Below, piece by piece: positions 1-64,000 of a stretch of 64,000 bases of DNA (its first letter is position 1; each line of letters opens with the position of its first letter). This stretch comes from Methylomarinum sp. Ch1-1 (GTDB lineage Bacteria; Pseudomonadota; Gammaproteobacteria; Methylococcales; Methylomonadaceae): positions 3,498,501 to 3,562,500 of the forward strand of contig NZ_CP157743.1 in NCBI RefSeq assembly GCF_030717995.2. Direction: 5' to 3'. The notes below the pieces were generated by a model. That model saw nothing but the letters and a program-made list of their open reading frames with translations. It did not search any database and had not been told where the DNA came from. A program made the position numbers and the translations under genes.

Positions 1-3000
1 TTGTCGAATTCGTAATCGAGCAACTGATCTAAACAAGTGCCGCAACTGACGACGACGGTCTTGATATCGAGATAATTCAAGGTATTGGCGACCCGGTGAA
101 ACAAGACTCGATTGTCGGTGGTAATTTGCTGCGCCTTGTCGTCTTGGCCGGCGGCGCGCTGCGGAAAGCCGCAGCATAGATAGCCCGGCGGCAACACCGT
201 CTGTACGCCGATCTCGTACAGCATCGCCTGAGTGGCCAGACCGACTTGCGAGAACAAGCGCTCGGAACCGCAACCGGGGAAATAAAACACCGCCTCGGAA
301 TCGGTTTGAGTTTTGTTGCGGTCGCGGATGATCGGCACGATCTGATCGCTCTCGATGCCGAGCAATGCCCTGGCCGTTTTGGCAGGCAGCTTGCCTGGCA
401 TCTTCCGATTGGTGAAGTGGACGACATATTCGCGCATTTCCGGCTTGCCGATCGAAGAAGGCGGCTGCGCGAGCTGCGCCTTGCCCCAGGGCCGGAGAAA
501 AAAGTTGCCCAGCCGCTGCGCCTTATAAGCCCATTCGATCAACAGCTTGCGCATCAGCTTGACGTTGTTCGGGTGAGTGCTGGTTAAGAATGCGATCGCC
601 GCCGTTTTGACCGGATTGAAGCTTTGCTTGCCCATCTTGCGCAACAGATTGCGCATGTTCATCGACACGTCGCCGAAATCGATATCGACCGGACATGGGT
701 TGTAACACTTGTGACAGACGGTGCAATGATCGCCGACGTCCTCGAACTCTTTCCAATGAGTGATGGAAATGCCGCGCCGGGTCTGCTCTTCATACAGGAA
801 GGCCTCGATCAATAACGAGGTGGCGAGGATCTTATTGCGCGGCGAATATAATAAATTCGCGCGCGGCACATGGGTCGAACATACCGGCTTGCATTTGCCG
901 CAGCGCAGACAGTCCTTGACCGAATCCGAGATTGCGCCGATGTCGCTTTGCTGCATAATCAGCGATTCGTAGCCCATCAGACTGAATGAGGTGGTATAAG
1001 CCGCACTGAGGTCGGCGCCGGGCATCAACTTACCGCGATTGAAGTAACCATCCGGGTCGACTCGGCGTTTGTAATCATGAAAACCGGCCAGTTCTTCCGC
1101 GTCTAGGAATTCATACTTGGTGATGCCGATGCCGTGCTCGCCGGAAATGACGCCGCCCAGAGAGCGCGCCAACGCCATGATGCGGGCGACCGCCTGATTC
1201 GCTTCCCGCAGCATGGCGTAATTATCGGAATTGACCGGCAGATTGGTGTGCACATTGCCGTCGCCGGCGTGCATATGCAGCGCGACGAATACGCGGCCGC
1301 GCAAAACTTCTTGATGCACGGCTTTTATCCGCTCGATCACCGGGCGGAAATTATCGCCGACGAAGATCTCCTGTAAATTCGGCAACAGCTCCTGTTTCCA
1401 AGACACTCTAAGGGAACGATCCTGCAACCGATGAAACAAAATCGGATTTTCGGCGCGATTGGTCGATGCGGAAACGGCGATGCCATAACCACCGAAACGC
1501 TCTTCGGCCTGGGACAACGGCAGATCGAGACTGTCATACAGCCACTGCCAACGTTCGCGCACTTCCGCGACGACCGCGAGCGCCTGGCCGCGACGGTCGC
1601 CGATCAATTCGTCTTTTTCGACGCTGTCCTCGTAGGAACGCAGTGGCAGATCGCCTTCCAGAAATTCGATCAATGCATCGCACAGGCGCAGTTTATTGCG
1701 CAGCGACAATTCGATGTTGATGCGTTCGATGCCGTCGCAATAATCGCCCATGCGCGGCAGCGGGATCACGACGTCCTCGTTGATCTTAAAGGCGTTGGTG
1801 TGCTTGGCGATGGCGGCGGTGCGGGCCCGGTCCAGCCAGAAGGTCTTGCGCGACTCGGGACTGACCGCGATGAAGCCTTCGGCGCCGCGGGCATTACACA
1901 GGCGCACGACTTCCGATGCAGCCAATGCAACCTGATGCTCGTCATCGCCGACGATATCACCGATCAACACCATTTTCGGCCGTCCCTGATGTTTGGCCTT
2001 GCTGGCGTAACCGACCGCCTTGACATAACGTTCGTCGAGATGCTCCAGTCCGGCCAGCATCACCCTCTTATGGCCGTTTTTCGGCAGCGCGGCCAAGAAA
2101 TCGCGAATTTCGACGATGGCCGGCACCGCCTCACGCACCTGACCATAGAATTCCAAGCAGAAAGTGCGGGTGTGCGACGGCATCTTGTGCAAGATCCAGC
2201 GCGCCGAGGTGATGATGCCGTCGCAGCCTTCTTTTTGTATGCCCGGCAGGCCGCCGAGAAACTTGTCGGTGACATCCTTGCCCAACTCGCCCTTGCGAAA
2301 CTGCGCCCCGCTCATGACCAACGCATCCTCGGACAACAGCGTCCGCCCCGTCGCATCGTAACGTTTCAGCATGAAGGTGACCTGTTCCTGGTCGTGTATC
2401 TTGCCGAGATTATGGTTATGCCGCTCGACCTCCAGCCACAAACCGTCCGGTGTCACCATGCGCCATGAGGCCAAATTATCCAGGGCGGTCCCCCATAGCA
2501 CGGCCTTCTTGCCGCCGGCATTCATCGCCACGTTGCCGCCGATGCAGGAAGCGTCCGCCGAGGTGGGGTCGCAGGCAAAAACTAGACCGGCGTTTTCGGC
2601 CGTTTCCATGACCCGCCGGGTCACCACACCGGCGCCGGTGTAAATCGTCGCATAACTTTGCTCGACGCCAGGCAAGCGCGCTTGCTGTTCGACTGCACCG
2701 ATCTCGATCAGCTTCTCTGTGTTGATCACCGCCGAATAAGGCGTCAGCGGCACCGCGCCGCCGGTATAGCCGGTGCCGCCGCCGCGCGGAATGATCGTCA
2801 ATCCCAATTTGATGCAATCGCGCACCAAATGGCCGACCTCTTCCTCGCTGTTCGGATAGAGCACGACAAACGGATATTCGACCCGCCAGTCGGTGGCGTC
2901 GGTGACATGCGACACTCGCGCGAAGCCATCGAAACAGATATTGTCTTTGCGGGTATGTTTGGATAGCAGAGCCGACACCTTGCGACGCATATCGCGGGTA

Positions 3001-3425
3001 TCCTTGAAGTGCGCCGCGAACGCATCGACGGCCCGATGCGCCGCCTCGATCAACAGCGCCACTCTTCGGGCCCGATCGGGATATTCGTCCTGATATTCTT
3101 GATGACGCTTTTCCATCTGGCGCAGACGATGACGCATCGCCTCCAGCAGCGCCTTACGCCGTTTGCGATTATCGAGCAAATCGTCTTCAAGATAAGGATT
3201 GCGTTGCACCGCCCAGATATCGCCTAGCACTTCGAACAGCATGCGCGCGGAACGACCGGTCACGCGTTCGTCGCGCAGCGACTCCAAAATGCGCCAGTTT
3301 TCCTCGCCGAGCAGGCGAATGACGATTTCACGATCGGAAAAAGAGGTATAGTTGTAGGGAATTTCGCGCAGCCTCGCTGGCGATTCATCGGTAATTAGGG
3401 GGGACAGTTCGGAATCCACTGACAT
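1..3425 (-). CDS. DUF3683 / FAD-binding oxidase / 4Fe-4S oxidoreductase, partial (C-terminus beyond left edge)
   Basis: A single open frame reads from ATG at 3425 to base 1 without a stop, so about 1141 residues are visible and the C-terminus is missing. The N-terminal ~180 residues resemble DUF3683. A PCMH-type FAD domain follows, with the glycine-rich segment [13 protein letters not shown], and then an FAD-oxidase C-terminal domain containing [10 protein letters not shown] and GEHGIG. Two cysteine motifs come next ([11 protein letters not shown] and [13 protein letters not shown]), typical of a pair of 4Fe-4S clusters. A CCG-type domain begins near the edge (PGCGSE, LCCGFPQ, SCGTC). This is the architecture of D-lactate/2-hydroxyacid dehydrogenase-like respiratory enzymes. 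The substrate cannot be read from sequence. No strong ribosome site precedes the start. The domain order is clear; the physiological role is inferred. Confidence 0.88.
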
Positions 3426-3501
3426 ACGGGGTAATGGCGGGGTTAAAAAGGTTTATTGTAACACTGTCGTTATCGGCACGAACATTGAAACGGAGCAAAG
3501 A

Positions 3502-3823
3502 CAGCAATTCCCATTTTCAGCAATTTAGCGATATTCACCCAGCGCCTAAATTACCCTGGAATGTAAAATGGTAATTATTCAGCGTAGTTTTATAAGAGGG
3601 AGTAGGTTATTGATTTATCGGGCTGTCTGCAACAGGACGTTGCAGTCAGAGCTTACAGGGAAGTATTCACGCGTCCCGAGAAATCAATGACCTACTGCCT
3701 AAAATCCGAAAGATACTGAATAGTTACGTAAAATGTAGCCTAAATTTAGGTGCTGGGGGTCTTGACGCCGGCATCCTCGCCAGACATCCCTACCCTCTTC
3801 GACCCTCAAATTGGGAATTGCTG
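3502..3823 (-). repeat. Miniature repeat family copy A (inverted, degenerate, carries an inner insertion)
   Basis: The ends are CAGCAATTCCCAT at 3502 and TGGGAATTGCTG ending at 3823. Inside, TCACCCAGCGCCTAAATT (3536) and AATTTAGGTGCTGGG (3742) match the reverse complement of the core seen in the other copies near 8.6, 12.7, 21.7 and 63.0 kb. The copy is split by a 157-bp element at 3571-3727. It fills most of the gap between the oxidoreductase and tusA. Confidence 0.7.
3571..3727. mobile_element. 157-bp IS66-like miniature element
   Basis: The ends GTAATTATTCAG and CTGAATAGTTAC form near-perfect terminal inverted repeats. The element is flanked by the 8-bp direct duplication GTAAAATG (3563-3570 and 3728-3735). 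Both features match the IS66 at 22518-24186, which has GTAATTATTCAG at one end and an 8-bp duplication. The interior has no coding potential but folds: arms 3602-3622 and 3675-3695 pair at 19 of 21 positions, and CTGCAAC/GTTGCAG form an inner hairpin. It is probably a non-autonomous derivative mobilised by an IS66 transposase. Confidence 0.8.
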
Positions 3824-3869
3824 ACGCAACGGCGGGCGAAAGGGGGATACACAATGCGGCCACAGCGGT

Positions 3870-4100
3870 TCACTTTTTGCGAATATAAAAAATCTGCCGG
3901 TCGGACTCTTTAGTGAATTCGATGATCTGATGGCCAACTTGCTCGGTATAAACACCAAAATCCAGATGAGCGGCTGGATCGGTCGCAATGACTTTCACAA
4001 CTTCGCCGCTACCCATCTCCATCAAGGCTTTCTTCAGGCGTAGCAAAGGCAAGGGACAGTTTAATCCGCTGGCATCGACTTCTACAACAAACTCAATCAT
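3870..4100 (-). CDS. tusA: TusA-family sulfur carrier protein
   Basis: A 76-residue protein with the family signature near the N-terminus (DASGLNCPLPLLRLKKAL). The Cys of the CPxP motif would carry a persulfide. Family members relay sulfur for tRNA 2-thiouridine formation or for sulfur metabolism; which job this one does cannot be told from sequence. Length and start fit the family. It is transcribed divergently from cysG with 83 bp between the starts, which places a sulfur-handling protein next to siroheme synthesis for sulfite or nitrite reductase. Confidence 0.88.
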   Translation of the reverse strand: MIEFVVEVDASGLNCPLPLLRLKKALMEMGSGEVVKVIATDPAAHLDFGVYTEQVGHQIIEFTKESDRQIFYIRKK

Positions 4101-4140
4101 AAACAGTTAAAAAATTCCGGGCATGAAAAAAAAGAGTGCT

Positions 4141-4146
4141 TATAAT
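4141..4146 (+). promoter_or_regulatory. Candidate -10 box for cysG
   Basis: A perfect TATAAT lies 38 bp before the cysG start, in the 83-bp divergent gap with tusA. No convincing -35 box is visible, so this is only a candidate. Confidence 0.35.
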
Positions 4147-4183
4147 ACCACTTCTCATTCACTAGCGAGAATCGTAGACACTC

Positions 4184-5629
4184 ATGGATTATTTCCCCCT
4201 CTTTTTAGAATTGAAAGACCAAAATTGTCTGGTAGTTGGAGGCGGCGACATCGCGGCGCGCAAAATTGACCTGTTGACGAGAGCGGGAGCGAATATCACA
4301 GTAGTCGCCAAGCAGATGAGCGCAACTGTAATCGACATGGCGCAGCAAGCCCCTATCAGCATGCAGCAAAAAGCCTTCGAAGCGGCCGATCTAGAGGATA
4401 AATTCCTGGTAGTGTCTGCGACTAATAATCGGGAAACCAATGTTCAAGTCGCGAAACTGGCCAAAGAGCGCAAACTGCTGATCAATGTCGTCGACAACCC
4501 CGATTTGTGCAGTTTTATTTTTCCGTCGATCATCGACCGTTCGCCGATCGTCGCGGCGATTTCATCCGGCGGCGCGTCGCCGGTGCTGGCCCGACAATTA
4601 AGAGCCAAGATCGAGAGCATGATTTCCCCCGCCTACGGCCAACTCGCACAACTGGCCAACAAATTCAGGAGCGCGGTCAAGCAGCATATCGAAGATCCGG
4701 GACAACGGCGAATTTTCTGGGAGAATGTATTACAGGGCGGCATCGCCGAACTGGTATTTGCCGGCCGCCAGCACGAAGCCGAACGACAATTGCAAACGAT
4801 GCTGGAAAGCGGCGATCACAGCCCCGAGAAGGGCGAGGTTTACTTGGTCGGCGCCGGGCCAGGCGACCCCGATCTACTGACATTCAGAGCTTTAAGATTG
4901 ATGCAGCAGGCCGACGTCATCGTCTACGACCGCCTGGTGTCCGCCGAGATTCTCGATCTGGCCCGGCGCGATTCGGAAAAAATTTATGTCGGCAAGCAAC
5001 GCAGTTATCACAGCCTGCCGCAGGAATCGATCAATGAACTGCTCGCCAAGCTGGCCATGGAAGGCAAACGCGTGGTCAGACTGAAAGGTGGCGATCCCTT
5101 CATTTTCGGCCGCGGCGGCGAAGAAATTGAAACGTTGATGCAGCAAGGCGTCAATTTTCAGGTCGTGCCCGGCATCACCGCGGCATCGGGCTGCGCCAGT
5201 TATGCCGGCATTCCGCTGACCCACAGGGATCACGCCCAATCCTGCACCTTCGTCACCGGTCATTTGAAAGACGGATCGATCAACTTGAACTGGGCGCAAC
5301 TGGCCGCGCCTAATCAAACGATCGTGATCTATATGGGCTTGATCGGTCTGGAAAAAATCTGCGCGTCGTTGATCGAACACGGTTGCCCTGAAGATCATCC
5401 TATCGCCATCGTCCAACAAGGCACGACCCAACATCAACGCGTCATTACCGGCACATTGACGACGCTGCCGGAACAAGTCGCCGGACAAAACATCAAGGCG
5501 CCGACGCTGATCATTGTCGGCTCCGTCGTGACTTTGCAGCATAAATTGGATTGGTTCAATCCGAATTCGTCTCAAGGAGATAAAACTTCCGGCAAATCGT
5601 CAGCGGAGCTCGAAGCCCTATCGCAATAA
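4184..5629 (+). CDS. cysG: Siroheme synthase (multifunctional CysG)
   Basis: A 481-residue protein, slightly longer than the ~457 of E. coli CysG. The N-terminal half is the precorrin-2 dehydrogenase/ferrochelatase module, with the NAD-binding motif GGGDIAARK near residue 20 and GGASPVLARQLR near 130. The C-terminal half is uroporphyrinogen III methyltransferase, with VGAGPGDPDLLT near 222, RLKGGDPFIFGRGGEE and VPGITAASGCASYAGIPLTHR. Together they convert uroporphyrinogen III to siroheme in three steps (two methylations, oxidation, iron insertion). The product serves assimilatory nitrite and sulfite reductases. The start aligns with the family N-terminus. The gene is intact and is followed by mobile DNA from 5707. 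Confidence 0.96.
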   Translation: MDYFPLFLELKDQNCLVVGGGDIAARKIDLLTRAGANITVVAKQMSATVIDMAQQAPISMQQKAFEAADLEDKFLVVSATNNRETNVQVAKLAKERKLLINVVDNPDLCSFIFPSIIDRSPIVAAISSGGASPVLARQLRAKIESMISPAYGQLAQLANKFRSAVKQHIEDPGQRRIFWENVLQGGIAELVFAGRQHEAERQLQTMLESGDHSPEKGEVYLVGAGPGDPDLLTFRALRLMQQADVIVYDRLVSAEILDLARRDSEKIYVGKQRSYHSLPQESINELLAKLAMEGKRVVRLKGGDPFIFGRGGEEIETLMQQGVNFQVVPGITAASGCASYAGIPLTHRDHAQSCTFVTGHLKDGSINLNWAQLAAPNQTIVIYMGLIGLEKICASLIEHGCPEDHPIAIVQQGTTQHQRVITGTLTTLPEQVAGQNIKAPTLIIVGSVVTLQHKLDWFNPNSSQGDKTSGKSSAELEALSQ

Positions 5630-5936
5630 CACCCGATAATACGCATGACGACTCAAGCGGATTACACCAATTTTGTCCAGCCATTCCCAATTTGGATAAC
5701 AAAGAGCAGCAATTCCCATATATGGACTCCTCTCCAATTGCAAGCCAAGATTGTTCAAAAATGATGTTTCCAACAGAGATCGAGATTGCCGCCATATATT
5801 CGGCCTCTTGATGAAGGTATTTATCGACCTTCGGGCCCTGATGAAGCTATCCGCGCGCTTTTATCTCTATCACTTTGCCGATTTCAAGGAATCTTCGGGA
5901 ATAACGGATTTTAAAAGCGCCGGTCTGACCTGTTGA

Positions 5937-6077
5937 ATGTCATCACTTTGAGAGTCTTGCCTCCGCAATTTGGTTGAACTCGTTTACTACAGTGTTGTTA
6001 GGGTTATCCACGCTTTGTCCACATGCGTAGAGCCCTTCAATCGTGCTCGGAGCTTGTGGGCAAAGGGTGGATAACCC
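5937..6077 (-). ncRNA. Candidate bridge-RNA-like structured region of IS110/IS1111 copy 1
   Basis: This lies in the non-coding stretch 3' of the transposase. Arms 6001-6023 and 6055-6077 form a 23-bp hairpin with two mismatches around a 31-nt loop. At 5937-5952 the segment ATGTCATCACTTTGAG matches the target repeat end (ATGTCATCAGTTTGAG, reverse complement of the copy B right end) at 15 of 16 positions. IS1111-group elements are reported to encode their guide RNA in this 3' region. Expression, exact ends and guide pairing are inferred. Confidence 0.35.
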
Positions 6078-7066
6078 GGTTTTCATCGGCTTAGGCCATT
6101 TGTGGCACGTAATCGCCGCCACGCGTTGCCAGCGCCCAAATGATCCGGGCGTTCTTGTTGGCCAAAGCCACGGCCGCTTTGTTGAAGCCTCGCCGTTCAA
6201 TCAAGCCTTTGAGCCACAGGCTCAAGGGGTCGCTCTTGTCACCGCAGTATTTCAGCACCGCTCTTGCCCCGTGAATCAAGGATGTGCGCAATTGGCGGTT
6301 GCCGCGTTTACTGATGCCCAGTAATACCTGCTTATCGCCGCTGCTGTGCTGCCTTGGCACCACGCCCAAGCTGGCCGCGTAATCTCGGCTCGAATCATAA
6401 CCCTTGCCATCGCCGACGTCAGCCGTGGCCAAAATGGCGGTCAAGGACCGATACCCGGTATGTCAAGCAATCGTCGGGCTAAGGCATTGTTTTGGCATAC
6501 TGCCGTAATTTCCCGGTCCAGAGCCCGGATCGCTTCGTCCAAGGCTTTCAGCGCTTGATACTGCTCGGCAAACAGCTTCCGGCTCAGCGTGCTGAGGTCA
6601 TTTTCCCCGTCCTCCAGAATACTGGGCAGTTGTTTTCTGAACTGATTCACGCTACGCGGCAGCACGATGCCTCGTTCAGCCAGATAACCGCGCATTTGAT
6701 TGACCAAGGCCGTGCGTTCGTCCACCTTACCTCGCCGGACACCTTGCAGCATGGCTAAGTCTTGCTGCTCAATGCCTTTGATCGCCACGCTGCGTTTGTT
6801 CGGCTGGCAGGCCGCCGTGTAAATCGCCTCGGCGTCGTTGTAATCGTTTTTATTGCCAACCACGAATGCCTTCACGAAGCGAGTATTCAACAGCACTACT
6901 TCGTGGCCCAGGGCCTGAAATGCCCGGGCCCAATGATGAGCGCCGCCGCAGGCTTCCATCGCGATCACGCTCACCGGCATCTGAGCCACAAAGGCCAACA
7001 GTTCCGACCGTTTCAATTTCTTTTTCTTTGCTTTGCCGTCTTGCATCATGAACATATGAAACACTA

Positions 7067-8380
7067 GTACAATAAACTTGAAATATATTGGATAATACAA
7101 CGATTTGAAACCAATAAAATAATCCCTTGGCACGTCCACTCCTCCCACTGACATTGAGCTCTGAACAGCAGAGCATTTTGGAAACCATTGTTCGAAGTCG
7201 CGAAGCGCCACACAGTCTGGTGCAACGTGCTCAAATCGTGTTATTGGCCCACGTCGGCAACACCAATAAATCGATCGCTCAAAACCTGGGGCTCTGTGAA
7301 GAAACGGTCGGGTTTTGGCGAAAGCGTTGGTTAGGCGACAGTATTGAGTTGGAAAAATATGCCGACCAATCAAAAAAGTTGCGCGAGGCGATCAGTCACG
7401 TGTTGGCCGACAAACCACGCGCTGGCTGCCCCGGCGTCTTTACTGCGGAGCAGATTTGCCAGTTATTGGCGCTCGCTTGTGAAACGCCTCCCGAGCATCT
7501 CAGTCATTGGACGCAACCGGCACTCGTCCGAACCGCTATTGATAGGGGGATTGTAGACACCATTTCGCTCAGCAGTATCGGGCGTTTTTTAAAATCAGGG
7601 GGATTTGAAACCGCATCGCACTAAATATTGGCTCAACCACAAAGCCGAAGATGAAGCGACCTTTCGACAAGAAGTGAGAGACGTTTGCAAGCTCTACCAT
7701 CAAGCTCAAGAGCTACACGAATCCGGTGTACATGTGATCAGTGTGGACGAGAAAACCGGTATTCAGGCGCTGGAACGGATTCATCCGGATCACCCGATGT
7801 CCAAAGGAAAACTGGAATTACACGAATTTGAGTACAAACGGCATGGCACACAAACCCTGATAGCCAATTTTGAAGTAGCGACCGGAAAAATCCTGTGTCC
7901 AACGTTGGGCGACACCCGAACAGAAAACGATTTTGTGGCCCATATCCAGGCGACCGTCGCTACTGACCCACGGCAAAATGGGTATTTATTGCCGACCAAC
8001 TGAATACGCATAAATCCGCTTCATTGGTGAAATGTGGCAGAACTCTGCGGCATCGAAGCCCGCTGGGCGAGAAAGGACAATCCGGCATTTTAGAGAACAT
8101 GGCGTCGCGCGCGGACTTTTTACAATGCACCGAGCACCGTATCCGTTTTGTTTATACACCAAAACATTGTTCATGGCTGAACCAAGTCGAGATTTGGTTC
8201 GGCATTTTAAGCCGTCGCTTACTCAAACGCGGAAGTTTCCCTTCGATTAAGGCTCTGAATCAAAGAATTCAGGCGTTCATTGCATTTTTTAATGAAACAT
8301 TGGCAAAACCGTTTCGATGGACCTATATTGGTAAGCCTCTACTTGTCTAAATTATCGAAGGTATTTCAGAAGGCGAGTAC
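7067..8380 (+). mobile_element. IS630-family element inserted in the IS110 copy
   Basis: The 1314-bp insertion starts with GTAC at 7067 and ends with GTAC at 8380. It is flanked by TA duplications (7065-7066 and 8381-8382), the target choice of IS630/Tc1-type elements. The ends align as GTAC-N8-TGAAATA-N2-TT-N-GATAA. The uninterrupted site is preserved in the second IS110 copy as CACTAGTTTTGC, which proves both boundaries. Confidence 0.93.
7127..8350 (+). pseudogene. IS630-family transposase (multiple frameshifts)
   Basis: The N-terminal part (7127-7624) is a helix-turn-helix region (VQRAQIVLLAHVGNTNKSIA). A central part in another frame (7605-8003) holds the first catalytic Asp (ISVDEKTGIQ). 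A third part (8024-8350) holds the C-terminal Glu region (NQVEIWFGILSRR). The second Asp (IADQLNTH) is encoded near 7990-8015, only after a frame change. The expected segment VAELCGIEARW lies in yet another frame, so at least three indels are present. A programmed shift at the T6A4 stretch near 7586 could explain the first step but not the later ones. Confidence 0.88.
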
Positions 8381-8886
8381 TAGTTTTGCAATATCTAAAC
8401 CCACTACGTTAAGATTCATCTCGAACTCCTCTTTGTTCTGTTTAAGTTGTTAGTAGGTGTATTGTGACACCGTTAGAGGGTGGAGAGGAGTCCATATCAT
8501 CACTTTGGCGTTCAAATAGGGCATGGGGTGTGTTTGGCGAGGATGTCGGCAGCAAGGATGCTGCCGTCAAGCCCCCCAGGGATGGGTTTACCCAGCACCT
8601 AAATTCCATGGCTACAGGACTATATTTTACATTCCAGGATAATTTAGGTGCTGGGTGAACGGCGCTCCTCGACAGACACACCCCATGCCCTAAACCCCGC
8701 AAAAATACTCAAACTGATGACATGGGAATTGCTGAACAAAGAGGGCTTGGCTGAATTTTGTCAGTAAAGCAAATAGCTAACCACTATACTGTTAGCCAAT
8801 CATGCAACGCGAAAAACGCGGGTTAAATAGAAAGTAGCTCATCGAGCTGATGTAAGCACTCATCCAATATCCGAAGCAAATAGGTC

Positions 8887-9852
8887 ATGAATAGGCGAAC
8901 AACACCGTATCCGCTAATTATCCTGCTGTTGGGCTTTGCCCTGATCAGCGGCTGCGATTTAACCGAAAAACCTGAAAAAACCACCAGATTGGCGGAAAAT
9001 GGCGTATTTTCCGCCAACTTATCGGAGCATTATGCCTTAATCGGCACGCTCACTGGCCATGCGGAACTGTGGCAGCTAAAACCCAAGTCTTTGCTGCATA
9101 AGTGGCAACATACCGATGACAGCGCCGGCATCATCGGCCTGGATATTTCCAGTAATGAAGAGTACGCCGTCACGGCGGAAAAAAATTCGATAGCCTGGTG
9201 GCGCGTCAGTGACGGCATATTGCTGGCTGTTTGGAGCCTACCGGATATTTACAGCGTCAGCATTTCCGCGGACGGTCAATATGCACTGGTCGGTTTGATC
9301 GACAAGGCCATTTATCTCGCCCTGGAATATGGCCGCACGCTTTATGCTTTCCGACATGACGACATTGTTGTCGCAAGCGATCTATCCGACAGCGGTCTAT
9401 ACGCATTAACCGGCTCCGAAGACCACAGCGCCAAGCTTTGGGACCTGACTAACGGCAGATTGAAATACTCCTGGCGACATGACAATAAACTGGCGACCGT
9501 CGCGCTAGGACACGGAGATCGCTATGCGCTGACCAGCGCCGTATTGAGTCAGAGTCGGTTATGGGACATCGTCAGCGGCGAAGCCTACAAAAATATCGGC
9601 CCACAACGAACCACGTTATCGGCCGCCGTTTTTTCCGCAGATGACAAATATCTGCTGGCGGGACATATATCGCAACGAATCGAATTATGGAATACCGAGA
9701 ACGGCTCACTGGAAAAATTCTGGCGCGCTAAAAAAGCCGACGCATGGCGTCCCACCGCGGCGACGATTTTGGCCCTGGCCTTTGTCAGCAACGGAAAAAA
9801 ATTTAACAGCATCGCCACCAACGGTTATTTACAGCGCTGGAGACGACAATAA
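8887..9852 (+). CDS. WD40-repeat lipoprotein
   Basis: A 321-residue protein with a short hydrophobic signal ending in a lipobox (LISGC, Cys ~21), so it is probably a lipid-anchored periplasmic protein. The rest consists of WD40-like blades with repeated endings such as AELWQL, IAWWRV, AKLWDL, SRLWDI and IELWNT, each ~40 residues apart, enough for one beta-propeller. WD40 propellers are usually scaffolds for protein contacts. No enzymatic motif is visible. The gene stands alone downstream of the mobile block. Specific partners are unknown. Confidence 0.82.
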   Translation: MNRRTTPYPLIILLLGFALISGCDLTEKPEKTTRLAENGVFSANLSEHYALIGTLTGHAELWQLKPKSLLHKWQHTDDSAGIIGLDISSNEEYAVTAEKNSIAWWRVSDGILLAVWSLPDIYSVSISADGQYALVGLIDKAIYLALEYGRTLYAFRHDDIVVASDLSDSGLYALTGSEDHSAKLWDLTNGRLKYSWRHDNKLATVALGHGDRYALTSAVLSQSRLWDIVSGEAYKNIGPQRTTLSAAVFSADDKYLLAGHISQRIELWNTENGSLEKFWRAKKADAWRPTAATILALAFVSNGKKFNSIATNGYLQRWRRQ

Positions 9853-10034
9853 AAACGGTTCAGTTATTGTTCAGTGTTTTTACGGATAATCTGAACTCAG
9901 CGATAGGTAATCGATTTTTTATGAAATTGATTGAGTTTTGATTCGAAATCGCCTATCCTACGCAATTAATTCCAAACCGTTTGCATATCACAGATTGATA
10001 TGCAGTATTTCTTTAATAACAGTGAGAGATAACC

Positions 10035-10370
10035 ATGAAAAAATCATTAGGTTTATTAGCGGGCGTTGCTTTAATCGCATTAAGCGGTCAAGCATTCGCA
10101 GACCAAGAAACAAAAATCGGTAAAAAAATCTATGACCGTGCATTCGGTCGCGGCTGTGGCGCTTGTCACGACATCTCTTCCAACCCACAATTAAAAGAGT
10201 TGATCAAAGCTGGCGAACTGGATAAAGCCAAATTCGCTCAAGTTATCAAAGAAGGCAAAAACGGTATGCCAAAAGCGATCGACGCCATCATGGCCGTTGG
10301 TCCTGTTAAAAAAGCGGGTTACACCGAAGACCAAGCGATCGACGCCGTCTATAAATACCTGAGCGAATAA
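10035..10370 (+). CDS. Small periplasmic class I-type cytochrome c
   Basis: A 111-residue precursor. The signal peptide is MKKSLGLLAGVALIALSGQAFA with cleavage expected after AFA. A single haem attachment motif CGACH lies near residue 42. GMPKAI near residue 76 could supply the axial methionine. The mature protein of ~90 residues fits a mono-haem electron carrier. Purine-rich GAGAGA lies just upstream of the ATG, and a strong terminator follows, so it is probably a monocistronic, well-expressed gene. Which redox partners it serves in methane or methanol oxidation cannot be told from sequence. Confidence 0.88.
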   Translation: MKKSLGLLAGVALIALSGQAFADQETKIGKKIYDRAFGRGCGACHDISSNPQLKELIKAGELDKAKFAQVIKEGKNGMPKAIDAIMAVGPVKKAGYTEDQAIDAVYKYLSE

Positions 10371-10381
10371 GACTCAGAATC

Positions 10382-10420
10382 AAAAAAGGCCGCCCCATTT
10401 TATTGGTGGCGGCTTTTTTT
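10382..10420 (+). terminator. Rho-independent terminator after the cytochrome c gene
   Basis: An A-run, then GGCCGCC, a loop, GGCGGC and a T7 tract, starting 12 bp after the cytochrome stop codon. A/T flanks on both sides could let it work in both directions, towards the convergent gene at 10458. Confidence 0.85.
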
Positions 10421-10457
10421 ATGCCCTGAATTTAAAGCCAAGATGCGTTTTATAACG

Positions 10458-11072
10458 CTATTTACGGCCTATATAGGACTTCACCCGCTGATGCGGCAAA
10501 CGAAAACGATTACGCAGCCAGAAGCCTGCAATCGCGGCAATCATCAGCCCACAGGAAGCGAAAGTCAGATAAATGAGATTTTTTAGATGGGACAACTCGG
10601 CGATCAGTTTTTCGTTCACCTGCTGTTCCCTTTCTTTGATTGGCGGCTCCGAATAAGACCGCAACACCTTAACATCATTCTTCAAGTCTTGAATGGTTCC
10701 CAATGACGCGGAAAGACTGCCGATCTTGATGCTTTCCTCCAGTATCCTCAGCTTACTCTCTATCGATCCGCTGACCAATCCGACCAACTGACTCTTCAGG
10801 GCATTGATTTCGTGGGAAAGAGCGGGGTTTTGCACGGCATAAGCGGCGGCGGGATAAGAGGCCTGTCGATTTTTCAACTGGTCAACCAGATCATAATTGG
10901 GCAAAACCAAAAAACCGAGAACAAATACAAACGTCATCAATGCAAAAACCAGCATTAATAAGAATCGGTTCGTTCTTACCAAACTCTGGTGATGAGGTGA
11001 TTCGTGAAGCAACACGACTTCACGTCCTTGGGCATTAACAACTTCGGGGTCAACCTTACGCATATTGCTCAT
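10458..11072 (-). CDS. Hypothetical two-helix membrane protein with coiled-coil middle
   Basis: A 204-residue protein I do not recognise. A transmembrane helix lies near residues 37-58 (FLLMLVFALMTFVFVLGFLV) and a second near 165-187 (LIYLTFASCGLMIAAIAGFWL). Between them is a ~105-residue hydrophilic, helical, probably coiled-coil stretch rich in Leu, Lys and Glu. The last ~18 residues are strongly basic. The topology suggests a protein anchored in the inner membrane with its middle part in the periplasm. It is a single gene convergent with the cytochrome c; no functional link is evident. Confidence 0.65.
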   Translation of the reverse strand: MSNMRKVDPEVVNAQGREVVLLHESPHHQSLVRTNRFLLMLVFALMTFVFVLGFLVLPNYDLVDQLKNRQASYPAAAYAVQNPALSHEINALKSQLVGLVSGSIESKLRILEESIKIGSLSASLGTIQDLKNDVKVLRSYSEPPIKEREQQVNEKLIAELSHLKNLIYLTFASCGLMIAAIAGFWLRNRFRLPHQRVKSYIGRK

Positions 11073-11306
11073 TATTATATTTATCGTGGAACCCAGTCAC
11101 CGCCGAACTCCGATGGCAAGCACTTTTACCCTCCTCTCTGAGAGGACAGGAACTAAAAGTCAAAATGCAACTAAATGTTTTCATTATACAAGTTAAATTG
11201 AAAATGTCCTGCATTTTATGATGCCTGCGAACAAAAATATTACCCGGTTCGCAATAAACACGGCCGCCACCAAGCTGTATCGCCGAAATTGCAGGCTCAA
11301 TCCAGC
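11073..11306. other. Intergenic, no gene seen
   Basis: No open frame with coding character was found between the membrane protein start and the hairpin downstream of argG. A short CCTCTC/GAGAGG hairpin is present near 11131. Confidence 0.5.
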
Positions 11307-11331
11307 CCCGGGCGCATAAAATTGGCCCGGG
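11307..11331 (-). terminator. GC-rich hairpin downstream of argG
   Basis: CCCGGGC and GCCCGGG (11307-11313 and 11325-11331) form a 7-bp stem 13 bp past the argG stop. The T-tract is weak, so terminator function is only likely. Confidence 0.45.
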
Positions 11332-11343
11332 ATCATTTCACCC

Positions 11344-12552
11344 TTAACGTTTTTTGGCCGCAATCCTCATTCTTAACGCATTCAGCTTGATGAAACCTTC
11401 CGCGTCTTTCTGATCGTAGGCGCCTTCATCTTCCTCGAAAGTTGCAATCGCTTCATCGAACAAGCTATCGGTTGCGGAATCACGACCAACGACAGAGACG
11501 TTTCCTTTATACAGCTTCAAGCGGACTTTACCATTGACGGTACGCTGCGAGGCATCGATCATTTCCTGCAACATCTCACGTTCGGGACTCCACCAATAAC
11601 CGTTGTAAATCAAAGTCGCGTAACGCGGCATCAATTCATCTTTCAAGTGCGCCACCTCCCTGTCCAGCGTGATCGATTCAATCGCGCGATGCGCCTTCAA
11701 CATCAGAGTGCCGGCCGGTGTTTCGTAGCAGCCTCTCGATTTCATGCCCACATAACGATTTTCGACGATATCCAATCGACCGATGCCGTTAGCGCCGGCA
11801 ATTTCATTCAACTTATCCATCACCTCGGCCGGACTGTGCGGCACATCATCGATCGCGACGATATCGCCTTTTTGATAGGTCAGTTCGACATAGGTCGCCT
11901 GATCCGGCGCCAGTTCCGGGGACACCGTCCATCGCCACATGTCTTCTTCCGGTTCCGCCCAAGGGTCCTCCAGAATACCGCCCTCGTAGGAGATATGCAG
12001 CGAATTCGCATCCATCGAATAAGGCGAAGCCTTGCCTTTTTTCATTTCAACGGGGATGCCATGACTTTCCGCATAGGCCAACAGCTTTTGCCGCGAATTC
12101 AAATCCCATTCACGCCAAGGCGCAATAATTTTAATATCGGGACGCAAGGCGTAAGCGCCCAGTTCGAAACGAACCTGATCATTGCCTTTGCCGGTCGCGC
12201 CATGGGAAATGGCCTGGGCCCCCGTTTCATTGGCGATTTCAATCAATCGCTTGGCAATCAAAGGACGCGCGATCGACGTGCCCAATAAATATTCGCCTTC
12301 ATAGATGGTATTGGCGCGGAACATCGGAAAAATGTAATTGCGAGCAAAGTCTTCGCGCAAATCTTCGATATAGATTTCCTTGATTCCCGCGGCCTTGGCC
12401 TTGGCGCGAGCCGGTTCAACCTCTTCTCCCTGACCGATATCCGCAGTGAACGTGACGACTTCACAAGAATACGTGTCCTGTAACCATTTTAAAATGACCG
12501 AAGTATCCAGACCGCCTGAATAGGCCAAAACGACTTTATTAATTTCCGTCAT
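11344..12552 (-). CDS. argG: Argininosuccinate synthase
   Basis: A 402-residue protein matching the usual ~400. The ATP pyrophosphatase loop is at the N-terminus ([16 protein letters not shown]). Citrulline/aspartate-site segments follow ([13 protein letters not shown] near 119, and [17 protein letters not shown]). It joins citrulline and aspartate using ATP to give argininosuccinate, the penultimate step of arginine synthesis, in the cytoplasm. It appears monocistronic. Its upstream side faces a miniature repeat copy at 12634, whose terminal hairpins could affect transcription; that is untested. Confidence 0.97.
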
Positions 12553-12633
12553 AATGTATCAATACCATTGAATTCAAAAGGCCTTAATTATACCGGAAAT
12601 CCACGTCTTTTTTGGATAACTTATATCTATTCC

Positions 12634-12887
12634 CAATTCCCATATATGGACAACAAAGAGGGCTTGGGGTGTGTTTGGCGAGAATGTCGGCAGCAAGGAT
12701 GCTGTCGTCAAGCCCCCATGGATGGGTTTACCCAGCACCTAAATTCCATGGTTACTGGACTATATGTTACATTCCAGGATAATTTAGGTGCTGGGTGAAC
12801 GGCGTTCCTCGACAGACACTCCCCGAGTCCTAAACACCGCTACAACGCTACAACGCTACAACGCTCAAAATTGGAACAGCCTCTGTT
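12634..12887 (+). repeat. Miniature repeat family copy C
   Basis: It contains the family core: GTGTGTTTGGCGAGAATG, ACCCAGCACCTAAATTCC and AATTTAGGTGCTGGGTGAAC. The left end is unusual (CCAATTCCCATATATGGAC), resembling the junction of the family end with the first bases of the IS110 copies, but the IS body is absent. The right end is degenerate and carries three tandem CTACAACG units near 12840-12864. Confidence 0.7.
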
Positions 12888-13014
12888 TCAGGTAACCTGT
12901 AGTTTATAGCCATTTTGGCATATGATCAGCGATGCAAACTGAAATGAACAGCGCATAGCGCATTGACTCGCCGGTTAAAAGAACGACAGAATCCGCCCCG
13001 CCTGCTTAAAGGAA

Positions 13015-14172
13015 TTAATCGAGAAAACTAATCACCACACGGCGATTCTGAGCCCTGCCCCTGGGAAAACGATTGCTTTTTACCGGCCTGCTCTCGCCAT
13101 AAGCCTTGACTAAAAGACGCTCGGAGGCGATGCCTTGGTCGACAAGATAGGCCTTGACGACATTGCCGCGCTGCTCCGATATTTTCAGATTAGCGGCTCG
13201 ACGCCCCTTGCTGTCGGTATGACTGCTGATCAACACCCTGCCTTCCCGATAATAGTCCTGCAGATAGCGGGCCAATAATCGCAATCGTTGCTTCTCCTTG
13301 CCGGTAAGCGCGGTATTGCCTTTGCGATAATAAATCAAACCGAGCGCATCGGGACCGAATAGTTTCAGCACCAATTCGTTGTCATTGCCGCGATGATAAG
13401 AACCGGTTTCGATACGTATGCGGCTTTTAGCGAGCCCTAACTTGATCAGGCGTTCGCTCACTTGTTCGGCTCTGCGCGTAAACCATTTATGATCGGCCCG
13501 CCCGGCGATCGCGGTTTCACTGATGATGACCAGACGCTGCGTTTTCAAGGCCTGCAAATAGTCGGCAACCTGGCTTAGGCGCCGATCGACCTGAGCGGAC
13601 AAAACTTGGCTTTGCGGCAAAAAAAACAGACTCGGTTGGGTTAACTGCCTTTTTCCAAACGGCAGCAACAACTTACGGCAATCAATAAATTGCGCATAGG
13701 CTTCAAGAAAATTAACCGCCGCGACCGCCACCCGGGTTTCCTTGCCTTGACGCACAAAACTAAACACCGGATTATGGCCTAGTCGCAGCGCATCCAACAT
13801 CGTTTCGGCGACCCCGTCATAAACGATAAGACGATTGACTTGCCTTGCCGTCGACTGTTCAAGAAACACCCGGTAATCCTGCTGATAAACCAGACTATCG
13901 CGCCAAGAAGGCGGCTCGACAAACAGGCTGGCCTTGCCGATGCGCGCTTGACTTTCCGCTTCCTGAACAAAGAATTGCAAGGGATCGCCGGCATAATGCA
14001 AAAATTCCGCATGTCCGAAACTACCAATGTCCTGCCATAATCGACAGGCTATTTTACTTTGTTCGCTCCGCCAAACGGCCTGCTGCAGCGGCGCCACTAT
14101 ATAATCGGCATAGCCGATACGACAAAAAGCAGTCGATACGGCGATGATGACAACGAATCCGGACAATCTCAT
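13015..14172 (-). CDS. MotY-like OmpA-domain protein
   Basis: A 385-residue protein with an N-terminal signal peptide (cleavage expected near IGYA). The segment after it (YIVAPLQQAVWRSEQSKIACRL, GHAEFLHYAGDPLQF) resembles the MotY N-terminal domain of sodium-driven flagellar motors. The C-terminal ~110 residues are an OmpA-type peptidoglycan-binding domain with SSHTDSKGRRAANLKISEQR and GESRP...RAQNRRV. The family anchors stator units to peptidoglycan around the basal body. At 385 residues it is longer than typical MotY (~290), so it may be a relative with another envelope role. It is last in a run with the esterase and DUF445 genes. Confidence 0.72.
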   Translation of the reverse strand: MRLSGFVVIIAVSTAFCRIGYADYIVAPLQQAVWRSEQSKIACRLWQDIGSFGHAEFLHYAGDPLQFFVQEAESQARIGKASLFVEPPSWRDSLVYQQDYRVFLEQSTARQVNRLIVYDGVAETMLDALRLGHNPVFSFVRQGKETRVAVAAVNFLEAYAQFIDCRKLLLPFGKRQLTQPSLFFLPQSQVLSAQVDRRLSQVADYLQALKTQRLVIISETAIAGRADHKWFTRRAEQVSERLIKLGLAKSRIRIETGSYHRGNDNELVLKLFGPDALGLIYYRKGNTALTGKEKQRLRLLARYLQDYYREGRVLISSHTDSKGRRAANLKISEQRGNVVKAYLVDQGIASERLLVKAYGESRPVKSNRFPRGRAQNRRVVISFLD

Positions 14173-14228
14173 GCTATTGATCTGCTACCCATTTTGATGA
14201 GTTAGATAGCGGCAAGCCGAGGTTTTTT

Positions 14229-14999
14229 TTAAGCTAAAAAACTATCGACTTCATCGCAGAACAGCTCCGGCGCCTGCACATGCAACCAATGGGCGGCATC
14301 GGGAATCGTCTTGATCCGGGCGGCCGGGAATAAGCGCCGCACATCTTCCCGCCTGATATAATCGGAATGCTCTCCTCCCAAAAACAACGTCTTTTCCGAA
14401 TAGGGCGTCACGCCCTCGACGTCGGGAAAACCAATGATATTGTCTGCGGTCCGATAAAAAATATCCAAATCGACCCGCCAGCGGTATTCACCCGCCTCCA
14501 ATTGCAGATTTTGCAATAAAAACTGTCGATAACTGCTATCGCCTATCGTTTCGGCCAAAATCTCATCCGCCTCCTTGCGATTATTGATCGCATGCAGCGG
14601 GAGGTTCTGCAAAGCCTGTATCGTTTGGTCGAAGCTATGGCGATAACGCGTCGGGGAAATATCGGCGACAATCAGCTTGTCGACAGAGTCGGGACAATTC
14701 AAGGCAAACCACATCGCCGCCTTGCCGCCCATGCTATGACCGAGCAGGTTGACTCGTTCGACGCCTTGCTGATCGAGAAAGTATTTCAGATCGGTGGCCA
14801 TGACCGGATAATCCATCTGCGGCGAATGCGGAGAAGCGCCATGGTTGCGCATATCCAAGACATAGACATGATGACGCACGGCCAGTTTTTTGGCGATAGT
14901 CCGCCAATTACGCGAAGAAGCGAAAAATCCGTGCAAGATGACCAGCGGGCGTGCCGCCGGATCGCCAAATTCATCGAATGCCAATGGCAACGGCTTCAT
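14229..14999 (-). CDS. Alpha/beta-hydrolase, YbfF-like esterase
   Basis: A 256-residue protein when started at 14999, where GAGGTGA sits 5 bp upstream; an in-frame start at 15032 lies inside the neighbouring gene and is less likely. The fold is recognisable by HGFFASSRNW (oxyanion hole), the nucleophile elbow GHSMGG and the late His in PDAAHWLH. YbfF-type enzymes hydrolyse short acyl esters and thioesters; the natural substrate is unknown. It lies 10 bp downstream of the DUF445 gene, so the two are co-transcribed. Confidence 0.87.
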   Translation of the reverse strand: MKPLPLAFDEFGDPAARPLVILHGFFASSRNWRTIAKKLAVRHHVYVLDMRNHGASPHSPQMDYPVMATDLKYFLDQQGVERVNLLGHSMGGKAAMWFALNCPDSVDKLIVADISPTRYRHSFDQTIQALQNLPLHAINNRKEADEILAETIGDSSYRQFLLQNLQLEAGEYRWRVDLDIFYRTADNIIGFPDVEGVTPYSEKTLFLGGEHSDYIRREDVRRLFPAARIKTIPDAAHWLHVQAPELFCDEVDSFLA

Positions 15000-15009
15000 C
15001 GTTATCACC

Positions 15010-15732
15010 TCAGGCAAAATTGAACAACGCACCCATGACGCCGCCGAACACGCCGCCCCAAACCACGAGCCAACCCAGATGCTGACGAATAATCGCCTGG
15101 ACGATTTCCTTAACCATTTGCGGCGTCAATTCGTTCAGGCGTTTATCGATGACCGTTTCGATCTTAGTAACGATATCTTCGCCGATCTTGCGCGCATCCA
15201 GTCCTTGCTGCAAGGCTTCCTTGAAACGATCGGACTCGACCATGTCGGTCAAGGTCGCCCGCATCTTCTCGGTAAAAGGCTCCTTCAGCGGCGTCAATGC
15301 CTCTTCGCCGCCCATCATTTGCAACATGCCGCCGAACGAGGATTCCATGATCGAAGTCACCAGACCGTCATAGATTCTGTCATAATCGACCGCATTCAAT
15401 AAGGGTTCGATATTCAATACCTTGCCGCCTTGTTGCTCTTCCTTCTCGACAAACTGCTCGACATGCTCCGCGGTGAAGAACTGCTCCATCATCAGCGCTT
15501 TAATAGAAGACTTGAATTCGTCGAAACGGTTCGGAATCACACCGGAACCGTATAATAAAGGCACTTTTTCGAACAGCATATGCACGGCCAACCAATTGGT
15601 GATCGCGCCCGACAGCGCAAAAAAACCGATGGATTTCATCAATGCCGGCTGCAACGGACACAAATAACCGGTTGCAATGATCGCTACCGCGATCAGATTG
15701 GTGATAAAACTCTTGTTAAAGATCTTCTTCAT
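15010..15732 (-). CDS. DUF445 family membrane protein
   Basis: A 240-residue protein with an N-terminal hydrophobic hairpin (LIAVAIIATGYLCPL, IGFFALSGAITNWLAVHMLF) whose last part is the conserved DUF445 signature. A long helical region follows, with a C-terminal hydrophobic anchor (LGWLVVWGGVFGGVMGALF). The function of the family is not established. It is the first gene of a likely three-gene unit with the esterase and the MotY-like protein. Confidence 0.82.
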   Translation of the reverse strand: MKKIFNKSFITNLIAVAIIATGYLCPLQPALMKSIGFFALSGAITNWLAVHMLFEKVPLLYGSGVIPNRFDEFKSSIKALMMEQFFTAEHVEQFVEKEEQQGGKVLNIEPLLNAVDYDRIYDGLVTSIMESSFGGMLQMMGGEEALTPLKEPFTEKMRATLTDMVESDRFKEALQQGLDARKIGEDIVTKIETVIDKRLNELTPQMVKEIVQAIIRQHLGWLVVWGGVFGGVMGALFNFA

Positions 15733-15850
15733 CGTCGTTAAAACTATTTTCTATCAAATACAAACAATGAGCGTTGAACAGTAGCCGTTCAGGGTGCGCG
15801 ATAGCGTTTCCTGACAACTAACCTGATCTACGACTTACCAAGATATGGCG

Positions 15851-18088
15851 CTAATCGGCTTCATACACCAGCCTGTCGACCCGCTGAAAACCTCTGGGCA
15901 AGGCCGCGCCCCGCTTGGCGCGGGCAGCGGAATAATGCTCGATATCGATATTCTTCAGAGTTAGATGACGCTTACCGGACAACACCTTCAAATCGCCGTC
16001 GAACGGAAACGCAATGACCGAAATCACCGCATCTTTCCCTGAACTGAAATCCTTAGGAGGGATCTGTATCAACTTATTGCCCTTGCCTTTGCTAAGCGCC
16101 GGCAGCTCTTGCACCGGAAAGATCAGCAAGCGCCCTTGCTGGGTGACCACGGCCAGCAGATCGGAATCCTGCCGAATCGGCGCCGGCTCAATCACCGTGG
16201 CGCCGGACGGCAACGTGATCAATGCCTTACCGGCCTTGTTTTTGCTGTACAAATCCTGCAACTGCACCCGGAAACCATAACCGGCGCTGCTGACCATCAG
16301 ATACCAGTCTTCCGGATTGCCGGCCAACAAGTGGCTAAACAACGAGCCGGCCGGCGGTTTAAGGCGCCCGGTCAACGGTTCCCCCTGACTCCTGGCCGAA
16401 GGCAGATCATGGGTCGTGACCGAATAAACCCGGCCGGTGGTATCGAGAATATACACCGGCTGAGTGGTGCGCCCCTTGGCCGAGGTCAGATAGCCGTCGC
16501 CAGAACGATAGTTCAATGTTGTCACGTCGATATCATGACCTTTCGCCGCTCTGATCCAGCCTTTCTGCGACAGGATGATGGTCAACGGCTCGTTGGCGAT
16601 CAACGACGTCGTGTTCAGCGCCTGCGCGGCGCCGCGTTCGACGATCGGCGAGCGCCGGTCATCGCCATATTTTTCCGCATCGAACTCAATTTCCTTGCGA
16701 ATCAGCCGGTTCAACAGACGCTTGGAACCCAGGGTTTTTTCCAGGGCCTTCCGCTCCTTTTCCAGCTCGTCCTGTTCGCCGCGAATCTTCATTTCCTCCA
16801 GCTTGGCCAAATGGCGCAGTTTCAATTCCAATATCGCTTCCGCCTGCAGATCGGTGAGGCCGAAGCGCTCCATCAGCACCGGCTTGGGATGGTCCTCGGT
16901 ACGAATGATGTGAATCACCTCGTCGATATTCAAATAGGCGATCAGCAAACCTTCCAAGATATGCAAGCGCGCCAGCACTTTGTCCAAACGATGTTGTAAA
17001 CGTCTGCGTACGGTCTCGGTGCGGAACGCCAGCCATTCGCTCAGAATCTGTTTCAGATTCTTGACATGAGGCTTGCCGTTCAGGCCGATCATGTTCAGAT
17101 TGACCCGGTAATTTTTTTCCAAATCCGTCGTCGCGAACAGATGCGACATCACCGACTCGACATCGATACGCTTCGATTTGGGAATGATGACCAGCCGAGT
17201 CGGGTTTTCATGATCGGATTCGTCGCGTAAATCCTCGATCATCGGCAGTTTCTTCGCCAGCATCTGGGCGGCGATCTGTTCCAGCAGCTTGGCCCCTGAC
17301 ACCTGATGCGGCAACGCAGTGATGACGATATTATTGTCTTCCCTTTCATAGCGCGCGCGCATCTTGATCGAACCGTTGCCGCTCAGATACATCTTGCGGA
17401 TATCTTCCTTGGCGCTGATGATTTCCGCCTCGGTCGGATAATCGGGCCCCAGCACGAATTCCAACAACTGGTCCAGCGGCGTCTCGGGATCGTCTAACAA
17501 TTGGATGCAGGCGGCCGCCACTTCGCGCAGATTATGCGGCGGTATGTCGGTGGCCATGCCGACGGCGATGCCCATCGTGCCGTTAAGCAACACATTGGGC
17601 AGCCGCGCCGGCAGCAAATGCGGCTCTTTCAGTGTGCCGTCGAAATTATCGGTCCAATCGACGGTGCCCTGCCCCAGCTCGCTAAGCAGGGTTTGCGCAT
17701 AAGCAGTCAGGCGCGATTCGGTATAACGCATCGCGGCAAAGGATTTGGGATCGTCAGGAGACCCCCAGTTGCCCTGCCCGTCGATCAACGGATAACGGTA
17801 GGAGAAATCCTGCGCCATCAGCACCATCGCCTCGTAGCAGGCGGAATCGCCATGCGGATGATATTTACCCAACACGTCACCGACGGTGCGCGCCGATTTC
17901 TTAAACTTCGCCAGCGCGGTCAAACCCAGTTCCGACATCGCATAGACGATACGCCGCTGCACCGGCTTCAGGCCATCGCCGATATGCGGCAAGGCCCGGT
18001 CCAGAATCACGTACATGGAATAATCCAGATACGCTTTTTCGGTAAAATCCTTTAACGGTAATTGTTCAAAATTTTCCTGCACACCCAT
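15851..18088 (-). CDS. parC: DNA topoisomerase IV subunit A
   Basis: A 745-residue protein, close to the ~750 of E. coli ParC. Key segments are [17 protein letters not shown] near residue 25, the quinolone-pocket region [19 protein letters not shown] near 75-95, and [10 protein letters not shown] holding the catalytic Tyr near 122. The C-terminal third forms a degenerate beta-pinwheel (for example [12 protein letters not shown]). With ParE it decatenates daughter chromosomes. It is last in an operon with cvfB and a thioesterase gene (2-bp gap). Its partner parE is 7 kb away, in a separate unit. Confidence 0.96.
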
Positions 18089-18090
18089 AC

Positions 18091-18588
18091 CTATAAACTT
18101 TCCTTCGATAAATCAACATGTAATGCTTTGTTCTTTTCCATAATTTCCTGTCGTATCTGTTTTCGCATTTTCGCAGCTTCGAATAATTTTCGTTCGACCT
18201 CCGTTTCTATCTGCAACGGCGGCAGTGAGAGGGATTTGCCGTCGTCATCGACGGCCACCATCGTGAAATAGCAAGACGTGGTGTGCCTCTTTTCCTGACT
18301 GCGCAAGTCCTCGGCCATGACCTTGACGCCGACTTCCATCGACGAGCGGCCGACATAATTGATGTGGGAATAAAAGGTCACCAGTTCGCCGACCCGCACT
18401 TTTTCCTTGAAAGACACCTGATCCAGCGTCGCCGTGACGACATAGCTTTTACTGTATTTTGCGGCGCAGGCATAGGCCACCTGGTCGAGGAGCTTCAGCA
18501 ATGAACCGCCATGTACATTGCCGCTGAAATTGGCCATATCCGGCGTCATCAACACCGTCATCGTCAATGACTTTTCCTGTTTTTTCAT
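18091..18588 (-). CDS. Acyl-CoA thioesterase, hotdog fold
   Basis: A 165-residue protein with the signature of the BACH/YciA group: [29 protein letters not shown], where the Asn/His/Gly segment and the following Asp are the usual active-site region. It is expected to hydrolyse acyl-CoA thioesters; chain-length preference is unknown. Its start overlaps the cvfB stop by 4 bp (ATGA), and it precedes parC by 2 bp, so the three genes are translated from one message. Confidence 0.88.
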
Positions 18589-19424
18589 GCTTTGTCTGTT
18601 AACTTGATGCCATGATCATCGAGCGTAATCAGCCGCTGTTTATACAAACCGCCGACCGCCTGTTTAAACACCTTTTTACTGACCGCGAAGCGCGCGTAAA
18701 TCACTTCCGGCGGACTTTTCTCGCCGATGTTCATTTCCCCGCCGTGTTGCTGTAAATAAGCCAGAATACTCTGGCGGGCCAAATCCACTTTGTCCTGGTA
18801 CTTATCCTGATCCAAACTCAGATCGAGTTTTCCATCATCCCTGATCTTTTTGATGAAGCCGGTCATTTTTTGCCCTTTCTTGAGCTTCTGAAAAACCTCG
18901 TTTTTATAAAGCACGCCCCAAAATTGATTATTGACAACGGCCTTAATGCCTAAGTCCGTTTCATCGGCGATGACCAAGTCTACCTTTTGTCCTTCCTTTA
19001 AATAGACCGCCTGATCCCTGATGAAATCGTCCAACAATGTCGAAGCCGCAATACGATTTTGTTCGTCGAGAAACAATTTGACCAGATAATGCCGTCCTTC
19101 CACCATCTTGTATTTCTGTTCGCTGAACGGCACCAACAGATCCTTCGGCAAGCCCCAATCTAAAAAAGCGCCGGCATGGCTTAAAGACACCACCTTCAGC
19201 CAAGCCACTTCATCGACCTGGGCCAATGGCTTTTGCGTCGTCGCCAGCAGATCGCCTTTACCGTCGGTATAGACGAAGACCCTGAGTTCATCGCCGACTC
19301 GATGCTGTCCCTTTGTTTCATTTAACTTTAATGGAATCTCGCCGCTTTCTCCGCCATCAAGATAGAGATGCCTATCGCCTCGCTTACAAATTTTTAAGGT
19401 GTTGAATTTACCGATATTAATCAT
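18585..19424 (-). CDS. cvfB: CvfB-like S1-domain RNA-binding protein
   Basis: A 279-residue protein matching the CvfB/YitL family: tandem S1-type beta-barrels (for example AWLKVVSLSHAGAFLDWGLPKDLLVPFSEQ) and a C-terminal winged helix (ARFAVSKKVFKQAVGGLYKQRLI). Family members bind RNA and influence virulence-factor expression in Staphylococcus; the role in Proteobacteria is not well defined. It is the first gene of the operon with the thioesterase and parC. Confidence 0.85.
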   Translation of the reverse strand: MINIGKFNTLKICKRGDRHLYLDGGESGEIPLKLNETKGQHRVGDELRVFVYTDGKGDLLATTQKPLAQVDEVAWLKVVSLSHAGAFLDWGLPKDLLVPFSEQKYKMVEGRHYLVKLFLDEQNRIAASTLLDDFIRDQAVYLKEGQKVDLVIADETDLGIKAVVNNQFWGVLYKNEVFQKLKKGQKMTGFIKKIRDDGKLDLSLDQDKYQDKVDLARQSILAYLQQHGGEMNIGEKSPPEVIYARFAVSKKVFKQAVGGLYKQRLITLDDHGIKLTDKA

Positions 19425-19654
19425 CTAGCTTCAGTTTAATGAGTGCAGGAACAGGAAACGTAAAAGCCGGCAGCGTTATTGCAAGCATTCTGATATTGGA
19501 TGAGCATAGGGCGCGTCGGTCCGGTCTTGAGCATGATTGGTTTCATTGGCCGTATTAAGGAATAGCTGTAGAATCAAATGATGCGAAAGTCTATCACCTT
19601 TGCGCGATAGATTCCTTAAACAATACTGCCATCCCCTGACTATTCATACCCCCG

Positions 19655-21481
19655 ATGTTAGAGCCAGCCACCTACGAAGCCTTCTCATTCGGCATACTCA
19701 GCGCCCTATCGTTGCCGCTGGGCACCTTGACGACGCTGTATTGGAAACCCTCCGACCGCGCCATCGCCTTCCTGATGGCTTTCGGCGGCGGCGCCCTGTT
19801 GGCCGCATTGACGATAGACCTAGTGGCCAGCACGCTCGCCAAAGGCGCCTTTTATCCGCTGGCTTCCGGTTGCATCGTCGGCGGCCTAATCTTTATCGCC
19901 CTGAACCAGGTTGTCAATGATTTCGGCGGCTTCGTCAGAAAAGCCTCGACCCAGTTCTATCATATTAGACGGCTCGAACATCGCCGCTTCCGCGGCATAC
20001 TGTCGGCTCTGAAACGGGTCGATGTTTTCAAACAATTGCCGGACGAAGACTTTAAATTCCTGGAAAAGGCGATTTACAACTGGGAAGTCAAACAAGGCAC
20101 GTTGATCTTCAGCCAAGGCGAGCCTTGCGATGAACTGTACATCATTGCATCCGGTCGGGTCGAATTGCTCGATCCGGAGGAACGGAACCCCTCCTTATTT
20201 CTCGCCAAAAACGACGACCTCGGCTGGCTGGCCTATGTCACCGGCACCCCTTACCGTTTCAGCGCCAGGGCCATTGAAAATACCAGCCTGTGGGTGCTGC
20301 CGAAAACCGCCTTCAACAATTTATTGTCCGACTCTCCGGAACTGGCCGCAGCGGTGCAACGCTGGTTGCAAAATCCCAAAGTCATCAACTATCTGCATCG
20401 CCAGCATCACCTATCGAATGAAGCGATCGATCGCTGGCGTCACGACGCCAGCAAGCAAATCAGGCGTAAAGGTTATTTCTATAGCGCGGTGCATATAGAA
20501 CATAACGACGAAGCCTTTAAAAAGATCGTCCACAGTATCGGCGGGTTTGAATTATTCGACGGCCTTCCGAGCAACGAACTGGAAATCATCGCCAATCATC
20601 TGGTCTACAAGCATTACGCCAAGGGCAATACCTTCTTTCATGAAGGCGAAGCGGCCGACCACATGTTCATTATCGCCGATGGGTCCGTTTCCATCATCGA
20701 TGCCAAGGGCCGTTTCAGCCACAGCATCGATTTGATCGCGCAGGATGCCTTCGGCTATAACGCCTTCATGACCGGCAGCCGCTACACGATGTCGGCGATG
20801 GCCCGTGAGCCGACGACGGCATGGGTGCTGCGTCGCAAAGACTTCAATTATCTGGTCAGAATCCTACCGGAACTGGCTAGGCGCTTTAAAGCGCATTTAC
20901 AAAGCCCCGAGATCCAGGACTATCTTGTTTCCAGACAAAATTTCAGCCTCGACAACGCCCAGCTTTGGTGTCGTGATGCGATCAAAAGCCTGAATCATGG
21001 CAAGGATATCAAACCGATCATGGCCTTTCATGCCGACATCAGTCAACATAAGGGCGCGCCCTTGGCGATCTGGCTTGGATTGATGCTGGACGGCATTCCG
21101 GAAGCGCTGGTGATCGGCGCCAGCCTAATACACGCCAGCCTAGGTTTCTCTTTGTTGGCCGGTTTGTTTTTATCCAACTACCCGGAAGCCCTGTCCAGTT
21201 CGGTCGGCATGCGCCGCCAAGGAATGAAATTTTCGGTGATCTTATTGATGTGGTCCAGTCTGATGTTGGCCACCGGACTGCTCAGCGCCCTGGGCAACAT
21301 TTATTTCGCCGGCTTCAGTCATGACGTCTTCGCCTTCACCGAAGGCGTCGCCGCCGGCGCGATGCTGACGATGATCGCCCAAACGATGCTGCCGGAAGCC
21401 TATTTCAAAGGCGGCGAAATCATCGGTTTCTCGACCCTGCTCGGCTTTCTGGCAGCCATTTTCTTTAAAACGCTGGAATAG
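19655..21481 (+). CDS. ZIP-like transporter with two inserted cyclic-nucleotide-binding domains
   Basis: A 608-residue protein with an unusual layout. Residues ~1-95 hold three membrane segments with ZIP-like sequence (SLPLGTLTTLYW, MAFGGGALLAALTIDL). Residues ~120-240 and ~290-410 are two cNMP-binding-type beta-rolls (QGEPCDELYIIASGRVELLD; EGEAADHMFIIADGSVSIID). Membrane segments resume at ~470, with HKGAPLAIWLGLMLDGIPEALVIGA carrying the ZIP-type His/Asp/Pro-Glu signature, and continue to the C-terminus. So a metal-transporter-like membrane domain is interrupted by two sensor domains. The consensus Arg of true cAMP phosphate cassettes is not evident, so the ligand is uncertain. No operon partners. 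Confidence 0.8.
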   Translation: MLEPATYEAFSFGILSALSLPLGTLTTLYWKPSDRAIAFLMAFGGGALLAALTIDLVASTLAKGAFYPLASGCIVGGLIFIALNQVVNDFGGFVRKASTQFYHIRRLEHRRFRGILSALKRVDVFKQLPDEDFKFLEKAIYNWEVKQGTLIFSQGEPCDELYIIASGRVELLDPEERNPSLFLAKNDDLGWLAYVTGTPYRFSARAIENTSLWVLPKTAFNNLLSDSPELAAAVQRWLQNPKVINYLHRQHHLSNEAIDRWRHDASKQIRRKGYFYSAVHIEHNDEAFKKIVHSIGGFELFDGLPSNELEIIANHLVYKHYAKGNTFFHEGEAADHMFIIADGSVSIIDAKGRFSHSIDLIAQDAFGYNAFMTGSRYTMSAMAREPTTAWVLRRKDFNYLVRILPELARRFKAHLQSPEIQDYLVSRQNFSLDNAQLWCRDAIKSLNHGKDIKPIMAFHADISQHKGAPLAIWLGLMLDGIPEALVIGASLIHASLGFSLLAGLFLSNYPEALSSSVGMRRQGMKFSVILLMWSSLMLATGLLSALGNIYFAGFSHDVFAFTEGVAAGAMLTMIAQTMLPEAYFKGGEIIGFSTLLGFLAAIFFKTLE

Positions 21482-21596
21482 ACAAGGTTCAAGGCTCCAA
21501 GCTGTGTAACTAGTCCATAGTCAATCTTATTCCGTCGGCAATTGTGAATGTAACTGCGGATTTAGCCACGCCATGCGAATAAATTCTCGCCTACCG

Positions 21597-21826
21597 CAGC
21601 AATTCCCATTTGGCGAGGATGTCGGCAGCAAGGATGCGGCTGTCAAGCCCCCAGCACCTAAATCCATGGCTTTTGGGCTCATTTTACATTCCAGGATAAT
21701 TTAGGTGCTGGGTGAACGGCGCTCCTCGACAGACACACCCCATGCCCTAAACAAAGCGACCTGATACACACTGGTTTCTTAACCCGAACTCGGGTTAAAC
21801 ACAGCAAAAATACTCAAACTGGGAAA
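21597..21826 (+). repeat. Miniature repeat family copy D (truncated, rearranged)
   Basis: CAGCAATTCCCAT at 21597 joins directly to TTTGGCGAGGATGTCGG. The core ACCTAAATCC...AATTTAGGTGCTGGGTGAAC follows, then CACCCCATGCCCTAAAC. A ~50-bp extra segment with the hairpin TTAACCCGA/TCGGGTTAA (21779-21798) precedes the right arm CTCAAACTGGGAA. Confidence 0.65.
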
Positions 21827-21949
21827 CTTCAGTAAAAGTTGCCTATCCCTTTTTTTCCTCTTTTTTCCCTTGTCCCCTTTTTTCTAAACCACGCATATGA
21901 ATGCACCCTCAAAAATTAGCCAGCACACAGAAATCGCTGAAATTAAGCG

Positions 21950-21999
21950 TGATATTGTACATAGGTACTAAATATATTTAGTACCTATGTACAATATCA
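21950..21999. repeat. 50-bp perfect palindrome
   Basis: The two 25-bp halves are exact reverse complements with no spacer. Each half contains GATATTGTACATAGGTAC and the centre is AAATATATTT. It lies in an AT-rich intergenic stretch about 165 bp upstream of the interrupted SleB-type gene, after a pyrimidine-rich run at 21847-21886. No adjacent T-tract makes it an obvious terminator. Confidence 0.95.
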
Positions 22000-22517
22000 T
22001 CGGATTAGACAATATGTCAGAATCCCTATCAACATGTAGTTATCTAATTAGGTGAATCGACTTAATAATGATTGACCTAACATAATGATGCATTTATCTG
22101 CTGAGTCCAAATTTTAGTTCACTCATATTTGAGTATTCAATGCAGTAATACAAAGTGGGGTTCATTATGAATATAAACACACTTAATTATGCAAGTTTAA
22201 TGATTTTATTATTGAACGGGTATCAAGTTAGATACACCCAATCTGATCATGATTTTAAATTACATATCCATAATAAAAAGATATTACAGCTCGGCAACAT
22301 AATTCAGAATATCAATGCACAAAAAAACATGGCAAAACACTCTGCTATAAATACTAATTATGCCATGAAAACTGTTAACCCTATAAGTAGTTCAAATATT
22401 ATAGATACCAAAAATATCGACAAAGAAGAAGACTTAAATGAGCTTTATTGCCTCGCTTTGAATATATATTTCGAAGCTAGGGGAGAATCAGAAATAGGCA
22501 AGAAAGCTGTAGGCCAG

Positions 22518-24186
22518 TAATTATTCAGACACCCTAACAATTGGCAAGGCCGGTACCGGCAAGCCTGACCGCTGACTTGCGATCACTTGTGCCAAATAAA
22601 TCCACGGTGACTGATTTCTTTTGCGGCAGGTTTCAATGACGCTGATTAAAATAGCGAACACACGCGTCCCATTTTCCGAGCGCGTGCCATAGCAAATGCC
22701 GCGTAAAATAACCCAGTGGCGCAACGCTCGCTCCGCTTCATTATTCGTTAAGGGCTGATGCGGTTGATCCAGAACTTGAAAAATAGCTGTCCAGTCATTT
22801 AGCATTTCCGTGGCTAATGCTGCTGTTTTCTTATGTTCATGGGTTTTCATTTGTATACACATCTGCTGATAGAGCAGTAATTGCAGGCGATAAGTTTCAG
22901 AAAGTGGCGTATCAGGTGGTGTTATTCGCGCTTTGCGTACCGCACCTATCAACACAGCCAGTAAATCGTGCGTTTGTTGACCAAAAAGCTGGGCGTCTCT
23001 GTTTAAGCTTTCATTGAGCCCTTTCGCTTTACGCAGAAGATGAGCCCAGCAACGTAACCGACTCAGATATTTGCGATAAACCGTGTAGCCATCGCTCATT
23101 AACCAACCATTAAAGTCGTCGCCTAAAAGATTTTCCAATAATTCAGCGCTACGCGTAGCAATCCAATAGGCTGTGACGCGATTCGTACTGAACACCCATA
23201 ACCAAAGAAAAGTCGTGTGCTCCATCCAGGAGGTTTCGTCTACATGCAGCAATTCGCTGTTAATGATTTCTTGTGCAAACTCATCTTCAAGCGGCATAGC
23301 CGCTGCGCCACTTTCATGCAGGGTATTATTGATGGTGCCAACACTTAATTTAATACCTAACCAGTCATATAAAATTCCTGAATACGCTCACGCGATAGGC
23401 GCATACGGTAGGCAAGACAAACAATCATTGCTGCCAGTCCAGGCCCCACTAAACGCCATTCAGTTCGGCTAATACCCGGCAATTGAGCATGACTGCTACG
23501 ACTGACTTCTTTGCGCGTGATATGTCCATTGGCGCACACTACTTCATAGAGTGTGCTTGGTATGGGTGACTAGAATGCCTGGATGCTCAACATCGCCCCA
23601 TTCGACATTGATTGTTTCATACGCGGCATAGGCGATAGCATGACGCGGCTCTAATGTTTGATGGCAGCAGGCACATATTTCAGGGTAATGATCTTGATAG
23701 TGGGTAATGGCTAGCTTTTGTGTTCGGCCAAAGCCTTGTGCGCCTGGTTGTTTGCCGGGTTTGCGGGGTTCTTGATGTTCATTGTTAGGATCAGCGGACT
23801 GTTGCTGATCTTTTTTAGAAGGCGACGGGGGGGTGACGGTGTCTTCCGTTTCAGCAGACTTATCGATCTCCGTTTGTTCTTGATCGTTTGTATTATCTGT
23901 AGCTGCTTTATCCCAAGGCGCTTCGCTGCTAGGTGGACGAGAGCTGTTGCGCGAATTTTGGCTTAAGCGCTCACGCGCTTCTTTTAGGTCGTTAAGTAAC
24001 TTAATCGATAGGTAACGTAATTCCTCTTCCGGTAAATTGAGAAGCTCGTCTTCATCGATTTGGCTTAGGTCCTGGTTACTGAGTTGCATGGGATAAATAC
24101 TAAGGCTTCTTAATGGATTTGTACAATGTTCTTGTGTCGGTTTGTCAATTATTTTGTATTTTCAGCTAGGGTGTGTGAATACTTAC
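22518..24186 (-). mobile_element. IS66-family element (single transposase ORF type)
   Basis: 1669 bp with ends GTAATTATTCAGACACCCTA and, read inwards from the other side, GTAAGTATTCACACACCCTA. The 8-bp target duplication GTAGGCCA is present on both sides (22510-22517 and 24187-24194). Only a tnpC-like ORF is present, with no accessory tnpA/tnpB, as in the ISBst12 subgroup. Confidence 0.95.
22521..24089 (-). pseudogene. IS66-family transposase (TnpC-like), two frameshifts
   Basis: The N-terminal block (24089-23544) has a Leu/Glu-rich coiled region, SRNSSRPPSSEAPWDK, and the zinc-binding CACC...C segment. The frame breaks near 23550, where LYEVVCANGHITRKE continues in another frame. It breaks again near 23360, after RIQEF, where ILYDWLGIKLSVGTINNTLHES resumes. 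The C-terminal block (from 23297 down to 22521) keeps the catalytic regions HVDETSW, SDGYTVY and NNEAERALR. It is inactive unless frameshifts are bypassed. Confidence 0.9.
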
Positions 24187-24611
24187 GTAGGCCACGTTGT
24201 GATGAACCGTGTCGATGACACCAAGTTCCCAAACACAGTCTGTGAAGTGGTCAAGCAAGGTGGTGAGCGTAAATTGAATCGCTGTCAATTTTCCTGGTGG
24301 TGCGACGGTCGCTCCGACAGGCCGACAAATCATACTTCATGGCATCAAAGCATTCGCATAGCCCGGGAAATCTATTTTAGAAAGTCTAGCGATCCAACAC
24401 AAGGTTCGCTTTGGTATCATGCCGAGTATGTTAGTCCGTATTGGAAAAAGGCCTTGTTACGTGGTCCAAAAATCGGGAAACACATTTTTTATAAAGATAC
24501 CGGCCGGATTACATCAGCAGATCGTGATAACAATAAATCCGCTAGCACTTAGAACCCATACATGGTTCACTCTTATTCCAAGAAAACTCACTCCTAGACC
24601 TGAAATAAAAT

Positions 24612-24713
24612 ATGATTGAATCAAAGATCATTAATTATTTCGATACCGAAAAGAACAAACTGGATTTATTTTTATTCGATAAGCATTTAAACATAAAGAT
24701 CAGTCAAAATTAA
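24612..24713 (+). CDS. Possible 33-residue small ORF
   Basis: ATG at 24612 opens a short AT-rich frame (MIESKIINYFDTEKNKLDLF...) ending in TAA at 24711-24713. There is no clear ribosome site and no known family. It lies in the low-GC stretch behind the interrupted hydrolase and may be noise. Confidence 0.2.
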   Translation: MIESKIINYFDTEKNKLDLFLFDKHLNIKISQN

Positions 24714-24841
24714 ATAATCACCGTCTTTATGAAATACCAAGATACCATAACATAATGGCTTGCATATGAGAGAAACATAGCAAACGCACCCCCACTTTGC
24801 TAAGTGTCGGGCGAATAATTCGACCGTAAATAAACACAGTC

Positions 24842-24864
24842 ATTCCGGCATGGAATGCCGGAAT
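24842..24864. repeat. Short palindromic repeat unit
   Basis: ATTCCGGCAT-GGA-ATGCCGGAAT: 10-bp perfect arms followed by CCAG. It resembles the widespread dispersed repeats of the form GTCATTCC...GGAATCCAG in Gammaproteobacteria. The surrounding 24714-25086 holds no gene that I can support. Confidence 0.6.
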
Positions 24865-25086
24865 CCAGTGCTCATGGATGAGCGTTTTTGCAAAAAAACT
24901 TATTGCCAAGCACTTAGCTTTCGCGGATTAAGCTTGGCGTTAGCCATATCGCTTGTCACTACCCCAATGGTAGTCTAGATAGTATGGCTTCGGATTGAAT
25001 AATCCGCCCAGTTCGGTTCGTGCAAATAGCCGATGATTTACGGTTCTTTGTGGCCGGCCTTTATATTGCCATCAACCTCAACCGGC

Positions 25087-26976
25087 TTAAATTTCCGCCA
25101 GGTCGCCCTTGGCTTCTAGCCAGCTTTTGCGGTCCTGGGCGCGTTTTTTCGCCAACAGCAAATCCATCTGCTCGCGGGTCGCCTCGATATCTTCGACGGT
25201 CAATTGCACCAATCTGCGGGTATCCGGATTCATCGTCGTTTCCCGTAATTGCGCCGGGTTCATCTCCCCTAAGCCTTTAAAGCGTTGAACATTGATTTTG
25301 CCTTTCAGTTTTTCCGCCTCGATCCTGGCCAAAACCCCCAGTCTCTCCGATTCATCCAAGGCATAAAAAACCTTCTTGCCGACATCGACGCGATACAACG
25401 GCGGCATCGCAACAAACACATGCCCGGCCTTGACCAACGGCAGGAAGTGTCGGTAAAACAGCGCGCAAATCAACGTGGCGATATGGTTGCCGTCTGAATC
25501 GGCGTCGGCCAGAATGCAGATTTTGCCGTAGCGCAGGTTTTCCAAACTCTCGGAGTCCGGCTCGATACCGAGGGCCACCGCGATGTCATGCACCTCTTGC
25601 GACCCCATCACCTGAGCCGAATCGACTTCCCAGGTATTGAGAATTTTTCCGCGCAACGGCATGATCGCCTGAAATTCACGGTCCCGCGCCTGCTTGGCCG
25701 AACCGCCGGCCGAGTCCCCCTCGACCAGAAACAGTTCGGTACGGCTTATATCCTGCGCCGAACAATCCGCCAGCTTGCCCGGCAAGGCCGGACCGGCGGT
25801 CACTTTTTTTCTAACGATTTTCTTGCTGGACTTGAGGCGTTTTTGCGCACTGGCCAGGATGATCTCGGCGATCCTCTCGCCTTCCTGAGGATGCTGATTC
25901 AACCATAAGCTGAAACTATCTTTCGCGACTCCGGAAACAAAGGTGACGCATTCGCGCGAACTCAAACGCTCCTTGGTTTGTCCAGAAAACTGCGGATCTT
26001 CCAGCTTGACCGACAGCACGAAATGACAATTTTCCCAGACATCCTCCGGCGCGATCTTGACCCCGCGCGGCAACAGGTTTCTGAAATCGCAGAATTCCCG
26101 CATCGCCTCGGTCAACCCCGCTCTCAAGCCGTTGACATGAGTCCCGCCCTGGGCGGTCGGCACCAGGTTGACATAACTTTCGGCAATGGTCTCCGGCAGA
26201 CTCTCCGCAGTCCAGACGATTCCCCATTCCACCGCCTCGTCATGACCGGACAACTCAGCCATAAAGGGCTGTTCCGGGTAGAGTTCCACTTCTCCGACAC
26301 GATCGAGTAAATATTCCTCCAGACCGTTTTGATAGCACCAAGTCCATTCCTCGTCGCTGGTCTCTGACTGTAATGAGATCTTCAAGCCTGGACACAACAC
26401 CGCTTTAGCCCTGAGCACGTGCTTCAGTTTGTTGACGGAAACCTTGCCGGAATCAAAATAACTTTCGTCGGGCCAAAAATGGATCGTCGTGCCCGTATTG
26501 GCTTTGCCGACAGAGCCGGTCTCCTGCAAATCGGTCTGTTTATCGCCATGGGCGAAACTCATCTGATAAACGCTGCCGCCGCGTTTGACTTCGATGTCCA
26601 ATTTTTTCGATAACGCATTGACGACAGAAACGCCGACACCGTGCAGCCCCCCGGAAAACTGATAATTCTTGTTGGAAAATTTACCACCGGCGTGCAGCTG
26701 GGTCAGAATCACTTCGACACCGGGGATGCCCTGTTCTGGATGAAGATCGACCGGCATCCCGCGGCCATTGTCCTTAACCCGCACAGATCCATCCTTATAT
26801 AAAACGACTTCTATGCTATCGGCATGGCCCGCCAATGCTTCATCGACGCTATTGTCGACGACTTCCTGCACCAGATGATTGGGGCGCGTGGTATCGGTAT
26901 ACATGCCCGGTCTTTTACGCACCGGATCCAAACCGCTTAAAACCTCAATCGCTGCCGCGTTATATTCGTTGCTCAT
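25087..26976 (-). CDS. parE: DNA topoisomerase IV subunit B
   Basis: A 629-residue protein, the usual ParE length. The GHKL ATPase domain shows EVVDNSVDEALAG, DNGRGMPVD and GGLHGVGVSVVNALS in the first 120 residues. The TOPRIM domain shows LVEGDSAGGSAKQARDR near 417 and DADSDGNHI near 490. The family C-terminus QRFKGLGEMNP follows. It forms the heterotetramer with ParC, supplying ATP hydrolysis. It is transcribed divergently from xseB across a 112-bp gap that contains TATAAT at 27006-27011, reading towards xseB. Confidence 0.96.
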   Translation of the reverse strand: MSNEYNAAAIEVLSGLDPVRKRPGMYTDTTRPNHLVQEVVDNSVDEALAGHADSIEVVLYKDGSVRVKDNGRGMPVDLHPEQGIPGVEVILTQLHAGGKFSNKNYQFSGGLHGVGVSVVNALSKKLDIEVKRGGSVYQMSFAHGDKQTDLQETGSVGKANTGTTIHFWPDESYFDSGKVSVNKLKHVLRAKAVLCPGLKISLQSETSDEEWTWCYQNGLEEYLLDRVGEVELYPEQPFMAELSGHDEAVEWGIVWTAESLPETIAESYVNLVPTAQGGTHVNGLRAGLTEAMREFCDFRNLLPRGVKIAPEDVWENCHFVLSVKLEDPQFSGQTKERLSSRECVTFVSGVAKDSFSLWLNQHPQEGERIAEIILASAQKRLKSSKKIVRKKVTAGPALPGKLADCSAQDISRTELFLVEGDSAGGSAKQARDREFQAIMPLRGKILNTWEVDSAQVMGSQEVHDIAVALGIEPDSESLENLRYGKICILADADSDGNHIATLICALFYRHFLPLVKAGHVFVAMPPLYRVDVGKKVFYALDESERLGVLARIEAEKLKGKINVQRFKGLGEMNPAQLRETTMNPDTRRLVQLTVEDIEATREQMDLLLAKKRAQDRKSWLEAKGDLAEI

Positions 26977-27088
26977 ACTTCCTAATCACTCGGGATAAAT
27001 TCATATATAATAGTTTGTTTACTTTTGCTTTCCGGCATCTCTCCCATGCCGGCAGGCGGTACATCGTATCACAACACCCTTTATTTAT

Positions 27089-27322
27089 ATGCCGAGAAAA
27101 AAAAGTACGACATTATTTGAAGATTCTATGGCGGAACTGGAACAGCTGGTAGAACAAATGGAGCAAGGCGACATTACCCTGGAAGAGTCGCTGCAGTCCT
27201 TTGAGCGCGGTATCAAATTAACCCGTATCTGCCAGAAAGCGTTGCAGGATGCTGAACAGAAGGTTCAGGTTTTACTGGAAAAAGACGGCAAACAAACCCT
27301 GGAGCCATTTAACGATGAGTAA
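27089..27322 (+). CDS. xseB: Exodeoxyribonuclease VII small subunit
   Basis: A 77-residue protein with the typical LFEDSMAELEQLVEQMEQGDITLEESLQSFERG segment. Several copies bind one XseA to form the nuclease that degrades single-stranded DNA. Its stop overlaps the ispA start by 8 bp (ATGAGTAA), so the two are translationally coupled. The xseB-ispA-dxs order is the common proteobacterial arrangement. Confidence 0.95.
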   Translation: MPRKKSTTLFEDSMAELEQLVEQMEQGDITLEESLQSFERGIKLTRICQKALQDAEQKVQVLLEKDGKQTLEPFNDE

Positions 27323-28211
27323 TGCATTAAAAGATTATCTGACAGCCTGTCAAAACCGCGTCGAAAGAGCTTTGGAGGCTCGTCTGCCCAGTGACAACAT
27401 TCTGCCCAGAAAACTGCATGAAGCGATGCGTTATACCGTGCTGGACGGCGGTAAGAGAATGCGCCCATTGCTGACCTATGCCACCGGCAAAGCCTTGAAC
27501 ATTGCCGAAGACACACTGGATGGCCCCGCCTGCGCCGTTGAATTCATTCATGTCTATTCCTTGATCCATGACGACCTGCCGGCCATGGATGATGACGATC
27601 TGCGCCGCGGCAAAGCGACCTGCCATGTCGCCTATGACGAGGCGACAGCCATTCTGACCGGCGATGCCTTACAAGCGCTGGCGTTCGAAACCCTGGCCCA
27701 TGACCCCAGCATCAACGCTACGCCCGCCGCTCGTCTGAACATGATCACCAGCCTGGCTAAAGCCAGTGGCTCCCAAGGCATGGTCGGCGGTCAGGCGATC
27801 GACCTGGAGTCTGTCGGAACCCAGCTGACGCTGCCGGAACTAGAAAACATGCACATTCACAAAACCGGCGCCTTGATTCGCGCCAGCGTCAACATGGCGG
27901 CGCTGTGCAAGGAAGATTTGGACCCAACTGTCGGTAAAAAACTGGATCACTACGCCAAATGCATCGGTCTGTCATTTCAGGTTAAAGACGATATACTCGA
28001 CGAAGAAAGCGACACCGAGACATTGGGCAAGACCCAAGGTAAAGACAAAGACAATGACAAGCCGACTTACCCGGCTTTATTAGGCCTGTCCGGGGCCAAA
28101 CAAAAAGCCCAGGAATTGCACGAGCAAGCCCTGGAGAGCCTAAGCGATTTAGGCGCCGAAGCCGACTTGCTGCGCGACCTGTCGTTATATATCATCGAGC
28201 GCGATCATTAA
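27315..28211 (+). CDS. ispA: Farnesyl diphosphate synthase (short-chain polyprenyl synthase)
   Basis: A 298-residue protein started at MSNALKDYL; an upstream in-frame start would only duplicate xseB coding sequence. The first aspartate-rich motif is in HDDLPAMDDDDLRRG near residue 84 and the second in FQVKDDILDEESD near 225. GGKRMRP lies near 43. It condenses IPP with DMAPP/GPP to farnesyl diphosphate, the substrate of the squalene synthase encoded at 40561. It overlaps xseB and lies 70 bp before dxs. Confidence 0.95.
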   Translation: MSNALKDYLTACQNRVERALEARLPSDNILPRKLHEAMRYTVLDGGKRMRPLLTYATGKALNIAEDTLDGPACAVEFIHVYSLIHDDLPAMDDDDLRRGKATCHVAYDEATAILTGDALQALAFETLAHDPSINATPAARLNMITSLAKASGSQGMVGGQAIDLESVGTQLTLPELENMHIHKTGALIRASVNMAALCKEDLDPTVGKKLDHYAKCIGLSFQVKDDILDEESDTETLGKTQGKDKDNDKPTYPALLGLSGAKQKAQELHEQALESLSDLGAEADLLRDLSLYIIERDH

Positions 28212-28281
28212 TAACCTACTTGAAGAGTTGGTTATTAATCTTCATAATCAGCGGCAAAAACATAAAGGAACTGATTGACCC

Positions 28282-30144
28282 ATGACCTTTTCAGGAAAAT
28301 ATCCTCTTCTCGACACGATCGATCTGCCGACCGATGTCCGCAAACTGAGCAAGTCACAATTGCCGGAACTGGCAAAGGAACTGCGCGAGTATTTAACCCA
28401 TACCGTCAGTCTGTCCGGCGGCCATTTCTCCGCCGGTCTCGGCACCGTCGAATTGACGGTGGCTTTGCATTATATCTTCGATACCCCGTCCGATCAGTTG
28501 GTTTGGGATGTCGGTCATCAAGCTTATCCACATAAGATTCTGACCGGCCGCAAAGAACGCATGCCGACCATCCGTACTTACGGCGGCGTCTCAGCCTTCC
28601 CCAAGCGCGCGGAAAGCGAATACGACGCCTTCGGCGTCGGCCATTCCAGCACCTCGATCAGCGCCGCCTTGGGCATGGCGATCGCCTCGCAATTGCGCGG
28701 CGAAGACAAGAAGATGGTGGCGATCATCGGCGACGGCAGCATCACCGGCGGCATGGCCTACGAGGCGATGAACCACGCCGGTGACGTCAACGCCAATCTG
28801 CTGGTGATTCTGAACGATAACGACATGTCGATTTCGCCGAATGTCGGCGCGATGAACAATTATCTGACCAAGGTGCTGTCCAGCAAGCTGTATTCGTCGG
28901 TGCGCGAGGAAAGCAAGAAGGTGCTGAGCAGCATGCCGAGCATGTGGGAGTTGGCCCGCAAGACCGAGGAACACGTTAAGGGCATGATCGTGCCGGGCAC
29001 CTTGTTCGAGGAACTGGGCTTCAATTATATCGGCCCGATCGACGGCCATGATCTGGAGATGCTGGTGTCGACGCTGGAGAATATCAAGGATCTGACCGGC
29101 CCAGTGTTTCTCCATGTCGTGACCAAGAAAGGCAAGGGCTACGCCCCGGCCGAGAAGGATCCGCTGGCCTATCACGGCGTACCGGCCTTCGACCCGAGCA
29201 AGGATAGCCTGCCGAAGGCCGCGCCGTCGCCGCACCCGACCTATACTCAGGTGTTCGGCCGTTGGCTGTGCGACATGGCCGAACAGGACGAGCGTCTGCT
29301 GGGCATCACCCCGGCGATGCGCGAAGGCTCCGGCCTGGTCGAATTTTCCCAGCGTTTCCCGAAGCGTTATTTCGATGTCGCCATCGCCGAGCAGCATGCC
29401 GTCACCTTGGCCGCCGGCCAAGCCTGTCAGGGCGCCAAGCCGGTCGTGGCGATTTATTCGACCTTTCTGCAACGCGCCTATGATCAGCTGATCCACGACG
29501 TCGCCTTGCAGAATCTCGATGTCTTGTTCGCGCTGGACCGCGCCGGGCTGGTTGGGCCAGACGGGCCGACCCATGCCGGCAGCTTCGACCACAGTTTCCT
29601 GCGCTGCATCCCCAACATGGTGGTGATGGCGGCGGCCGACGAAAACGAATGCCGGCAGATGCTGAGCACCGGCTACCACTATGAAGGCCCGGCCTCGGTG
29701 CGTTATCCGCGCGGCAAAGGGCCCGGCGTCGCCGTCAATTGCGAGCTGTCGACACTGGAAATCGGCAAGGGCGAAATCCGTCATCAGGGCGGCCGCATCG
29801 CCATCCTGGCCTGGGGCTCAATGGTCAGCCCGGCGCTGGAAGCCGGCAAGCAGCTCGGCGCCACCGTCGCCAACATGCGTTTCGTTAAACCGATCGATGA
29901 GGCGCTGATCCTGGAACTGGCCAAAACCCACGATGCTTTCATCACCGTCGAAGAAAACGTCATCGCCGGCGGCGCCGGCAGCGCCGTCAACGAATTCCTG
30001 CATCGCCAGCGGATTCTGATGCCGGTATTGAACATCGGCCTGCCGGACGAATACATCGAGCAAGGCAGCCGCGAGGAACTGCTCAGCCTGTGCAAACTCG
30101 ACGCCGTGGGCATCACCGCTCAAATCGAGGCGTTCTGCGCCTGA
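28282..30144 (+). CDS. dxs: 1-deoxy-D-xylulose-5-phosphate synthase, copy 1
   Basis: A 620-residue protein. The thiamine-diphosphate region is [19 protein letters not shown] with the metal-binding [17 protein letters not shown] and the transketolase-type C-terminal half follow ([26 protein letters not shown]). It condenses pyruvate and glyceraldehyde 3-phosphate, the first step of the MEP isoprenoid pathway. Bases 28318-30129 are almost identical to the second dxs at 50483-52294, with about seven synonymous differences by eye. The first 12 codons and both flanks differ. It lies in the canonical xseB-ispA-dxs unit. Confidence 0.97.
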
Positions 30145-30257
30145 TAAAGACTCAGGATAAATCACAAAGGCGCGAAGACGCAGAGATTGATAAAAACCAA
30201 CAGTCTCAGCGACTTCCCGCCCTGCGGTGAAAATTTTCACAACCCGACAATGACGCT

Positions 30258-30773
30258 ATGGAACGATTAAAAAACAAAATTCGCGATATTCCGGACTTTC
30301 CCAAGCCCGGCATTATTTTCAAAGATATCACGCCATTGGTCAGAGACCCAGCGGCTCTGAGACTCGCGGTGCATCAACTACTGAGCCCGTTCCTGGGCCG
30401 CGATATTACCGCCGTTGCCGGCATGGAGGCGCGCGGCTTCATTTTCGGCTCATTGGTGGCCTGGGAATTGGGCATCCCTTTCGTGCCGCTGCGCAAGCCG
30501 GGCAAACTCCCCTATGATGTGCAAAGCGTTTCCTACGACCTCGAATACGGCTCGGCAACCTTGGAGGCCCATATCGACGCTTTCGACTGCAACGACAAGG
30601 TGCTGTTGATCGACGATCTGCTAGCGACCGGCGGCACCGCGAAAGCCAGTTGCGAACTGGTCGAAAAACTCGGCGCCCAAGTGGTCGCCTGCGCCTTTGT
30701 CGTGGAACTCGATTTCTTAGATGGCCGCAAGGCCCTGGACAACTATCAAGTCCATTCCTTGTTGCATTACTGA
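30258..30773 (+). CDS. apt: Adenine phosphoribosyltransferase
   Basis: A 171-residue protein of standard length. It has the N-terminal segment IPDFPKPGIIFKDITPL, the flexible loop region (VPLRKPGKLPYDV) and the PRPP-binding motif VLLIDDLLATGGTA near 115. It salvages adenine to AMP with PRPP. The adenine released by HpnG-type reactions or methionine salvage could be a source, but this link is inference. It lies 113 bp behind dxs, where I see no terminator. Confidence 0.96.
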   Translation: MERLKNKIRDIPDFPKPGIIFKDITPLVRDPAALRLAVHQLLSPFLGRDITAVAGMEARGFIFGSLVAWELGIPFVPLRKPGKLPYDVQSVSYDLEYGSATLEAHIDAFDCNDKVLLIDDLLATGGTAKASCELVEKLGAQVVACAFVVELDFLDGRKALDNYQVHSLLHY

Positions 30774-31084
30774 CAGCAAGGCCGCTATCATGCTGATATT
30801 AAATATAAATCAGCAATTCAACTGATGTTAGGGTATAGTAGGGTATTGATTCCCTGCCTGATGACGAAGGACTCCGCCCTTTTTGGCCAATCAGCGCATC
30901 AGCGCCCGCGACAATGATGACGTTCCGCTATCTAGAACGAAAAGCGACCGCAGGAGACCTTAACCATCCACTTTTTAGAGACCAACCCTATGTACCGTGA
31001 ACGTTTAAAGAATCGAGCACAAACATTTTTTTCGAAGCCCCAGAATGCAGATGCCTTACGCGTCTGCAAAAAACAGGACGGCGT
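30774..31084. other. Intergenic, nothing supported
   Basis: No coding frame, tRNA or clear hairpin was recognised between apt and the DUF1488 gene. Confidence 0.5.
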
Positions 31085-31384
31085 ATGAAATTAACCTATC
31101 CACGTACAGCCGACTCAAAAAACAAGGGCGTGACATTCCCCAGACTCGAATGCTGGAACGCCATGACCGAAGTTGCCACCGTTGCGGCGGAGATCGATAG
31201 AAAACGAGTGCTTTGCCGAATATCACTTAAGACCTTGAACACTAAATTCGGCGCCTCGGAAGAAGAGCCCATGCGCTTGCTGGCCCGACACCGAACAATC
31301 GTCGAGGAAGCCGCAAGAAACCTGATCGAAAACGAACACTATGAAGCCGATGGCTCCGTTCTGATCCGCGCCAATGATCTTTAA
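31085..31384 (+). CDS. DUF1488 family protein
   Basis: A 99-residue protein with the pattern of this family: V-x-F near the start, a VLCRISLKTLNTKFGA segment, and a final helix around RHRTIVEEAARNLIE. The function is unknown in any organism I know of. It stands alone, followed by the hairpin CTCTTAC/GTAAGAG near 31420-31437. Confidence 0.72.
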   Translation: MKLTYPRTADSKNKGVTFPRLECWNAMTEVATVAAEIDRKRVLCRISLKTLNTKFGASEEEPMRLLARHRTIVEEAARNLIENEHYEADGSVLIRANDL

Positions 31385-31460
31385 CCGCTAAATCGAGCCC
31401 CTCAGTGAACCATAGCCCTCTCTTACGGCAGTAAGAGACCCAGCATTCTTCTCGATAAAT

Positions 31461-31766
31461 TCAAGCATGCCTTAGCGAGGAAGGAAGCATGAAATCGGCA
31501 AACAGAGCGCAGAAAATACCGAATGGCAAATAGCCCAGTAACGGCATCTCGAAAATCTGGAAACGCTGCGCATATGGGACATCATATTTCCAATGGGTAA
31601 GGCTACAAGCATTCCACATTTCCCAGCATAGTCCGCAGATTAAACCGGACATCGCCAATACCCACACCTTACGCCAATCTCCGGCTTCGATTTCTCTGAC
31701 CAAAACCGGCTTCTCGGTCCATGATTGCAAACCGATCACCAACAGGATCGGCATCAGCCATAGCAA
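31461..31766 (-). pseudogene. C-terminal fragment of an integral membrane protein
   Basis: The 101-residue frame begins with a TTG inside a transmembrane segment and has no ribosome site. The upstream DNA in another frame reads MPARTLKLPVLNLA and stops, which suggests a frameshifted or truncated gene. The visible part has two to three hydrophobic segments and the motif LICGLCWEMWNACSLTHWKYDVPY, then FEMPLLGYLPFG. I recognise no function. It borders a stretch of decayed sequence (31767-33377). Confidence 0.5.
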
Positions 31767-32232
31767 CGAATACAGCGACTTAGGCCAAATTCAGCACTGG
31801 CAGTTTCAAGGTTCTCGCCGGCATGGTTGTGTTTGTTTAGTCCGAATGTTCGTCGGGTTCAGTCACACGACCTCACGCTCTTGAGTCTGCGTCGAATGTG
31901 AACTGGTGCGGATATGGCGAGAAGTTATAGCAAATTCGTCGTTTCCGCGTCGCCGCTTGAACCGGCTTATGCCGCTGGAGCGATGCGGCCGTAAAGTTTA
32001 TTCCGGCAAACCTTAATTTCCTGGCCATAAACGATCGAACCTTGCAAGAACCTGCCAGGCCGGTCAGCAATCAGTTTGAGCGTTTTCGTGGTGTTTAGCG
32101 GCCTCTTTGCTATCCAAAGTGAGAATTGCTGCCGGCCGGTTTTGGACGACGCCTTGAGTCGTACAATGTGTTATCGTGACACGCGTTGAGCGAGCATCGC
32201 CGACACATTGTCGGGATCGCATGCCTCCCTGC
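31767..32232. other. Gene-poor stretch
   Basis: Only short frames without family resemblance were seen. The composition is mixed and the stretch separates two gene remnants. Confidence 0.4.
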
Positions 32233-32546
32233 CTACTCAATTGTCACCGGAGAACGAAAGCCAGGGGGCTTGATAGCGAGCACTGAGCACTGCAATTGGT
32301 CGAGTATCGCTTCCGCGGTATTGCCGATCAGGAATCCGGAAATACCCGTCTGGCCCAACGTTCCCATAACGACCAAGTCCACCGATAGGCGTCGCCGTTT
32401 AGCGCCTGTTCCCCAAGATCGGGTTCGTCGGGATCGAAGTCCACCGCGGCGATTAGCGGTTGCCGCAATAATTGAGCCAGTGCGCCGCCGATGGCGGCCA
32501 ACGCCAAAATCGCGGCTATTTGTAAAAATACGCCTTCGAATGCCAT
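32233..32546 (-). pseudogene. Chimeric remnant: cation/proton antiporter start joined to universal stress protein parts
   Basis: From 32546 the frame encodes MAFEGVFLQIAAILALAAIGG...LLRQPLI, the typical first helix of a CPA2 (KefB-like) antiporter. It then passes into VDFDPDEPDLGEQALN, the start of a universal-stress domain. After a frame change near 32388, the sequence VDLVVMGTLGQTGISGFLIG and CSVLAIKPPGF forms the typical C-terminal end of a UspA domain. Most of each parent gene is missing. This looks like two internal deletions in an antiporter/Usp locus. Confidence 0.7.
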
Positions 32547-32804
32547 GTCGTTACCGGAAGAGAAGAAGCTGCAGATTTCGGACCGGCTCTCTGCTCACCA
32601 AAAACCGAAATCATTTAAGGTTCGATGCTACCTCATACTATTCAGATTGTAGTGCTTGATTATGGGGGCTGTCTAAGGTTTGTTGGTCTTCAGCTGCAGC
32701 TTCAGTTGCGCGCGTTCCTGTATGCGTTTTAGCAGCAATTCCCCAGGGCTACCTCATTAAATGAATGAGTGGCAAAACAGAAAATTAGCAACAAATACGC
32801 CTAA

Positions 32805-33309
32805 AGTAAGTTAAACGTTTAGGGTGTGTTAAATAACCCGCCCCGCGCGCATTGAATGCTTTTAGCCGATCCGCTGCGCGTGATCCATCTCACGGATGTG
32901 GGTAGGGTGTGCTGACGAGAGGAAGCGCACCATTTTTGATGCGCTTCACGCTGTGAAGCACATCCGAAGGCAAGGCTACATTGGCATGCAACAGCGGTTT
33001 TGGCGGCTTGCTTCGCGAAGCCGCCCTGCGATGCGCTAGGGTGTGCTGACGAGAGGAAGCGCGCCGGTTTTTGATGCGTTTCACGCAGTTCGGCACATCC
33101 GAAGGCAAGACAGTGCTTTGCGTAGGAGCGTCGCCTTTGGCGCGAAAAGAGCCATTCGGCCCGAGGGCGGGCCTCCTACGGGCAGTCACCCTTTGCGCGA
33201 AAAACAAGTAGCCGCATGTCGCTATGCGAAATGCAGGTCAACGAGATCCTGAACGAATTAACCGTGACTAGAGTAAGTTAAACGTTCGGGGCGGGTTAAA
33301 TAACCCGCC
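32805..33309. repeat. Pair of 38-bp direct repeats
   Basis: AGTAAGTTAAACGTT followed by GGG(T/C)G(T/G)GTTAAATAACCC occurs at 32805-32842 and again at 33272-33309. It flanks the 73-bp repeats described separately. Each unit contains the small inverted repeat GGGTTA/TAACCC (perfect in the second copy). Confidence 0.65.
32903..33109. repeat. Pair of 73-bp direct repeats
   Basis: TAGGGTGTGCTGACGAGAGG... through GCACATCCGAAGGCAAG occurs at 32903-32975 and 33037-33109 with scattered mismatches. Units of this type (GTAGGGTGxGCTGA...GCACC) are dispersed in many proteobacterial genomes. There is no coding potential. Confidence 0.65.
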
Positions 33310-33377
33310 TCGCCCTGAGGGATGGCGCGATATTAACCAGTCTGTTGATTCAGGTATTTTTTAATGAGGGAGCCCTG

Positions 33378-33497
33378 AGCAATTCCCATCAGTTTAGCGT
33401 TCAAAAAGGGCATGGGATGTGTTTGGCGAGGATGTCCTCGACAGACACTCCCCATGCTCTAAACACCGCTAAAACGTTCAAACTGATGGGAATTGCT
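33378..33497. repeat. Miniature repeat family copy E (120-bp short form)
   Basis: This is the cleanest example of the family ends: AGCAATTCCCATCAGTTTAG at the left and the near-perfect inverted match AACTGATGGGAATTGCT at the right. The middle hairpin block is absent: GGCGAGGATGTC joins directly to CTCGACAGACACTCCCCATG. Confidence 0.82.
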
Positions 33498-33577
33498 GGC
33501 GTTTTAGCGCCGGTATGGAGTCAATCAGGCATATTAAGCTATACTTGGCGCTCTGATTCGTGACATCGGGTAATCGC

Positions 33578-34312
33578 ATGCCTATTCGGCACAACCGCTT
33601 CAGCAAGCAATTTTTCAGGAGTATGCTGGATTTGCTTCCGGTCTTAATTGTCGTGGTGATTTTTCAACTGTTGATCATCCGGCAACCGATACCCGATGTC
33701 GGACGCTTGCTCGCCGGCATGTTCTTTGTCGTGGTGGGGCTAACCTTGTTCATCCAGGGATTGGAACAAAGCCTATTCCCGATCGGCGAGTCGATGGCTT
33801 ATGCCTTCGCCCGCAAAGGGAGTCTGTTCTGGCTACTGGTTTTCGCATTTTGCCTGGGTTTCGGCACCACCATCGCCGAACCCGCACTGGTTGCGGTCGC
33901 CGACGAAGCCGCCAATATGGCCGGTCAGGGCGATATCATCGAAAACAGCGTCGACGCTAAAAGCCATTATGCGTTGGGGCTGCGCGTCACGATCGCCTTG
34001 TCCGTCGGTTTCGCGCTCATTCTCGGGGTGTTAAGAATCATTAAGGGCTGGCCTTTGCATTATCTGATCATCGGCGGCTATGGCTGCGTGATCGCGATGA
34101 CGCCTTTCGCGCCGGCCGAGATCGTCGGTTTGGCATTCGATTCGGGCGGAATCACGACCTCCACCATTACCGTGCCGCTGGTTACCGCCTTGGGCGTAGG
34201 CCTGGCGTCGTCGATCAAAGGCCGCAACCCGATGCTCGACGGTTTTGGGCTGATCGCTTTCGCTTCGTTGACACCCATTATCTTCGTCATGGTTTACGGT
34301 TTTACGGTATGA
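33578..34312 (+). CDS. DUF1538 membrane protein, first half
   Basis: A 244-residue hydrophobic protein with about six to seven membrane segments. Signature segments are [16 protein letters not shown] and [23 protein letters not shown], followed by [17 protein letters not shown] at 33578 is preferred; GTG at 33560 is possible. The DUF1538 family is often a longer protein with two such repeats; here the second repeat is a separate gene overlapping by 4 bp. A transport function is inferred from topology and from the PII-like and CBS genes behind it. Confidence 0.82.
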
Positions 34313-35088
34313 ACGGCTGGCTAGCGCAATTCGCCTCGACCCTGCTGGCCACATGCCGCGATGTCCTGCCGATTGCGGCGATCATCGTGTTGTTTCAGGT
34401 AACCGTGATTCGGCAGCGCGTCGCCCATCCAAAAAAAATGCTGATCGGTTTTATTTATGTACTGCTCGGCATCGCGTTCTTTTTGGAAGGATTGAACATC
34501 GCGCTGTTTCCGCTCGGCAGCCTGATGGCGGAGCAGCTCACTTCCGCGGAGTTTCTGGGCATCGATCCACAATCGCAGAGCGTGGCCTGGCATGCTTATG
34601 CCTGGGTTTACGCGTTCGCAGCATGTATCGGTTTCGCCACGGCGTTGGCCGAACCGTCGTTGCTGGCCGTCGCCCTCAAAGCGCAACAGATTTCGGCCGG
34701 CGCCATCAATGCTTGGGGCTTGCGGCTGGCGGTCGCCCTCGGCGTCGCCGTGGGACTGGCGCTGGGCACGTTTAGAATCGTGACCGGCAGCAATCTGTAT
34801 TTATTCATCTCGGCGAGTTACGTGATTGTGATCATCCAAACACTGTTTGCGCCTAAGTTGATCGTCGGCTTGGCGTTCGATTCGGGCGGCGTCACGACGT
34901 CGACGGTCACCGTCCCCTTGGTTACCGCACTGGGACTCGGCCTAGCCACCCAGGTGCCAGGGCGTAATCCGTTGCTGGACGGCTTCGGCCTGATCGCCTT
35001 CGCGTGCTTGTTTCCGATTATCGCCGTGCTCGCCTATGCCAAATTGGCCGAGTGGCGCGCCAGGCGCAACTCCACAACAACCTATTGA
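34309..35088 (+). CDS. DUF1538 membrane protein, second half
   Basis: A 259-residue homologue of the preceding gene, with the same landmarks in the same order: [37 protein letters not shown] and [17 protein letters not shown]. Its start overlaps the stop of the first gene (ATGA). The two products probably assemble as a heterodimer resembling the fused family form. The conserved SGG-TTST segment in a membrane helix break is a plausible ion or substrate site, but this is inference. Confidence 0.82.
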
Positions 35089-35104
35089 ATCGTCAGGATA
35101 TGCC

Positions 35105-35455
35105 ATGCATTTTAAGCTCATCATTGCCTTTGTCGAGGACGACAAAACCGATTTGGTACTCGATACCGCACGTCAGGAAGGCGCCAAAGGCGCGACCGTC
35201 GTCAGCAACGCCCGGGGCGAAGGCATGCAACGCTCGAAAACCTTTTTGGGACTGACGCTGGAAACCCAGCGAGATATCTTGTTTTTTCTGGTGGAAGAAC
35301 ATCTGAGCCGCCACATCCTTGAGAAAATAGCCAGCGTGGCTCAATTCGACTCCGCGCCAGGCACCGGTATCGCCTTCCAGATCGATGTCGAGGACGCCAT
35401 AGGGGTCATGCATCAAGTCGAAGCCTTAACCAGTGAGATCGAGGATAAACTATGA
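35105..35455 (+). CDS. PII-like signalling protein
   Basis: A 116-residue protein with a PII/ferredoxin-like fold pattern: MHFKLIIAFVEDDKTDLVLDTARQEGAKGATVV at the start, and a T-loop-like stretch GEGMQRSKTFLGLTLE. It lacks the uridylylated Tyr context of GlnB/GlnK. ATG at 35105 is chosen over an upstream frame that lies inside the previous gene. PII-like proteins next to transporters usually bind nucleotides and gate the transporter. It overlaps the CBS gene by 4 bp. Confidence 0.75.
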   Translation: MHFKLIIAFVEDDKTDLVLDTARQEGAKGATVVSNARGEGMQRSKTFLGLTLETQRDILFFLVEEHLSRHILEKIASVAQFDSAPGTGIAFQIDVEDAIGVMHQVEALTSEIEDKL

Positions 35456-35862
35456 ACACCACTCCTGCCGTCATCCGCGTCCGCGATGTCATGAAAACCG
35501 ATTTCAGCACCATCGACGGCATCGCCACCGTGGGCGACGCGCTAAAAAAAATGAAATCCCGTAAAACCTCCGTGCTGATCGTCAACAAGCGTGACGAGAA
35601 CGACGAGTACGGCATGGTCACCTCGGGGGATATCGCCCGTCACGTCCTCGCCAAAGATCGCGCGCCGGACCGCGTCAACGTCTTTGAAATCATGCTGAAG
35701 CCGCTGATCAGCGTCAGTCCTGACATGGACATACGTTATTGTTCGCGATTGTTCGCCCGCTACGATTTGGTCAGGGCGCCGGTTATCGAAAACAATATCA
35801 TTATCGGCGTGGTCAGCCCCAATTCCCTTGTGTTGGATGGGCTCTACCGCATCATTCGATGA
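35452..35862 (+). CDS. Tandem CBS-domain protein
   Basis: A 136-residue protein made of two CBS motifs: VRDVMKTDFSTIDGIATVGDALKKM and, near residue 80, IMLKPLISVSPDMDIRYCSRLF...RAPVIENNIIIGVVS. Such Bateman modules bind adenine nucleotides and report energy state. It is the last gene of the four-gene DUF1538 operon, followed by a strong terminator. A stand-alone CBS pair with no output domain suggests it acts on the membrane proteins or on the PII-like protein. Confidence 0.85.
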   Translation: MNTTPAVIRVRDVMKTDFSTIDGIATVGDALKKMKSRKTSVLIVNKRDENDEYGMVTSGDIARHVLAKDRAPDRVNVFEIMLKPLISVSPDMDIRYCSRLFARYDLVRAPVIENNIIIGVVSPNSLVLDGLYRIIR

Positions 35863-35969
35863 AGCAAACAACAGACCGAGCCGATTCGAAACGAGAATTC
35901 GATCGGCCATCCAACCCGCTATAATCATTGAAAATGAAATTTCTCGATCGCCTGGCAAAGAACCAAAAA

Positions 35970-36000
35970 AAACCCCTTATTGCCTAACAATAAGGGGTTT
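35970..36000. terminator. Bidirectional terminator
   Basis: AAACCCCTTATTG-CCTAA-CAATAAGGGGTTT: a perfect 13-bp stem with A-run upstream. It lies between the convergent CBS gene and the MlaA-like gene. Confidence 0.9.
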
Positions 36001-36034
36001 GCGCGAAATACCTGAAACCAGATATTTAAAACTG

Positions 36035-37180
36035 TTAATTATTTTCTAAGCGATCGAGCTTTTCCACTGCTTGTTCAAAGGAACGCGTCGCCTCGTCAAA
36101 CGAGCGGACTGCGCTATCGAAAGACCCCGAAGCCTGGTCGAATTCCTCGATATCGGCGCTCAACCTTAATTTAAAACCTTCCGCCTGAGCTAATTTATTT
36201 TCCGCAACATCGACCGTCGTAACGACTTCTTGTGGTTGTTGGTCGGAAATAAGATCGATATCTTCTTCTACCTCGGCGGTTTGCTGCTGCTCGGTTATAT
36301 CGGCGCCATTGCCGCCCTCTTCTTCATATAACTCTTCCTCGTAGAATTCGTCTTCTAAATCAAACACATCATCGCTGATGTCGATTTTGCCGTCTGCGAC
36401 CAGGTTTCTGCGATATTGCAAAAAAGACTCCCGGGTAAACACATAAGGGTCTAACGCCGCTTCATCGATGAATTTCAACGCCCCCTCGGCATTCGCACGG
36501 GCATTCAACATCGCGATCAATTGTACCGGCAGACCGACATAAGTAGTCGGATTAGCGGCCGCATCAAACACCCCGCCAGGCAGGCCTCTCGAAGTAGTCG
36601 GGCCGAGGATCGGCAACACCAGATACGGACCTTCCGGGACTCCCCAGACCGCCAATGTCTGGTCAAAGTCTTCTTCGTGTTTTTCCAAACCCACTTCCTT
36701 CGCGACATCGAACAGCCCCAACAATCCGACCGTACTGTTCATCGTGAAACGCCCGGTGTCCTCCAAGCCTTGCTGCAGTTTACCTTGCATGACATCGTTC
36801 AGGACGACGTTAATATCTTTCAAATTACTAAAGAAGTTGGCAACGCCGGTTTGCACAAATTCCGGCGTCACCCACAAATAGGCGTCTGAAATCGGCTTGG
36901 CGACATAGGTATCCAGCTTATCATTGAAAACAAAAACCTTCCGATTAAAACCTTCATAGGGATCAACTTCGTCTTCTTGTTCAACAACATCGGTCTCGAG
37001 CTCGTCTGTTTTGCTTGCTTCCGCTTCGGCAACGGCTTCAGTCACTACTTCTTCGGCCACCGCTTCCTGTTCGGCAACTTGAGTGCCGGCGCAGCCGCTC
37101 AAGGATAAAGCGACCGCCACCATCAGAGCTAACAGCGCCCCTGAAATATTTTTATTTTGCAGATTTTCACTAACCATCAT
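36035..37180 (-). CDS. MlaA/VacJ-family lipoprotein with extended acidic C-terminus
   Basis: A 381-residue protein. The lipoprotein signal has lipobox LSLSGC near residue 30. An acidic Ala/Glu-rich linker follows, then the MlaA core from ~73 (DPYEGFNRKVFVFNDKLD, NSTVGLLGLFDVAKEVGL, GPYLVLPILGPTTSRG, GLPVQLI). Family MlaA is ~250 residues. Here ~120 extra residues follow: an acidic stretch, then a C-terminal helix with repeated FDxAxxSF units likely to form a coiled coil. MlaA removes misplaced lipids from the outer leaflet of the outer membrane. Last in the hpnH-hpnB-hpnM operon, so it may handle hopanoids or phospholipids together with HpnM. Confidence 0.88.
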   Translation of the reverse strand: MMVSENLQNKNISGALLALMVAVALSLSGCAGTQVAEQEAVAEEVVTEAVAEAEASKTDELETDVVEQEDEVDPYEGFNRKVFVFNDKLDTYVAKPISDAYLWVTPEFVQTGVANFFSNLKDINVVLNDVMQGKLQQGLEDTGRFTMNSTVGLLGLFDVAKEVGLEKHEEDFDQTLAVWGVPEGPYLVLPILGPTTSRGLPGGVFDAAANPTTYVGLPVQLIAMLNARANAEGALKFIDEAALDPYVFTRESFLQYRRNLVADGKIDISDDVFDLEDEFYEEELYEEEGGNGADITEQQQTAEVEEDIDLISDQQPQEVVTTVDVAENKLAQAEGFKLRLSADIEEFDQASGSFDSAVRSFDEATRSFEQAVEKLDRLENN

Positions 37181-37197
37181 GACTAACCTTAATCGGA

Positions 37198-37833
37198 TTA
37201 TTGTTCTCTGTAATTATCTATCTTTTCGGTTATTTTTGCTATCAACGCATCAAACCCTTCTCGCATTAGGACACTGGTATATTCTGATCGCTTCAATGCC
37301 AAGTCACTGACGCCATTAGCAATTATATTAATAATTCGCCAACTGTCGCCTTTTTTCTTCAACATATAATCAAATTTGACGTCTTTATCATCCGGTATCA
37401 CAAATAAGGTGTGGATAATGACTCCCCCCCTGGCGGTTTCGTCCTCGGAAACGAATTCGAACGACTCCCCCGAATATTCTTTGAAGTTATGCGCATAGGC
37501 GGAAATACTTAACTGACTGAACACATCGGTCAGTTTATCCTGTTGTTCTGGCGACAATTTCAGCCATTCTCTGCCGACCACAATTCTGGCTATCTTAGGC
37601 AAATCATGACTGTCCTTGATGGCCTCTTCCATCTTGTCATAACGGCCTTGAAAACCTAGCTTTTCGCCTTGCTTCATCACCGTAATCAGCACCTGCTGAA
37701 AATTTTCGACAACCTGTCTGGCTGTCACTTCTTGTTCGTCGGCCGATTCTGACTGCGCAAACACGCTGCCGCCTATCAATGACAGTAAAATAACTGCCGC
37801 GCCAATAGTCATTTTAAACATTTTATTAATCAT
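37198..37833 (-). CDS. hpnM: HpnM / MlaC-family periplasmic lipid-binding protein
   Basis: A 211-residue protein with an N-terminal signal peptide (cleavage expected near VFAQ) and the Ttg2/MlaC domain (VENFQQVLITVMKQ, IARIVVGREWLKLSPEQQDKL, YMLKKKGDSWRIINIIANGVSDL). MlaC-type proteins ferry lipids across the periplasm. The hopanoid-linked member is named HpnM. ATG at 37833 follows AAGGGG at 5 bp. It sits 17 bp before the MlaA-like gene, so a lipid-transfer pair is likely. Confidence 0.87.
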   Translation of the reverse strand: MINKMFKMTIGAAVILLSLIGGSVFAQSESADEQEVTARQVVENFQQVLITVMKQGEKLGFQGRYDKMEEAIKDSHDLPKIARIVVGREWLKLSPEQQDKLTDVFSQLSISAYAHNFKEYSGESFEFVSEDETARGGVIIHTLFVIPDDKDVKFDYMLKKKGDSWRIINIIANGVSDLALKRSEYTSVLMREGFDALIAKITEKIDNYREQ

Positions 37834-37858
37834 CAAAACCCCTTGAACGGTATCTCAT

Positions 37859-38983
37859 TTAGTCTGTCAGATAACTACGCCCTTTCCAGCGCGATCTTTC
37901 TCCGCGCCAATAACGTATTGCAGATGTCCATACCATCATTAAATACAAGCCGGCCACCACCGGCATTAAAATCGCCCAAAGCGGATTAAATCCGTAAAAA
38001 CGCAGTGTAGGCAAAAAGAGCGCCATCATCATCGACAGCGACAACAGATTCAACAATGTCGCCACGCCCGGTAAACTAAACAACGCTAATAATGGCCACC
38101 AATACATCAACAGCATGATGAAAGTACACGCCAACAACAAAGACACGGAATAGTACAATTGCGTATAGGCGGTTCTGGCGACCATATCCCAAATTTCCGA
38201 CAACGTTCCGTATGGACGCTGACTGACCACCCCATGGGTCAAACCAACCCAAATATTATAGCCGGACCGCTTAATCGTTTTCGCCAACGTACAGTCATCG
38301 ATCAATGCGTCTTTAATCGCCGCCATGCCGCCGATCTCCGTTAGCGCGGCCGTTTCCACCAAAATACAGCCACCGGCAGCTGCCGCCATTTTAGAATTCG
38401 GATCATTGGCCAGTGAAAAAGGATAAATCATCTTGAAAAAGTAGATAAAGGGCGGCATTAACAATCTTTCCCAAAACGAATCGAAACGCAACACGGCCAT
38501 CAGCGATATAAACTGCACGTTGCCGGCAAGATACTTTTGTTTCAGACTCTTAAGCATACCCGGACGCAAGGCGATATCGGCATCCAACAGCAAGGTCAAC
38601 GGGGTTTTGACCAGCTGCAAGGCTTGTTCCTGCGCCCATAATTTACCGCTCCAGCCTGTCGGTAGCGTTTTCGATTCCACCACTTGCAAATCGGGCAAGC
38701 CGCTGGATCGAACGATCTCGGCGGTGCCGTCACTGGAATCGTCATCGACGACAATAACCTTAAAGCCACGTCCTTGCTTACTCAGCGCCGCCAAAGTATC
38801 GGCGATGACTTCGGCCTCGTCTCTGGCGGGAATGACGACCGTCACGTCCTCTAAGGCGTAATTAGCATCGGCATCAACCGCCTCCAGAACTTCCCGGCTC
38901 CGCCAAGGCTGCCAAGGCAATAACAAGGTAATGCCCCAAATCAACAACGCCAGCGCCGACAGATCAAAAAACAGCTCAGCCAT
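37859..38983 (-). CDS. hpnB: HpnB, hopanoid-associated glycosyltransferase family 2
   Basis: A 374-residue GT2 protein with an N-terminal membrane helix, then VTVVIPARDEAEVIADTL, VIVVDDDSSDGTAEIV, LLLDADIAL and, near 220, IDDCTLAKTIKRSGY. Several C-terminal transmembrane segments follow. GT-A fold enzymes of this kind transfer sugars from nucleotide sugars. HpnB is repeatedly found in hopanoid clusters, but its exact reaction is not established to my knowledge. Its start shares one base with the hpnH stop (TGATG), showing translational coupling. Confidence 0.87.
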   Translation of the reverse strand: MAELFFDLSALALLIWGITLLLPWQPWRSREVLEAVDADANYALEDVTVVIPARDEAEVIADTLAALSKQGRGFKVIVVDDDSSDGTAEIVRSSGLPDLQVVESKTLPTGWSGKLWAQEQALQLVKTPLTLLLDADIALRPGMLKSLKQKYLAGNVQFISLMAVLRFDSFWERLLMPPFIYFFKMIYPFSLANDPNSKMAAAAGGCILVETAALTEIGGMAAIKDALIDDCTLAKTIKRSGYNIWVGLTHGVVSQRPYGTLSEIWDMVARTAYTQLYYSVSLLLACTFIMLLMYWWPLLALFSLPGVATLLNLLSLSMMMALFLPTLRFYGFNPLWAILMPVVAGLYLMMVWTSAIRYWRGERSRWKGRSYLTD

Positions 38984-40080
38984 CAGGATTCAATTTTCAC
39001 CGGAATATCTTTAATGGAACTTTTTGTTTCGGCGAGTTCCGGTTGTTTTTCCGGCACCATCGGCCCTTCCGTTCTTGGGCCGCGGAAATTGGCCACTAAC
39101 GCTTTCAAAGGATTGCGCAGAGTGTCTTCAACGGCGGTTGCTTCATAACCGCAGTGCGCCATACAGTTAGCGCATTTCGGATTTTTTACGCTGCCGTATT
39201 TATCCCACGGAGTCTCATCCAATAATTCCTGAAAGGTTTCCGCATTACCTTCATCGGCCAATAAATAGCAGGGCTTTTGCCAACCGAAAACATTACGGGT
39301 CGGATTACCCCAAGGCGTGCAGTCGTAGTTCTGATTGCCAGCCAGAAAATCCAGATACAGGGAAGAGTGATTCAACTTCCACTTACGTTGCTTGCCGATT
39401 TTAAAGATGCCGCGGAATAGCTCCTTGATATCGCGACCTTTAATGAAGACATCTTGATGAGGAGCGTGTTCATAACTAAAGCCTGGCGCGATGGTCACGC
39501 CTTCGACACCCAACTCCATTGCATAGTCCAGGAATTTCGCGACTTCTTCCGACGTTTCGCCCTGGAACAAGGTGCAGTTAATCGTCACACGGAAACCTTT
39601 TTCCAACGCGATCTTAATCGCCTCGACCGCCTGGTCGAAAACCCCTTCCTGACAGACAGAAGCATCATGTCTTTCCCGGTTGCCATCGAGATGGATGGAA
39701 AACGTTAAATAAGGCGAAGGTGTGTAATCCTTGATCCTTTTCTTCAATAACAATGCATTGGTGCACAGATAAACAAACTTCTTTCTGGCGATGATGCCTT
39801 CGACAATTTGCGGCATTTCCTTATGAATCAAAGGCTCTCCGCCCGGAATGGACACCATCGGCGCACCGCATTCGTCAACGGCGTCCAAACATTCTTGCAC
39901 GGACAGACGTTTATTCAGAATTTCGTCCGGATAATCGATTTTCCCGCAGCCCGCGCATGCCAGATTACATCGAAACAATGGCTCCAGCATTAATACCAAA
40001 GGATATTTTTTGACTCCTTTTAGCTTCTGCTTGATTAAATAACTACCCACAGTTAATTGCTGACGTAAAGGAACACTCAC
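38983..40080 (-). CDS. hpnH: HpnH, radical SAM adenosyl-hopene transferase
   Basis: A 365-residue protein when started at GTG 40080 (SVPLRQQLTVGSYLIKQKL), which matches the family N-terminus and has GGAG 9 bp upstream. A longer frame to 40176 lacks family similarity. The radical SAM cysteines are in CNLACAGCGKIDYP near residue 35, with PGGEP following. C-terminal Cys residues (CANCMAHCGYE) may bind a further cofactor. It attaches the 5'-deoxyadenosyl group of SAM to hopene, the first step of side-chain building. It is first in a four-gene minus-strand operon, divergent from the squalene synthase gene. Confidence 0.95.
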   Translation of the reverse strand: MSVPLRQQLTVGSYLIKQKLKGVKKYPLVLMLEPLFRCNLACAGCGKIDYPDEILNKRLSVQECLDAVDECGAPMVSIPGGEPLIHKEMPQIVEGIIARKKFVYLCTNALLLKKRIKDYTPSPYLTFSIHLDGNRERHDASVCQEGVFDQAVEAIKIALEKGFRVTINCTLFQGETSEEVAKFLDYAMELGVEGVTIAPGFSYEHAPHQDVFIKGRDIKELFRGIFKIGKQRKWKLNHSSLYLDFLAGNQNYDCTPWGNPTRNVFGWQKPCYLLADEGNAETFQELLDETPWDKYGSVKNPKCANCMAHCGYEATAVEDTLRNPLKALVANFRGPRTEGPMVPEKQPELAETKSSIKDIPVKIES

Positions 40081-40189
40081 AAGCTTAATCTCCAAAAACC
40101 ACGAAAAAAAATTCAGTCGGCGCCCGCCTGTTGTGACATAACAACAAAGCGAAAAGCCACCGAAAATACCCATCAATAAAACATAACCC

Positions 40190-40211
40190 TATAATTTATA
40201 ATGCTTATAAT
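40190..40211. promoter_or_regulatory. AT-rich divergent control region with three TATAAT boxes
   Basis: TATAAT occurs at 40190, 40197 and 40206 in the 480-bp gap between hpnH (start 40080) and the squalene synthase gene (start 40561). These reading-strand boxes could serve the plus-strand operon, though they are far from its start. No operator was recognised. Confidence 0.3.
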
Positions 40212-40560
40212 CCCGCAAGCCAGGGGTTTTATCGAGCAATTTCGTCCCAAGAATACTACTTTTTCACCGCCGACTCCAGCAAAAAAAGGAAAAAACAGCA
40301 ACAAGCGACCCTGCAAGATGTTTTTTCAGCAAAAATTATAGCCTAATTACAACAGACTCCGACACTGATGATTGGCGGCGAAAACAGTCGATAATCATCA
40401 AAATTAAGCGATTATTAAGTTTATTCTGGTTAGCTTTCGCATGCACGGCAATCCCAACGGACAGCGCTTTTGCATTCAAGCAACATTGCTTTGCAAAATA
40501 CCAACAAACAGTCTATCATTATCTCAACCATTAATTAATGTAACTCGCCAATCAAAACAC

Positions 40561-41655
40561 ATGAACGGACCTCAGATTTCCATCGACAAGCCGGAAACAC
40601 TGCAGCCACTATCCGATAAAGAATTGCAGGCTATTTTACTGGAAGGCGTCTCTCGCACCTTCGCCTTGACCATTCCGCAACTGCCGAACGAGCTTTATCC
40701 GGCCGTCGCCAATGCCTATCTGTTATGTCGTATCGTCGACACGATCGAAGATGAGGTGTCGTTGTCGGCGGAGCAGAAAAAATATTTCTGCAACCAGTTC
40801 ATCGAGATCGTCAAAAAGGGAAAAAATTCCCAAGCGTTTGCCGAACAATTGGCGCCATTGCTTTCCGAGCAAACCCTACCCGCCGAACACAGCCTGATAC
40901 ACCTGACTCCTCGAGTCATCGCCATCACCCATTCGTTTGACCCCGCGCAAATCGAAGCCCTCGCCGAATGCGTAGAAACGATGGCCAATGGCATGCCTAT
41001 ATTTCAGGCCATGGATTTGCATGCTGGTCTGGAAACGATGGCCGATATGGATAACTATTGTTATTACGTGGCCGGTTGCGTCGGTGAAATGCTGGCTAAA
41101 TTGTTCTGTCACTACTCGCCTGAAATCGATCAACACCGCGAACAATTACTGAAACTCTCTGTCTCTTTTGGCCAAGGCCTGCAAATGACCAATATCCTCA
41201 AGGATATCTGGGACGACGCCAAACGTGGCGTATGCTGGCTGCCCCAGGATATTTTCAGCGAAACCGGCTTCGACCTGAAAGACCTGACCCCGGAAACCGA
41301 TGATGAACGTTTTCGCCAAGGTTTGGAGCATTTAATCAGCATTGCCCAAGGTCATCTGCATGACGCCCTGCTCTACACCCAGCTGATTCCGTCTCATGAA
41401 ACCGGCATTCGTAATTTCTGCTTATGGGCGCTGGGCATGGCCGTACTGACCCTGAAGAAAATCAAACAAAACCTGGACTTTAACGATTCCAGCCAGGTAA
41501 AAATCACCCGCAACAGCGTTAAAGCGACTATTTTCGCGACAAAATTGGCGGTGCGCAGCAACACATTGTTGTCTTTACTCTTTAATATTACCAGCCGAAA
41601 ACTGAAAACACCCGATTGGCAATATTCACCCAGATTGCCCTCACCAGGACAATAA
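40561..41655 (+). CDS. sqs: Squalene synthase (farnesyl-diphosphate farnesyltransferase)
   Basis: A 364-residue protein started at MNGPQISIDKP; in-frame codons upstream (to 40441) lack coding character. Aspartate-rich motifs are DTIEDE near residue 60 and NILKDIWDDAKRG near 213, with SRTFALTIPQLP at the start and YVAGCVGEML mid-way. It joins two farnesyl diphosphates head-to-head via presqualene diphosphate and reduces the product to squalene. This single-enzyme route replaces the HpnC/D/E route found in many hopanoid producers, none of which is in this window. It precedes shc by 12 bp. Confidence 0.92.
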   Translation: MNGPQISIDKPETLQPLSDKELQAILLEGVSRTFALTIPQLPNELYPAVANAYLLCRIVDTIEDEVSLSAEQKKYFCNQFIEIVKKGKNSQAFAEQLAPLLSEQTLPAEHSLIHLTPRVIAITHSFDPAQIEALAECVETMANGMPIFQAMDLHAGLETMADMDNYCYYVAGCVGEMLAKLFCHYSPEIDQHREQLLKLSVSFGQGLQMTNILKDIWDDAKRGVCWLPQDIFSETGFDLKDLTPETDDERFRQGLEHLISIAQGHLHDALLYTQLIPSHETGIRNFCLWALGMAVLTLKKIKQNLDFNDSSQVKITRNSVKATIFATKLAVRSNTLLSLLFNITSRKLKTPDWQYSPRLPSPGQ

Positions 41656-41667
41656 GAAGGAATCATT

Positions 41668-43623
41668 ATGTTTACAGAATCCGACATAGAGATTAGCAAC
41701 GTACCCTCTAACACGACATCCTCGACAGGCATCGGCCGTAACGCGCTGGAACAGGCCATAATCAAGGCGCAAGAACACCTGCTCACGCTGCAGGATGAAG
41801 AAGGATACTGGCTGTTCGAACTGGAAGCGGACTGCACGATTCCCGCCGAATACATCATGATGATGCATTATCTTGATGATATTGATAAGAAATTACAATC
41901 CAAAATCGCCGTTTATCTGCGCAGCCGCCAGTCCGAGGACGGCAGTTATCCACTGTTCACTGGCGGAGACGGCGACCTCAGCTGCAGCGTCAAAGTCTAT
42001 TACGCCTTGAAGATGGCCGGCGATTCGATCGATGCGCCGCACATGGAAAAATTGCGCAACTGGATTCTGAGTCAAGGCGGAGCGGCCAAGGCCAATGTAT
42101 TCACCCGCATCGCGCTAGCTATGTTCGAACAGCTGCCTTGGCGCGGCGTACCATACATACCGGTGGAAATCATGCTGCTGCCGAAATGGTTCCCTTTCCA
42201 CCTGGACAAGGTTTCCTATTGGTCGCGCACCGTGATGGTGCCGCTGTTCATACTCTGTACGCTAAAAGCCAAGGCCAAGAATCCGCACAATGTCGACGTC
42301 CTGGAATTGTTCGTCGTGCATCCGGATAAGGAGAGGCACTATTTTCCCGAGCGCACTCTGCTTAATAAATTTTTCCTAGGGCTGGACAAACTGGGTCGGG
42401 TTACCCGCCCGCTGATTCCACGCAGCATGCATGAACGCGCCATTCAAAAGGCATTGGACTGGTTTACCGAACGTTTGAACGGCGAAGACGGGCTAGGCGG
42501 CATTTTCCCAGCCATGGTCAACGCCTATGAGGCCATGCTGCTGCTGGGTATGCCCAAGGATCACCCTAATGTCGTGATCGCCAGAAAGTCGATAGACAAA
42601 CTATTGGTCGTCAATGATGAATACGCCTATTGCCAACCTTGCCTGTCGCCGGTCTGGGACACCAGTTTGACTGCCCTAGCGTTGATTGAAGCCGATAATA
42701 ACGGTAACAGCGCCAGCCTGAAACGCGCCTACGACTGGCTGAAAACCAAACAACTATCCGACCAAGTGGGAGACTGGCAGATTTCCCGTCCCGGTCTGCC
42801 GGGCGGCGGCTGGGCGTTCCAGTTTAACAACGCCTACTATCCTGACGTCGACGATACCGCCGTGGTCGCCTTTGGTATGGCCGAATCCGGCCTGCCGGAC
42901 TTGGAACAATCGATTCATCAGGCCACGCGCTGGATCGTCGGCATGCAATCCCGAAACGGCGGCTACGGCGCGTTCGATGTCGATAACACCAATTACTATC
43001 TGAACGAAATTCCGTTTGCCGACCACGGCGCCTTGCTCGACCCGCCAACCGTTGACGTCAGCGCCCGCTGCGCGATGTTGATGGCCCGGGTCGCCAAAGA
43101 TCATGACGAGTATCTGCCGGCATTGGAGCGCACCCTCGATTACATCCGCAGCGAACAAGAGGAAGACGGCTCCTGGTTCGGTCGCTGGGGCACCAATTAT
43201 ATCTACGGCACCTGGTCGGTGTTATTGGGCCTGGAACAAACCAATGTCCCTAAAACCGATCCGATGTACCGTAAAGCGGCGGACTGGCTGAAAAGCGTAC
43301 AACGCGAAGACGGCGGCTGGGGCGAAGATAACAACAGCTACCATGACGATCAAAAATATCGCGGCAAATATCATTTCAGCACCGCATTCCAGACGGCATG
43401 GGCGGTATTAGGCCTGATCGCCGCCGGTGAAGTGCATAGCCCGGAAGTCAGAGCCGGCATCGAGTTCATGCTGAAAAATCAGCTGGACGACGGCGCATGG
43501 AACGATGAGTGCTTTACTGCGCCGGGCTTCCCTCGCGTGTTTTATCTGAAATATCACGGCTACGATAAGTTTTTCCCATTATGGGCGCTAGCCAGATATC
43601 GAAATGAGCTGAATAAACAGTGA
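41668..43623 (+). CDS. shc: Squalene-hopene cyclase
   Basis: A 651-residue protein of standard length. The protonating DxDD motif is in YPDVDDTAVV near residue 393. Many QW repeats are visible (QDEEGYWLFE, GGWAFQF, QEEDGSWFGRWG, QREDGGWGEDNNSY, LDDGAWND). It cyclises squalene to hopene/hopanol at the membrane. AGAAGGA lies just before the ATG. It is flanked by squalene synthase upstream and hpnG, whose GTG start overlaps the shc stop. Confidence 0.97.
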   Translation: MFTESDIEISNVPSNTTSSTGIGRNALEQAIIKAQEHLLTLQDEEGYWLFELEADCTIPAEYIMMMHYLDDIDKKLQSKIAVYLRSRQSEDGSYPLFTGGDGDLSCSVKVYYALKMAGDSIDAPHMEKLRNWILSQGGAAKANVFTRIALAMFEQLPWRGVPYIPVEIMLLPKWFPFHLDKVSYWSRTVMVPLFILCTLKAKAKNPHNVDVLELFVVHPDKERHYFPERTLLNKFFLGLDKLGRVTRPLIPRSMHERAIQKALDWFTERLNGEDGLGGIFPAMVNAYEAMLLLGMPKDHPNVVIARKSIDKLLVVNDEYAYCQPCLSPVWDTSLTALALIEADNNGNSASLKRAYDWLKTKQLSDQVGDWQISRPGLPGGGWAFQFNNAYYPDVDDTAVVAFGMAESGLPDLEQSIHQATRWIVGMQSRNGGYGAFDVDNTNYYLNEIPFADHGALLDPPTVDVSARCAMLMARVAKDHDEYLPALERTLDYIRSEQEEDGSWFGRWGTNYIYGTWSVLLGLEQTNVPKTDPMYRKAADWLKSVQREDGGWGEDNNSYHDDQKYRGKYHFSTAFQTAWAVLGLIAAGEVHSPEVRAGIEFMLKNQLDDGAWNDECFTAPGFPRVFYLKYHGYDKFFPLWALARYRNELNKQ

Positions 43624-44342
43624 TTACGGGGATTATCGTTGCCTTACCCGAAGAACTCGGCACCCTGGTCTCCGGAAAAGTTGAAAAAGGTCATTACGCG
43701 CCGTTAACGAACGACATACTGGTCGCTCATGGCGGCGCCGGCGCCGAGAACGCCCGCGCAGCAGCTGAATTATTGATCGACCGTGGCGCGAATAAACTGA
43801 TTAGTTGGGGTTGCGCCGCGGCGCTGTCGGCTGAACTTATGCCCGGCAGCCTGGTCATAGCCGATGTCGTCAAGGCCGACGACCAACCCGCGATCGACTG
43901 CGACCGCGACTGGATCGATCACGTTCGCAGCATTATCGGCTCCGAACTCTCGATCAATATCGGCAGCCTGACGACCAGCGCAACACTCGTTGCCGACCGC
44001 AACAAAAAACGAACGATTTATGAAAAAACGGGCTCGCTAGCCCTCGATATGGAAAGCTATGCGATCGCCGAAACGGCGACTAAGGCTGGCCTGCCCTTTC
44101 TGGCCATCAGAACCATAGCAGATCCGGTCAGCATGAGCCTTCCTCAAGCCGTCAGTCACGCCTTGAACGCGGAGGGTGAAGTTGAATTGCCCAAACTGAT
44201 CGGCTATGTTCTGACTCACCCATCGGAAATCCCCAGCTTAATCACGTTAGGGCGGCATTTTAATGCCGCAAAGAAGACACTAAGGTCAATCGCCAAATAC
44301 CTTGGTAAAATAACGGAGTTTAGCCAATTACAAACGGATTGA
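43620..44342 (+). CDS. hpnG: HpnG, adenosylhopane nucleosidase/phosphorylase
   Basis: A 240-residue nucleoside phosphorylase-fold protein beginning with GTG overlapping the shc stop (GTGA). MITGIIVALPEEL, SWGCAAALSAELMPGSLVIAD and LALDMESYAIAE (substrate-binding Met-Glu and general-acid region) are visible. HpnG releases adenine from adenosylhopane, leading to ribosylhopane and then bacteriohopanetetrol or aminotriol. This is the step after HpnH. Confidence 0.93.
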   Translation: MITGIIVALPEELGTLVSGKVEKGHYAPLTNDILVAHGGAGAENARAAAELLIDRGANKLISWGCAAALSAELMPGSLVIADVVKADDQPAIDCDRDWIDHVRSIIGSELSINIGSLTTSATLVADRNKKRTIYEKTGSLALDMESYAIAETATKAGLPFLAIRTIADPVSMSLPQAVSHALNAEGEVELPKLIGYVLTHPSEIPSLITLGRHFNAAKKTLRSIAKYLGKITEFSQLQTD

Positions 44343-44348
44343 ATTTTC

Positions 44349-46955
44349 ATGGCCCGTCATCCATCATCTTACATCGAATCCTTTCTCTGCTGCTGGAGCA
44401 GTAGAGTTTTGCGTTTTCCGTTGACGCTGATTTTATTGACCAGCATCTTCGCGGGCTTTAGTCTTTATTACACGATCAATAACCTGGGTGTCAACACCAA
44501 CACCGGGCAAATGCTGTCGCCCGACTTACCGTTTCAAAAAAACCGTATGCGCCTGGAGTCCGCATTTCCTCAAGATGCCGGCGCCATTATTCTGGTGGTC
44601 GAAGCCACGACACCGGAAGAAACCTCGATTGCCGCCAGCCGTCTGAAGAAGCAACTGATCGCCCAGACGAATCATTTTGAATCGGCCTACATTCCGACTG
44701 ACAATGCATTTTTCAGGCAACAGGCATTGCTCTATCTTGACGTCGATGAACTGGACGACCTGGCCGGCAAACTAACCGACGCCCAGCCGTTCATCGGTTA
44801 TCTGTCTCAGCACTATCATCTTGAAGGCCTATTCAGCATCATTATCAAGGCGCTGGAACAAGAGCCAGATGAGTTGCCTATGGATTTGAATCCATTACTG
44901 AAATCAATCGATGAGACTGTCGTCAAACAATTGCAGGGCCGGCCCGGCAACATGTCCTGGCAAAGCCTGTTGGCGGCGGGCAAATTGAATACCGACAGCA
45001 ACCGCACCATCGTCATCGCCAAGCCGAAAATGAGGTTTGACGAAATCATGCCGGCCGAACATGCATTGACCGCCGCCCGGACTTCGTCCAGCGACATCAT
45101 GAAGGCCAATCCCTCGGTCAGAATACGCATCACCGGCGAAACGGCATTGGAGCATGAAGAGCTGGAAAGCGTCGCCAAGGGCGCCGAAATTGCCGGCATC
45201 GCCTCCTTGATCCTGGTCTGCAGTGCATTACTGATCGCCCTGCGCTCATTCAAATTACTGCTGGCGACTTTTATCTCGCTGATCTTAGGTTTGATCTTGA
45301 CCGCCGGTTTCGCCACCGTCGCGATCGGCCACCTGAACCTGATTTCCATCGCCTTTGCGGTACTGTATATCGGCCTAGGCGTTGATTACGCGATACATCT
45401 GTGTCTGCATTATCGCGAATGTAGAGCCGAGGGCATGGAAAACAATGAGGCGATCAATAATAGCGTAAAAACGATCGGGGTCTCGCTGTTTCTTTGCGCC
45501 ATCACCACGGCATTGGGCTTTCTGGCCTTCATCCCCACCGATTATTCCGGCGTCTCGGAACTGGGCATCATCTCCGGCGCCGGCATGTTTATCGGCTTGC
45601 TTATTTCACTCACGATACTGCCGGCCTTATTAAAGATCCTGGTCGTCAAAAACGTCAAGCCGATACGCTCATCGTTCAAACCCTCCTTTTTGACGACGCT
45701 GCCTTTTCACCATGCCACCCGGATACGCGTTTATTCGGTCATCTTTGCACTGGCCAGTGCGGCGATCTTGACGCAGTTGAGATTCGACTCGAACCCGATC
45801 AACCTTAGGAACCCGGACAGCGAGTCGGTGTCCACGATCAAGGAATTATTAAAATCGAAAACGGACTCGCCTTTTTCGCTGGCGTCCCTGGCCCCTGATC
45901 TGAAAACCGCCCAACAGCTGGCCGAACAATTTCAGGCCTTGCCTTCGGTGCACGACACGATCGTATTGAGCAATCTGGTCCCCGAGAACCAAGACGAAAA
46001 ACTCTACATTATCGAAGAACTGGCCTTGATTCTGGGTAATCAGCTCAGTAACTTTGACAAAAAACAATTGAACAATACCCAGCCATTGGCTGCTATCAAG
46101 GACTTTATTGCCGACAGTGAACGCTATTTAAGCACACATCGGCAAGCCCCCAGCAAGACGGAGCTTGAACGACTGACCCAAGACCTGCGTACGCTGATCA
46201 ATAGCGAAAATGCATCGGACCAGGCCAAGGCGCTGGAAAAACGGATTTTGGGATTGCTGCCTTTCACGATGAACCGCTTGAGAACAAGTCTGACGGCGCA
46301 GCCATTCCAAATTGACAACATTCCCGGCTACCTGTCGTCGCATTGGCTAAGCGACAACGGCCTGTACAAAATCTTGATTACGCCGGAATACGACCAGAAT
46401 AAGGTTGAAAACCTGAAACAGTTCGTCGCCGAAGCTCAGAGCGTGGATCCGTCAGTCAGCGGCTTGCCGGTCGCCGACCAAGCCTCGGGCAACGCCGTTG
46501 TCAGGGCTTTCATAGAGGCATTCGGCGGCGCACTGATCGCCATTTTCATCTTGTTATTGTTGATTCTGAAGAGTCTAAAAAACAGCTTATTGGTGCTAGG
46601 CCCTTTATTACTGGCCGGTTTGCTGACCGGAGCCGCCAATGTGTTGCTGAATAATCCGTTCAACTTCGCCAACATCATCGCCCTGCCGTTACTGATGGGC
46701 ATGGGGGTAGACAGCGGCATCCATATCCTGCATCGCCTGCAGTCTGAGCAATTCAACAGCGCCAATATACTGGAAAGCAGTTCCGCCCGAGGCGTATTCT
46801 TCAGCTCTTTAACGACGCTATGCAGCTTTTCCAGCCTGGCTTTCACGCCTCATTTGGGCACCGCCAGCATGGGCTTGTTATTGGCCATAGGCATTACTTT
46901 TACGTTGTTATGCACTTTAATTGTTTTGCCGGCTTTCTACGGCAAACGAGTTTAA
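44349..46955 (+). CDS. hpnN: HpnN, RND/MMPL-family hopanoid transporter
   Basis: An 868-residue inner-membrane protein with the RND duplication. One N-terminal helix precedes a large periplasmic loop; five helices follow at ~270-420 (SLILVCSALLIALRSF, LYIGLGVDYAIHLCLHY, GISGAGMFIGLLISL-like segments). The second loop and helices at ~720-868 contain LPLLMGMGVDSGIHILHR. The GxGVDYAIH/GMGVDSGIH pair is the MMPL signature in both halves. The family moves hopanoids to the outer membrane. It lies 6 bp behind hpnG. Confidence 0.94.
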   Translation: MARHPSSYIESFLCCWSSRVLRFPLTLILLTSIFAGFSLYYTINNLGVNTNTGQMLSPDLPFQKNRMRLESAFPQDAGAIILVVEATTPEETSIAASRLKKQLIAQTNHFESAYIPTDNAFFRQQALLYLDVDELDDLAGKLTDAQPFIGYLSQHYHLEGLFSIIIKALEQEPDELPMDLNPLLKSIDETVVKQLQGRPGNMSWQSLLAAGKLNTDSNRTIVIAKPKMRFDEIMPAEHALTAARTSSSDIMKANPSVRIRITGETALEHEELESVAKGAEIAGIASLILVCSALLIALRSFKLLLATFISLILGLILTAGFATVAIGHLNLISIAFAVLYIGLGVDYAIHLCLHYRECRAEGMENNEAINNSVKTIGVSLFLCAITTALGFLAFIPTDYSGVSELGIISGAGMFIGLLISLTILPALLKILVVKNVKPIRSSFKPSFLTTLPFHHATRIRVYSVIFALASAAILTQLRFDSNPINLRNPDSESVSTIKELLKSKTDSPFSLASLAPDLKTAQQLAEQFQALPSVHDTIVLSNLVPENQDEKLYIIEELALILGNQLSNFDKKQLNNTQPLAAIKDFIADSERYLSTHRQAPSKTELERLTQDLRTLINSENASDQAKALEKRILGLLPFTMNRLRTSLTAQPFQIDNIPGYLSSHWLSDNGLYKILITPEYDQNKVENLKQFVAEAQSVDPSVSGLPVADQASGNAVVRAFIEAFGGALIAIFILLLLILKSLKNSLLVLGPLLLAGLLTGAANVLLNNPFNFANIIALPLLMGMGVDSGIHILHRLQSEQFNSANILESSSARGVFFSSLTTLCSFSSLAFTPHLGTASMGLLLAIGITFTLLCTLIVLPAFYGKRV

Positions 46956-46971
46956 TTTTTAGAGGTAATTC

Positions 46972-48360
46972 ATGTCATTCAGCATCGCTAATCTTTTTTC
47001 TCAACATTTTGAAAAGAAATTTGATTTGCACGAACAGCATCTCAACAATCAAATGGTTCGCGTATTGCGGACCATAGGCTACGACCGTGATTATAAAAGA
47101 GCGATCGGTCAATATTTATACGATGAAAAGGATAACGAATACCTTGATTTGTTAAGCGGATTCGGCGTCTTTGCCATCGGCCGCAACCATCCGACCGTCG
47201 TCAGCGCCCTGCAAGAAACCTTGACGCTGGAATTACCTAATCTGGTGCAAATGGACGTATCCTTGCTCAGCGGCTTGCTGGCCGAAAAAATTCTACAGAC
47301 GACGCCGGATAATCTCAGCAAGATGTTTTTCTGTAATTCCGGCACCGAATCGGTGGAAGCGGCGATCAAATTTTCCCGTTATGTCACCAAACGCGAAAAA
47401 ATCGTCTTTTGCGAGCACGGCTATCATGGTCTGACGATGGGCTCGCTGTCGTTGAACGGCGAACAGATTTTTCGCGAAGGCTTCGGTCCCTTGCTACCCG
47501 GCTGTCATGCGGTCCCTTTTAACGACCTGGAGGCGCTGGAAAAGGCGTTGAGCAACAAAGACGTCGCCGCCTTCATCGTCGAACCGGTGCAAGGCAAAGG
47601 CGTCAACGTGCCGGATGGCAACTATCTGCCTGAAGTGGAACGCCTATGTAAGAAATACGGCACTTTGTTCGTTGCCGACGAAGTCCAGACTGGCCTGGGT
47701 CGCACTGGAAAATTCTGGGCCATCGACCACTGGGGCGTGCAACCGGACATGATCTGCATGGCCAAAGCCCTGTCCGGCGGTTTTGTTCCGGTCGGCGCGG
47801 TCGCGATGACCTCAAAAATCATGGACACCGTCTTCAACCGCATGGATAGAGCCGTTGTCCATGGTTCGACCTTTTCGAAAAACAACATGGCGATGGCTGC
47901 CGGTCTCGCCACCCTTCAGGTCATGGAAGATGAAAAACTGGTGGAGAACAGCGCCAAGGTCGGCGAGGACATCATCAACAGCATCAATGCCATGGCTTCC
48001 AACTACGAATTCCTGAAGGAAGCGCGCGGCAAAGGCATGATGATCGCGATCGAGTTTCAATCTCCGAAAAGCTTGTCACTGAAGGCCGCCTGGGCGATGT
48101 TGGAAGCCGCGAATAAAGGCTTGTTCTGCCAGATGATTACGATTCCTTTGTTCAAGGAGTATCGCATTCTGACCCAAGTTGCCGGCCACGGCATGAATGT
48201 CGTCAAATTGCTGCCGCCGTTGAATTTGACGCAAAAAGATCGTGACTGGATCGTTAATTCGTTCGACCAAGCGATTGCCGATACCCATCAAGTTCCCGGA
48301 TCAATTTGGGATTTGGGGAAAAACCTGGCCAGCCATGCGATGAAAAACAAAAAGAAGTAA
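46972..48360 (+). CDS. hpnO: HpnO, class III aminotransferase for aminohopanoid synthesis
   Basis: A 462-residue PLP enzyme. NSGTESVEAAIKFSR and CEHGYHGLTMGSLSL bind the cofactor phosphate. FVADEVQTGLGRTG carries the Asp contacting the pyridine nitrogen, and AKALSGGFVPVGA holds the Schiff-base Lys. It converts an oxidised ribosylhopane to aminobacteriohopanetriol-type products, the hallmark hopanoids of methanotrophs. AGAGGTAA lies just upstream of the ATG, 16 bp after hpnN. A hairpin follows. Confidence 0.92.
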   Translation: MSFSIANLFSQHFEKKFDLHEQHLNNQMVRVLRTIGYDRDYKRAIGQYLYDEKDNEYLDLLSGFGVFAIGRNHPTVVSALQETLTLELPNLVQMDVSLLSGLLAEKILQTTPDNLSKMFFCNSGTESVEAAIKFSRYVTKREKIVFCEHGYHGLTMGSLSLNGEQIFREGFGPLLPGCHAVPFNDLEALEKALSNKDVAAFIVEPVQGKGVNVPDGNYLPEVERLCKKYGTLFVADEVQTGLGRTGKFWAIDHWGVQPDMICMAKALSGGFVPVGAVAMTSKIMDTVFNRMDRAVVHGSTFSKNNMAMAAGLATLQVMEDEKLVENSAKVGEDIINSINAMASNYEFLKEARGKGMMIAIEFQSPKSLSLKAAWAMLEAANKGLFCQMITIPLFKEYRILTQVAGHGMNVVKLLPPLNLTQKDRDWIVNSFDQAIADTHQVPGSIWDLGKNLASHAMKNKKK

Positions 48361-48371
48361 TCCCCCTTTTA

Positions 48372-48408
48372 ATTGCCGCAATAATCGTTCAAGTGCTTTG
48401 CGGCAATA
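48372..48408 (+). terminator. Hairpin between hpnO and copC
   Basis: ATTGCCGCA and TGCGGCAAT arms surround an 18-nt loop. There is no T-tract, so it may be an attenuator or RNA-stability element rather than a full terminator. Confidence 0.4.
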
Positions 48409-48429
48409 ACCAACAATTTGAGAGGAATC

Positions 48430-48807
48430 ATGCTTAATCAACTTTCACGTCATTTCAAGTTAACGGCACTACTTGCACTCATTTTATTACCTTACAGTCA
48501 GCTGCATGCTCATGCCGTCGTCACCGATACATCATTGAATGTCGAGAAAATCGCGCCGAATAAGGCGACAAAAGTGCGCCTGACATTCAACTCCCAGGTC
48601 GAACTGGGCCTGTCGCAAATTTTTCTAGTCAGCGCCGGCGATAAAATGCAACTTCTCAATGCCGAACCTGGCGGGCATCAAGGCAACGTCATCATCGACA
48701 TTCCGCCTTTAACGCCCGGAGAATATGCCTTAAAACTGAGCATTTTTGCCGCAGACGGTCACTTGAGCGAAGATATCGTGCGTTTTTTTGTGGCTGAGGG
48801 CAAGTGA
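48430..48807 (+). CDS. copC: CopC-family periplasmic copper-binding protein
   Basis: A 125-residue protein from ATG 48430, with GAGAGGA 4 bp upstream. The signal peptide ends near LHAHA, so mature HAVVTDTSLN starts with the copper-binding N-terminal His typical of CopC. The beta-barrel segment KVRLTFNSQVELGLSQIFL and the late ADGHLSED (Asp/His) follow, consistent with a Cu(II) site. CopC proteins carry copper in the periplasm, relevant to particulate methane monooxygenase. It overlaps copD by 4 bp (GTGA). Confidence 0.88.
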   Translation: MLNQLSRHFKLTALLALILLPYSQLHAHAVVTDTSLNVEKIAPNKATKVRLTFNSQVELGLSQIFLVSAGDKMQLLNAEPGGHQGNVIIDIPPLTPGEYALKLSIFAADGHLSEDIVRFFVAEGK

Positions 48808-50444
48808 ACACTATGGAAGGAATTGCTGATTTTCTCGATTCATTAATCGGCGGTGTCGACCTCACCTTTTACTCGCTGGCTGTCGGCGGCCTGATTTGGG
48901 GAATTTTTGTGCTAAGGCCCTGGGATCCGATGGCGCATTACACCAATAAGTTTTTGAGCAAAAGCGTTCATCTAACCTATGTTGGCGCCTATACCCTGGT
49001 CATCACCCAGCTGGCGAAAATCGTCTTGAAAATCTGGCTCATGACGGCAACGCTGGAGCGTTGGCCATTCCCGGCTTTCGCCAACACCGTGCAATTCCAA
49101 GCCGGCCTGATTCGCGCCTTTTTCGCGCTGATCCTGGCCTTGTATATCCGCAACGTCTTAAAACATAATTTTCGCATCACCAAATACTGGCTGATCGGCA
49201 TTGTCTTGGCGCTGCCGATGGTGATTTCTGGCGCCTGGCTAGTGCATGGCGCTAGCCGACTGGAAGACCGCGAATTGCTGATGTTGTTTACCGTCATCCA
49301 TCAGGTTTCCGCTGCGGTCTGGGTGGGCAGCGTCTTTCAATTGCTCAGCGTCTGGCGAATGAAAAGCAAAGGCCAAATCAATGAGCAATTATGGCCGGCG
49401 TTGTTATGGCGCTTTTCTCCGATCGGTATCGTCGCGGTCATATCGATCGTCGCTTCGGGCCTACCGATCGCGTTACATTATTTCGATAGTTTGAACAGTC
49501 TTATCGGCACCGGCTACGGCAACCTTTTATTGGTTAAAATTCTAATGTTAGGCATCGCGCTGTTTTTTGCCGGCATGAACCGACGCGCGGTGCATGATTA
49601 TTTTCTCAGCGCCAACAATCATGACGTCAATTATCGGGTGCCCTATTACATCGAAGCCGAGGCATTTGTCCTAGTCACCCTGCTGTTTACCGCCGCCAGT
49701 CTGGCTTCGCAACCTCCGGCGATCGATATTCCCCATCTGACCGCTAGCTGGCAGGAAGTCTTAAATACTTTTGCGCCGCGCATACCCCGCATCGAATCGC
49801 CGTCGCACGAGGCATTACTGGCCGGTGAAGAAGGGCGCGTCGCGATTGTCGGCCAGGTCCCGTCAGAAGCGGCAACGGCATGGTCAGACTATAACCATAA
49901 TGTTTCCGGCATCTTCCTGACGATCATGAGCATTTTCGCCATGCTGTCCTATTATAAAAAATTAACCTGGGCGAAATATTGGCCGATCGGTTTTGTCCTG
50001 TTGGGTATCTTTTTGTTTTTCCGCAGCGATGCAGAAACCTGGCCGCTCGGTCCTATTGGCTTCTGGGAAAGCACCTTCAACAACGGCGAAGTCTTACAAC
50101 ATCGCATCGCCACTCTGTTGGTATTTATGCTGGGGCTGCTGGAAATGAAAGCCCGACTGACCCAAGACCCGGATAGCAAGCTGCCCTATTTATTTCCAAT
50201 TTTGGCGGCCTTCGGCGGACTGATGCTGTTGGCGCATTCCCATGTCGGGTTTGAACCTAAAACGGCTTTTCTAATCCAGGTCGGCCACACCTTGATGGGC
50301 TTGTTTGCCTTGATTCTGGCCTGTGGCCGCTGGCTGGAGTTAAAACTGGACTCTCCGGGCAAAGAGATCGCCGGGTTTATCTCGGTATTCGCCCTATTTC
50401 AGATAGGCATCATTCTGTTGTTCTATCGTGAACCTTTATATTGA
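48804..50444 (+). CDS. copD: CopD-family copper membrane protein, extended
   Basis: A 546-residue membrane protein. The first ~310 residues hold about eight helices with the CopD pattern ([34 protein letters not shown]; the His pair is likely functional). A periplasmic segment ~315-360 follows, then a second bundle of about six helices with [28 protein letters not shown] and VGHTLMGL, all with His residues in helices. Starts at GTG 48804 (overlap with copC) or ATG 48813 are both plausible. It probably imports copper with CopC. It ends 2 bp before dxs. Confidence 0.85.
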
Positions 50445-50446
50445 TT

Positions 50447-52309
50447 ATGAACCTGACTAAAGATTATCCACTGCTTAAAGATATCGATCTGCCGACCGAT
50501 GTCCGCAAACTGAGCAAGTCACAATTGCCGGAACTGGCAAAGGAACTGCGCGAATATTTAACCCATACCGTCAGCCTGTCCGGCGGCCATTTCTCCGCCG
50601 GTCTCGGCACCGTCGAATTGACGGTGGCTTTGCATTATATCTTCGACACCCCGTCCGATCAGTTGGTTTGGGATGTCGGTCATCAAGCTTATCCACATAA
50701 GATTCTGACCGGCCGCAAAGAACGCATGCCGACCATCCGTACTTACGGCGGCGTCTCAGCCTTCCCCAAGCGCGCGGAAAGCGAATACGACGCCTTCGGC
50801 GTCGGCCATTCCAGCACCTCGATCAGCGCCGCCTTGGGCATGGCGATCGCCTCGCAATTGCGCGGCGAAGACAAGAAGATGGTGGCGATCATCGGCGACG
50901 GCAGCATCACCGGCGGCATGGCCTACGAGGCGATGAACCACGCCGGTGACGTCAACGCCAATTTGCTGGTGATTCTGAACGATAACGACATGTCGATTTC
51001 GCCGAATGTCGGCGCGATGAACAATTATCTGACCAAGGTGCTGTCCAGCAAGCTGTATTCGTCGGTGCGCGAGGAAAGCAAGAAGGTGCTGAGCAGCATG
51101 CCGAGCATGTGGGAGTTGGCCCGCAAGACCGAGGAACACGTTAAGGGCATGATCGTGCCGGGCACCTTGTTCGAGGAACTGGGCTTCAATTATATCGGCC
51201 CGATCGACGGCCATGATCTGGAGATGCTGGTGTCGACGCTGGAGAATATCAAGGATCTGACCGGCCCAGTGTTTCTCCATGTCGTGACCAAGAAAGGCAA
51301 GGGCTACGCCCCGGCCGAGAAGGATCCGCTGGCCTATCACGGCGTACCGGCCTTCGACCCGAGCAAGGATAGCCTGCCGAAGGCCGCGCCGTCGCCGCAC
51401 CCGACCTATACTCAGGTGTTCGGCCGTTGGCTGTGCGACATGGCCGAACAGGACGAGCGTCTGCTGGGCATCACCCCGGCGATGCGCGAAGGCTCCGGCC
51501 TGGTCGAATTTTCCCAGCGTTTCCCGAAGCGTTATTTCGATGTCGCCATCGCCGAGCAGCATGCCGTCACCTTGGCCGCCGGCCAAGCCTGTCAGGGCGC
51601 CAAGCCGGTCGTGGCGATTTATTCGACCTTTCTGCAACGCGCCTATGATCAGCTGATCCACGACGTCGCCTTGCAGAATCTCGATGTCTTGTTCGCGCTG
51701 GACCGCGCCGGGCTGGTTGGGCCGGACGGCCCGACCCATGCCGGCAGCTTCGACCACAGTTTCCTGCGCTGCATCCCCAACATGGTGGTGATGGCGGCGG
51801 CCGACGAAAACGAATGCCGGCAGATGCTGAGCACCGGCTACCACTACGAAGGCCCGGCCTCGGTGCGTTATCCGCGCGGCAAAGGGCCCGGCGTCGCCGT
51901 CAATTGCGAGCTGTCGACACTGGAAATCGGCAAGGGCGAAATCCGTCATCAGGGCGGCCGCATCGCCATCCTGGCCTGGGGCTCAATGGTCAGCCCGGCG
52001 CTGGAAGCCGGCAAGCAGCTCGGCGCCACCGTCGCCAACATGCGTTTCGTTAAACCGATCGATGAGGCGCTGATCCTGGAACTGGCCAAAACCCACGATG
52101 CTTTCATCACCGTCGAAGAAAACGTCATCGCCGGCGGCGCCGGCAGCGCCGTCAACGAATTCCTGCATCGCCAGCGGATTCTGATGCCGGTATTGAACAT
52201 CGGCCTGCCGGACGAATACATCGAGCAAGGCAGCCGCGAGGAACTGCTCAGCCTGTGCAAACTCGACGCCGTGGGCATCACCGCTCAAATCGAGAACTTC
52301 TGCGCTTGA
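50447..52309 (+). CDS. dxs: 1-deoxy-D-xylulose-5-phosphate synthase, copy 2
   Basis: 620 residues from ATG 50447. After the first 12 codons ([12 protein letters not shown]) it is identical in protein sequence to copy 1 until the last few residues. By eye only about seven base changes occur over 1812 bp, all synonymous. All DXS motifs are present ([21 protein letters not shown]). It is placed 2 bp after copD at the end of the hopanoid/copper gene run, so it likely boosts isoprenoid flux for squalene. The first codons and flanks are unlike copy 1, which points to sequence homogenisation rather than a simple recent duplication. Confidence 0.96.
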
Positions 52310-52430
52310 GATGTTCACCTTCGAGGCGCAGAATTTGCCACAGCAGATATACTCAGCGCCCCGCCACCGCGGCCATGACTACTGCGCCTGTATTTTGCAA
52401 TACCGCTTTCCAGTTAATTAGGATTAACAA

Positions 52431-53195
52431 ATGCTAGAAATTGTCCAGCTACCGGTGCTTACCGACAATTATATTTATTTGCTGCATGAGCCGGTTTCCG
52501 GCGAAACGGCAGTGGTCGACCCAGCCTTGGCTGAACCGGTACGTCAGGCATTAACGGAAAAGGGATGGCGATTAAATTACATATTCAATACCCACCATCA
52601 TTGGGACCATGTCAACGGCAATTTAGAGCTGAAAAAAGACACCAGCTGTCAAATCATCGCCTCGGCCTACGACAAAGAGCGCATACCGGGCGTCGATCGC
52701 ACCGTCGAACATGGCGACCGCTTGACACTGGGGAACGAAACAATAGAAATCATCGCGACACCCGGCCATACCAACGGTCATATCAGCTATTTTTGTCCCG
52801 ATAGCCAAGCGCTATTTTGTGGCGACACCATGTTTTCTATGGGCTGCGGCCGCTTGTTCGAAGGTACTGCGGAACAGCTGTGGAACTCATTGCAGTTGTT
52901 TAAGGCCTTGCCTGAATCGACTCGCATTTATTGCGCCCATGAATACACCAAAGCCAACGGCAACTTCGCCTTAACGATCGAGGCCGACAACCCCGCCCTG
53001 CAGCGTAGATTAGCCGAAGTCACGGAGTTGGTCGCGGAAAACAAACCGACGATACCTTCGACGCTGGCGCAGGAACTGGCCACCAATCCTTTTTTGAGGG
53101 AACAATGCACCGCAGTGCAACAAGCCGTCGGCATGCTGAATCAGACACCGTCTAGCGTGTTTGCCAAAATCAGGCAGCTCAAGGATAATTTCTGA
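52431..53195 (+). CDS. gloB: Hydroxyacylglutathione hydrolase (glyoxalase II)
   Basis: A 254-residue metallo-beta-lactamase-fold enzyme. The dinuclear metal motif THHHWDHVNG lies near residue 53, with ATPGHTNGHISYF, FCGDTMFSMGCGRLFEG and the C-terminal HEYTKANGNFA glutathione-site segment. It hydrolyses S-lactoylglutathione to lactate and glutathione, finishing methylglyoxal detoxification. It is monocistronic behind dxs. Confidence 0.96.
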   Translation: MLEIVQLPVLTDNYIYLLHEPVSGETAVVDPALAEPVRQALTEKGWRLNYIFNTHHHWDHVNGNLELKKDTSCQIIASAYDKERIPGVDRTVEHGDRLTLGNETIEIIATPGHTNGHISYFCPDSQALFCGDTMFSMGCGRLFEGTAEQLWNSLQLFKALPESTRIYCAHEYTKANGNFALTIEADNPALQRRLAEVTELVAENKPTIPSTLAQELATNPFLREQCTAVQQAVGMLNQTPSSVFAKIRQLKDNF

Positions 53196-53210
53196 ACTGA
53201 CAAGACGGCT

Positions 53211-53232
53211 CCAGCGCTAATCATAGCGCTGG
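53211..53232. terminator. Hairpin between convergent gloB and globin genes
   Basis: CCAGCGCTA-ATCA-TAGCGCTGG, a perfect 9-bp stem. A second hairpin, ACTCAGC/GCTGAGT, follows at 53239-53270. T-tracts are weak. Confidence 0.5.
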
Positions 53233-53295
53233 AAGATTACTCAGCATCGCGCTTACTTGCGCCGCTGAGTATGCTAATTCAACGGCAACAGTATA

Positions 53296-53664
53296 TTACC
53301 TGCCTAACACGTCGTCACGGGTGCTTTCCGCAATCGCCGCCGCTTCGCCAATCAAGTCTTCCGGCACGTTCAATTCGACCAGCGTATCGCCGAGGTGCTC
53401 CATGACCGCATCGAAATGTGAATCATCCATGCCCATTTTCACCAATCTGGCGTGGGCATCGCGCAGATTCTTGCCGCTGTATTCATTCGGTCCGCCAAAA
53501 GCCATGGTAAAAAAAGCTTTTTGCTTGGCAATTTGTTGATCCATGTCGGTTTTGTCGAAAAAACGATTGATACGATAATCTTCCAACACTTTTCTATAAA
53601 AAACCTCAACCGCTGCGTTGACGGCGGCTTCGCCCCCTATTCTTTCGTATAACGTTTCGCTCAT
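53296..53664 (-). CDS. Group 1 truncated haemoglobin
   Basis: A 122-residue protein starting MSETLYERIGGEAAVNAAVEVFY, the TrHbN pattern, with NRFFDKTDMDQQIAKQKAFFTMAFGGP and the proximal-His segment DAHARLVKMGM. Distal-side Tyr is absent from the usual E/B10 position as far as I can judge. Such globins bind O2 or NO and may help against nitrosative stress. It stands alone. Confidence 0.9.
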   Translation of the reverse strand: MSETLYERIGGEAAVNAAVEVFYRKVLEDYRINRFFDKTDMDQQIAKQKAFFTMAFGGPNEYSGKNLRDAHARLVKMGMDDSHFDAVMEHLGDTLVELNVPEDLIGEAAAIAESTRDDVLGR

Positions 53665-54111
53665 CGCGTTTCCTCATGTCTGATTTATCGTCATCGAGAT
53701 GCCGGCTTCTTCGATGATACTGAGTCTAGCTTCCGACATACCGATGCATCTAAAGCTGACGACAAGTTGTCAACTCATGCGTGAGCGTAACAAATAAACA
53801 GCGCTTATACAATATAAATATGTCATAAGCAATGAATAGACTGTTCTGGGAAATTAGCGCTAAAAAATCCTAGCACTGCCGACTGAACGGCAAACGATGA
53901 AAGCCGTTTTCATCGGTATACAGGCTATTGAAAACATCGTATGAATTCGGAAAACCAGGCGTTTTAGAGAAATCTGACGACAAGGCTAACAGCCACGCCG
54001 AGAATCTGGCGGGCTTATAGGATGGCTTGAGAGCAGCGGAAAAACCGTCGGCTTCAGCTGCTCCCTCAGTCTAAAGGTTTGCTTCTGTGGAAAATGCGCG
54101 CTTAGCAAACA
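53665..54111. other. Intergenic, no gene seen
   Basis: No convincing coding frame or structured repeat was found between the globin and P460 genes. Confidence 0.5.
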
Positions 54112-54600
54112 TCATTGCAAGGCATTGAAGGTATAGACATAGTCATGATCTTTCATTGGCACATGACAGGCGTAGCATTTGGCGGCGGTTTCCTTGTCAT
54201 GCATCACCAGCTTGTTATCCTGCCAATGGGCAAACCCCCAACCACCGGTGCTAGCATATTTCTTGCTGTCCTTGATCATCGCCTCGGCCGCGGCGAAATC
54301 CGCCGGAACGATAGCCTGCGGCCAATTGGGATGTTGACGCTCTTTCCAGACGACTTTGGCCAATATCGCGCCATCCGGCCATGGCGTGGTTTTACCCTGA
54401 CGGGCCGCCTCGATGGCCTTGTCGTTTCCTAATATAGCTCGCAATGTTTTCTTTTCCAGTCGATGGGAAACGCTGAGTAAACGCCAATCCTTATATTCTC
54501 CATGGACAGGTTTGTTGGCGACCTCTGATTCCGCCCAGACCGTGGACGCCAAGAAAATCGCCCCGATCCCCAAAGACTTTTTCAATAAATTTATTTTCAC
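54112..54600 (-). CDS. Cytochrome P460-family protein
   Basis: A 162-residue precursor with a signal peptide (cleavage near VWAES). The body shows the P460 pattern: DWRLLSVSHR, LRAILGNDKAIEAARQGK, PWPDGAILAKVVWKER, STGGWGFAHW. The single haem motif CYACH is at the C-terminus (near residue 143). Family members are cytochrome P460 (hydroxylamine/NO oxidation, with a haem-lysine cross-link) or cytochrome c'-beta. I cannot decide from sequence which lysine, if any, cross-links. The family is typical of ammonia oxidisers and methanotrophs. Confidence 0.88.
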   Translation of the reverse strand: MKINLLKKSLGIGAIFLASTVWAESEVANKPVHGEYKDWRLLSVSHRLEKKTLRAILGNDKAIEAARQGKTTPWPDGAILAKVVWKERQHPNWPQAIVPADFAAAEAMIKDSKKYASTGGWGFAHWQDNKLVMHDKETAAKCYACHVPMKDHDYVYTFNALQ

Positions 54601-54824
54601 TTCGCTACTCCCTAATTAAGATAAAACCAACTGAATTAATCAACTTAATTTATATCAAATAACAAAGTTAAAACCTAGGTTTTTATGGTGGGCAAAGTCA
54701 TATCATGACTTAAAACCTTGTTGGCGGATCCGCTGCGCTGTAAAGCGCACCTTCGAACATTTAAATTAATCACAACACCCGTAGGGGCGCCGTCCTCGGC
54801 TCGACAAGCTTCAATTGATATGGA

Positions 54825-54915
54825 GTAACTATTCAGCTAGACACTGAGAAAATATTTCTTTTACTATCCATTGCTTGCGGAAGAAGTGCAAGCGACAGGG
54901 ATACTGAATAGTTGC
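54825..54915. mobile_element. 91-bp IS66-like miniature element
   Basis: Left end GTAACTATTCAG and right end CTGAATAGTTGC form terminal inverted repeats. The 8-bp target duplication GATATGGA is present at 54817-54824 and 54916-54923. The ends match the 157-bp element at 3571 and the IS66 at 22518. It lies just past the mtnC stop, so it caused no gene damage. Confidence 0.85.
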
Positions 54916-54947
54916 GATATGGATTCCTAAGCAGAAGCACTGAACAT

Positions 54948-55646
54948 TCAAGCATTACTTGCGATGGCCGCTACGTCGATCTCGGCAAAACTTCTTGCCT
55001 GCAGATGACCGGCATCCCGATCGATTTCAACCTGCTCCCTAACCAGCCAGCAGGTTTGAAAACCGGCCTCACGGGCGGCATCCAACTCTTCTTTACTGTC
55101 TGATAAGAATAACAGCTGCCTAGGCGGCATATTAATGTGTTCGGCAATGCGCCGATACGATTGCATTTCCTTCTTGGCGCCGATATGGGTATCGAAATAG
55201 CCTTCGAACATCGGTGTCAAATCGCCATGATCGCTATGACCGAACAATAATTTCTGCGCATAAACCGAACCGGAGGAATAGACATATAAGGCGATTCCCT
55301 GCCGCCGCCAACGCAGCAAGGCATTGTAAGCATCTTCATAGACATGGCCTTGATAATCGCCCTGCCGGTAACCTGCTTGCCATATCAAGCCCTGTAGCGA
55401 CTTCAACGGCGTGACCTTCCTATCCTGATCTATCCAACTAATCAGTTGATCGATCAATGCTTCAAGCGCCAACTTCCGTCCCGCTTCTTGCCTAGCCTCG
55501 TCCAGCAAGCGGGCAACCTCGGCTTGCTGCTTATGTTGGCGAACAAAATCGGCGATATGTTCTCTGGCATAGGGAAACAAAACATCCTTGACGAACGATA
55601 ACGACGATGTCGTTCCTTCAATATCGGTCACTATCGCCTTGATCAT
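54948..55646 (-). CDS. mtnC: Enolase-phosphatase E1 (acireductone synthase)
   Basis: A 232-residue HAD-superfamily enzyme beginning IVTDIEGTTSSLSFV, where the Asp-x-Glu-Gly-Thr-Thr replaces the usual DxDxT, as in MtnC. SSGSVYAQKLLFGHSDHGDL and FLSDSKEELDAA follow. It enolises and dephosphorylates the diketone intermediate of methionine salvage to acireductone. Its start overlaps the mtnD stop by 4 bp. Last gene of mtnBDC. Confidence 0.95.
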   Translation of the reverse strand: MIKAIVTDIEGTTSSLSFVKDVLFPYAREHIADFVRQHKQQAEVARLLDEARQEAGRKLALEALIDQLISWIDQDRKVTPLKSLQGLIWQAGYRQGDYQGHVYEDAYNALLRWRRQGIALYVYSSGSVYAQKLLFGHSDHGDLTPMFEGYFDTHIGAKKEMQSYRRIAEHINMPPRQLLFLSDSKEELDAAREAGFQTCWLVREQVEIDRDAGHLQARSFAEIDVAAIASNA

Positions 55647-56203
55647 GCGTGATCCGCCCTATATTGTTCAAAAGTCGGGAATCTTTTAGCGATGTCGTCA
55701 CCGCTCGATTGAGCCTGCCAACCTTCATCGGTGGTAAAAAAGCGTATGCATTTGAAATCGGGATTTTCTCCCATATCAAACCAATGCGGCGTATTGGCCG
55801 GAACGCTGATCAAATCGCCCTGCTCGCACAAAACCGCATAAACCCTGTCCTTGATATGTAAATAAAACAAGGCGCAACCTTCGACGAAGAAACGGATTTC
55901 AAAATCGGCATGGGTATGCTCATCGAGAAATTTTTGTCTCAGCGTCGCCTTGTCCGGATGATCGGGTTTCAGGGCGATCACGTCGACCGATTGAAACTGA
56001 TATTGTTGTTTCAGCCGTTCTATAGAGTCTTGATAAGCGGCTAACACCGTATCGCTATCGGCATCCGCGGCAAATTCGGCATCGGTTTGCCAGCGTTCAA
56101 ACTGTACGCCGATCTCGTTCAGTTTGCCAGCGATGGCGTCAAAATCGGTAAAGCGGCTGTTTAGCTCGGGATTACGGTCATTGTAGATAGTTAATCGACT
56201 CAT
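55643..56203 (-). CDS. mtnD: Acireductone dioxygenase
   Basis: A 186-residue cupin enzyme. EHTHADFEIRFFVEG supplies the two His and the Glu of the metal site, and ANTPHWFDMG the third His. With Fe2+ it yields the methionine precursor 2-keto-4-methylthiobutyrate; with Ni2+ the off-pathway products. The middle gene of mtnBDC, overlapping both neighbours by 4 bp. Confidence 0.95.
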   Translation of the reverse strand: MSRLTIYNDRNPELNSRFTDFDAIAGKLNEIGVQFERWQTDAEFAADADSDTVLAAYQDSIERLKQQYQFQSVDVIALKPDHPDKATLRQKFLDEHTHADFEIRFFVEGCALFYLHIKDRVYAVLCEQGDLISVPANTPHWFDMGENPDFKCIRFFTTDEGWQAQSSGDDIAKRFPTFEQYRADHA

Positions 56204-56817
56204 TTTTTGACTCCATGCAGGCGTATTTCACATTCAAATAAAAATTCCAGCGCTTCCAAATGTCTCAATGCTTCCTCCAGCGAACGTCCCCAGGTGTAAA
56301 AGCCGTGGCCGGCGATGATATAAGCATGAATAGCGTCATGATGATCCAAGTAGTTTTTGACAACCGCCGCCAAACGCCGAATATTTTGATCATTGGCGAA
56401 GATGGGAATGACTATCCGGCTTTGATGGGTGTCGATGTCGGACAAGGCTTTCAGCAATTCATAGTCTTCCAACACCATTTCATCCTTAAATAACCGCGCC
56501 GCCAGCGTCGCATGCAGCGAATGTGGATGCAAAACGGCTTGAACGTCCGGGAAACGCTGGTAAAGCGAGGTATGCAGCAATGTTTCGGCAGACGGTTTTT
56601 TCCCGTCCAGCGACTGACCGTCGCCATCGACCAGCATGATATCCTCGGTCTCTAATTGTCCCTTATGTTTGCCGGACACGGTAATTGCGATGCGGCCGTC
56701 ACTGAGTCTGACGGAAAAATTACCGCTGGTGGCCGGCACCCAGCCTTTGCTGTCGATAAAGCGCCCTGCCGCGATCAATTGCCCGGCGATGCGCTTAAAT
56801 TCATCTTGGTTTGTCAT
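56200..56817 (-). CDS. mtnB: Methylthioribulose-1-phosphate dehydratase
   Basis: A 205-residue class II aldolase-fold protein from ATG 56817 (MTNQDEFKRIAGQLI). A GTG at 56844 would overlap the AGGAG ribosome site. GWVPATSGNFSVRL, HPHSLHATLAAR (zinc His pair) and AGHGFYTWG are visible. It dehydrates 5-methylthioribulose 1-phosphate. The upstream steps (mtnA plus mtnK or mtnP) are not in this window. Confidence 0.94.
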   Translation of the reverse strand: MTNQDEFKRIAGQLIAAGRFIDSKGWVPATSGNFSVRLSDGRIAITVSGKHKGQLETEDIMLVDGDGQSLDGKKPSAETLLHTSLYQRFPDVQAVLHPHSLHATLAARLFKDEMVLEDYELLKALSDIDTHQSRIVIPIFANDQNIRRLAAVVKNYLDHHDAIHAYIIAGHGFYTWGRSLEEALRHLEALEFLFECEIRLHGVKK

Positions 56818-57009
56818 ATCCGCGAGATATGCTCCTGTTGACACTGTAAATATTTGGCGTATTTTACGCTCAAACGCGCGGGGATATGAGAAAAAATTAT
56901 TGAGCGCAACCCTCGCGCTTGCCCTGCAATCCCGATTTGACCGACACAGTATTTCAGTTTAGTTTGTCGGTCAATGACGACCAATTCATGTATGAAGCGT
57001 GGTAGCTTG

Positions 57010-57537
57010 ATGACCAACATAAGAGACATTATCCAACTGGGCAACCCACTATTAAGAGAGCATGCCCGCTCGGTCAACGATGGCCGTTCTCCGTCGGTGC
57101 AGCAAATTATTGCCGACATGCTCGCGACCTTGGCCGAGAGCAACGGCGTCGGCATTGCCGCGCCACAGATCGGCGAATCGTTGCGCATCATGATCATTGC
57201 CTCCAGGCCTACGCCCCGTTACCCCGAAGCGCCCGAGATGGAGCCGGTGGTGATGATTAATCCGATCTACCAGGTCATCGATCAAACGCTGAATAAAGAC
57301 TGGGAAGGTTGCCTAAGCATCCCCGGCATTCGCGCCTTGGTTCCTCGCTATCTCTCGGTCCGAGTCAACTATCAAAACAGCGACGGCCAAAATGATGAAA
57401 TGGTGCTGCATGACTTTGTCGCCCGCATTTTCCAACACGAATACGATCATCTGCATGGCTTGGTCTACTTGGACAGGGTGGAAAATAATCGCGACATCAT
57501 TGCCGAAAGCGAGTATTTGAAATTATTTAACTCTTGA
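57010..57537 (+). CDS. def: Peptide deformylase
   Basis: 175 residues from ATG 57010 (MTNIRDIIQLGNPLLR), with other in-frame ATGs at 56974 (as read) and 56992. All three catalytic motifs are intact: GVGIAAPQIG, EGCLSIPG and FQHEYDHLHG. It removes the N-formyl group from nascent proteins. It stands alone rather than next to fmt, so it is probably an additional deformylase and not the fmt-linked copy. Confidence 0.93.
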   Translation: MTNIRDIIQLGNPLLREHARSVNDGRSPSVQQIIADMLATLAESNGVGIAAPQIGESLRIMIIASRPTPRYPEAPEMEPVVMINPIYQVIDQTLNKDWEGCLSIPGIRALVPRYLSVRVNYQNSDGQNDEMVLHDFVARIFQHEYDHLHGLVYLDRVENNRDIIAESEYLKLFNS

Positions 57538-57563
57538 ACCGTCTTTGCGCTTTTTTCACCTTG

Positions 57564-58289
57564 CTATCGGTATTGATCATATAAGCCATCCACCCAGGCT
57601 AATTTTTCCCGATATGGCGCGGCAATCGTTTCAAGCCGCTCCGGAAAGTTTCGCGGCCAATTTAGGCCGTATTTTTGCGGCCAACATAAGGGAGCCAGTA
57701 AAGCCGCGGTCGCTAAATCGGCGCGACTGAAATGATCGCCGACCAAAAATTCGCGGTTTTGCAGACGAACCCAAACCTTATCGACGGCTTTTTCCAAACG
57801 TTTATGCGCAATCCGAACCGTTCGCTCATTAATCTTCATCATAGCGCGCATTTTTTGCCTGAGTTTAGGAAATATGATCTTCATCATTAACGGTCCATAC
57901 CACGGGCCATTGTCGGTAAACAAAGGAATGACGACTTCGGGATAGTCCAGCAGCACATGGTAACAAGCCATCCTGACCGGAACTCCGATCTCTTCATCGG
58001 CAAATTTTTCCCAGGCCAAAACTTGTCCCCTTAGCCCCGCCTCCTCGGGCGCCAGCGGCGAATCGGGAAATTGCTGATCCAAATAATCGAGTATGTCGCT
58101 GGAATTTTGAATGGCTTTACCATCATGCAGCAGAATCGGTAACGAGGTCGATCCGACCAGTTTTCTGGCCTGTCTGGTGTGCAGGCCAGGCAACAGGTTT
58201 ATGGCCCTATAGTCGAGTTGTTTATAGTCCAGCGCCCAACGAATTTTTTCGCAGTAATGCGAGATCGGGAATTGATACAAGGTCAACAT
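57564..58289 (-). CDS. Glutathione S-transferase family protein
   Basis: 241 residues from ATG 58289, with AGGAAA 6 bp upstream. The thioredoxin-like N-terminus is MLTLYQFPISHYCEKIRWALDY with STSLPILLHDGKAIQNSSDILDYL; a helical C-terminal domain follows (VGDHFSRADLATAALLAPL). The N-terminal Ser/Tyr/Cys choice suggests a thiol-active or Ser-type GST; the substrate is unknown. It is convergent with def (26-bp gap). Confidence 0.87.
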   Translation of the reverse strand: MLTLYQFPISHYCEKIRWALDYKQLDYRAINLLPGLHTRQARKLVGSTSLPILLHDGKAIQNSSDILDYLDQQFPDSPLAPEEAGLRGQVLAWEKFADEEIGVPVRMACYHVLLDYPEVVIPLFTDNGPWYGPLMMKIIFPKLRQKMRAMMKINERTVRIAHKRLEKAVDKVWVRLQNREFLVGDHFSRADLATAALLAPLCWPQKYGLNWPRNFPERLETIAAPYREKLAWVDGLYDQYR

Positions 58290-58551
58290 GTTGATTTCCT
58301 GAGAGCGGGACTTCAAATTATACAGAAATTGATATCTGGATTAGAGTCATTAATAGTTAATTCGTGTCTGACAGAAAAAGCCTTTTTTTCAACCGATACC
58401 CAACTTTTGCCACACTCATTTTGATCAACCCAGGCCATTTTCCGGAAAAAATCCATCGCTGTCTCGTCTGATTTCTTCATTAGCGGGCCATTCACCGGTC
58501 TGCGGGCGCAACTATCCTGTAGTGAGCCTTTTCTCGCTCCGATGGTATTGT

Positions 58552-60166
58552 TCAGGCCGCTTGTTGGTAGGGGCCGCGCTTGCGTTTTTCTTTCGCCTGC
58601 GCCTGCTGACGCAGGATGGCGCCCAACCGTTTGATATTGCGCGAGACGACCGCCAGTGCGACATAGCGTTTGAAGCCATCGAGGCCGTGGTCGGGGCAGA
58701 TATCCAAGCCGTTATGCTCCAGGGCATTGATGGCCGATTCCACGGCGGAGTGTTGGTGGCGTAGTTGTTTAAAAGCATTGCTGCCTTCCCGCGCTTGATC
58801 CGCGGCGCTGAGTCGGCCTTTTTTGGGCAGAATCACCTGTTCCAGATGATTTTTCAGTTCCTTTTGGTTAGCCGGGCTGTGAAAGCCTTTGTCGAAGCTG
58901 GTCACGGTCAGTTCGGGGAAGCGCCGGCGCGTTTCGGTGACCATGTCGACGGCGACTTTGTCATCGGTTTGCTTTTCCATCACTAGGTGGTGAAGAACGA
59001 AGCGATGGTGGTCCTCCATCACGCAGACCCTTAAACCCAACTCAACCGGGACGCCTGCTTTGCCTACAGGGATGTAGGTAAGGAGCGTGAGCAGGAGCGG
59101 AAGCTTTGCCTTTGCTGATCCATTCGGTGTGCGGTTCAAACACGGAGAAGATCTTTTCGGCATGAGGGATGGTTTCGCTGCGTATGACGCGGCGCTCAAT
59201 TTGGTCCAGCAGCAGGCGGGCATAGGCCTGGTAGGATTGCAACGGCTGCGTTTCATCGGCCAGGGCGCCACGGTCCAGGGCTTGTTTTAAGGTGCGCTCG
59301 GATTTGCCCAGGTAGGCGCTCGCCAGGTCCAGGTAGGTCTGATGAGCCTGTTGGATGGCTTGTTCCCGTACGGCTTGTTTGTTTTCATCCTGGCTGGTGG
59401 AGCGTTTGAGCTGTTGAGCTCTTCGGTACTGTTGTTTGAGTCGCCGGATGTTGTGCCGGTATTGACGCCAGTCCGGCAGGTCATAGTGTTTCGCCAGCGT
59501 ATGACTCTCTTCAATGGCTTTGCGGATCGCATCATACAGCAGGTTGATGTCGGTCGGAAAATGGACGTCGGTTTCGACCACAAAGGAATCGCACCGCCCT
59601 CTCAGTTTATCGCTGTGGTCGACCGTCGCGGCGGCAGTCGAGTCACTGCGGACGGTTGGCCCAGCGTTTGGCTTTTTTTTTACCAGGGCATGGCCGGCTC
59701 TGACCACTTCCTGGTTGATTTGATCGAACAGTTCCGGGGTGAACAGCCTCAGATTGTCTTTGATGCGCTGGAGAGAATACTTCGTGTCGTCACACCAGTC
59801 GCTATGGCCCAGCATCTGTCGAATGGTATTGTGGTGGTTGGCCAGTTCATGGATGCGGTCATAGTCGGTATTCAGGCCCAGACGCAAAACGCCCAGCACC
59901 AGAATTTTCCATTGTTCCAGGCCGGGCCGACCGCGCCCTGGGTCAGCGGGTTGCTGACGCTCTGCTTCGCTAAGGCCCTGACCGCTTCGGTAGGGGATAA
60001 CCTGCTCGAGGATGGCGAACACACGGTCGCGCAGTTCGGGCGTGGTATAGATGTACTGCAACCCTAGCAGCAGTTGCGGGATGTCGTCTCTGGATTTGAG
60101 GTTAATCTCGATGTCGGCAATATCGACCTGACCGAGGCTCATTTGCGGATTCTTGACGGTGCGCAT
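58552..60166 (-). pseudogene. ISNCY-type transposase, disrupted by a 46-bp insertion
   Basis: The frame from 60166 (MRTVKNPQMSLGQVDIADIE, RGRPGLEQWKILVLGVLRLG, RSDSTAAATVDHSDK) runs to about 59110 (FEPHTEWISKGKA) and then goes off frame. It resumes at 59060 as GVPVELGLRVCVMEDHH, then TSFDKGFHSPAN and HSAVESAINALEHNGL, ending at 58552. Between them is a 46-bp duplication: GGCAAAGC, 38 bp, GGCAAAGC again. Removing 46 bp restores one ORF of ~520 codons. Element ends could not be defined. Confidence 0.82.
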
Positions 60167-60190
60167 AGGATTTCAACGGACGAAGATTTC

Positions 60191-60540
60191 TGGTTTTCGT
60201 AAATTTTTATGGCGGCGCTCACCCAAAATCAGTACCTTACGGATTGAGCAACGCAACAATCGTGATTTTGGGCTGCAAACTCATTTCCCGGAATTCATTA
60301 TATCCCATTGATTATTTTAGGGATAATCAATTTTCGGTCAGGCACTAATTCAACCTCGACTTAAGCAGATCAATATTGATGACCGCCAAAAGATTAAAAT
60401 GAAAGTGACAAATAAACGAGAAACTAATCACCGGCTCACGTTAAGATAAGGTGACTTATCGCTATCACGAGATTACGACCGGCGTTTTGTCATAAACTTA
60501 CATACCCGGGCTATCCCCTTTCGCCATTATTCAGGATTGC
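60191..60540. other. Intergenic, hairpin only
   Basis: ATTGATTAT/ATAATCAAT at 60307-60331 forms a short hairpin. No gene was recognised between the transposase remnant and the secreted protein at 60541. Confidence 0.45.
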
Positions 60541-61200
60541 ATGATGAAATATAGCTGTTTGATACGCTCATCCCTCGCACGATTATTTTTGGCGCTAGCG
60601 ATCGCCTCGCCGGCGCCTGGTTTTGCGGAAACACGGCAAGAGATGGATTCGTGGACCTATCATCAGGAAGCGGATAATTGGACTAATGCCAGCTTCAGCT
60701 TCGTGCGATCGCCCTTGCCCCAACGAGGTGTTAATGACACACTCAGGCTTGAGATCATTTGTAAAGACCATAACCTGCAATTTGCGCTAGATGCCTACAG
60801 CCTGCTTACCTCTCGCGGCAGCTCTTTTGATTTTGACTATCAAATAGACCAAAAAAGACCGGTGTCCATTACCATGAAAACCTATCCGGACAGCAAGCGT
60901 CGCGGATATACCGATGAGAACGTTGTCGGCATCGTCGAGGACATGCTATCCGGTAAAGCGATTTTCATCCGCGCCCATACCTTGATCAAGACGGTATTAT
61001 CCAGCAAGATACCGTTAGACGGCGCCGCCGAGCCGATTCAGAAGGTCTTGGCTGACTGCGGGGTGACTTTGTCAAATGGGGAGACCCAGCAACCGGGATA
61101 CAATCTGGCCGATTTTGAACGGGACATTAAAGCGCTTTCCCCGAAACAACGGCAGCAAGTGCTGAACAAAATCAAGAAAATTATCGAAGAAATCGATTGA
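60541..61200 (+). CDS. Secreted hypothetical protein
   Basis: A 219-residue protein with a clear signal peptide (cleavage near GFAET). The mature part has a central region with a Cys pair (LEIICKDHNL and VLADCGVTL) that could form a disulfide. Its C-terminal ~45 residues are charged and probably helical. The central pattern (IICKDHNLQFALD, FDFDYQIDQKRP) recalls small periplasmic proteins such as VasI-like factors, but too weakly to assign. It is bordered by mobile DNA on both sides and has no operon partner. Confidence 0.7.
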   Translation: MMKYSCLIRSSLARLFLALAIASPAPGFAETRQEMDSWTYHQEADNWTNASFSFVRSPLPQRGVNDTLRLEIICKDHNLQFALDAYSLLTSRGSSFDFDYQIDQKRPVSITMKTYPDSKRRGYTDENVVGIVEDMLSGKAIFIRAHTLIKTVLSSKIPLDGAAEPIQKVLADCGVTLSNGETQQPGYNLADFERDIKALSPKQRQQVLNKIKKIIEEID

Positions 61201-61664
61201 ACTCAGTTTTTAAATAGGCTCACACCCGCTGTTTTCTCTGTCGGCTGTGCTTTTTTGCCCGGCAATTAAAATGATGCAGCGAGACCGCTTGTCATTCATT
61301 GATCTTGCTGGGAAAGGAAATCTCCAGCACGATACAGCCTTCATCATCCGTTCTAGGGGCCCTGTTTCTCACCAGGCGGCCTACTGGCGCAGTACCCTGT
61401 TTCCAGCCAGATATCAAATGAATGGTCATAAAGGCAGCAATTCCCATATATGGACTCCTCTCCAATTGCAAGCCAAGATTGTTCAAAAATGATGTTTCCA
61501 ACAGAGATCGAGATTGCCGCCATATATTCGGCCTCTTGATGAAGGTATTTATCGACCTTCGGGCCCTGATGAAGCTATCCGCGCGCTTTTATCTCTATCA
61601 CTTTGCCGATTTCAAGGAATCTTCGGGAATAACGGATTTTAAAAGCGCCGGTCTGACCTGTTGA

Positions 61665-61805
61665 ATGTCATCACTTTGAGAGTCTTGCCTCCGCAATTTG
61701 GTTGAACTCGTTTACTACAGTGTTGTTAGGGTTATCCACGCTTTGTCCACATGCGTAGAGCCCTTCAATCGTGCTCGGAGCTTGTGGGCAAAGGGTGGAT
61801 AACCC
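61665..61805 (-). ncRNA. Candidate bridge-RNA-like structured region of IS110/IS1111 copy 2
   Basis: It has the same features as in copy 1: arms 61729-61751 and 61783-61805 form a 23-bp hairpin with two mismatches, and ATGTCATCACTTTGAG at 61665-61680 resembles the target. Function is inferred from the IS1111 layout. Confidence 0.35.
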
Positions 61806-61818
61806 GGTTTTCATCGGC

Positions 61819-62830
61819 TTAGGCCATTTGTGGCACGTAATCGCCGCCACGCGTTGCCAGCGCCCAAATGATCCGGGCGTTCTTGTTGGCCAAAGCCACG
61901 GCCGCTTTGTTGAAGCCTCGCCGTTCAATCAAGCCTTTGAGCCACAGGCTCAAGGGGTCGCTCTTGTCACCGCAGTATTTCAGCACCGCTCTTGCCCCGT
62001 GAATCAAGGATGTGCGCAATTGGCGGTTGCCGCGTTTACTGATGCCCAGTAATACCTGCTTATCGCCGCTGCTGTGCTGCCTTGGCACCACGCCCAAGCT
62101 GGCCGCGTAATCTCGGCTCGAATCATAACCCTTGCCATCGCCGACGTCAGCCGTGGCCAAAATGGCGGTCAAAGGACCGATACCCGGTATGTCAAGCAAT
62201 CGTCGGGCTAAGGCATTGTTTTGGCATACTGCCGTAATTTCCCGGTCCAGAGCCCGGATCGCTTCGTCCAAGGCTTTCAGCGCTTGATACTGCTCGGCAA
62301 ACAGCTTCCGGCTCAGCGTGCTGAGGTCATTTTCCCCGTCCTCCAGAATACTGGGCAGTTGTTTTCTGAACTGATTCACGCTACGCGGCAGCACGATGCC
62401 TCGTTCAGCCAGATAACCGCGCATTTGATTGACCAAGGCCGTGCGTTCGTCCACCTTACCTCGCCGGACACCTTGCAGCATGGCTAAGTCTTGCTGCTCA
62501 ATGCCTTGATCGCCACGCTGCGTTTGTTCGGCTGGCAGGCCGCCGTGTAAATCGCCTCGGCGTCGTTGTAATCGTTTTATTGCCAACCACGAATGCCTTC
62601 ACGAAGCGAGTATTCAACAGCACTACTTCGTGGCCCAGGGCCTGAAATGCCCGGGCCCAATGATGAGCGCCGCCGCAGGCTTCCATCGCGATCACGCTCA
62701 CCGGCATCTGAGCCACAAAGGCCAACAGTTCCGACCGTTTCAATTTCTTTTTCTTTGCTTTGCCGTCTTGCATCATGAACATATGAAACACTAGTTTTGC
62801 AATATCTAAACCCACTACGTTAAGATTCAT
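61819..62830 (-). pseudogene. IS110-family transposase, copy 2 (two frameshifts)
   Basis: The start MNLNVVGLDIAKLVFHMF at 62830 is intact. One base is lost near 62577 (T4 instead of T5), after VVGNK. A second is lost near 62506 (CCTT instead of CCTTT), before GIEQQDLAML. The rest, to QMA at 61819, is open, including GIGPLTAILA, where copy 1 is broken. Combining both copies gives one uninterrupted ~338-codon ORF. Confidence 0.92.
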
Positions 62831-63283
62831 CTCGAACTCCTCTTTGTTCTGTTTAAGTTGTTAGTAGGTGTATTGTGACACCGTTAGAGGGTGGAGAGGA
62901 GTCCATATCATCACTTTGGCGTTCAAAAAGGGCATGGGGTGTGTTTGGCGAGGATGTCGGCAGCAAGGACGCTGCCGTCAAGCCCCCAGGGATGGGTTTA
63001 CCCAGCACCTAAATTCCATGGTTACTGGACTATATTTTACATGCCAGGATAATTTAGGTGCTGGGTGAACGGCGCTCCTCGACAGACATACCCCATGCCC
63101 TAAACACCGAAAAAATGCTCAAACAGGGAATCGCTGGCGCCTACCGAGTACCCGTCATATATGACATGATTGAGTACCGGTACAGCACCGTTATTCTAAT
63201 GGCGGGTAAAGACATAAAAAAATACCTAAGAATTTATGCGCTTGCTAAAGCAGACAACTCGTCAGATGAAAATGGATGCAGTA

Positions 63284-63643
63284 CTAGGTCGTTTCATCTT
63301 GGGAAGACAGCAGATGACTTACATATTCGGCCCTCGTCTCCCCATCGATAGGCCGGCCTTGCTTTTGACACCACTGCTGAAGGTCTGCCACCTTAACCAT
63401 CACCTTCGTCGCTTCGATTCCTTGATTACGTAACATCTGAAGCGCGTTTGTTGCGTTCTTTTCCCAGTCCTGATAGGTGTCATCCAGTTCTGATCGATCC
63501 GACACAACCTCGATAAGTTTTGTCCATTCCTCTTCGCTGTACCAGCCGAATCCAAAGCACATTGGCTCCGAGCTGTCGATCTTACGGTGTTTTCTTGCTG
63601 CTTTTCTAGCTTTATTGCGTTGCCAACGGTCTTTAAATGTCAT
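63284..63643 (-). CDS. Hypothetical protein
   Basis: A 119-residue basic-to-acidic protein: MTFKDRWQRNKARKAARKHRK is strongly basic, then CFGFGWYSEEEWTKLIEVV and a helical middle, ending with QQWCQKQGRPIDGETRAEYVS. No signal or membrane segment. I do not recognise the family. It lies in the cluster of small genes after the second IS110 copy. Confidence 0.6.
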   Translation of the reverse strand: MTFKDRWQRNKARKAARKHRKIDSSEPMCFGFGWYSEEEWTKLIEVVSDRSELDDTYQDWEKNATNALQMLRNQGIEATKVMVKVADLQQWCQKQGRPIDGETRAEYVSHLLSSQDETT

Positions 63644-63731
63644 AATGCCTCTCTAATTATATCCGTCTCAATCATAGTCTACATCAGCATAAGTAAAGCG
63701 GAAATGCCAAATATCAGTTCAGCAGCTTGCT

Positions 63732-64000
63732 TTATTGATATGTTCTGCCTTGATGTTTCAGCCAACCTTCAGTGTGGACATTATTTGGATCGTGATGTGT
63801 CCAATGGATAACGCCGCCTTTTGAATTCCACTCATATTCACCATAAAACTCAACGCTGTCACCCGATCTTATTCCGTTTATTCTCGGAGCCAAATCGATG
63901 TTGTGCGACACCAATAATGTTTGACCGCTACTCATTTTCAAGATGAATTTTTGGTGTCTGGACCCGTCCAGGTCATCGGGCAATAGCCTGATGACAGCGC
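63732..64000 (-). CDS. DUF3465 family protein, partial (N-terminus beyond right edge)
   Basis: The frame is open to the right edge of the window. The visible ~90 residues ([76 protein letters not shown]) match the DUF3465 pattern, probably a small OB-like beta-barrel. The conserved His/Asp near the end (WTHHDP) is typical. No experimental role is known to me. The true start is outside the window. Confidence 0.85.

What the first reader, a model, noticed from the sequence alone, without database searches (positions are those of the whole stretch)
5707..8734. Two IS110/IS1111-type elements inserted at the same base of a miniature repeat end
Copy 1 (5720-8497) and copy 2 (61448-62908) are both bordered by CAGCAATTCCCAT on the left and CATCACTTTGGCG on the right. 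Uninterrupted repeat ends elsewhere (33378; reverse complement of 8708-8734) read CCCAT directly followed by (GT)CATCAGTTT. So the elements use one fixed position inside the terminal repeat of another mobile family. IS1111-group elements are known to choose repeats such as REP or attC sites; a MITE terminal repeat is an unusual target and offers a safe, self-spreading landing site.
Basis: partly seen in the sequence, partly recalled or inferred. Interest (0 to 1): 0.72.

Follow-up and report, generated by a model that had tools for sequence, protein, structure and literature searches.

The report
RNA-guided insertion element in MITE ends
A bacterial jumping gene that appears to choose its landing site with a guide RNA has homed again and again on the tips of another, much smaller repeated element, and short leftovers at other tips suggest that it also leaves; the general kind is known, but here guide, target and leftovers can be read in one genome.

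Summary
A 1.47-kb IS1111-group insertion sequence has 12 full copies, all at one base pair inside the terminal repeat of an abundant ~235-bp MITE. Copies without a substitution between them lie in clearly different MITE copies, so most insertions are independent. After the transposase gene lies a conserved RNA fold whose loop holds two guides matching both halves of the MITE end; in homologs from related methanotrophs these positions change together with their other targets. At least 33 MITE-type ends carry short pieces of one IS end, 31 of them joined at inner TGs; five relatives that have such ends but no near-identical IS show none (0 of 293). Ten copies have a G guide and sit at C-type ends; the most diverged copy has U and sits at a G-type end, as do all 33 such scars. 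IS1111-group elements in transposon ends (Tn21) and in a MITE (Coxiella) are published: a new, well-resolved member of a known kind. The scars bear on the open question of the donor site's fate.

The parts
5698..5706 (.). 9-bp target duplication AACAAAGAG left of MITE 1 (second copy 8735-8743)
5707..5718 (.). outer 12 bp of the left terminal repeat of MITE 1, CAGCAATTCCCA
5719..8502 (-). IS1111-group element, copy 1 (transposase gene on - strand), split by an IS630-type element
5855..5921 (-). predicted target-binding loop of the guide RNA, copy 1: stem arms 5912-5921 and 5855-5863; guide ATTCCC within 5893-5905; guide CAAAGTG within 5867-5881
5935..5952 (-). conserved stretch with GTGATGACATTC, resembling the IS's own left end (candidate donor guide; inferred)
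6091..8419 (-). transposase gene of copy 1, broken by the IS630-type insertion and a 1-nt frameshift
7067..8380 (+). IS630-type element inside copy 1 (TA at 7065-7066 and 8381-8382); its transposase frame is in pieces
8503..8734 (.). rest of MITE 1
8715..8722 (.). 8-bp scar TGATGACA (TGTCATCA on the other strand) in the right end of MITE 1
61435..61446 (.). outer 12 bp of the left terminal repeat of MITE 2
61447..62913 (-). IS1111-group element, copy 2 (1,467 bp; most copies with an open transposase frame are 1,469 bp)
61583..61649 (-). predicted target-binding loop of the guide RNA, copy 2
61819..62830 (-). transposase gene of copy 2, frameshifted by two 1-nt deletions relative to intact copies
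62914..63137 (.). rest of MITE 2; right end decayed, no target duplication seen

Best explanation
The element is an IS1111-group insertion sequence whose non-coding RNA, encoded downstream of the transposase gene, folds into a loop with two guide stretches. In the direction of the transposase gene the target is CCAAAG|TGGGAATTGCTG, the end of a MITE. One guide (ATTCCC) can pair with the strand carrying GGGAAT; the other (CAAAGTG) can pair with the opposite strand of CAAAGTG. The transposase exchanges strands at a shared TG core, so the IS enters the MITE end at one base pair and in one orientation. In a circle the joined ends would create a promoter for transposase and RNA. Shown here from sequence: fixed site, independent insertions, guide-target covariation, conserved RNA fold. 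Inferred: binding of RNA and protein, the circle, the strand exchange, and that the short IS remnants at other MITE ends are traces of IS loss, mostly at inner TGs. The MITE suits the IS because it offers well over a hundred copies of the target.
For: 12 of 12 full copies at the same position. L001-L006 have no substitution between them over ~1,467 bp, yet in cleanly cut pairs (L001, L003, L004, L005) the MITE bodies differ by 2.7-6.8%. L002 and L009 lie in MITE bodies identical to empty copies L066 and L049. MITEs carry 9-bp duplications, 28 of 34 parsed with at most 1 mismatch. Pfam DEDD_Tnp_IS110 and Transposase_20; NCBIfam 'IS110 family RNA-guided transposase', 319 bits against a cut-off of 140. 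Homologous elements in relatives lie in other targets, mostly with TG at the junction. Guide-target matches beat permuted pairings: first guide 0 of 100,000 (11 elements), second guide 124 of 100,000 (9), both 5 of 100,000 (9); leaving out the two own elements, first guide 6 (9 elements) and both 195 of 100,000 (7). RNA consensus of 11 elements: 10 of 37 pairs kept through changes on both sides, guides unpaired and opposite each other. At the joined IS ends TATGAT in 9 of 9 elements, TTGCAA 17 bp before it in 8 of 9.
Against: Guide matches are partial in several homologs (of 6 scored positions each: L138 first guide 3, L137 first 3, L077 3 and 2, L157 second 2, L074 second 3). Two of five M. 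fluvii copies lack TG at one flank (L134, L135). One of the two copies with the U guide, L008, lies at a C-type end (probably recombinant: MITE body 0 of 223 different from L004, one shared outer flank, no target duplication). No suffix scar lies at an A-type end, which the U guide would pair with best (23 G, 0 A; 46 G and 21 A intact ends; p 0.001). The RNA of the single sequence is only weakly more stable than shuffles (z -1.6, 13 of 200 as stable). No experiment.
Confidence: 0.88

Rival explanations
1. The IS entered one MITE once and then spread as cargo of that MITE, or by segmental duplication.
For: All 12 copies lie at the left-type MITE end in the same orientation; L004 and L008 share a MITE body and one outer flank.
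Against: IS copies are identical while their MITE bodies differ; IS-bearing MITEs are scattered among empty ones, two of them identical to empty copies of different subfamilies; a 58-bp IS remnant lies in a right MITE end (L015); scars are found at both ends.
Confidence: 0.06
2. The T..CATCA ends are the original MITE target and the IS inserts between T and CATCA.
For: 33 ends carry such bases.
Against: 147 exact ends lack them; five relatives with 293 such ends have none; some ends carry longer prefixes of the IS, up to TATATGGACT; homologous IS in other targets carry the same terminal bases TGATGA.AT.
Confidence: 0.03
3. The main mechanism holds, but the scars were not made by the IS recombinase; they come from microhomology-mediated deletion between the IS ends, independent of transposition.
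For: Every suffix junction has microhomology: 3 bp for the 3-bp scar, 4 or 6 bp for the 8-bp scars, 1-2 bp for the rest. Some junctions are not at a TG (TCATCA, TATATCA; prefix types TATATGG, TATATGGACT). Deletion junctions were not seen for IS4321 in culture although circle reads were abundant (PMC5001619, passages).
Against: 31 of 33 suffix scars fall exactly at the two inner TGs of the IS end, and the class with shorter microhomology (20 ends) is commoner than the class with longer (11 ends); but scarred MITEs may have multiplied, so ends are not events.
Confidence: 0.4

Closest known systems
[quoted passage not shown]
   Same: IS1111-group element aimed at the end of another transposon
   Different: There the host is a larger transposon; here a short MITE with well over a hundred ends. 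Seen only through citing papers; the original is not held
Coxiella burnetii IS1111 in QMITE2 (PMC5896051, passages and section 9)
   Same: 20 of 21 copies lie in one MITE family, 10-20 bp from its 5' end
   Different: There the target is described as a GTAG REP within the MITE; no guide or scars are mentioned in the passages read. Here the target spans bp 12/13 of the terminal repeat
seekRNA-guided ISEc11, ISPa11, ISKpn4, ISPst6 (PMC11187229)
   Same: Subterminal repeats, 7/3-bp extensions, downstream non-coding RNA, top-strand guide before bottom-strand guide
   Different: Targets are a short linear site, REP or attC; here a MITE end; nothing tested in the laboratory here
IS621 bridge RNA system (IS110 group)
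   Same: Two target guides in an internal RNA loop, dinucleotide core, distant recombinase homology (8wt6, E 0.00013)
   Different: RNA in the left end, CT core, only 2-3-bp subterminal repeats (PMC11208160, PMC11208158, passages)

Membership tests
IS1111 group of the IS110 family | DEDD transposase with Transposase_20 domain, 330-350 aa | tested here: met
   337 aa; PF01548 and PF02371 above cut-off; NF033542; motif G--P----SG read in the translation as GVVPRQHSSG
IS1111 group of the IS110 family | subterminal inverted repeats with 7-bp left and 3-bp right extensions | tested here: met
   TGATGAT-ATGGACTCC...GGAGTCCAT-ATA; perfect 16-bp inverted repeat ATATGGACTCCTCTCC
IS1111 group of the IS110 family | long non-coding region downstream of the transposase gene | tested here: met
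   372 nt
IS1111 group of the IS110 family | fixed target, one orientation, no target duplication | tested here: met
   12 of 12 copies; only the TG is shared by target and IS end
IS1111 group of the IS110 family | top-strand guide precedes bottom-strand guide in the RNA | tested here: met
   order in the alignment; permutation test
IS1111 group of the IS110 family | circular intermediate with junction promoter | tested here: inconclusive
   promoter-like hexamers at the joined ends, 9 of 9; the circle itself not testable
IS1111 group of the IS110 family | RNA co-purifies with the transposase and is needed for movement | not testable with these tools
   needs the laboratory
MITE | short, many copies, terminal inverted repeats, target duplication | tested here: met
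   ~235 bp, 158 ends by one anchored pattern, 9-bp duplications in 28 of 34 parsed
MITE | mobilised by an autonomous relative | tested here: inconclusive
   two longer intervals between ends held no transposase; no wider search made

The most novel reading that the evidence does not exclude
The genome holds a fossil record of an RNA-guided IS chasing its host repeat: an older lineage entered and left G-type MITE ends, leaving footprints where the donor site was rejoined by the recombinase at alternative TG cores (a product that two published studies of IS1111-group elements looked for and did not detect); later one base of the bottom-strand guide changed so that it fits C-type MITE ends, and the IS burst again into those.
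Probability: 0.4. Interest if true: 0.72.

Novelty: new member of a known kind. Interest (0 to 1): 0.52.

Why it matters
It gives a natural system in which guide, target, target variants and leftovers of an IS1111-group element can be read in one genome, with homologs that have been redirected naturally. PMC11187229 leaves open how the circle forms without a rejoined target (section 14), and PMC5001619 counted thousands of circle reads and no deletion reads for IS4321; the scars described here say what rejoined donor sites may look like and at which registers to search for them.

Tried and rejected
Rejected: spread as MITE cargo or by segmental duplication; T..CATCA as the original site; chance placement. 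Led nowhere: an autonomous partner of the MITE; Rfam, two hits at E 0.5-0.6 far below their gathering scores; plasmids, 130 of 72,556 records with a match, none covering 80% of the query; papers on imprecise excision or footprints of IS110-family elements: no title or abstract in the listings reports such scars (full texts mostly not read).

Rows dropped: one search left out L008 (recombinant), L134-L136 and L140 (same element as L133), L075 (same site as L138); L137 and L076, with one flank, entered only the first-guide test. One search parsed 34 MITEs with both ends from L031-L072 and L213-L252; loci with one end or none were dropped, and L213-L244 were chosen because they carry CCCAT ends, so that sample is rich in scars. 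One search left out MITEs under 200 bp and L006, L010, L011. In one search the MITE bodies of L002, L006, L010 and L011 were not cut cleanly, so only clean pairs are quoted; the 28 apparent differences between L012 and L001-L006 come from aligning across the IS630-type insert (100% over both parts). One search scored 40 of 385 candidates; searches scored at most 6 candidates a genome.

Full report
What is there. The window is part of a 4.77-Mb genome in 3 contigs, probably a methanotroph, judged from the closest transposases found in Methylomonas and Methylicorpusculum (inference). The element in the finding is an insertion sequence, 1,467-1,474 bp in its 11 uninterrupted copies, with a 337-codon transposase gene in intact copies. 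A twelfth copy (window copy 1) is split by an IS630-type element. Seven of the 12 have an open transposase frame; both window copies are broken.

The target. Every copy lies in a MITE with terminal repeat CAGCAATTCCCA. The MITE is about 235 bp, with shorter types, and is flanked by 9-bp duplications (28 of 34 parsed copies with at most one mismatch). A pattern anchored in the MITE finds 158 ends. Without the anchor, exact intact ends number 80 of C type (CCCA-CTTTG) and 67 of G or A type (46 G, 21 A by my count of the list). Against these the IS starts at the T after CCCA and ends with CATCA; the target is CCAAAG|TGGGAATTGCTG in the direction of the transposase gene. Diverged fragments of the IS (45-193 bp) exist too: L015 lies in a right MITE end, L014 has one end at a decayed MITE end, L016 has another target.

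Independent insertions. L001-L006 have no substitution between them over about 1,467 bp; in cleanly cut pairs among L001, L003, L004 and L005 the MITE bodies differ by 2.7-6.8%. The two window copies lie in MITEs that differ at 11 of 223 positions. In a tree of 33 MITE bodies the IS-bearing ones are scattered; L002's body is identical to that of empty L066, and L009's to empty L049. L004 and L008 share MITE body and one outer flank but not the other, and L008 lacks a duplication, which looks like recombination.

The guide RNA. The 372 nt after the transposase gene contain a block conserved in 11 elements, two from this genome and nine from relatives. Its consensus fold has a stem closing an internal loop with a small hairpin at its tip; 10 of 37 pairs have changes on both sides. 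Two variable stretches lie opposite each other in that loop. The first tends to be the reverse complement of the right target half and the second a copy of the left half: in the window element ATTCCC and CAAAGTG; in M. fluvii TAGCGCA and TAAGGTG for the target TAAGG|TGCGCTA. Permuting guides among targets reached the observed score 0 times of 100,000 for the first guide (11 elements), 124 for the second (9), 5 for both (9); without the two own elements 6 for the first (9) and 195 for both (7). Some homologs match poorly, and two of five M. fluvii copies lack TG at one flank. The order of the two guides is that reported for the IS1111 group (PMC11187229: abstract, introduction, the first two results sections, sections 8, 9, 13 and 14, and passages read).

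Circle promoter. Joining the two IS ends gives TATGAT as best -10 in 9 of 9 elements, in 8 of 9 with TTGCAA 17 bp before it. A circle with a junction promoter is the known intermediate of the group (PMC11187229).

Scars. Thirty-three ends carry short insertions equal to the last bases of one IS end: TCA 20, TATCATCA 4, TGTCATCA 7, TCATCA 1, TATATCA 1 (that pattern allows only C or G before TTTG). In the MITE-anchored search 33 of 158 ends begin CCCAT: 23 are such suffix scars, all at G-type ends; 9 carry the first bases of the other IS end (TA 5, TATAT 1, TATATGG 2, TATATGGACT 1) and 1 is a substitution. TGTCATCA matches the end of the most diverged copy, L011 (TGATGACAT). The IS end TGATGACATGG has TG at offsets 0, 3 and 8, and 31 of 33 suffix scars are what joining at offset 3 or 8 would give; joining at 0 restores the MITE and cannot be seen. 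The junctions also have 3 bp (offset 3) and 4 or 6 bp (offset 8) of microhomology, so recombinase and simple deletion are not told apart. Five relatives have 293 such ends and no scar; they hold no near-identical IS, though G010 has one homolog in another target and the others fragments (at most 6 candidates scored a genome). Scarred MITEs may have multiplied, so ends are not events; the spread of scar types over MITE subfamilies and over both ends points to several events.

A one-base guide change. Ten copies, both window copies included, read CAAAGTG in the second guide and lie at C-type ends; if each had chosen at random among intact ends (80 of 147 C type) the chance is 0.0023. L011 and L008 read CAAATTG. 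L011 lies at a G-type end; L008 at a C-type end, but it is probably recombinant. All 33 suffix scars lie at G-type ends, none at C-type (Fisher p 2.7e-10 against intact ends; 1.9e-9 with the 23 anchored scars), and 15 of 16 parsed MITEs with a right-end scar keep an untouched C-type left end. Against a simple story, no anchored suffix scar lies at an A-type end, which the U guide would fit best (p 0.001). The guide of the elements that made the scars is therefore not known.

What is known. IS5075 and related IS target the ends of Tn21-like transposons (PMC8269217, abstract and passages; the original paper is not held). In Coxiella 20 of 21 IS1111 copies lie in the MITE QMITE2 (PMC5896051, passages and section 9; review PMC10969869, passages). 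So an IS1111-group element living in transposon ends or in a MITE is not new. PMC5001619 (passages) reports 5,248 circle reads and no deletion reads for IS4321, and PMC11187229 did not detect the rejoined target for ISEc11. I found no report of scars like these in the listings of four searches of the held library.

Verdict. The finding is real and its mechanism well supported from sequence; it is a new member of a known kind. The scars and the one-base guide change are the parts that a specialist would want to follow.

Noticed in passing
window 12630-12670: A MITE remnant whose end continues as TATATGGAC, a prefix of one IS end: another scar-like trace.
   Followed up: partly
window 3502-3823: A ~320-bp element with a similar terminal repeat (CAGCAATTCCCA) and a partly different interior, perhaps a second MITE type.
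   Followed up: no
window 32734-33370: A separate repeat (CAACAAATACGCC...) that also flanks several MITE copies elsewhere in the genome.
   Followed up: no
L006 / L252 (G000:C2:3869900-3873200): A MITE carrying the IS appears itself inserted in the end of an older IS1111 relative (duplication ATGATATGG): three nested layers.
   Followed up: partly
L014, L016: Decayed IS1111 relatives with one end at CAGGCAGGA|TG of another repeat; the other end of L014 is at a decayed MITE end.
   Followed up: partly
L002, just after the transposase gene; query positions 282-358: A 77-nt imperfect inverted repeat (76% self-match) before the guide RNA block; function unknown.
   Followed up: no
L001, L005, L006, L010 transposase genes: Indels of one base that break the frame; real decay or sequencing error.
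   Followed up: no
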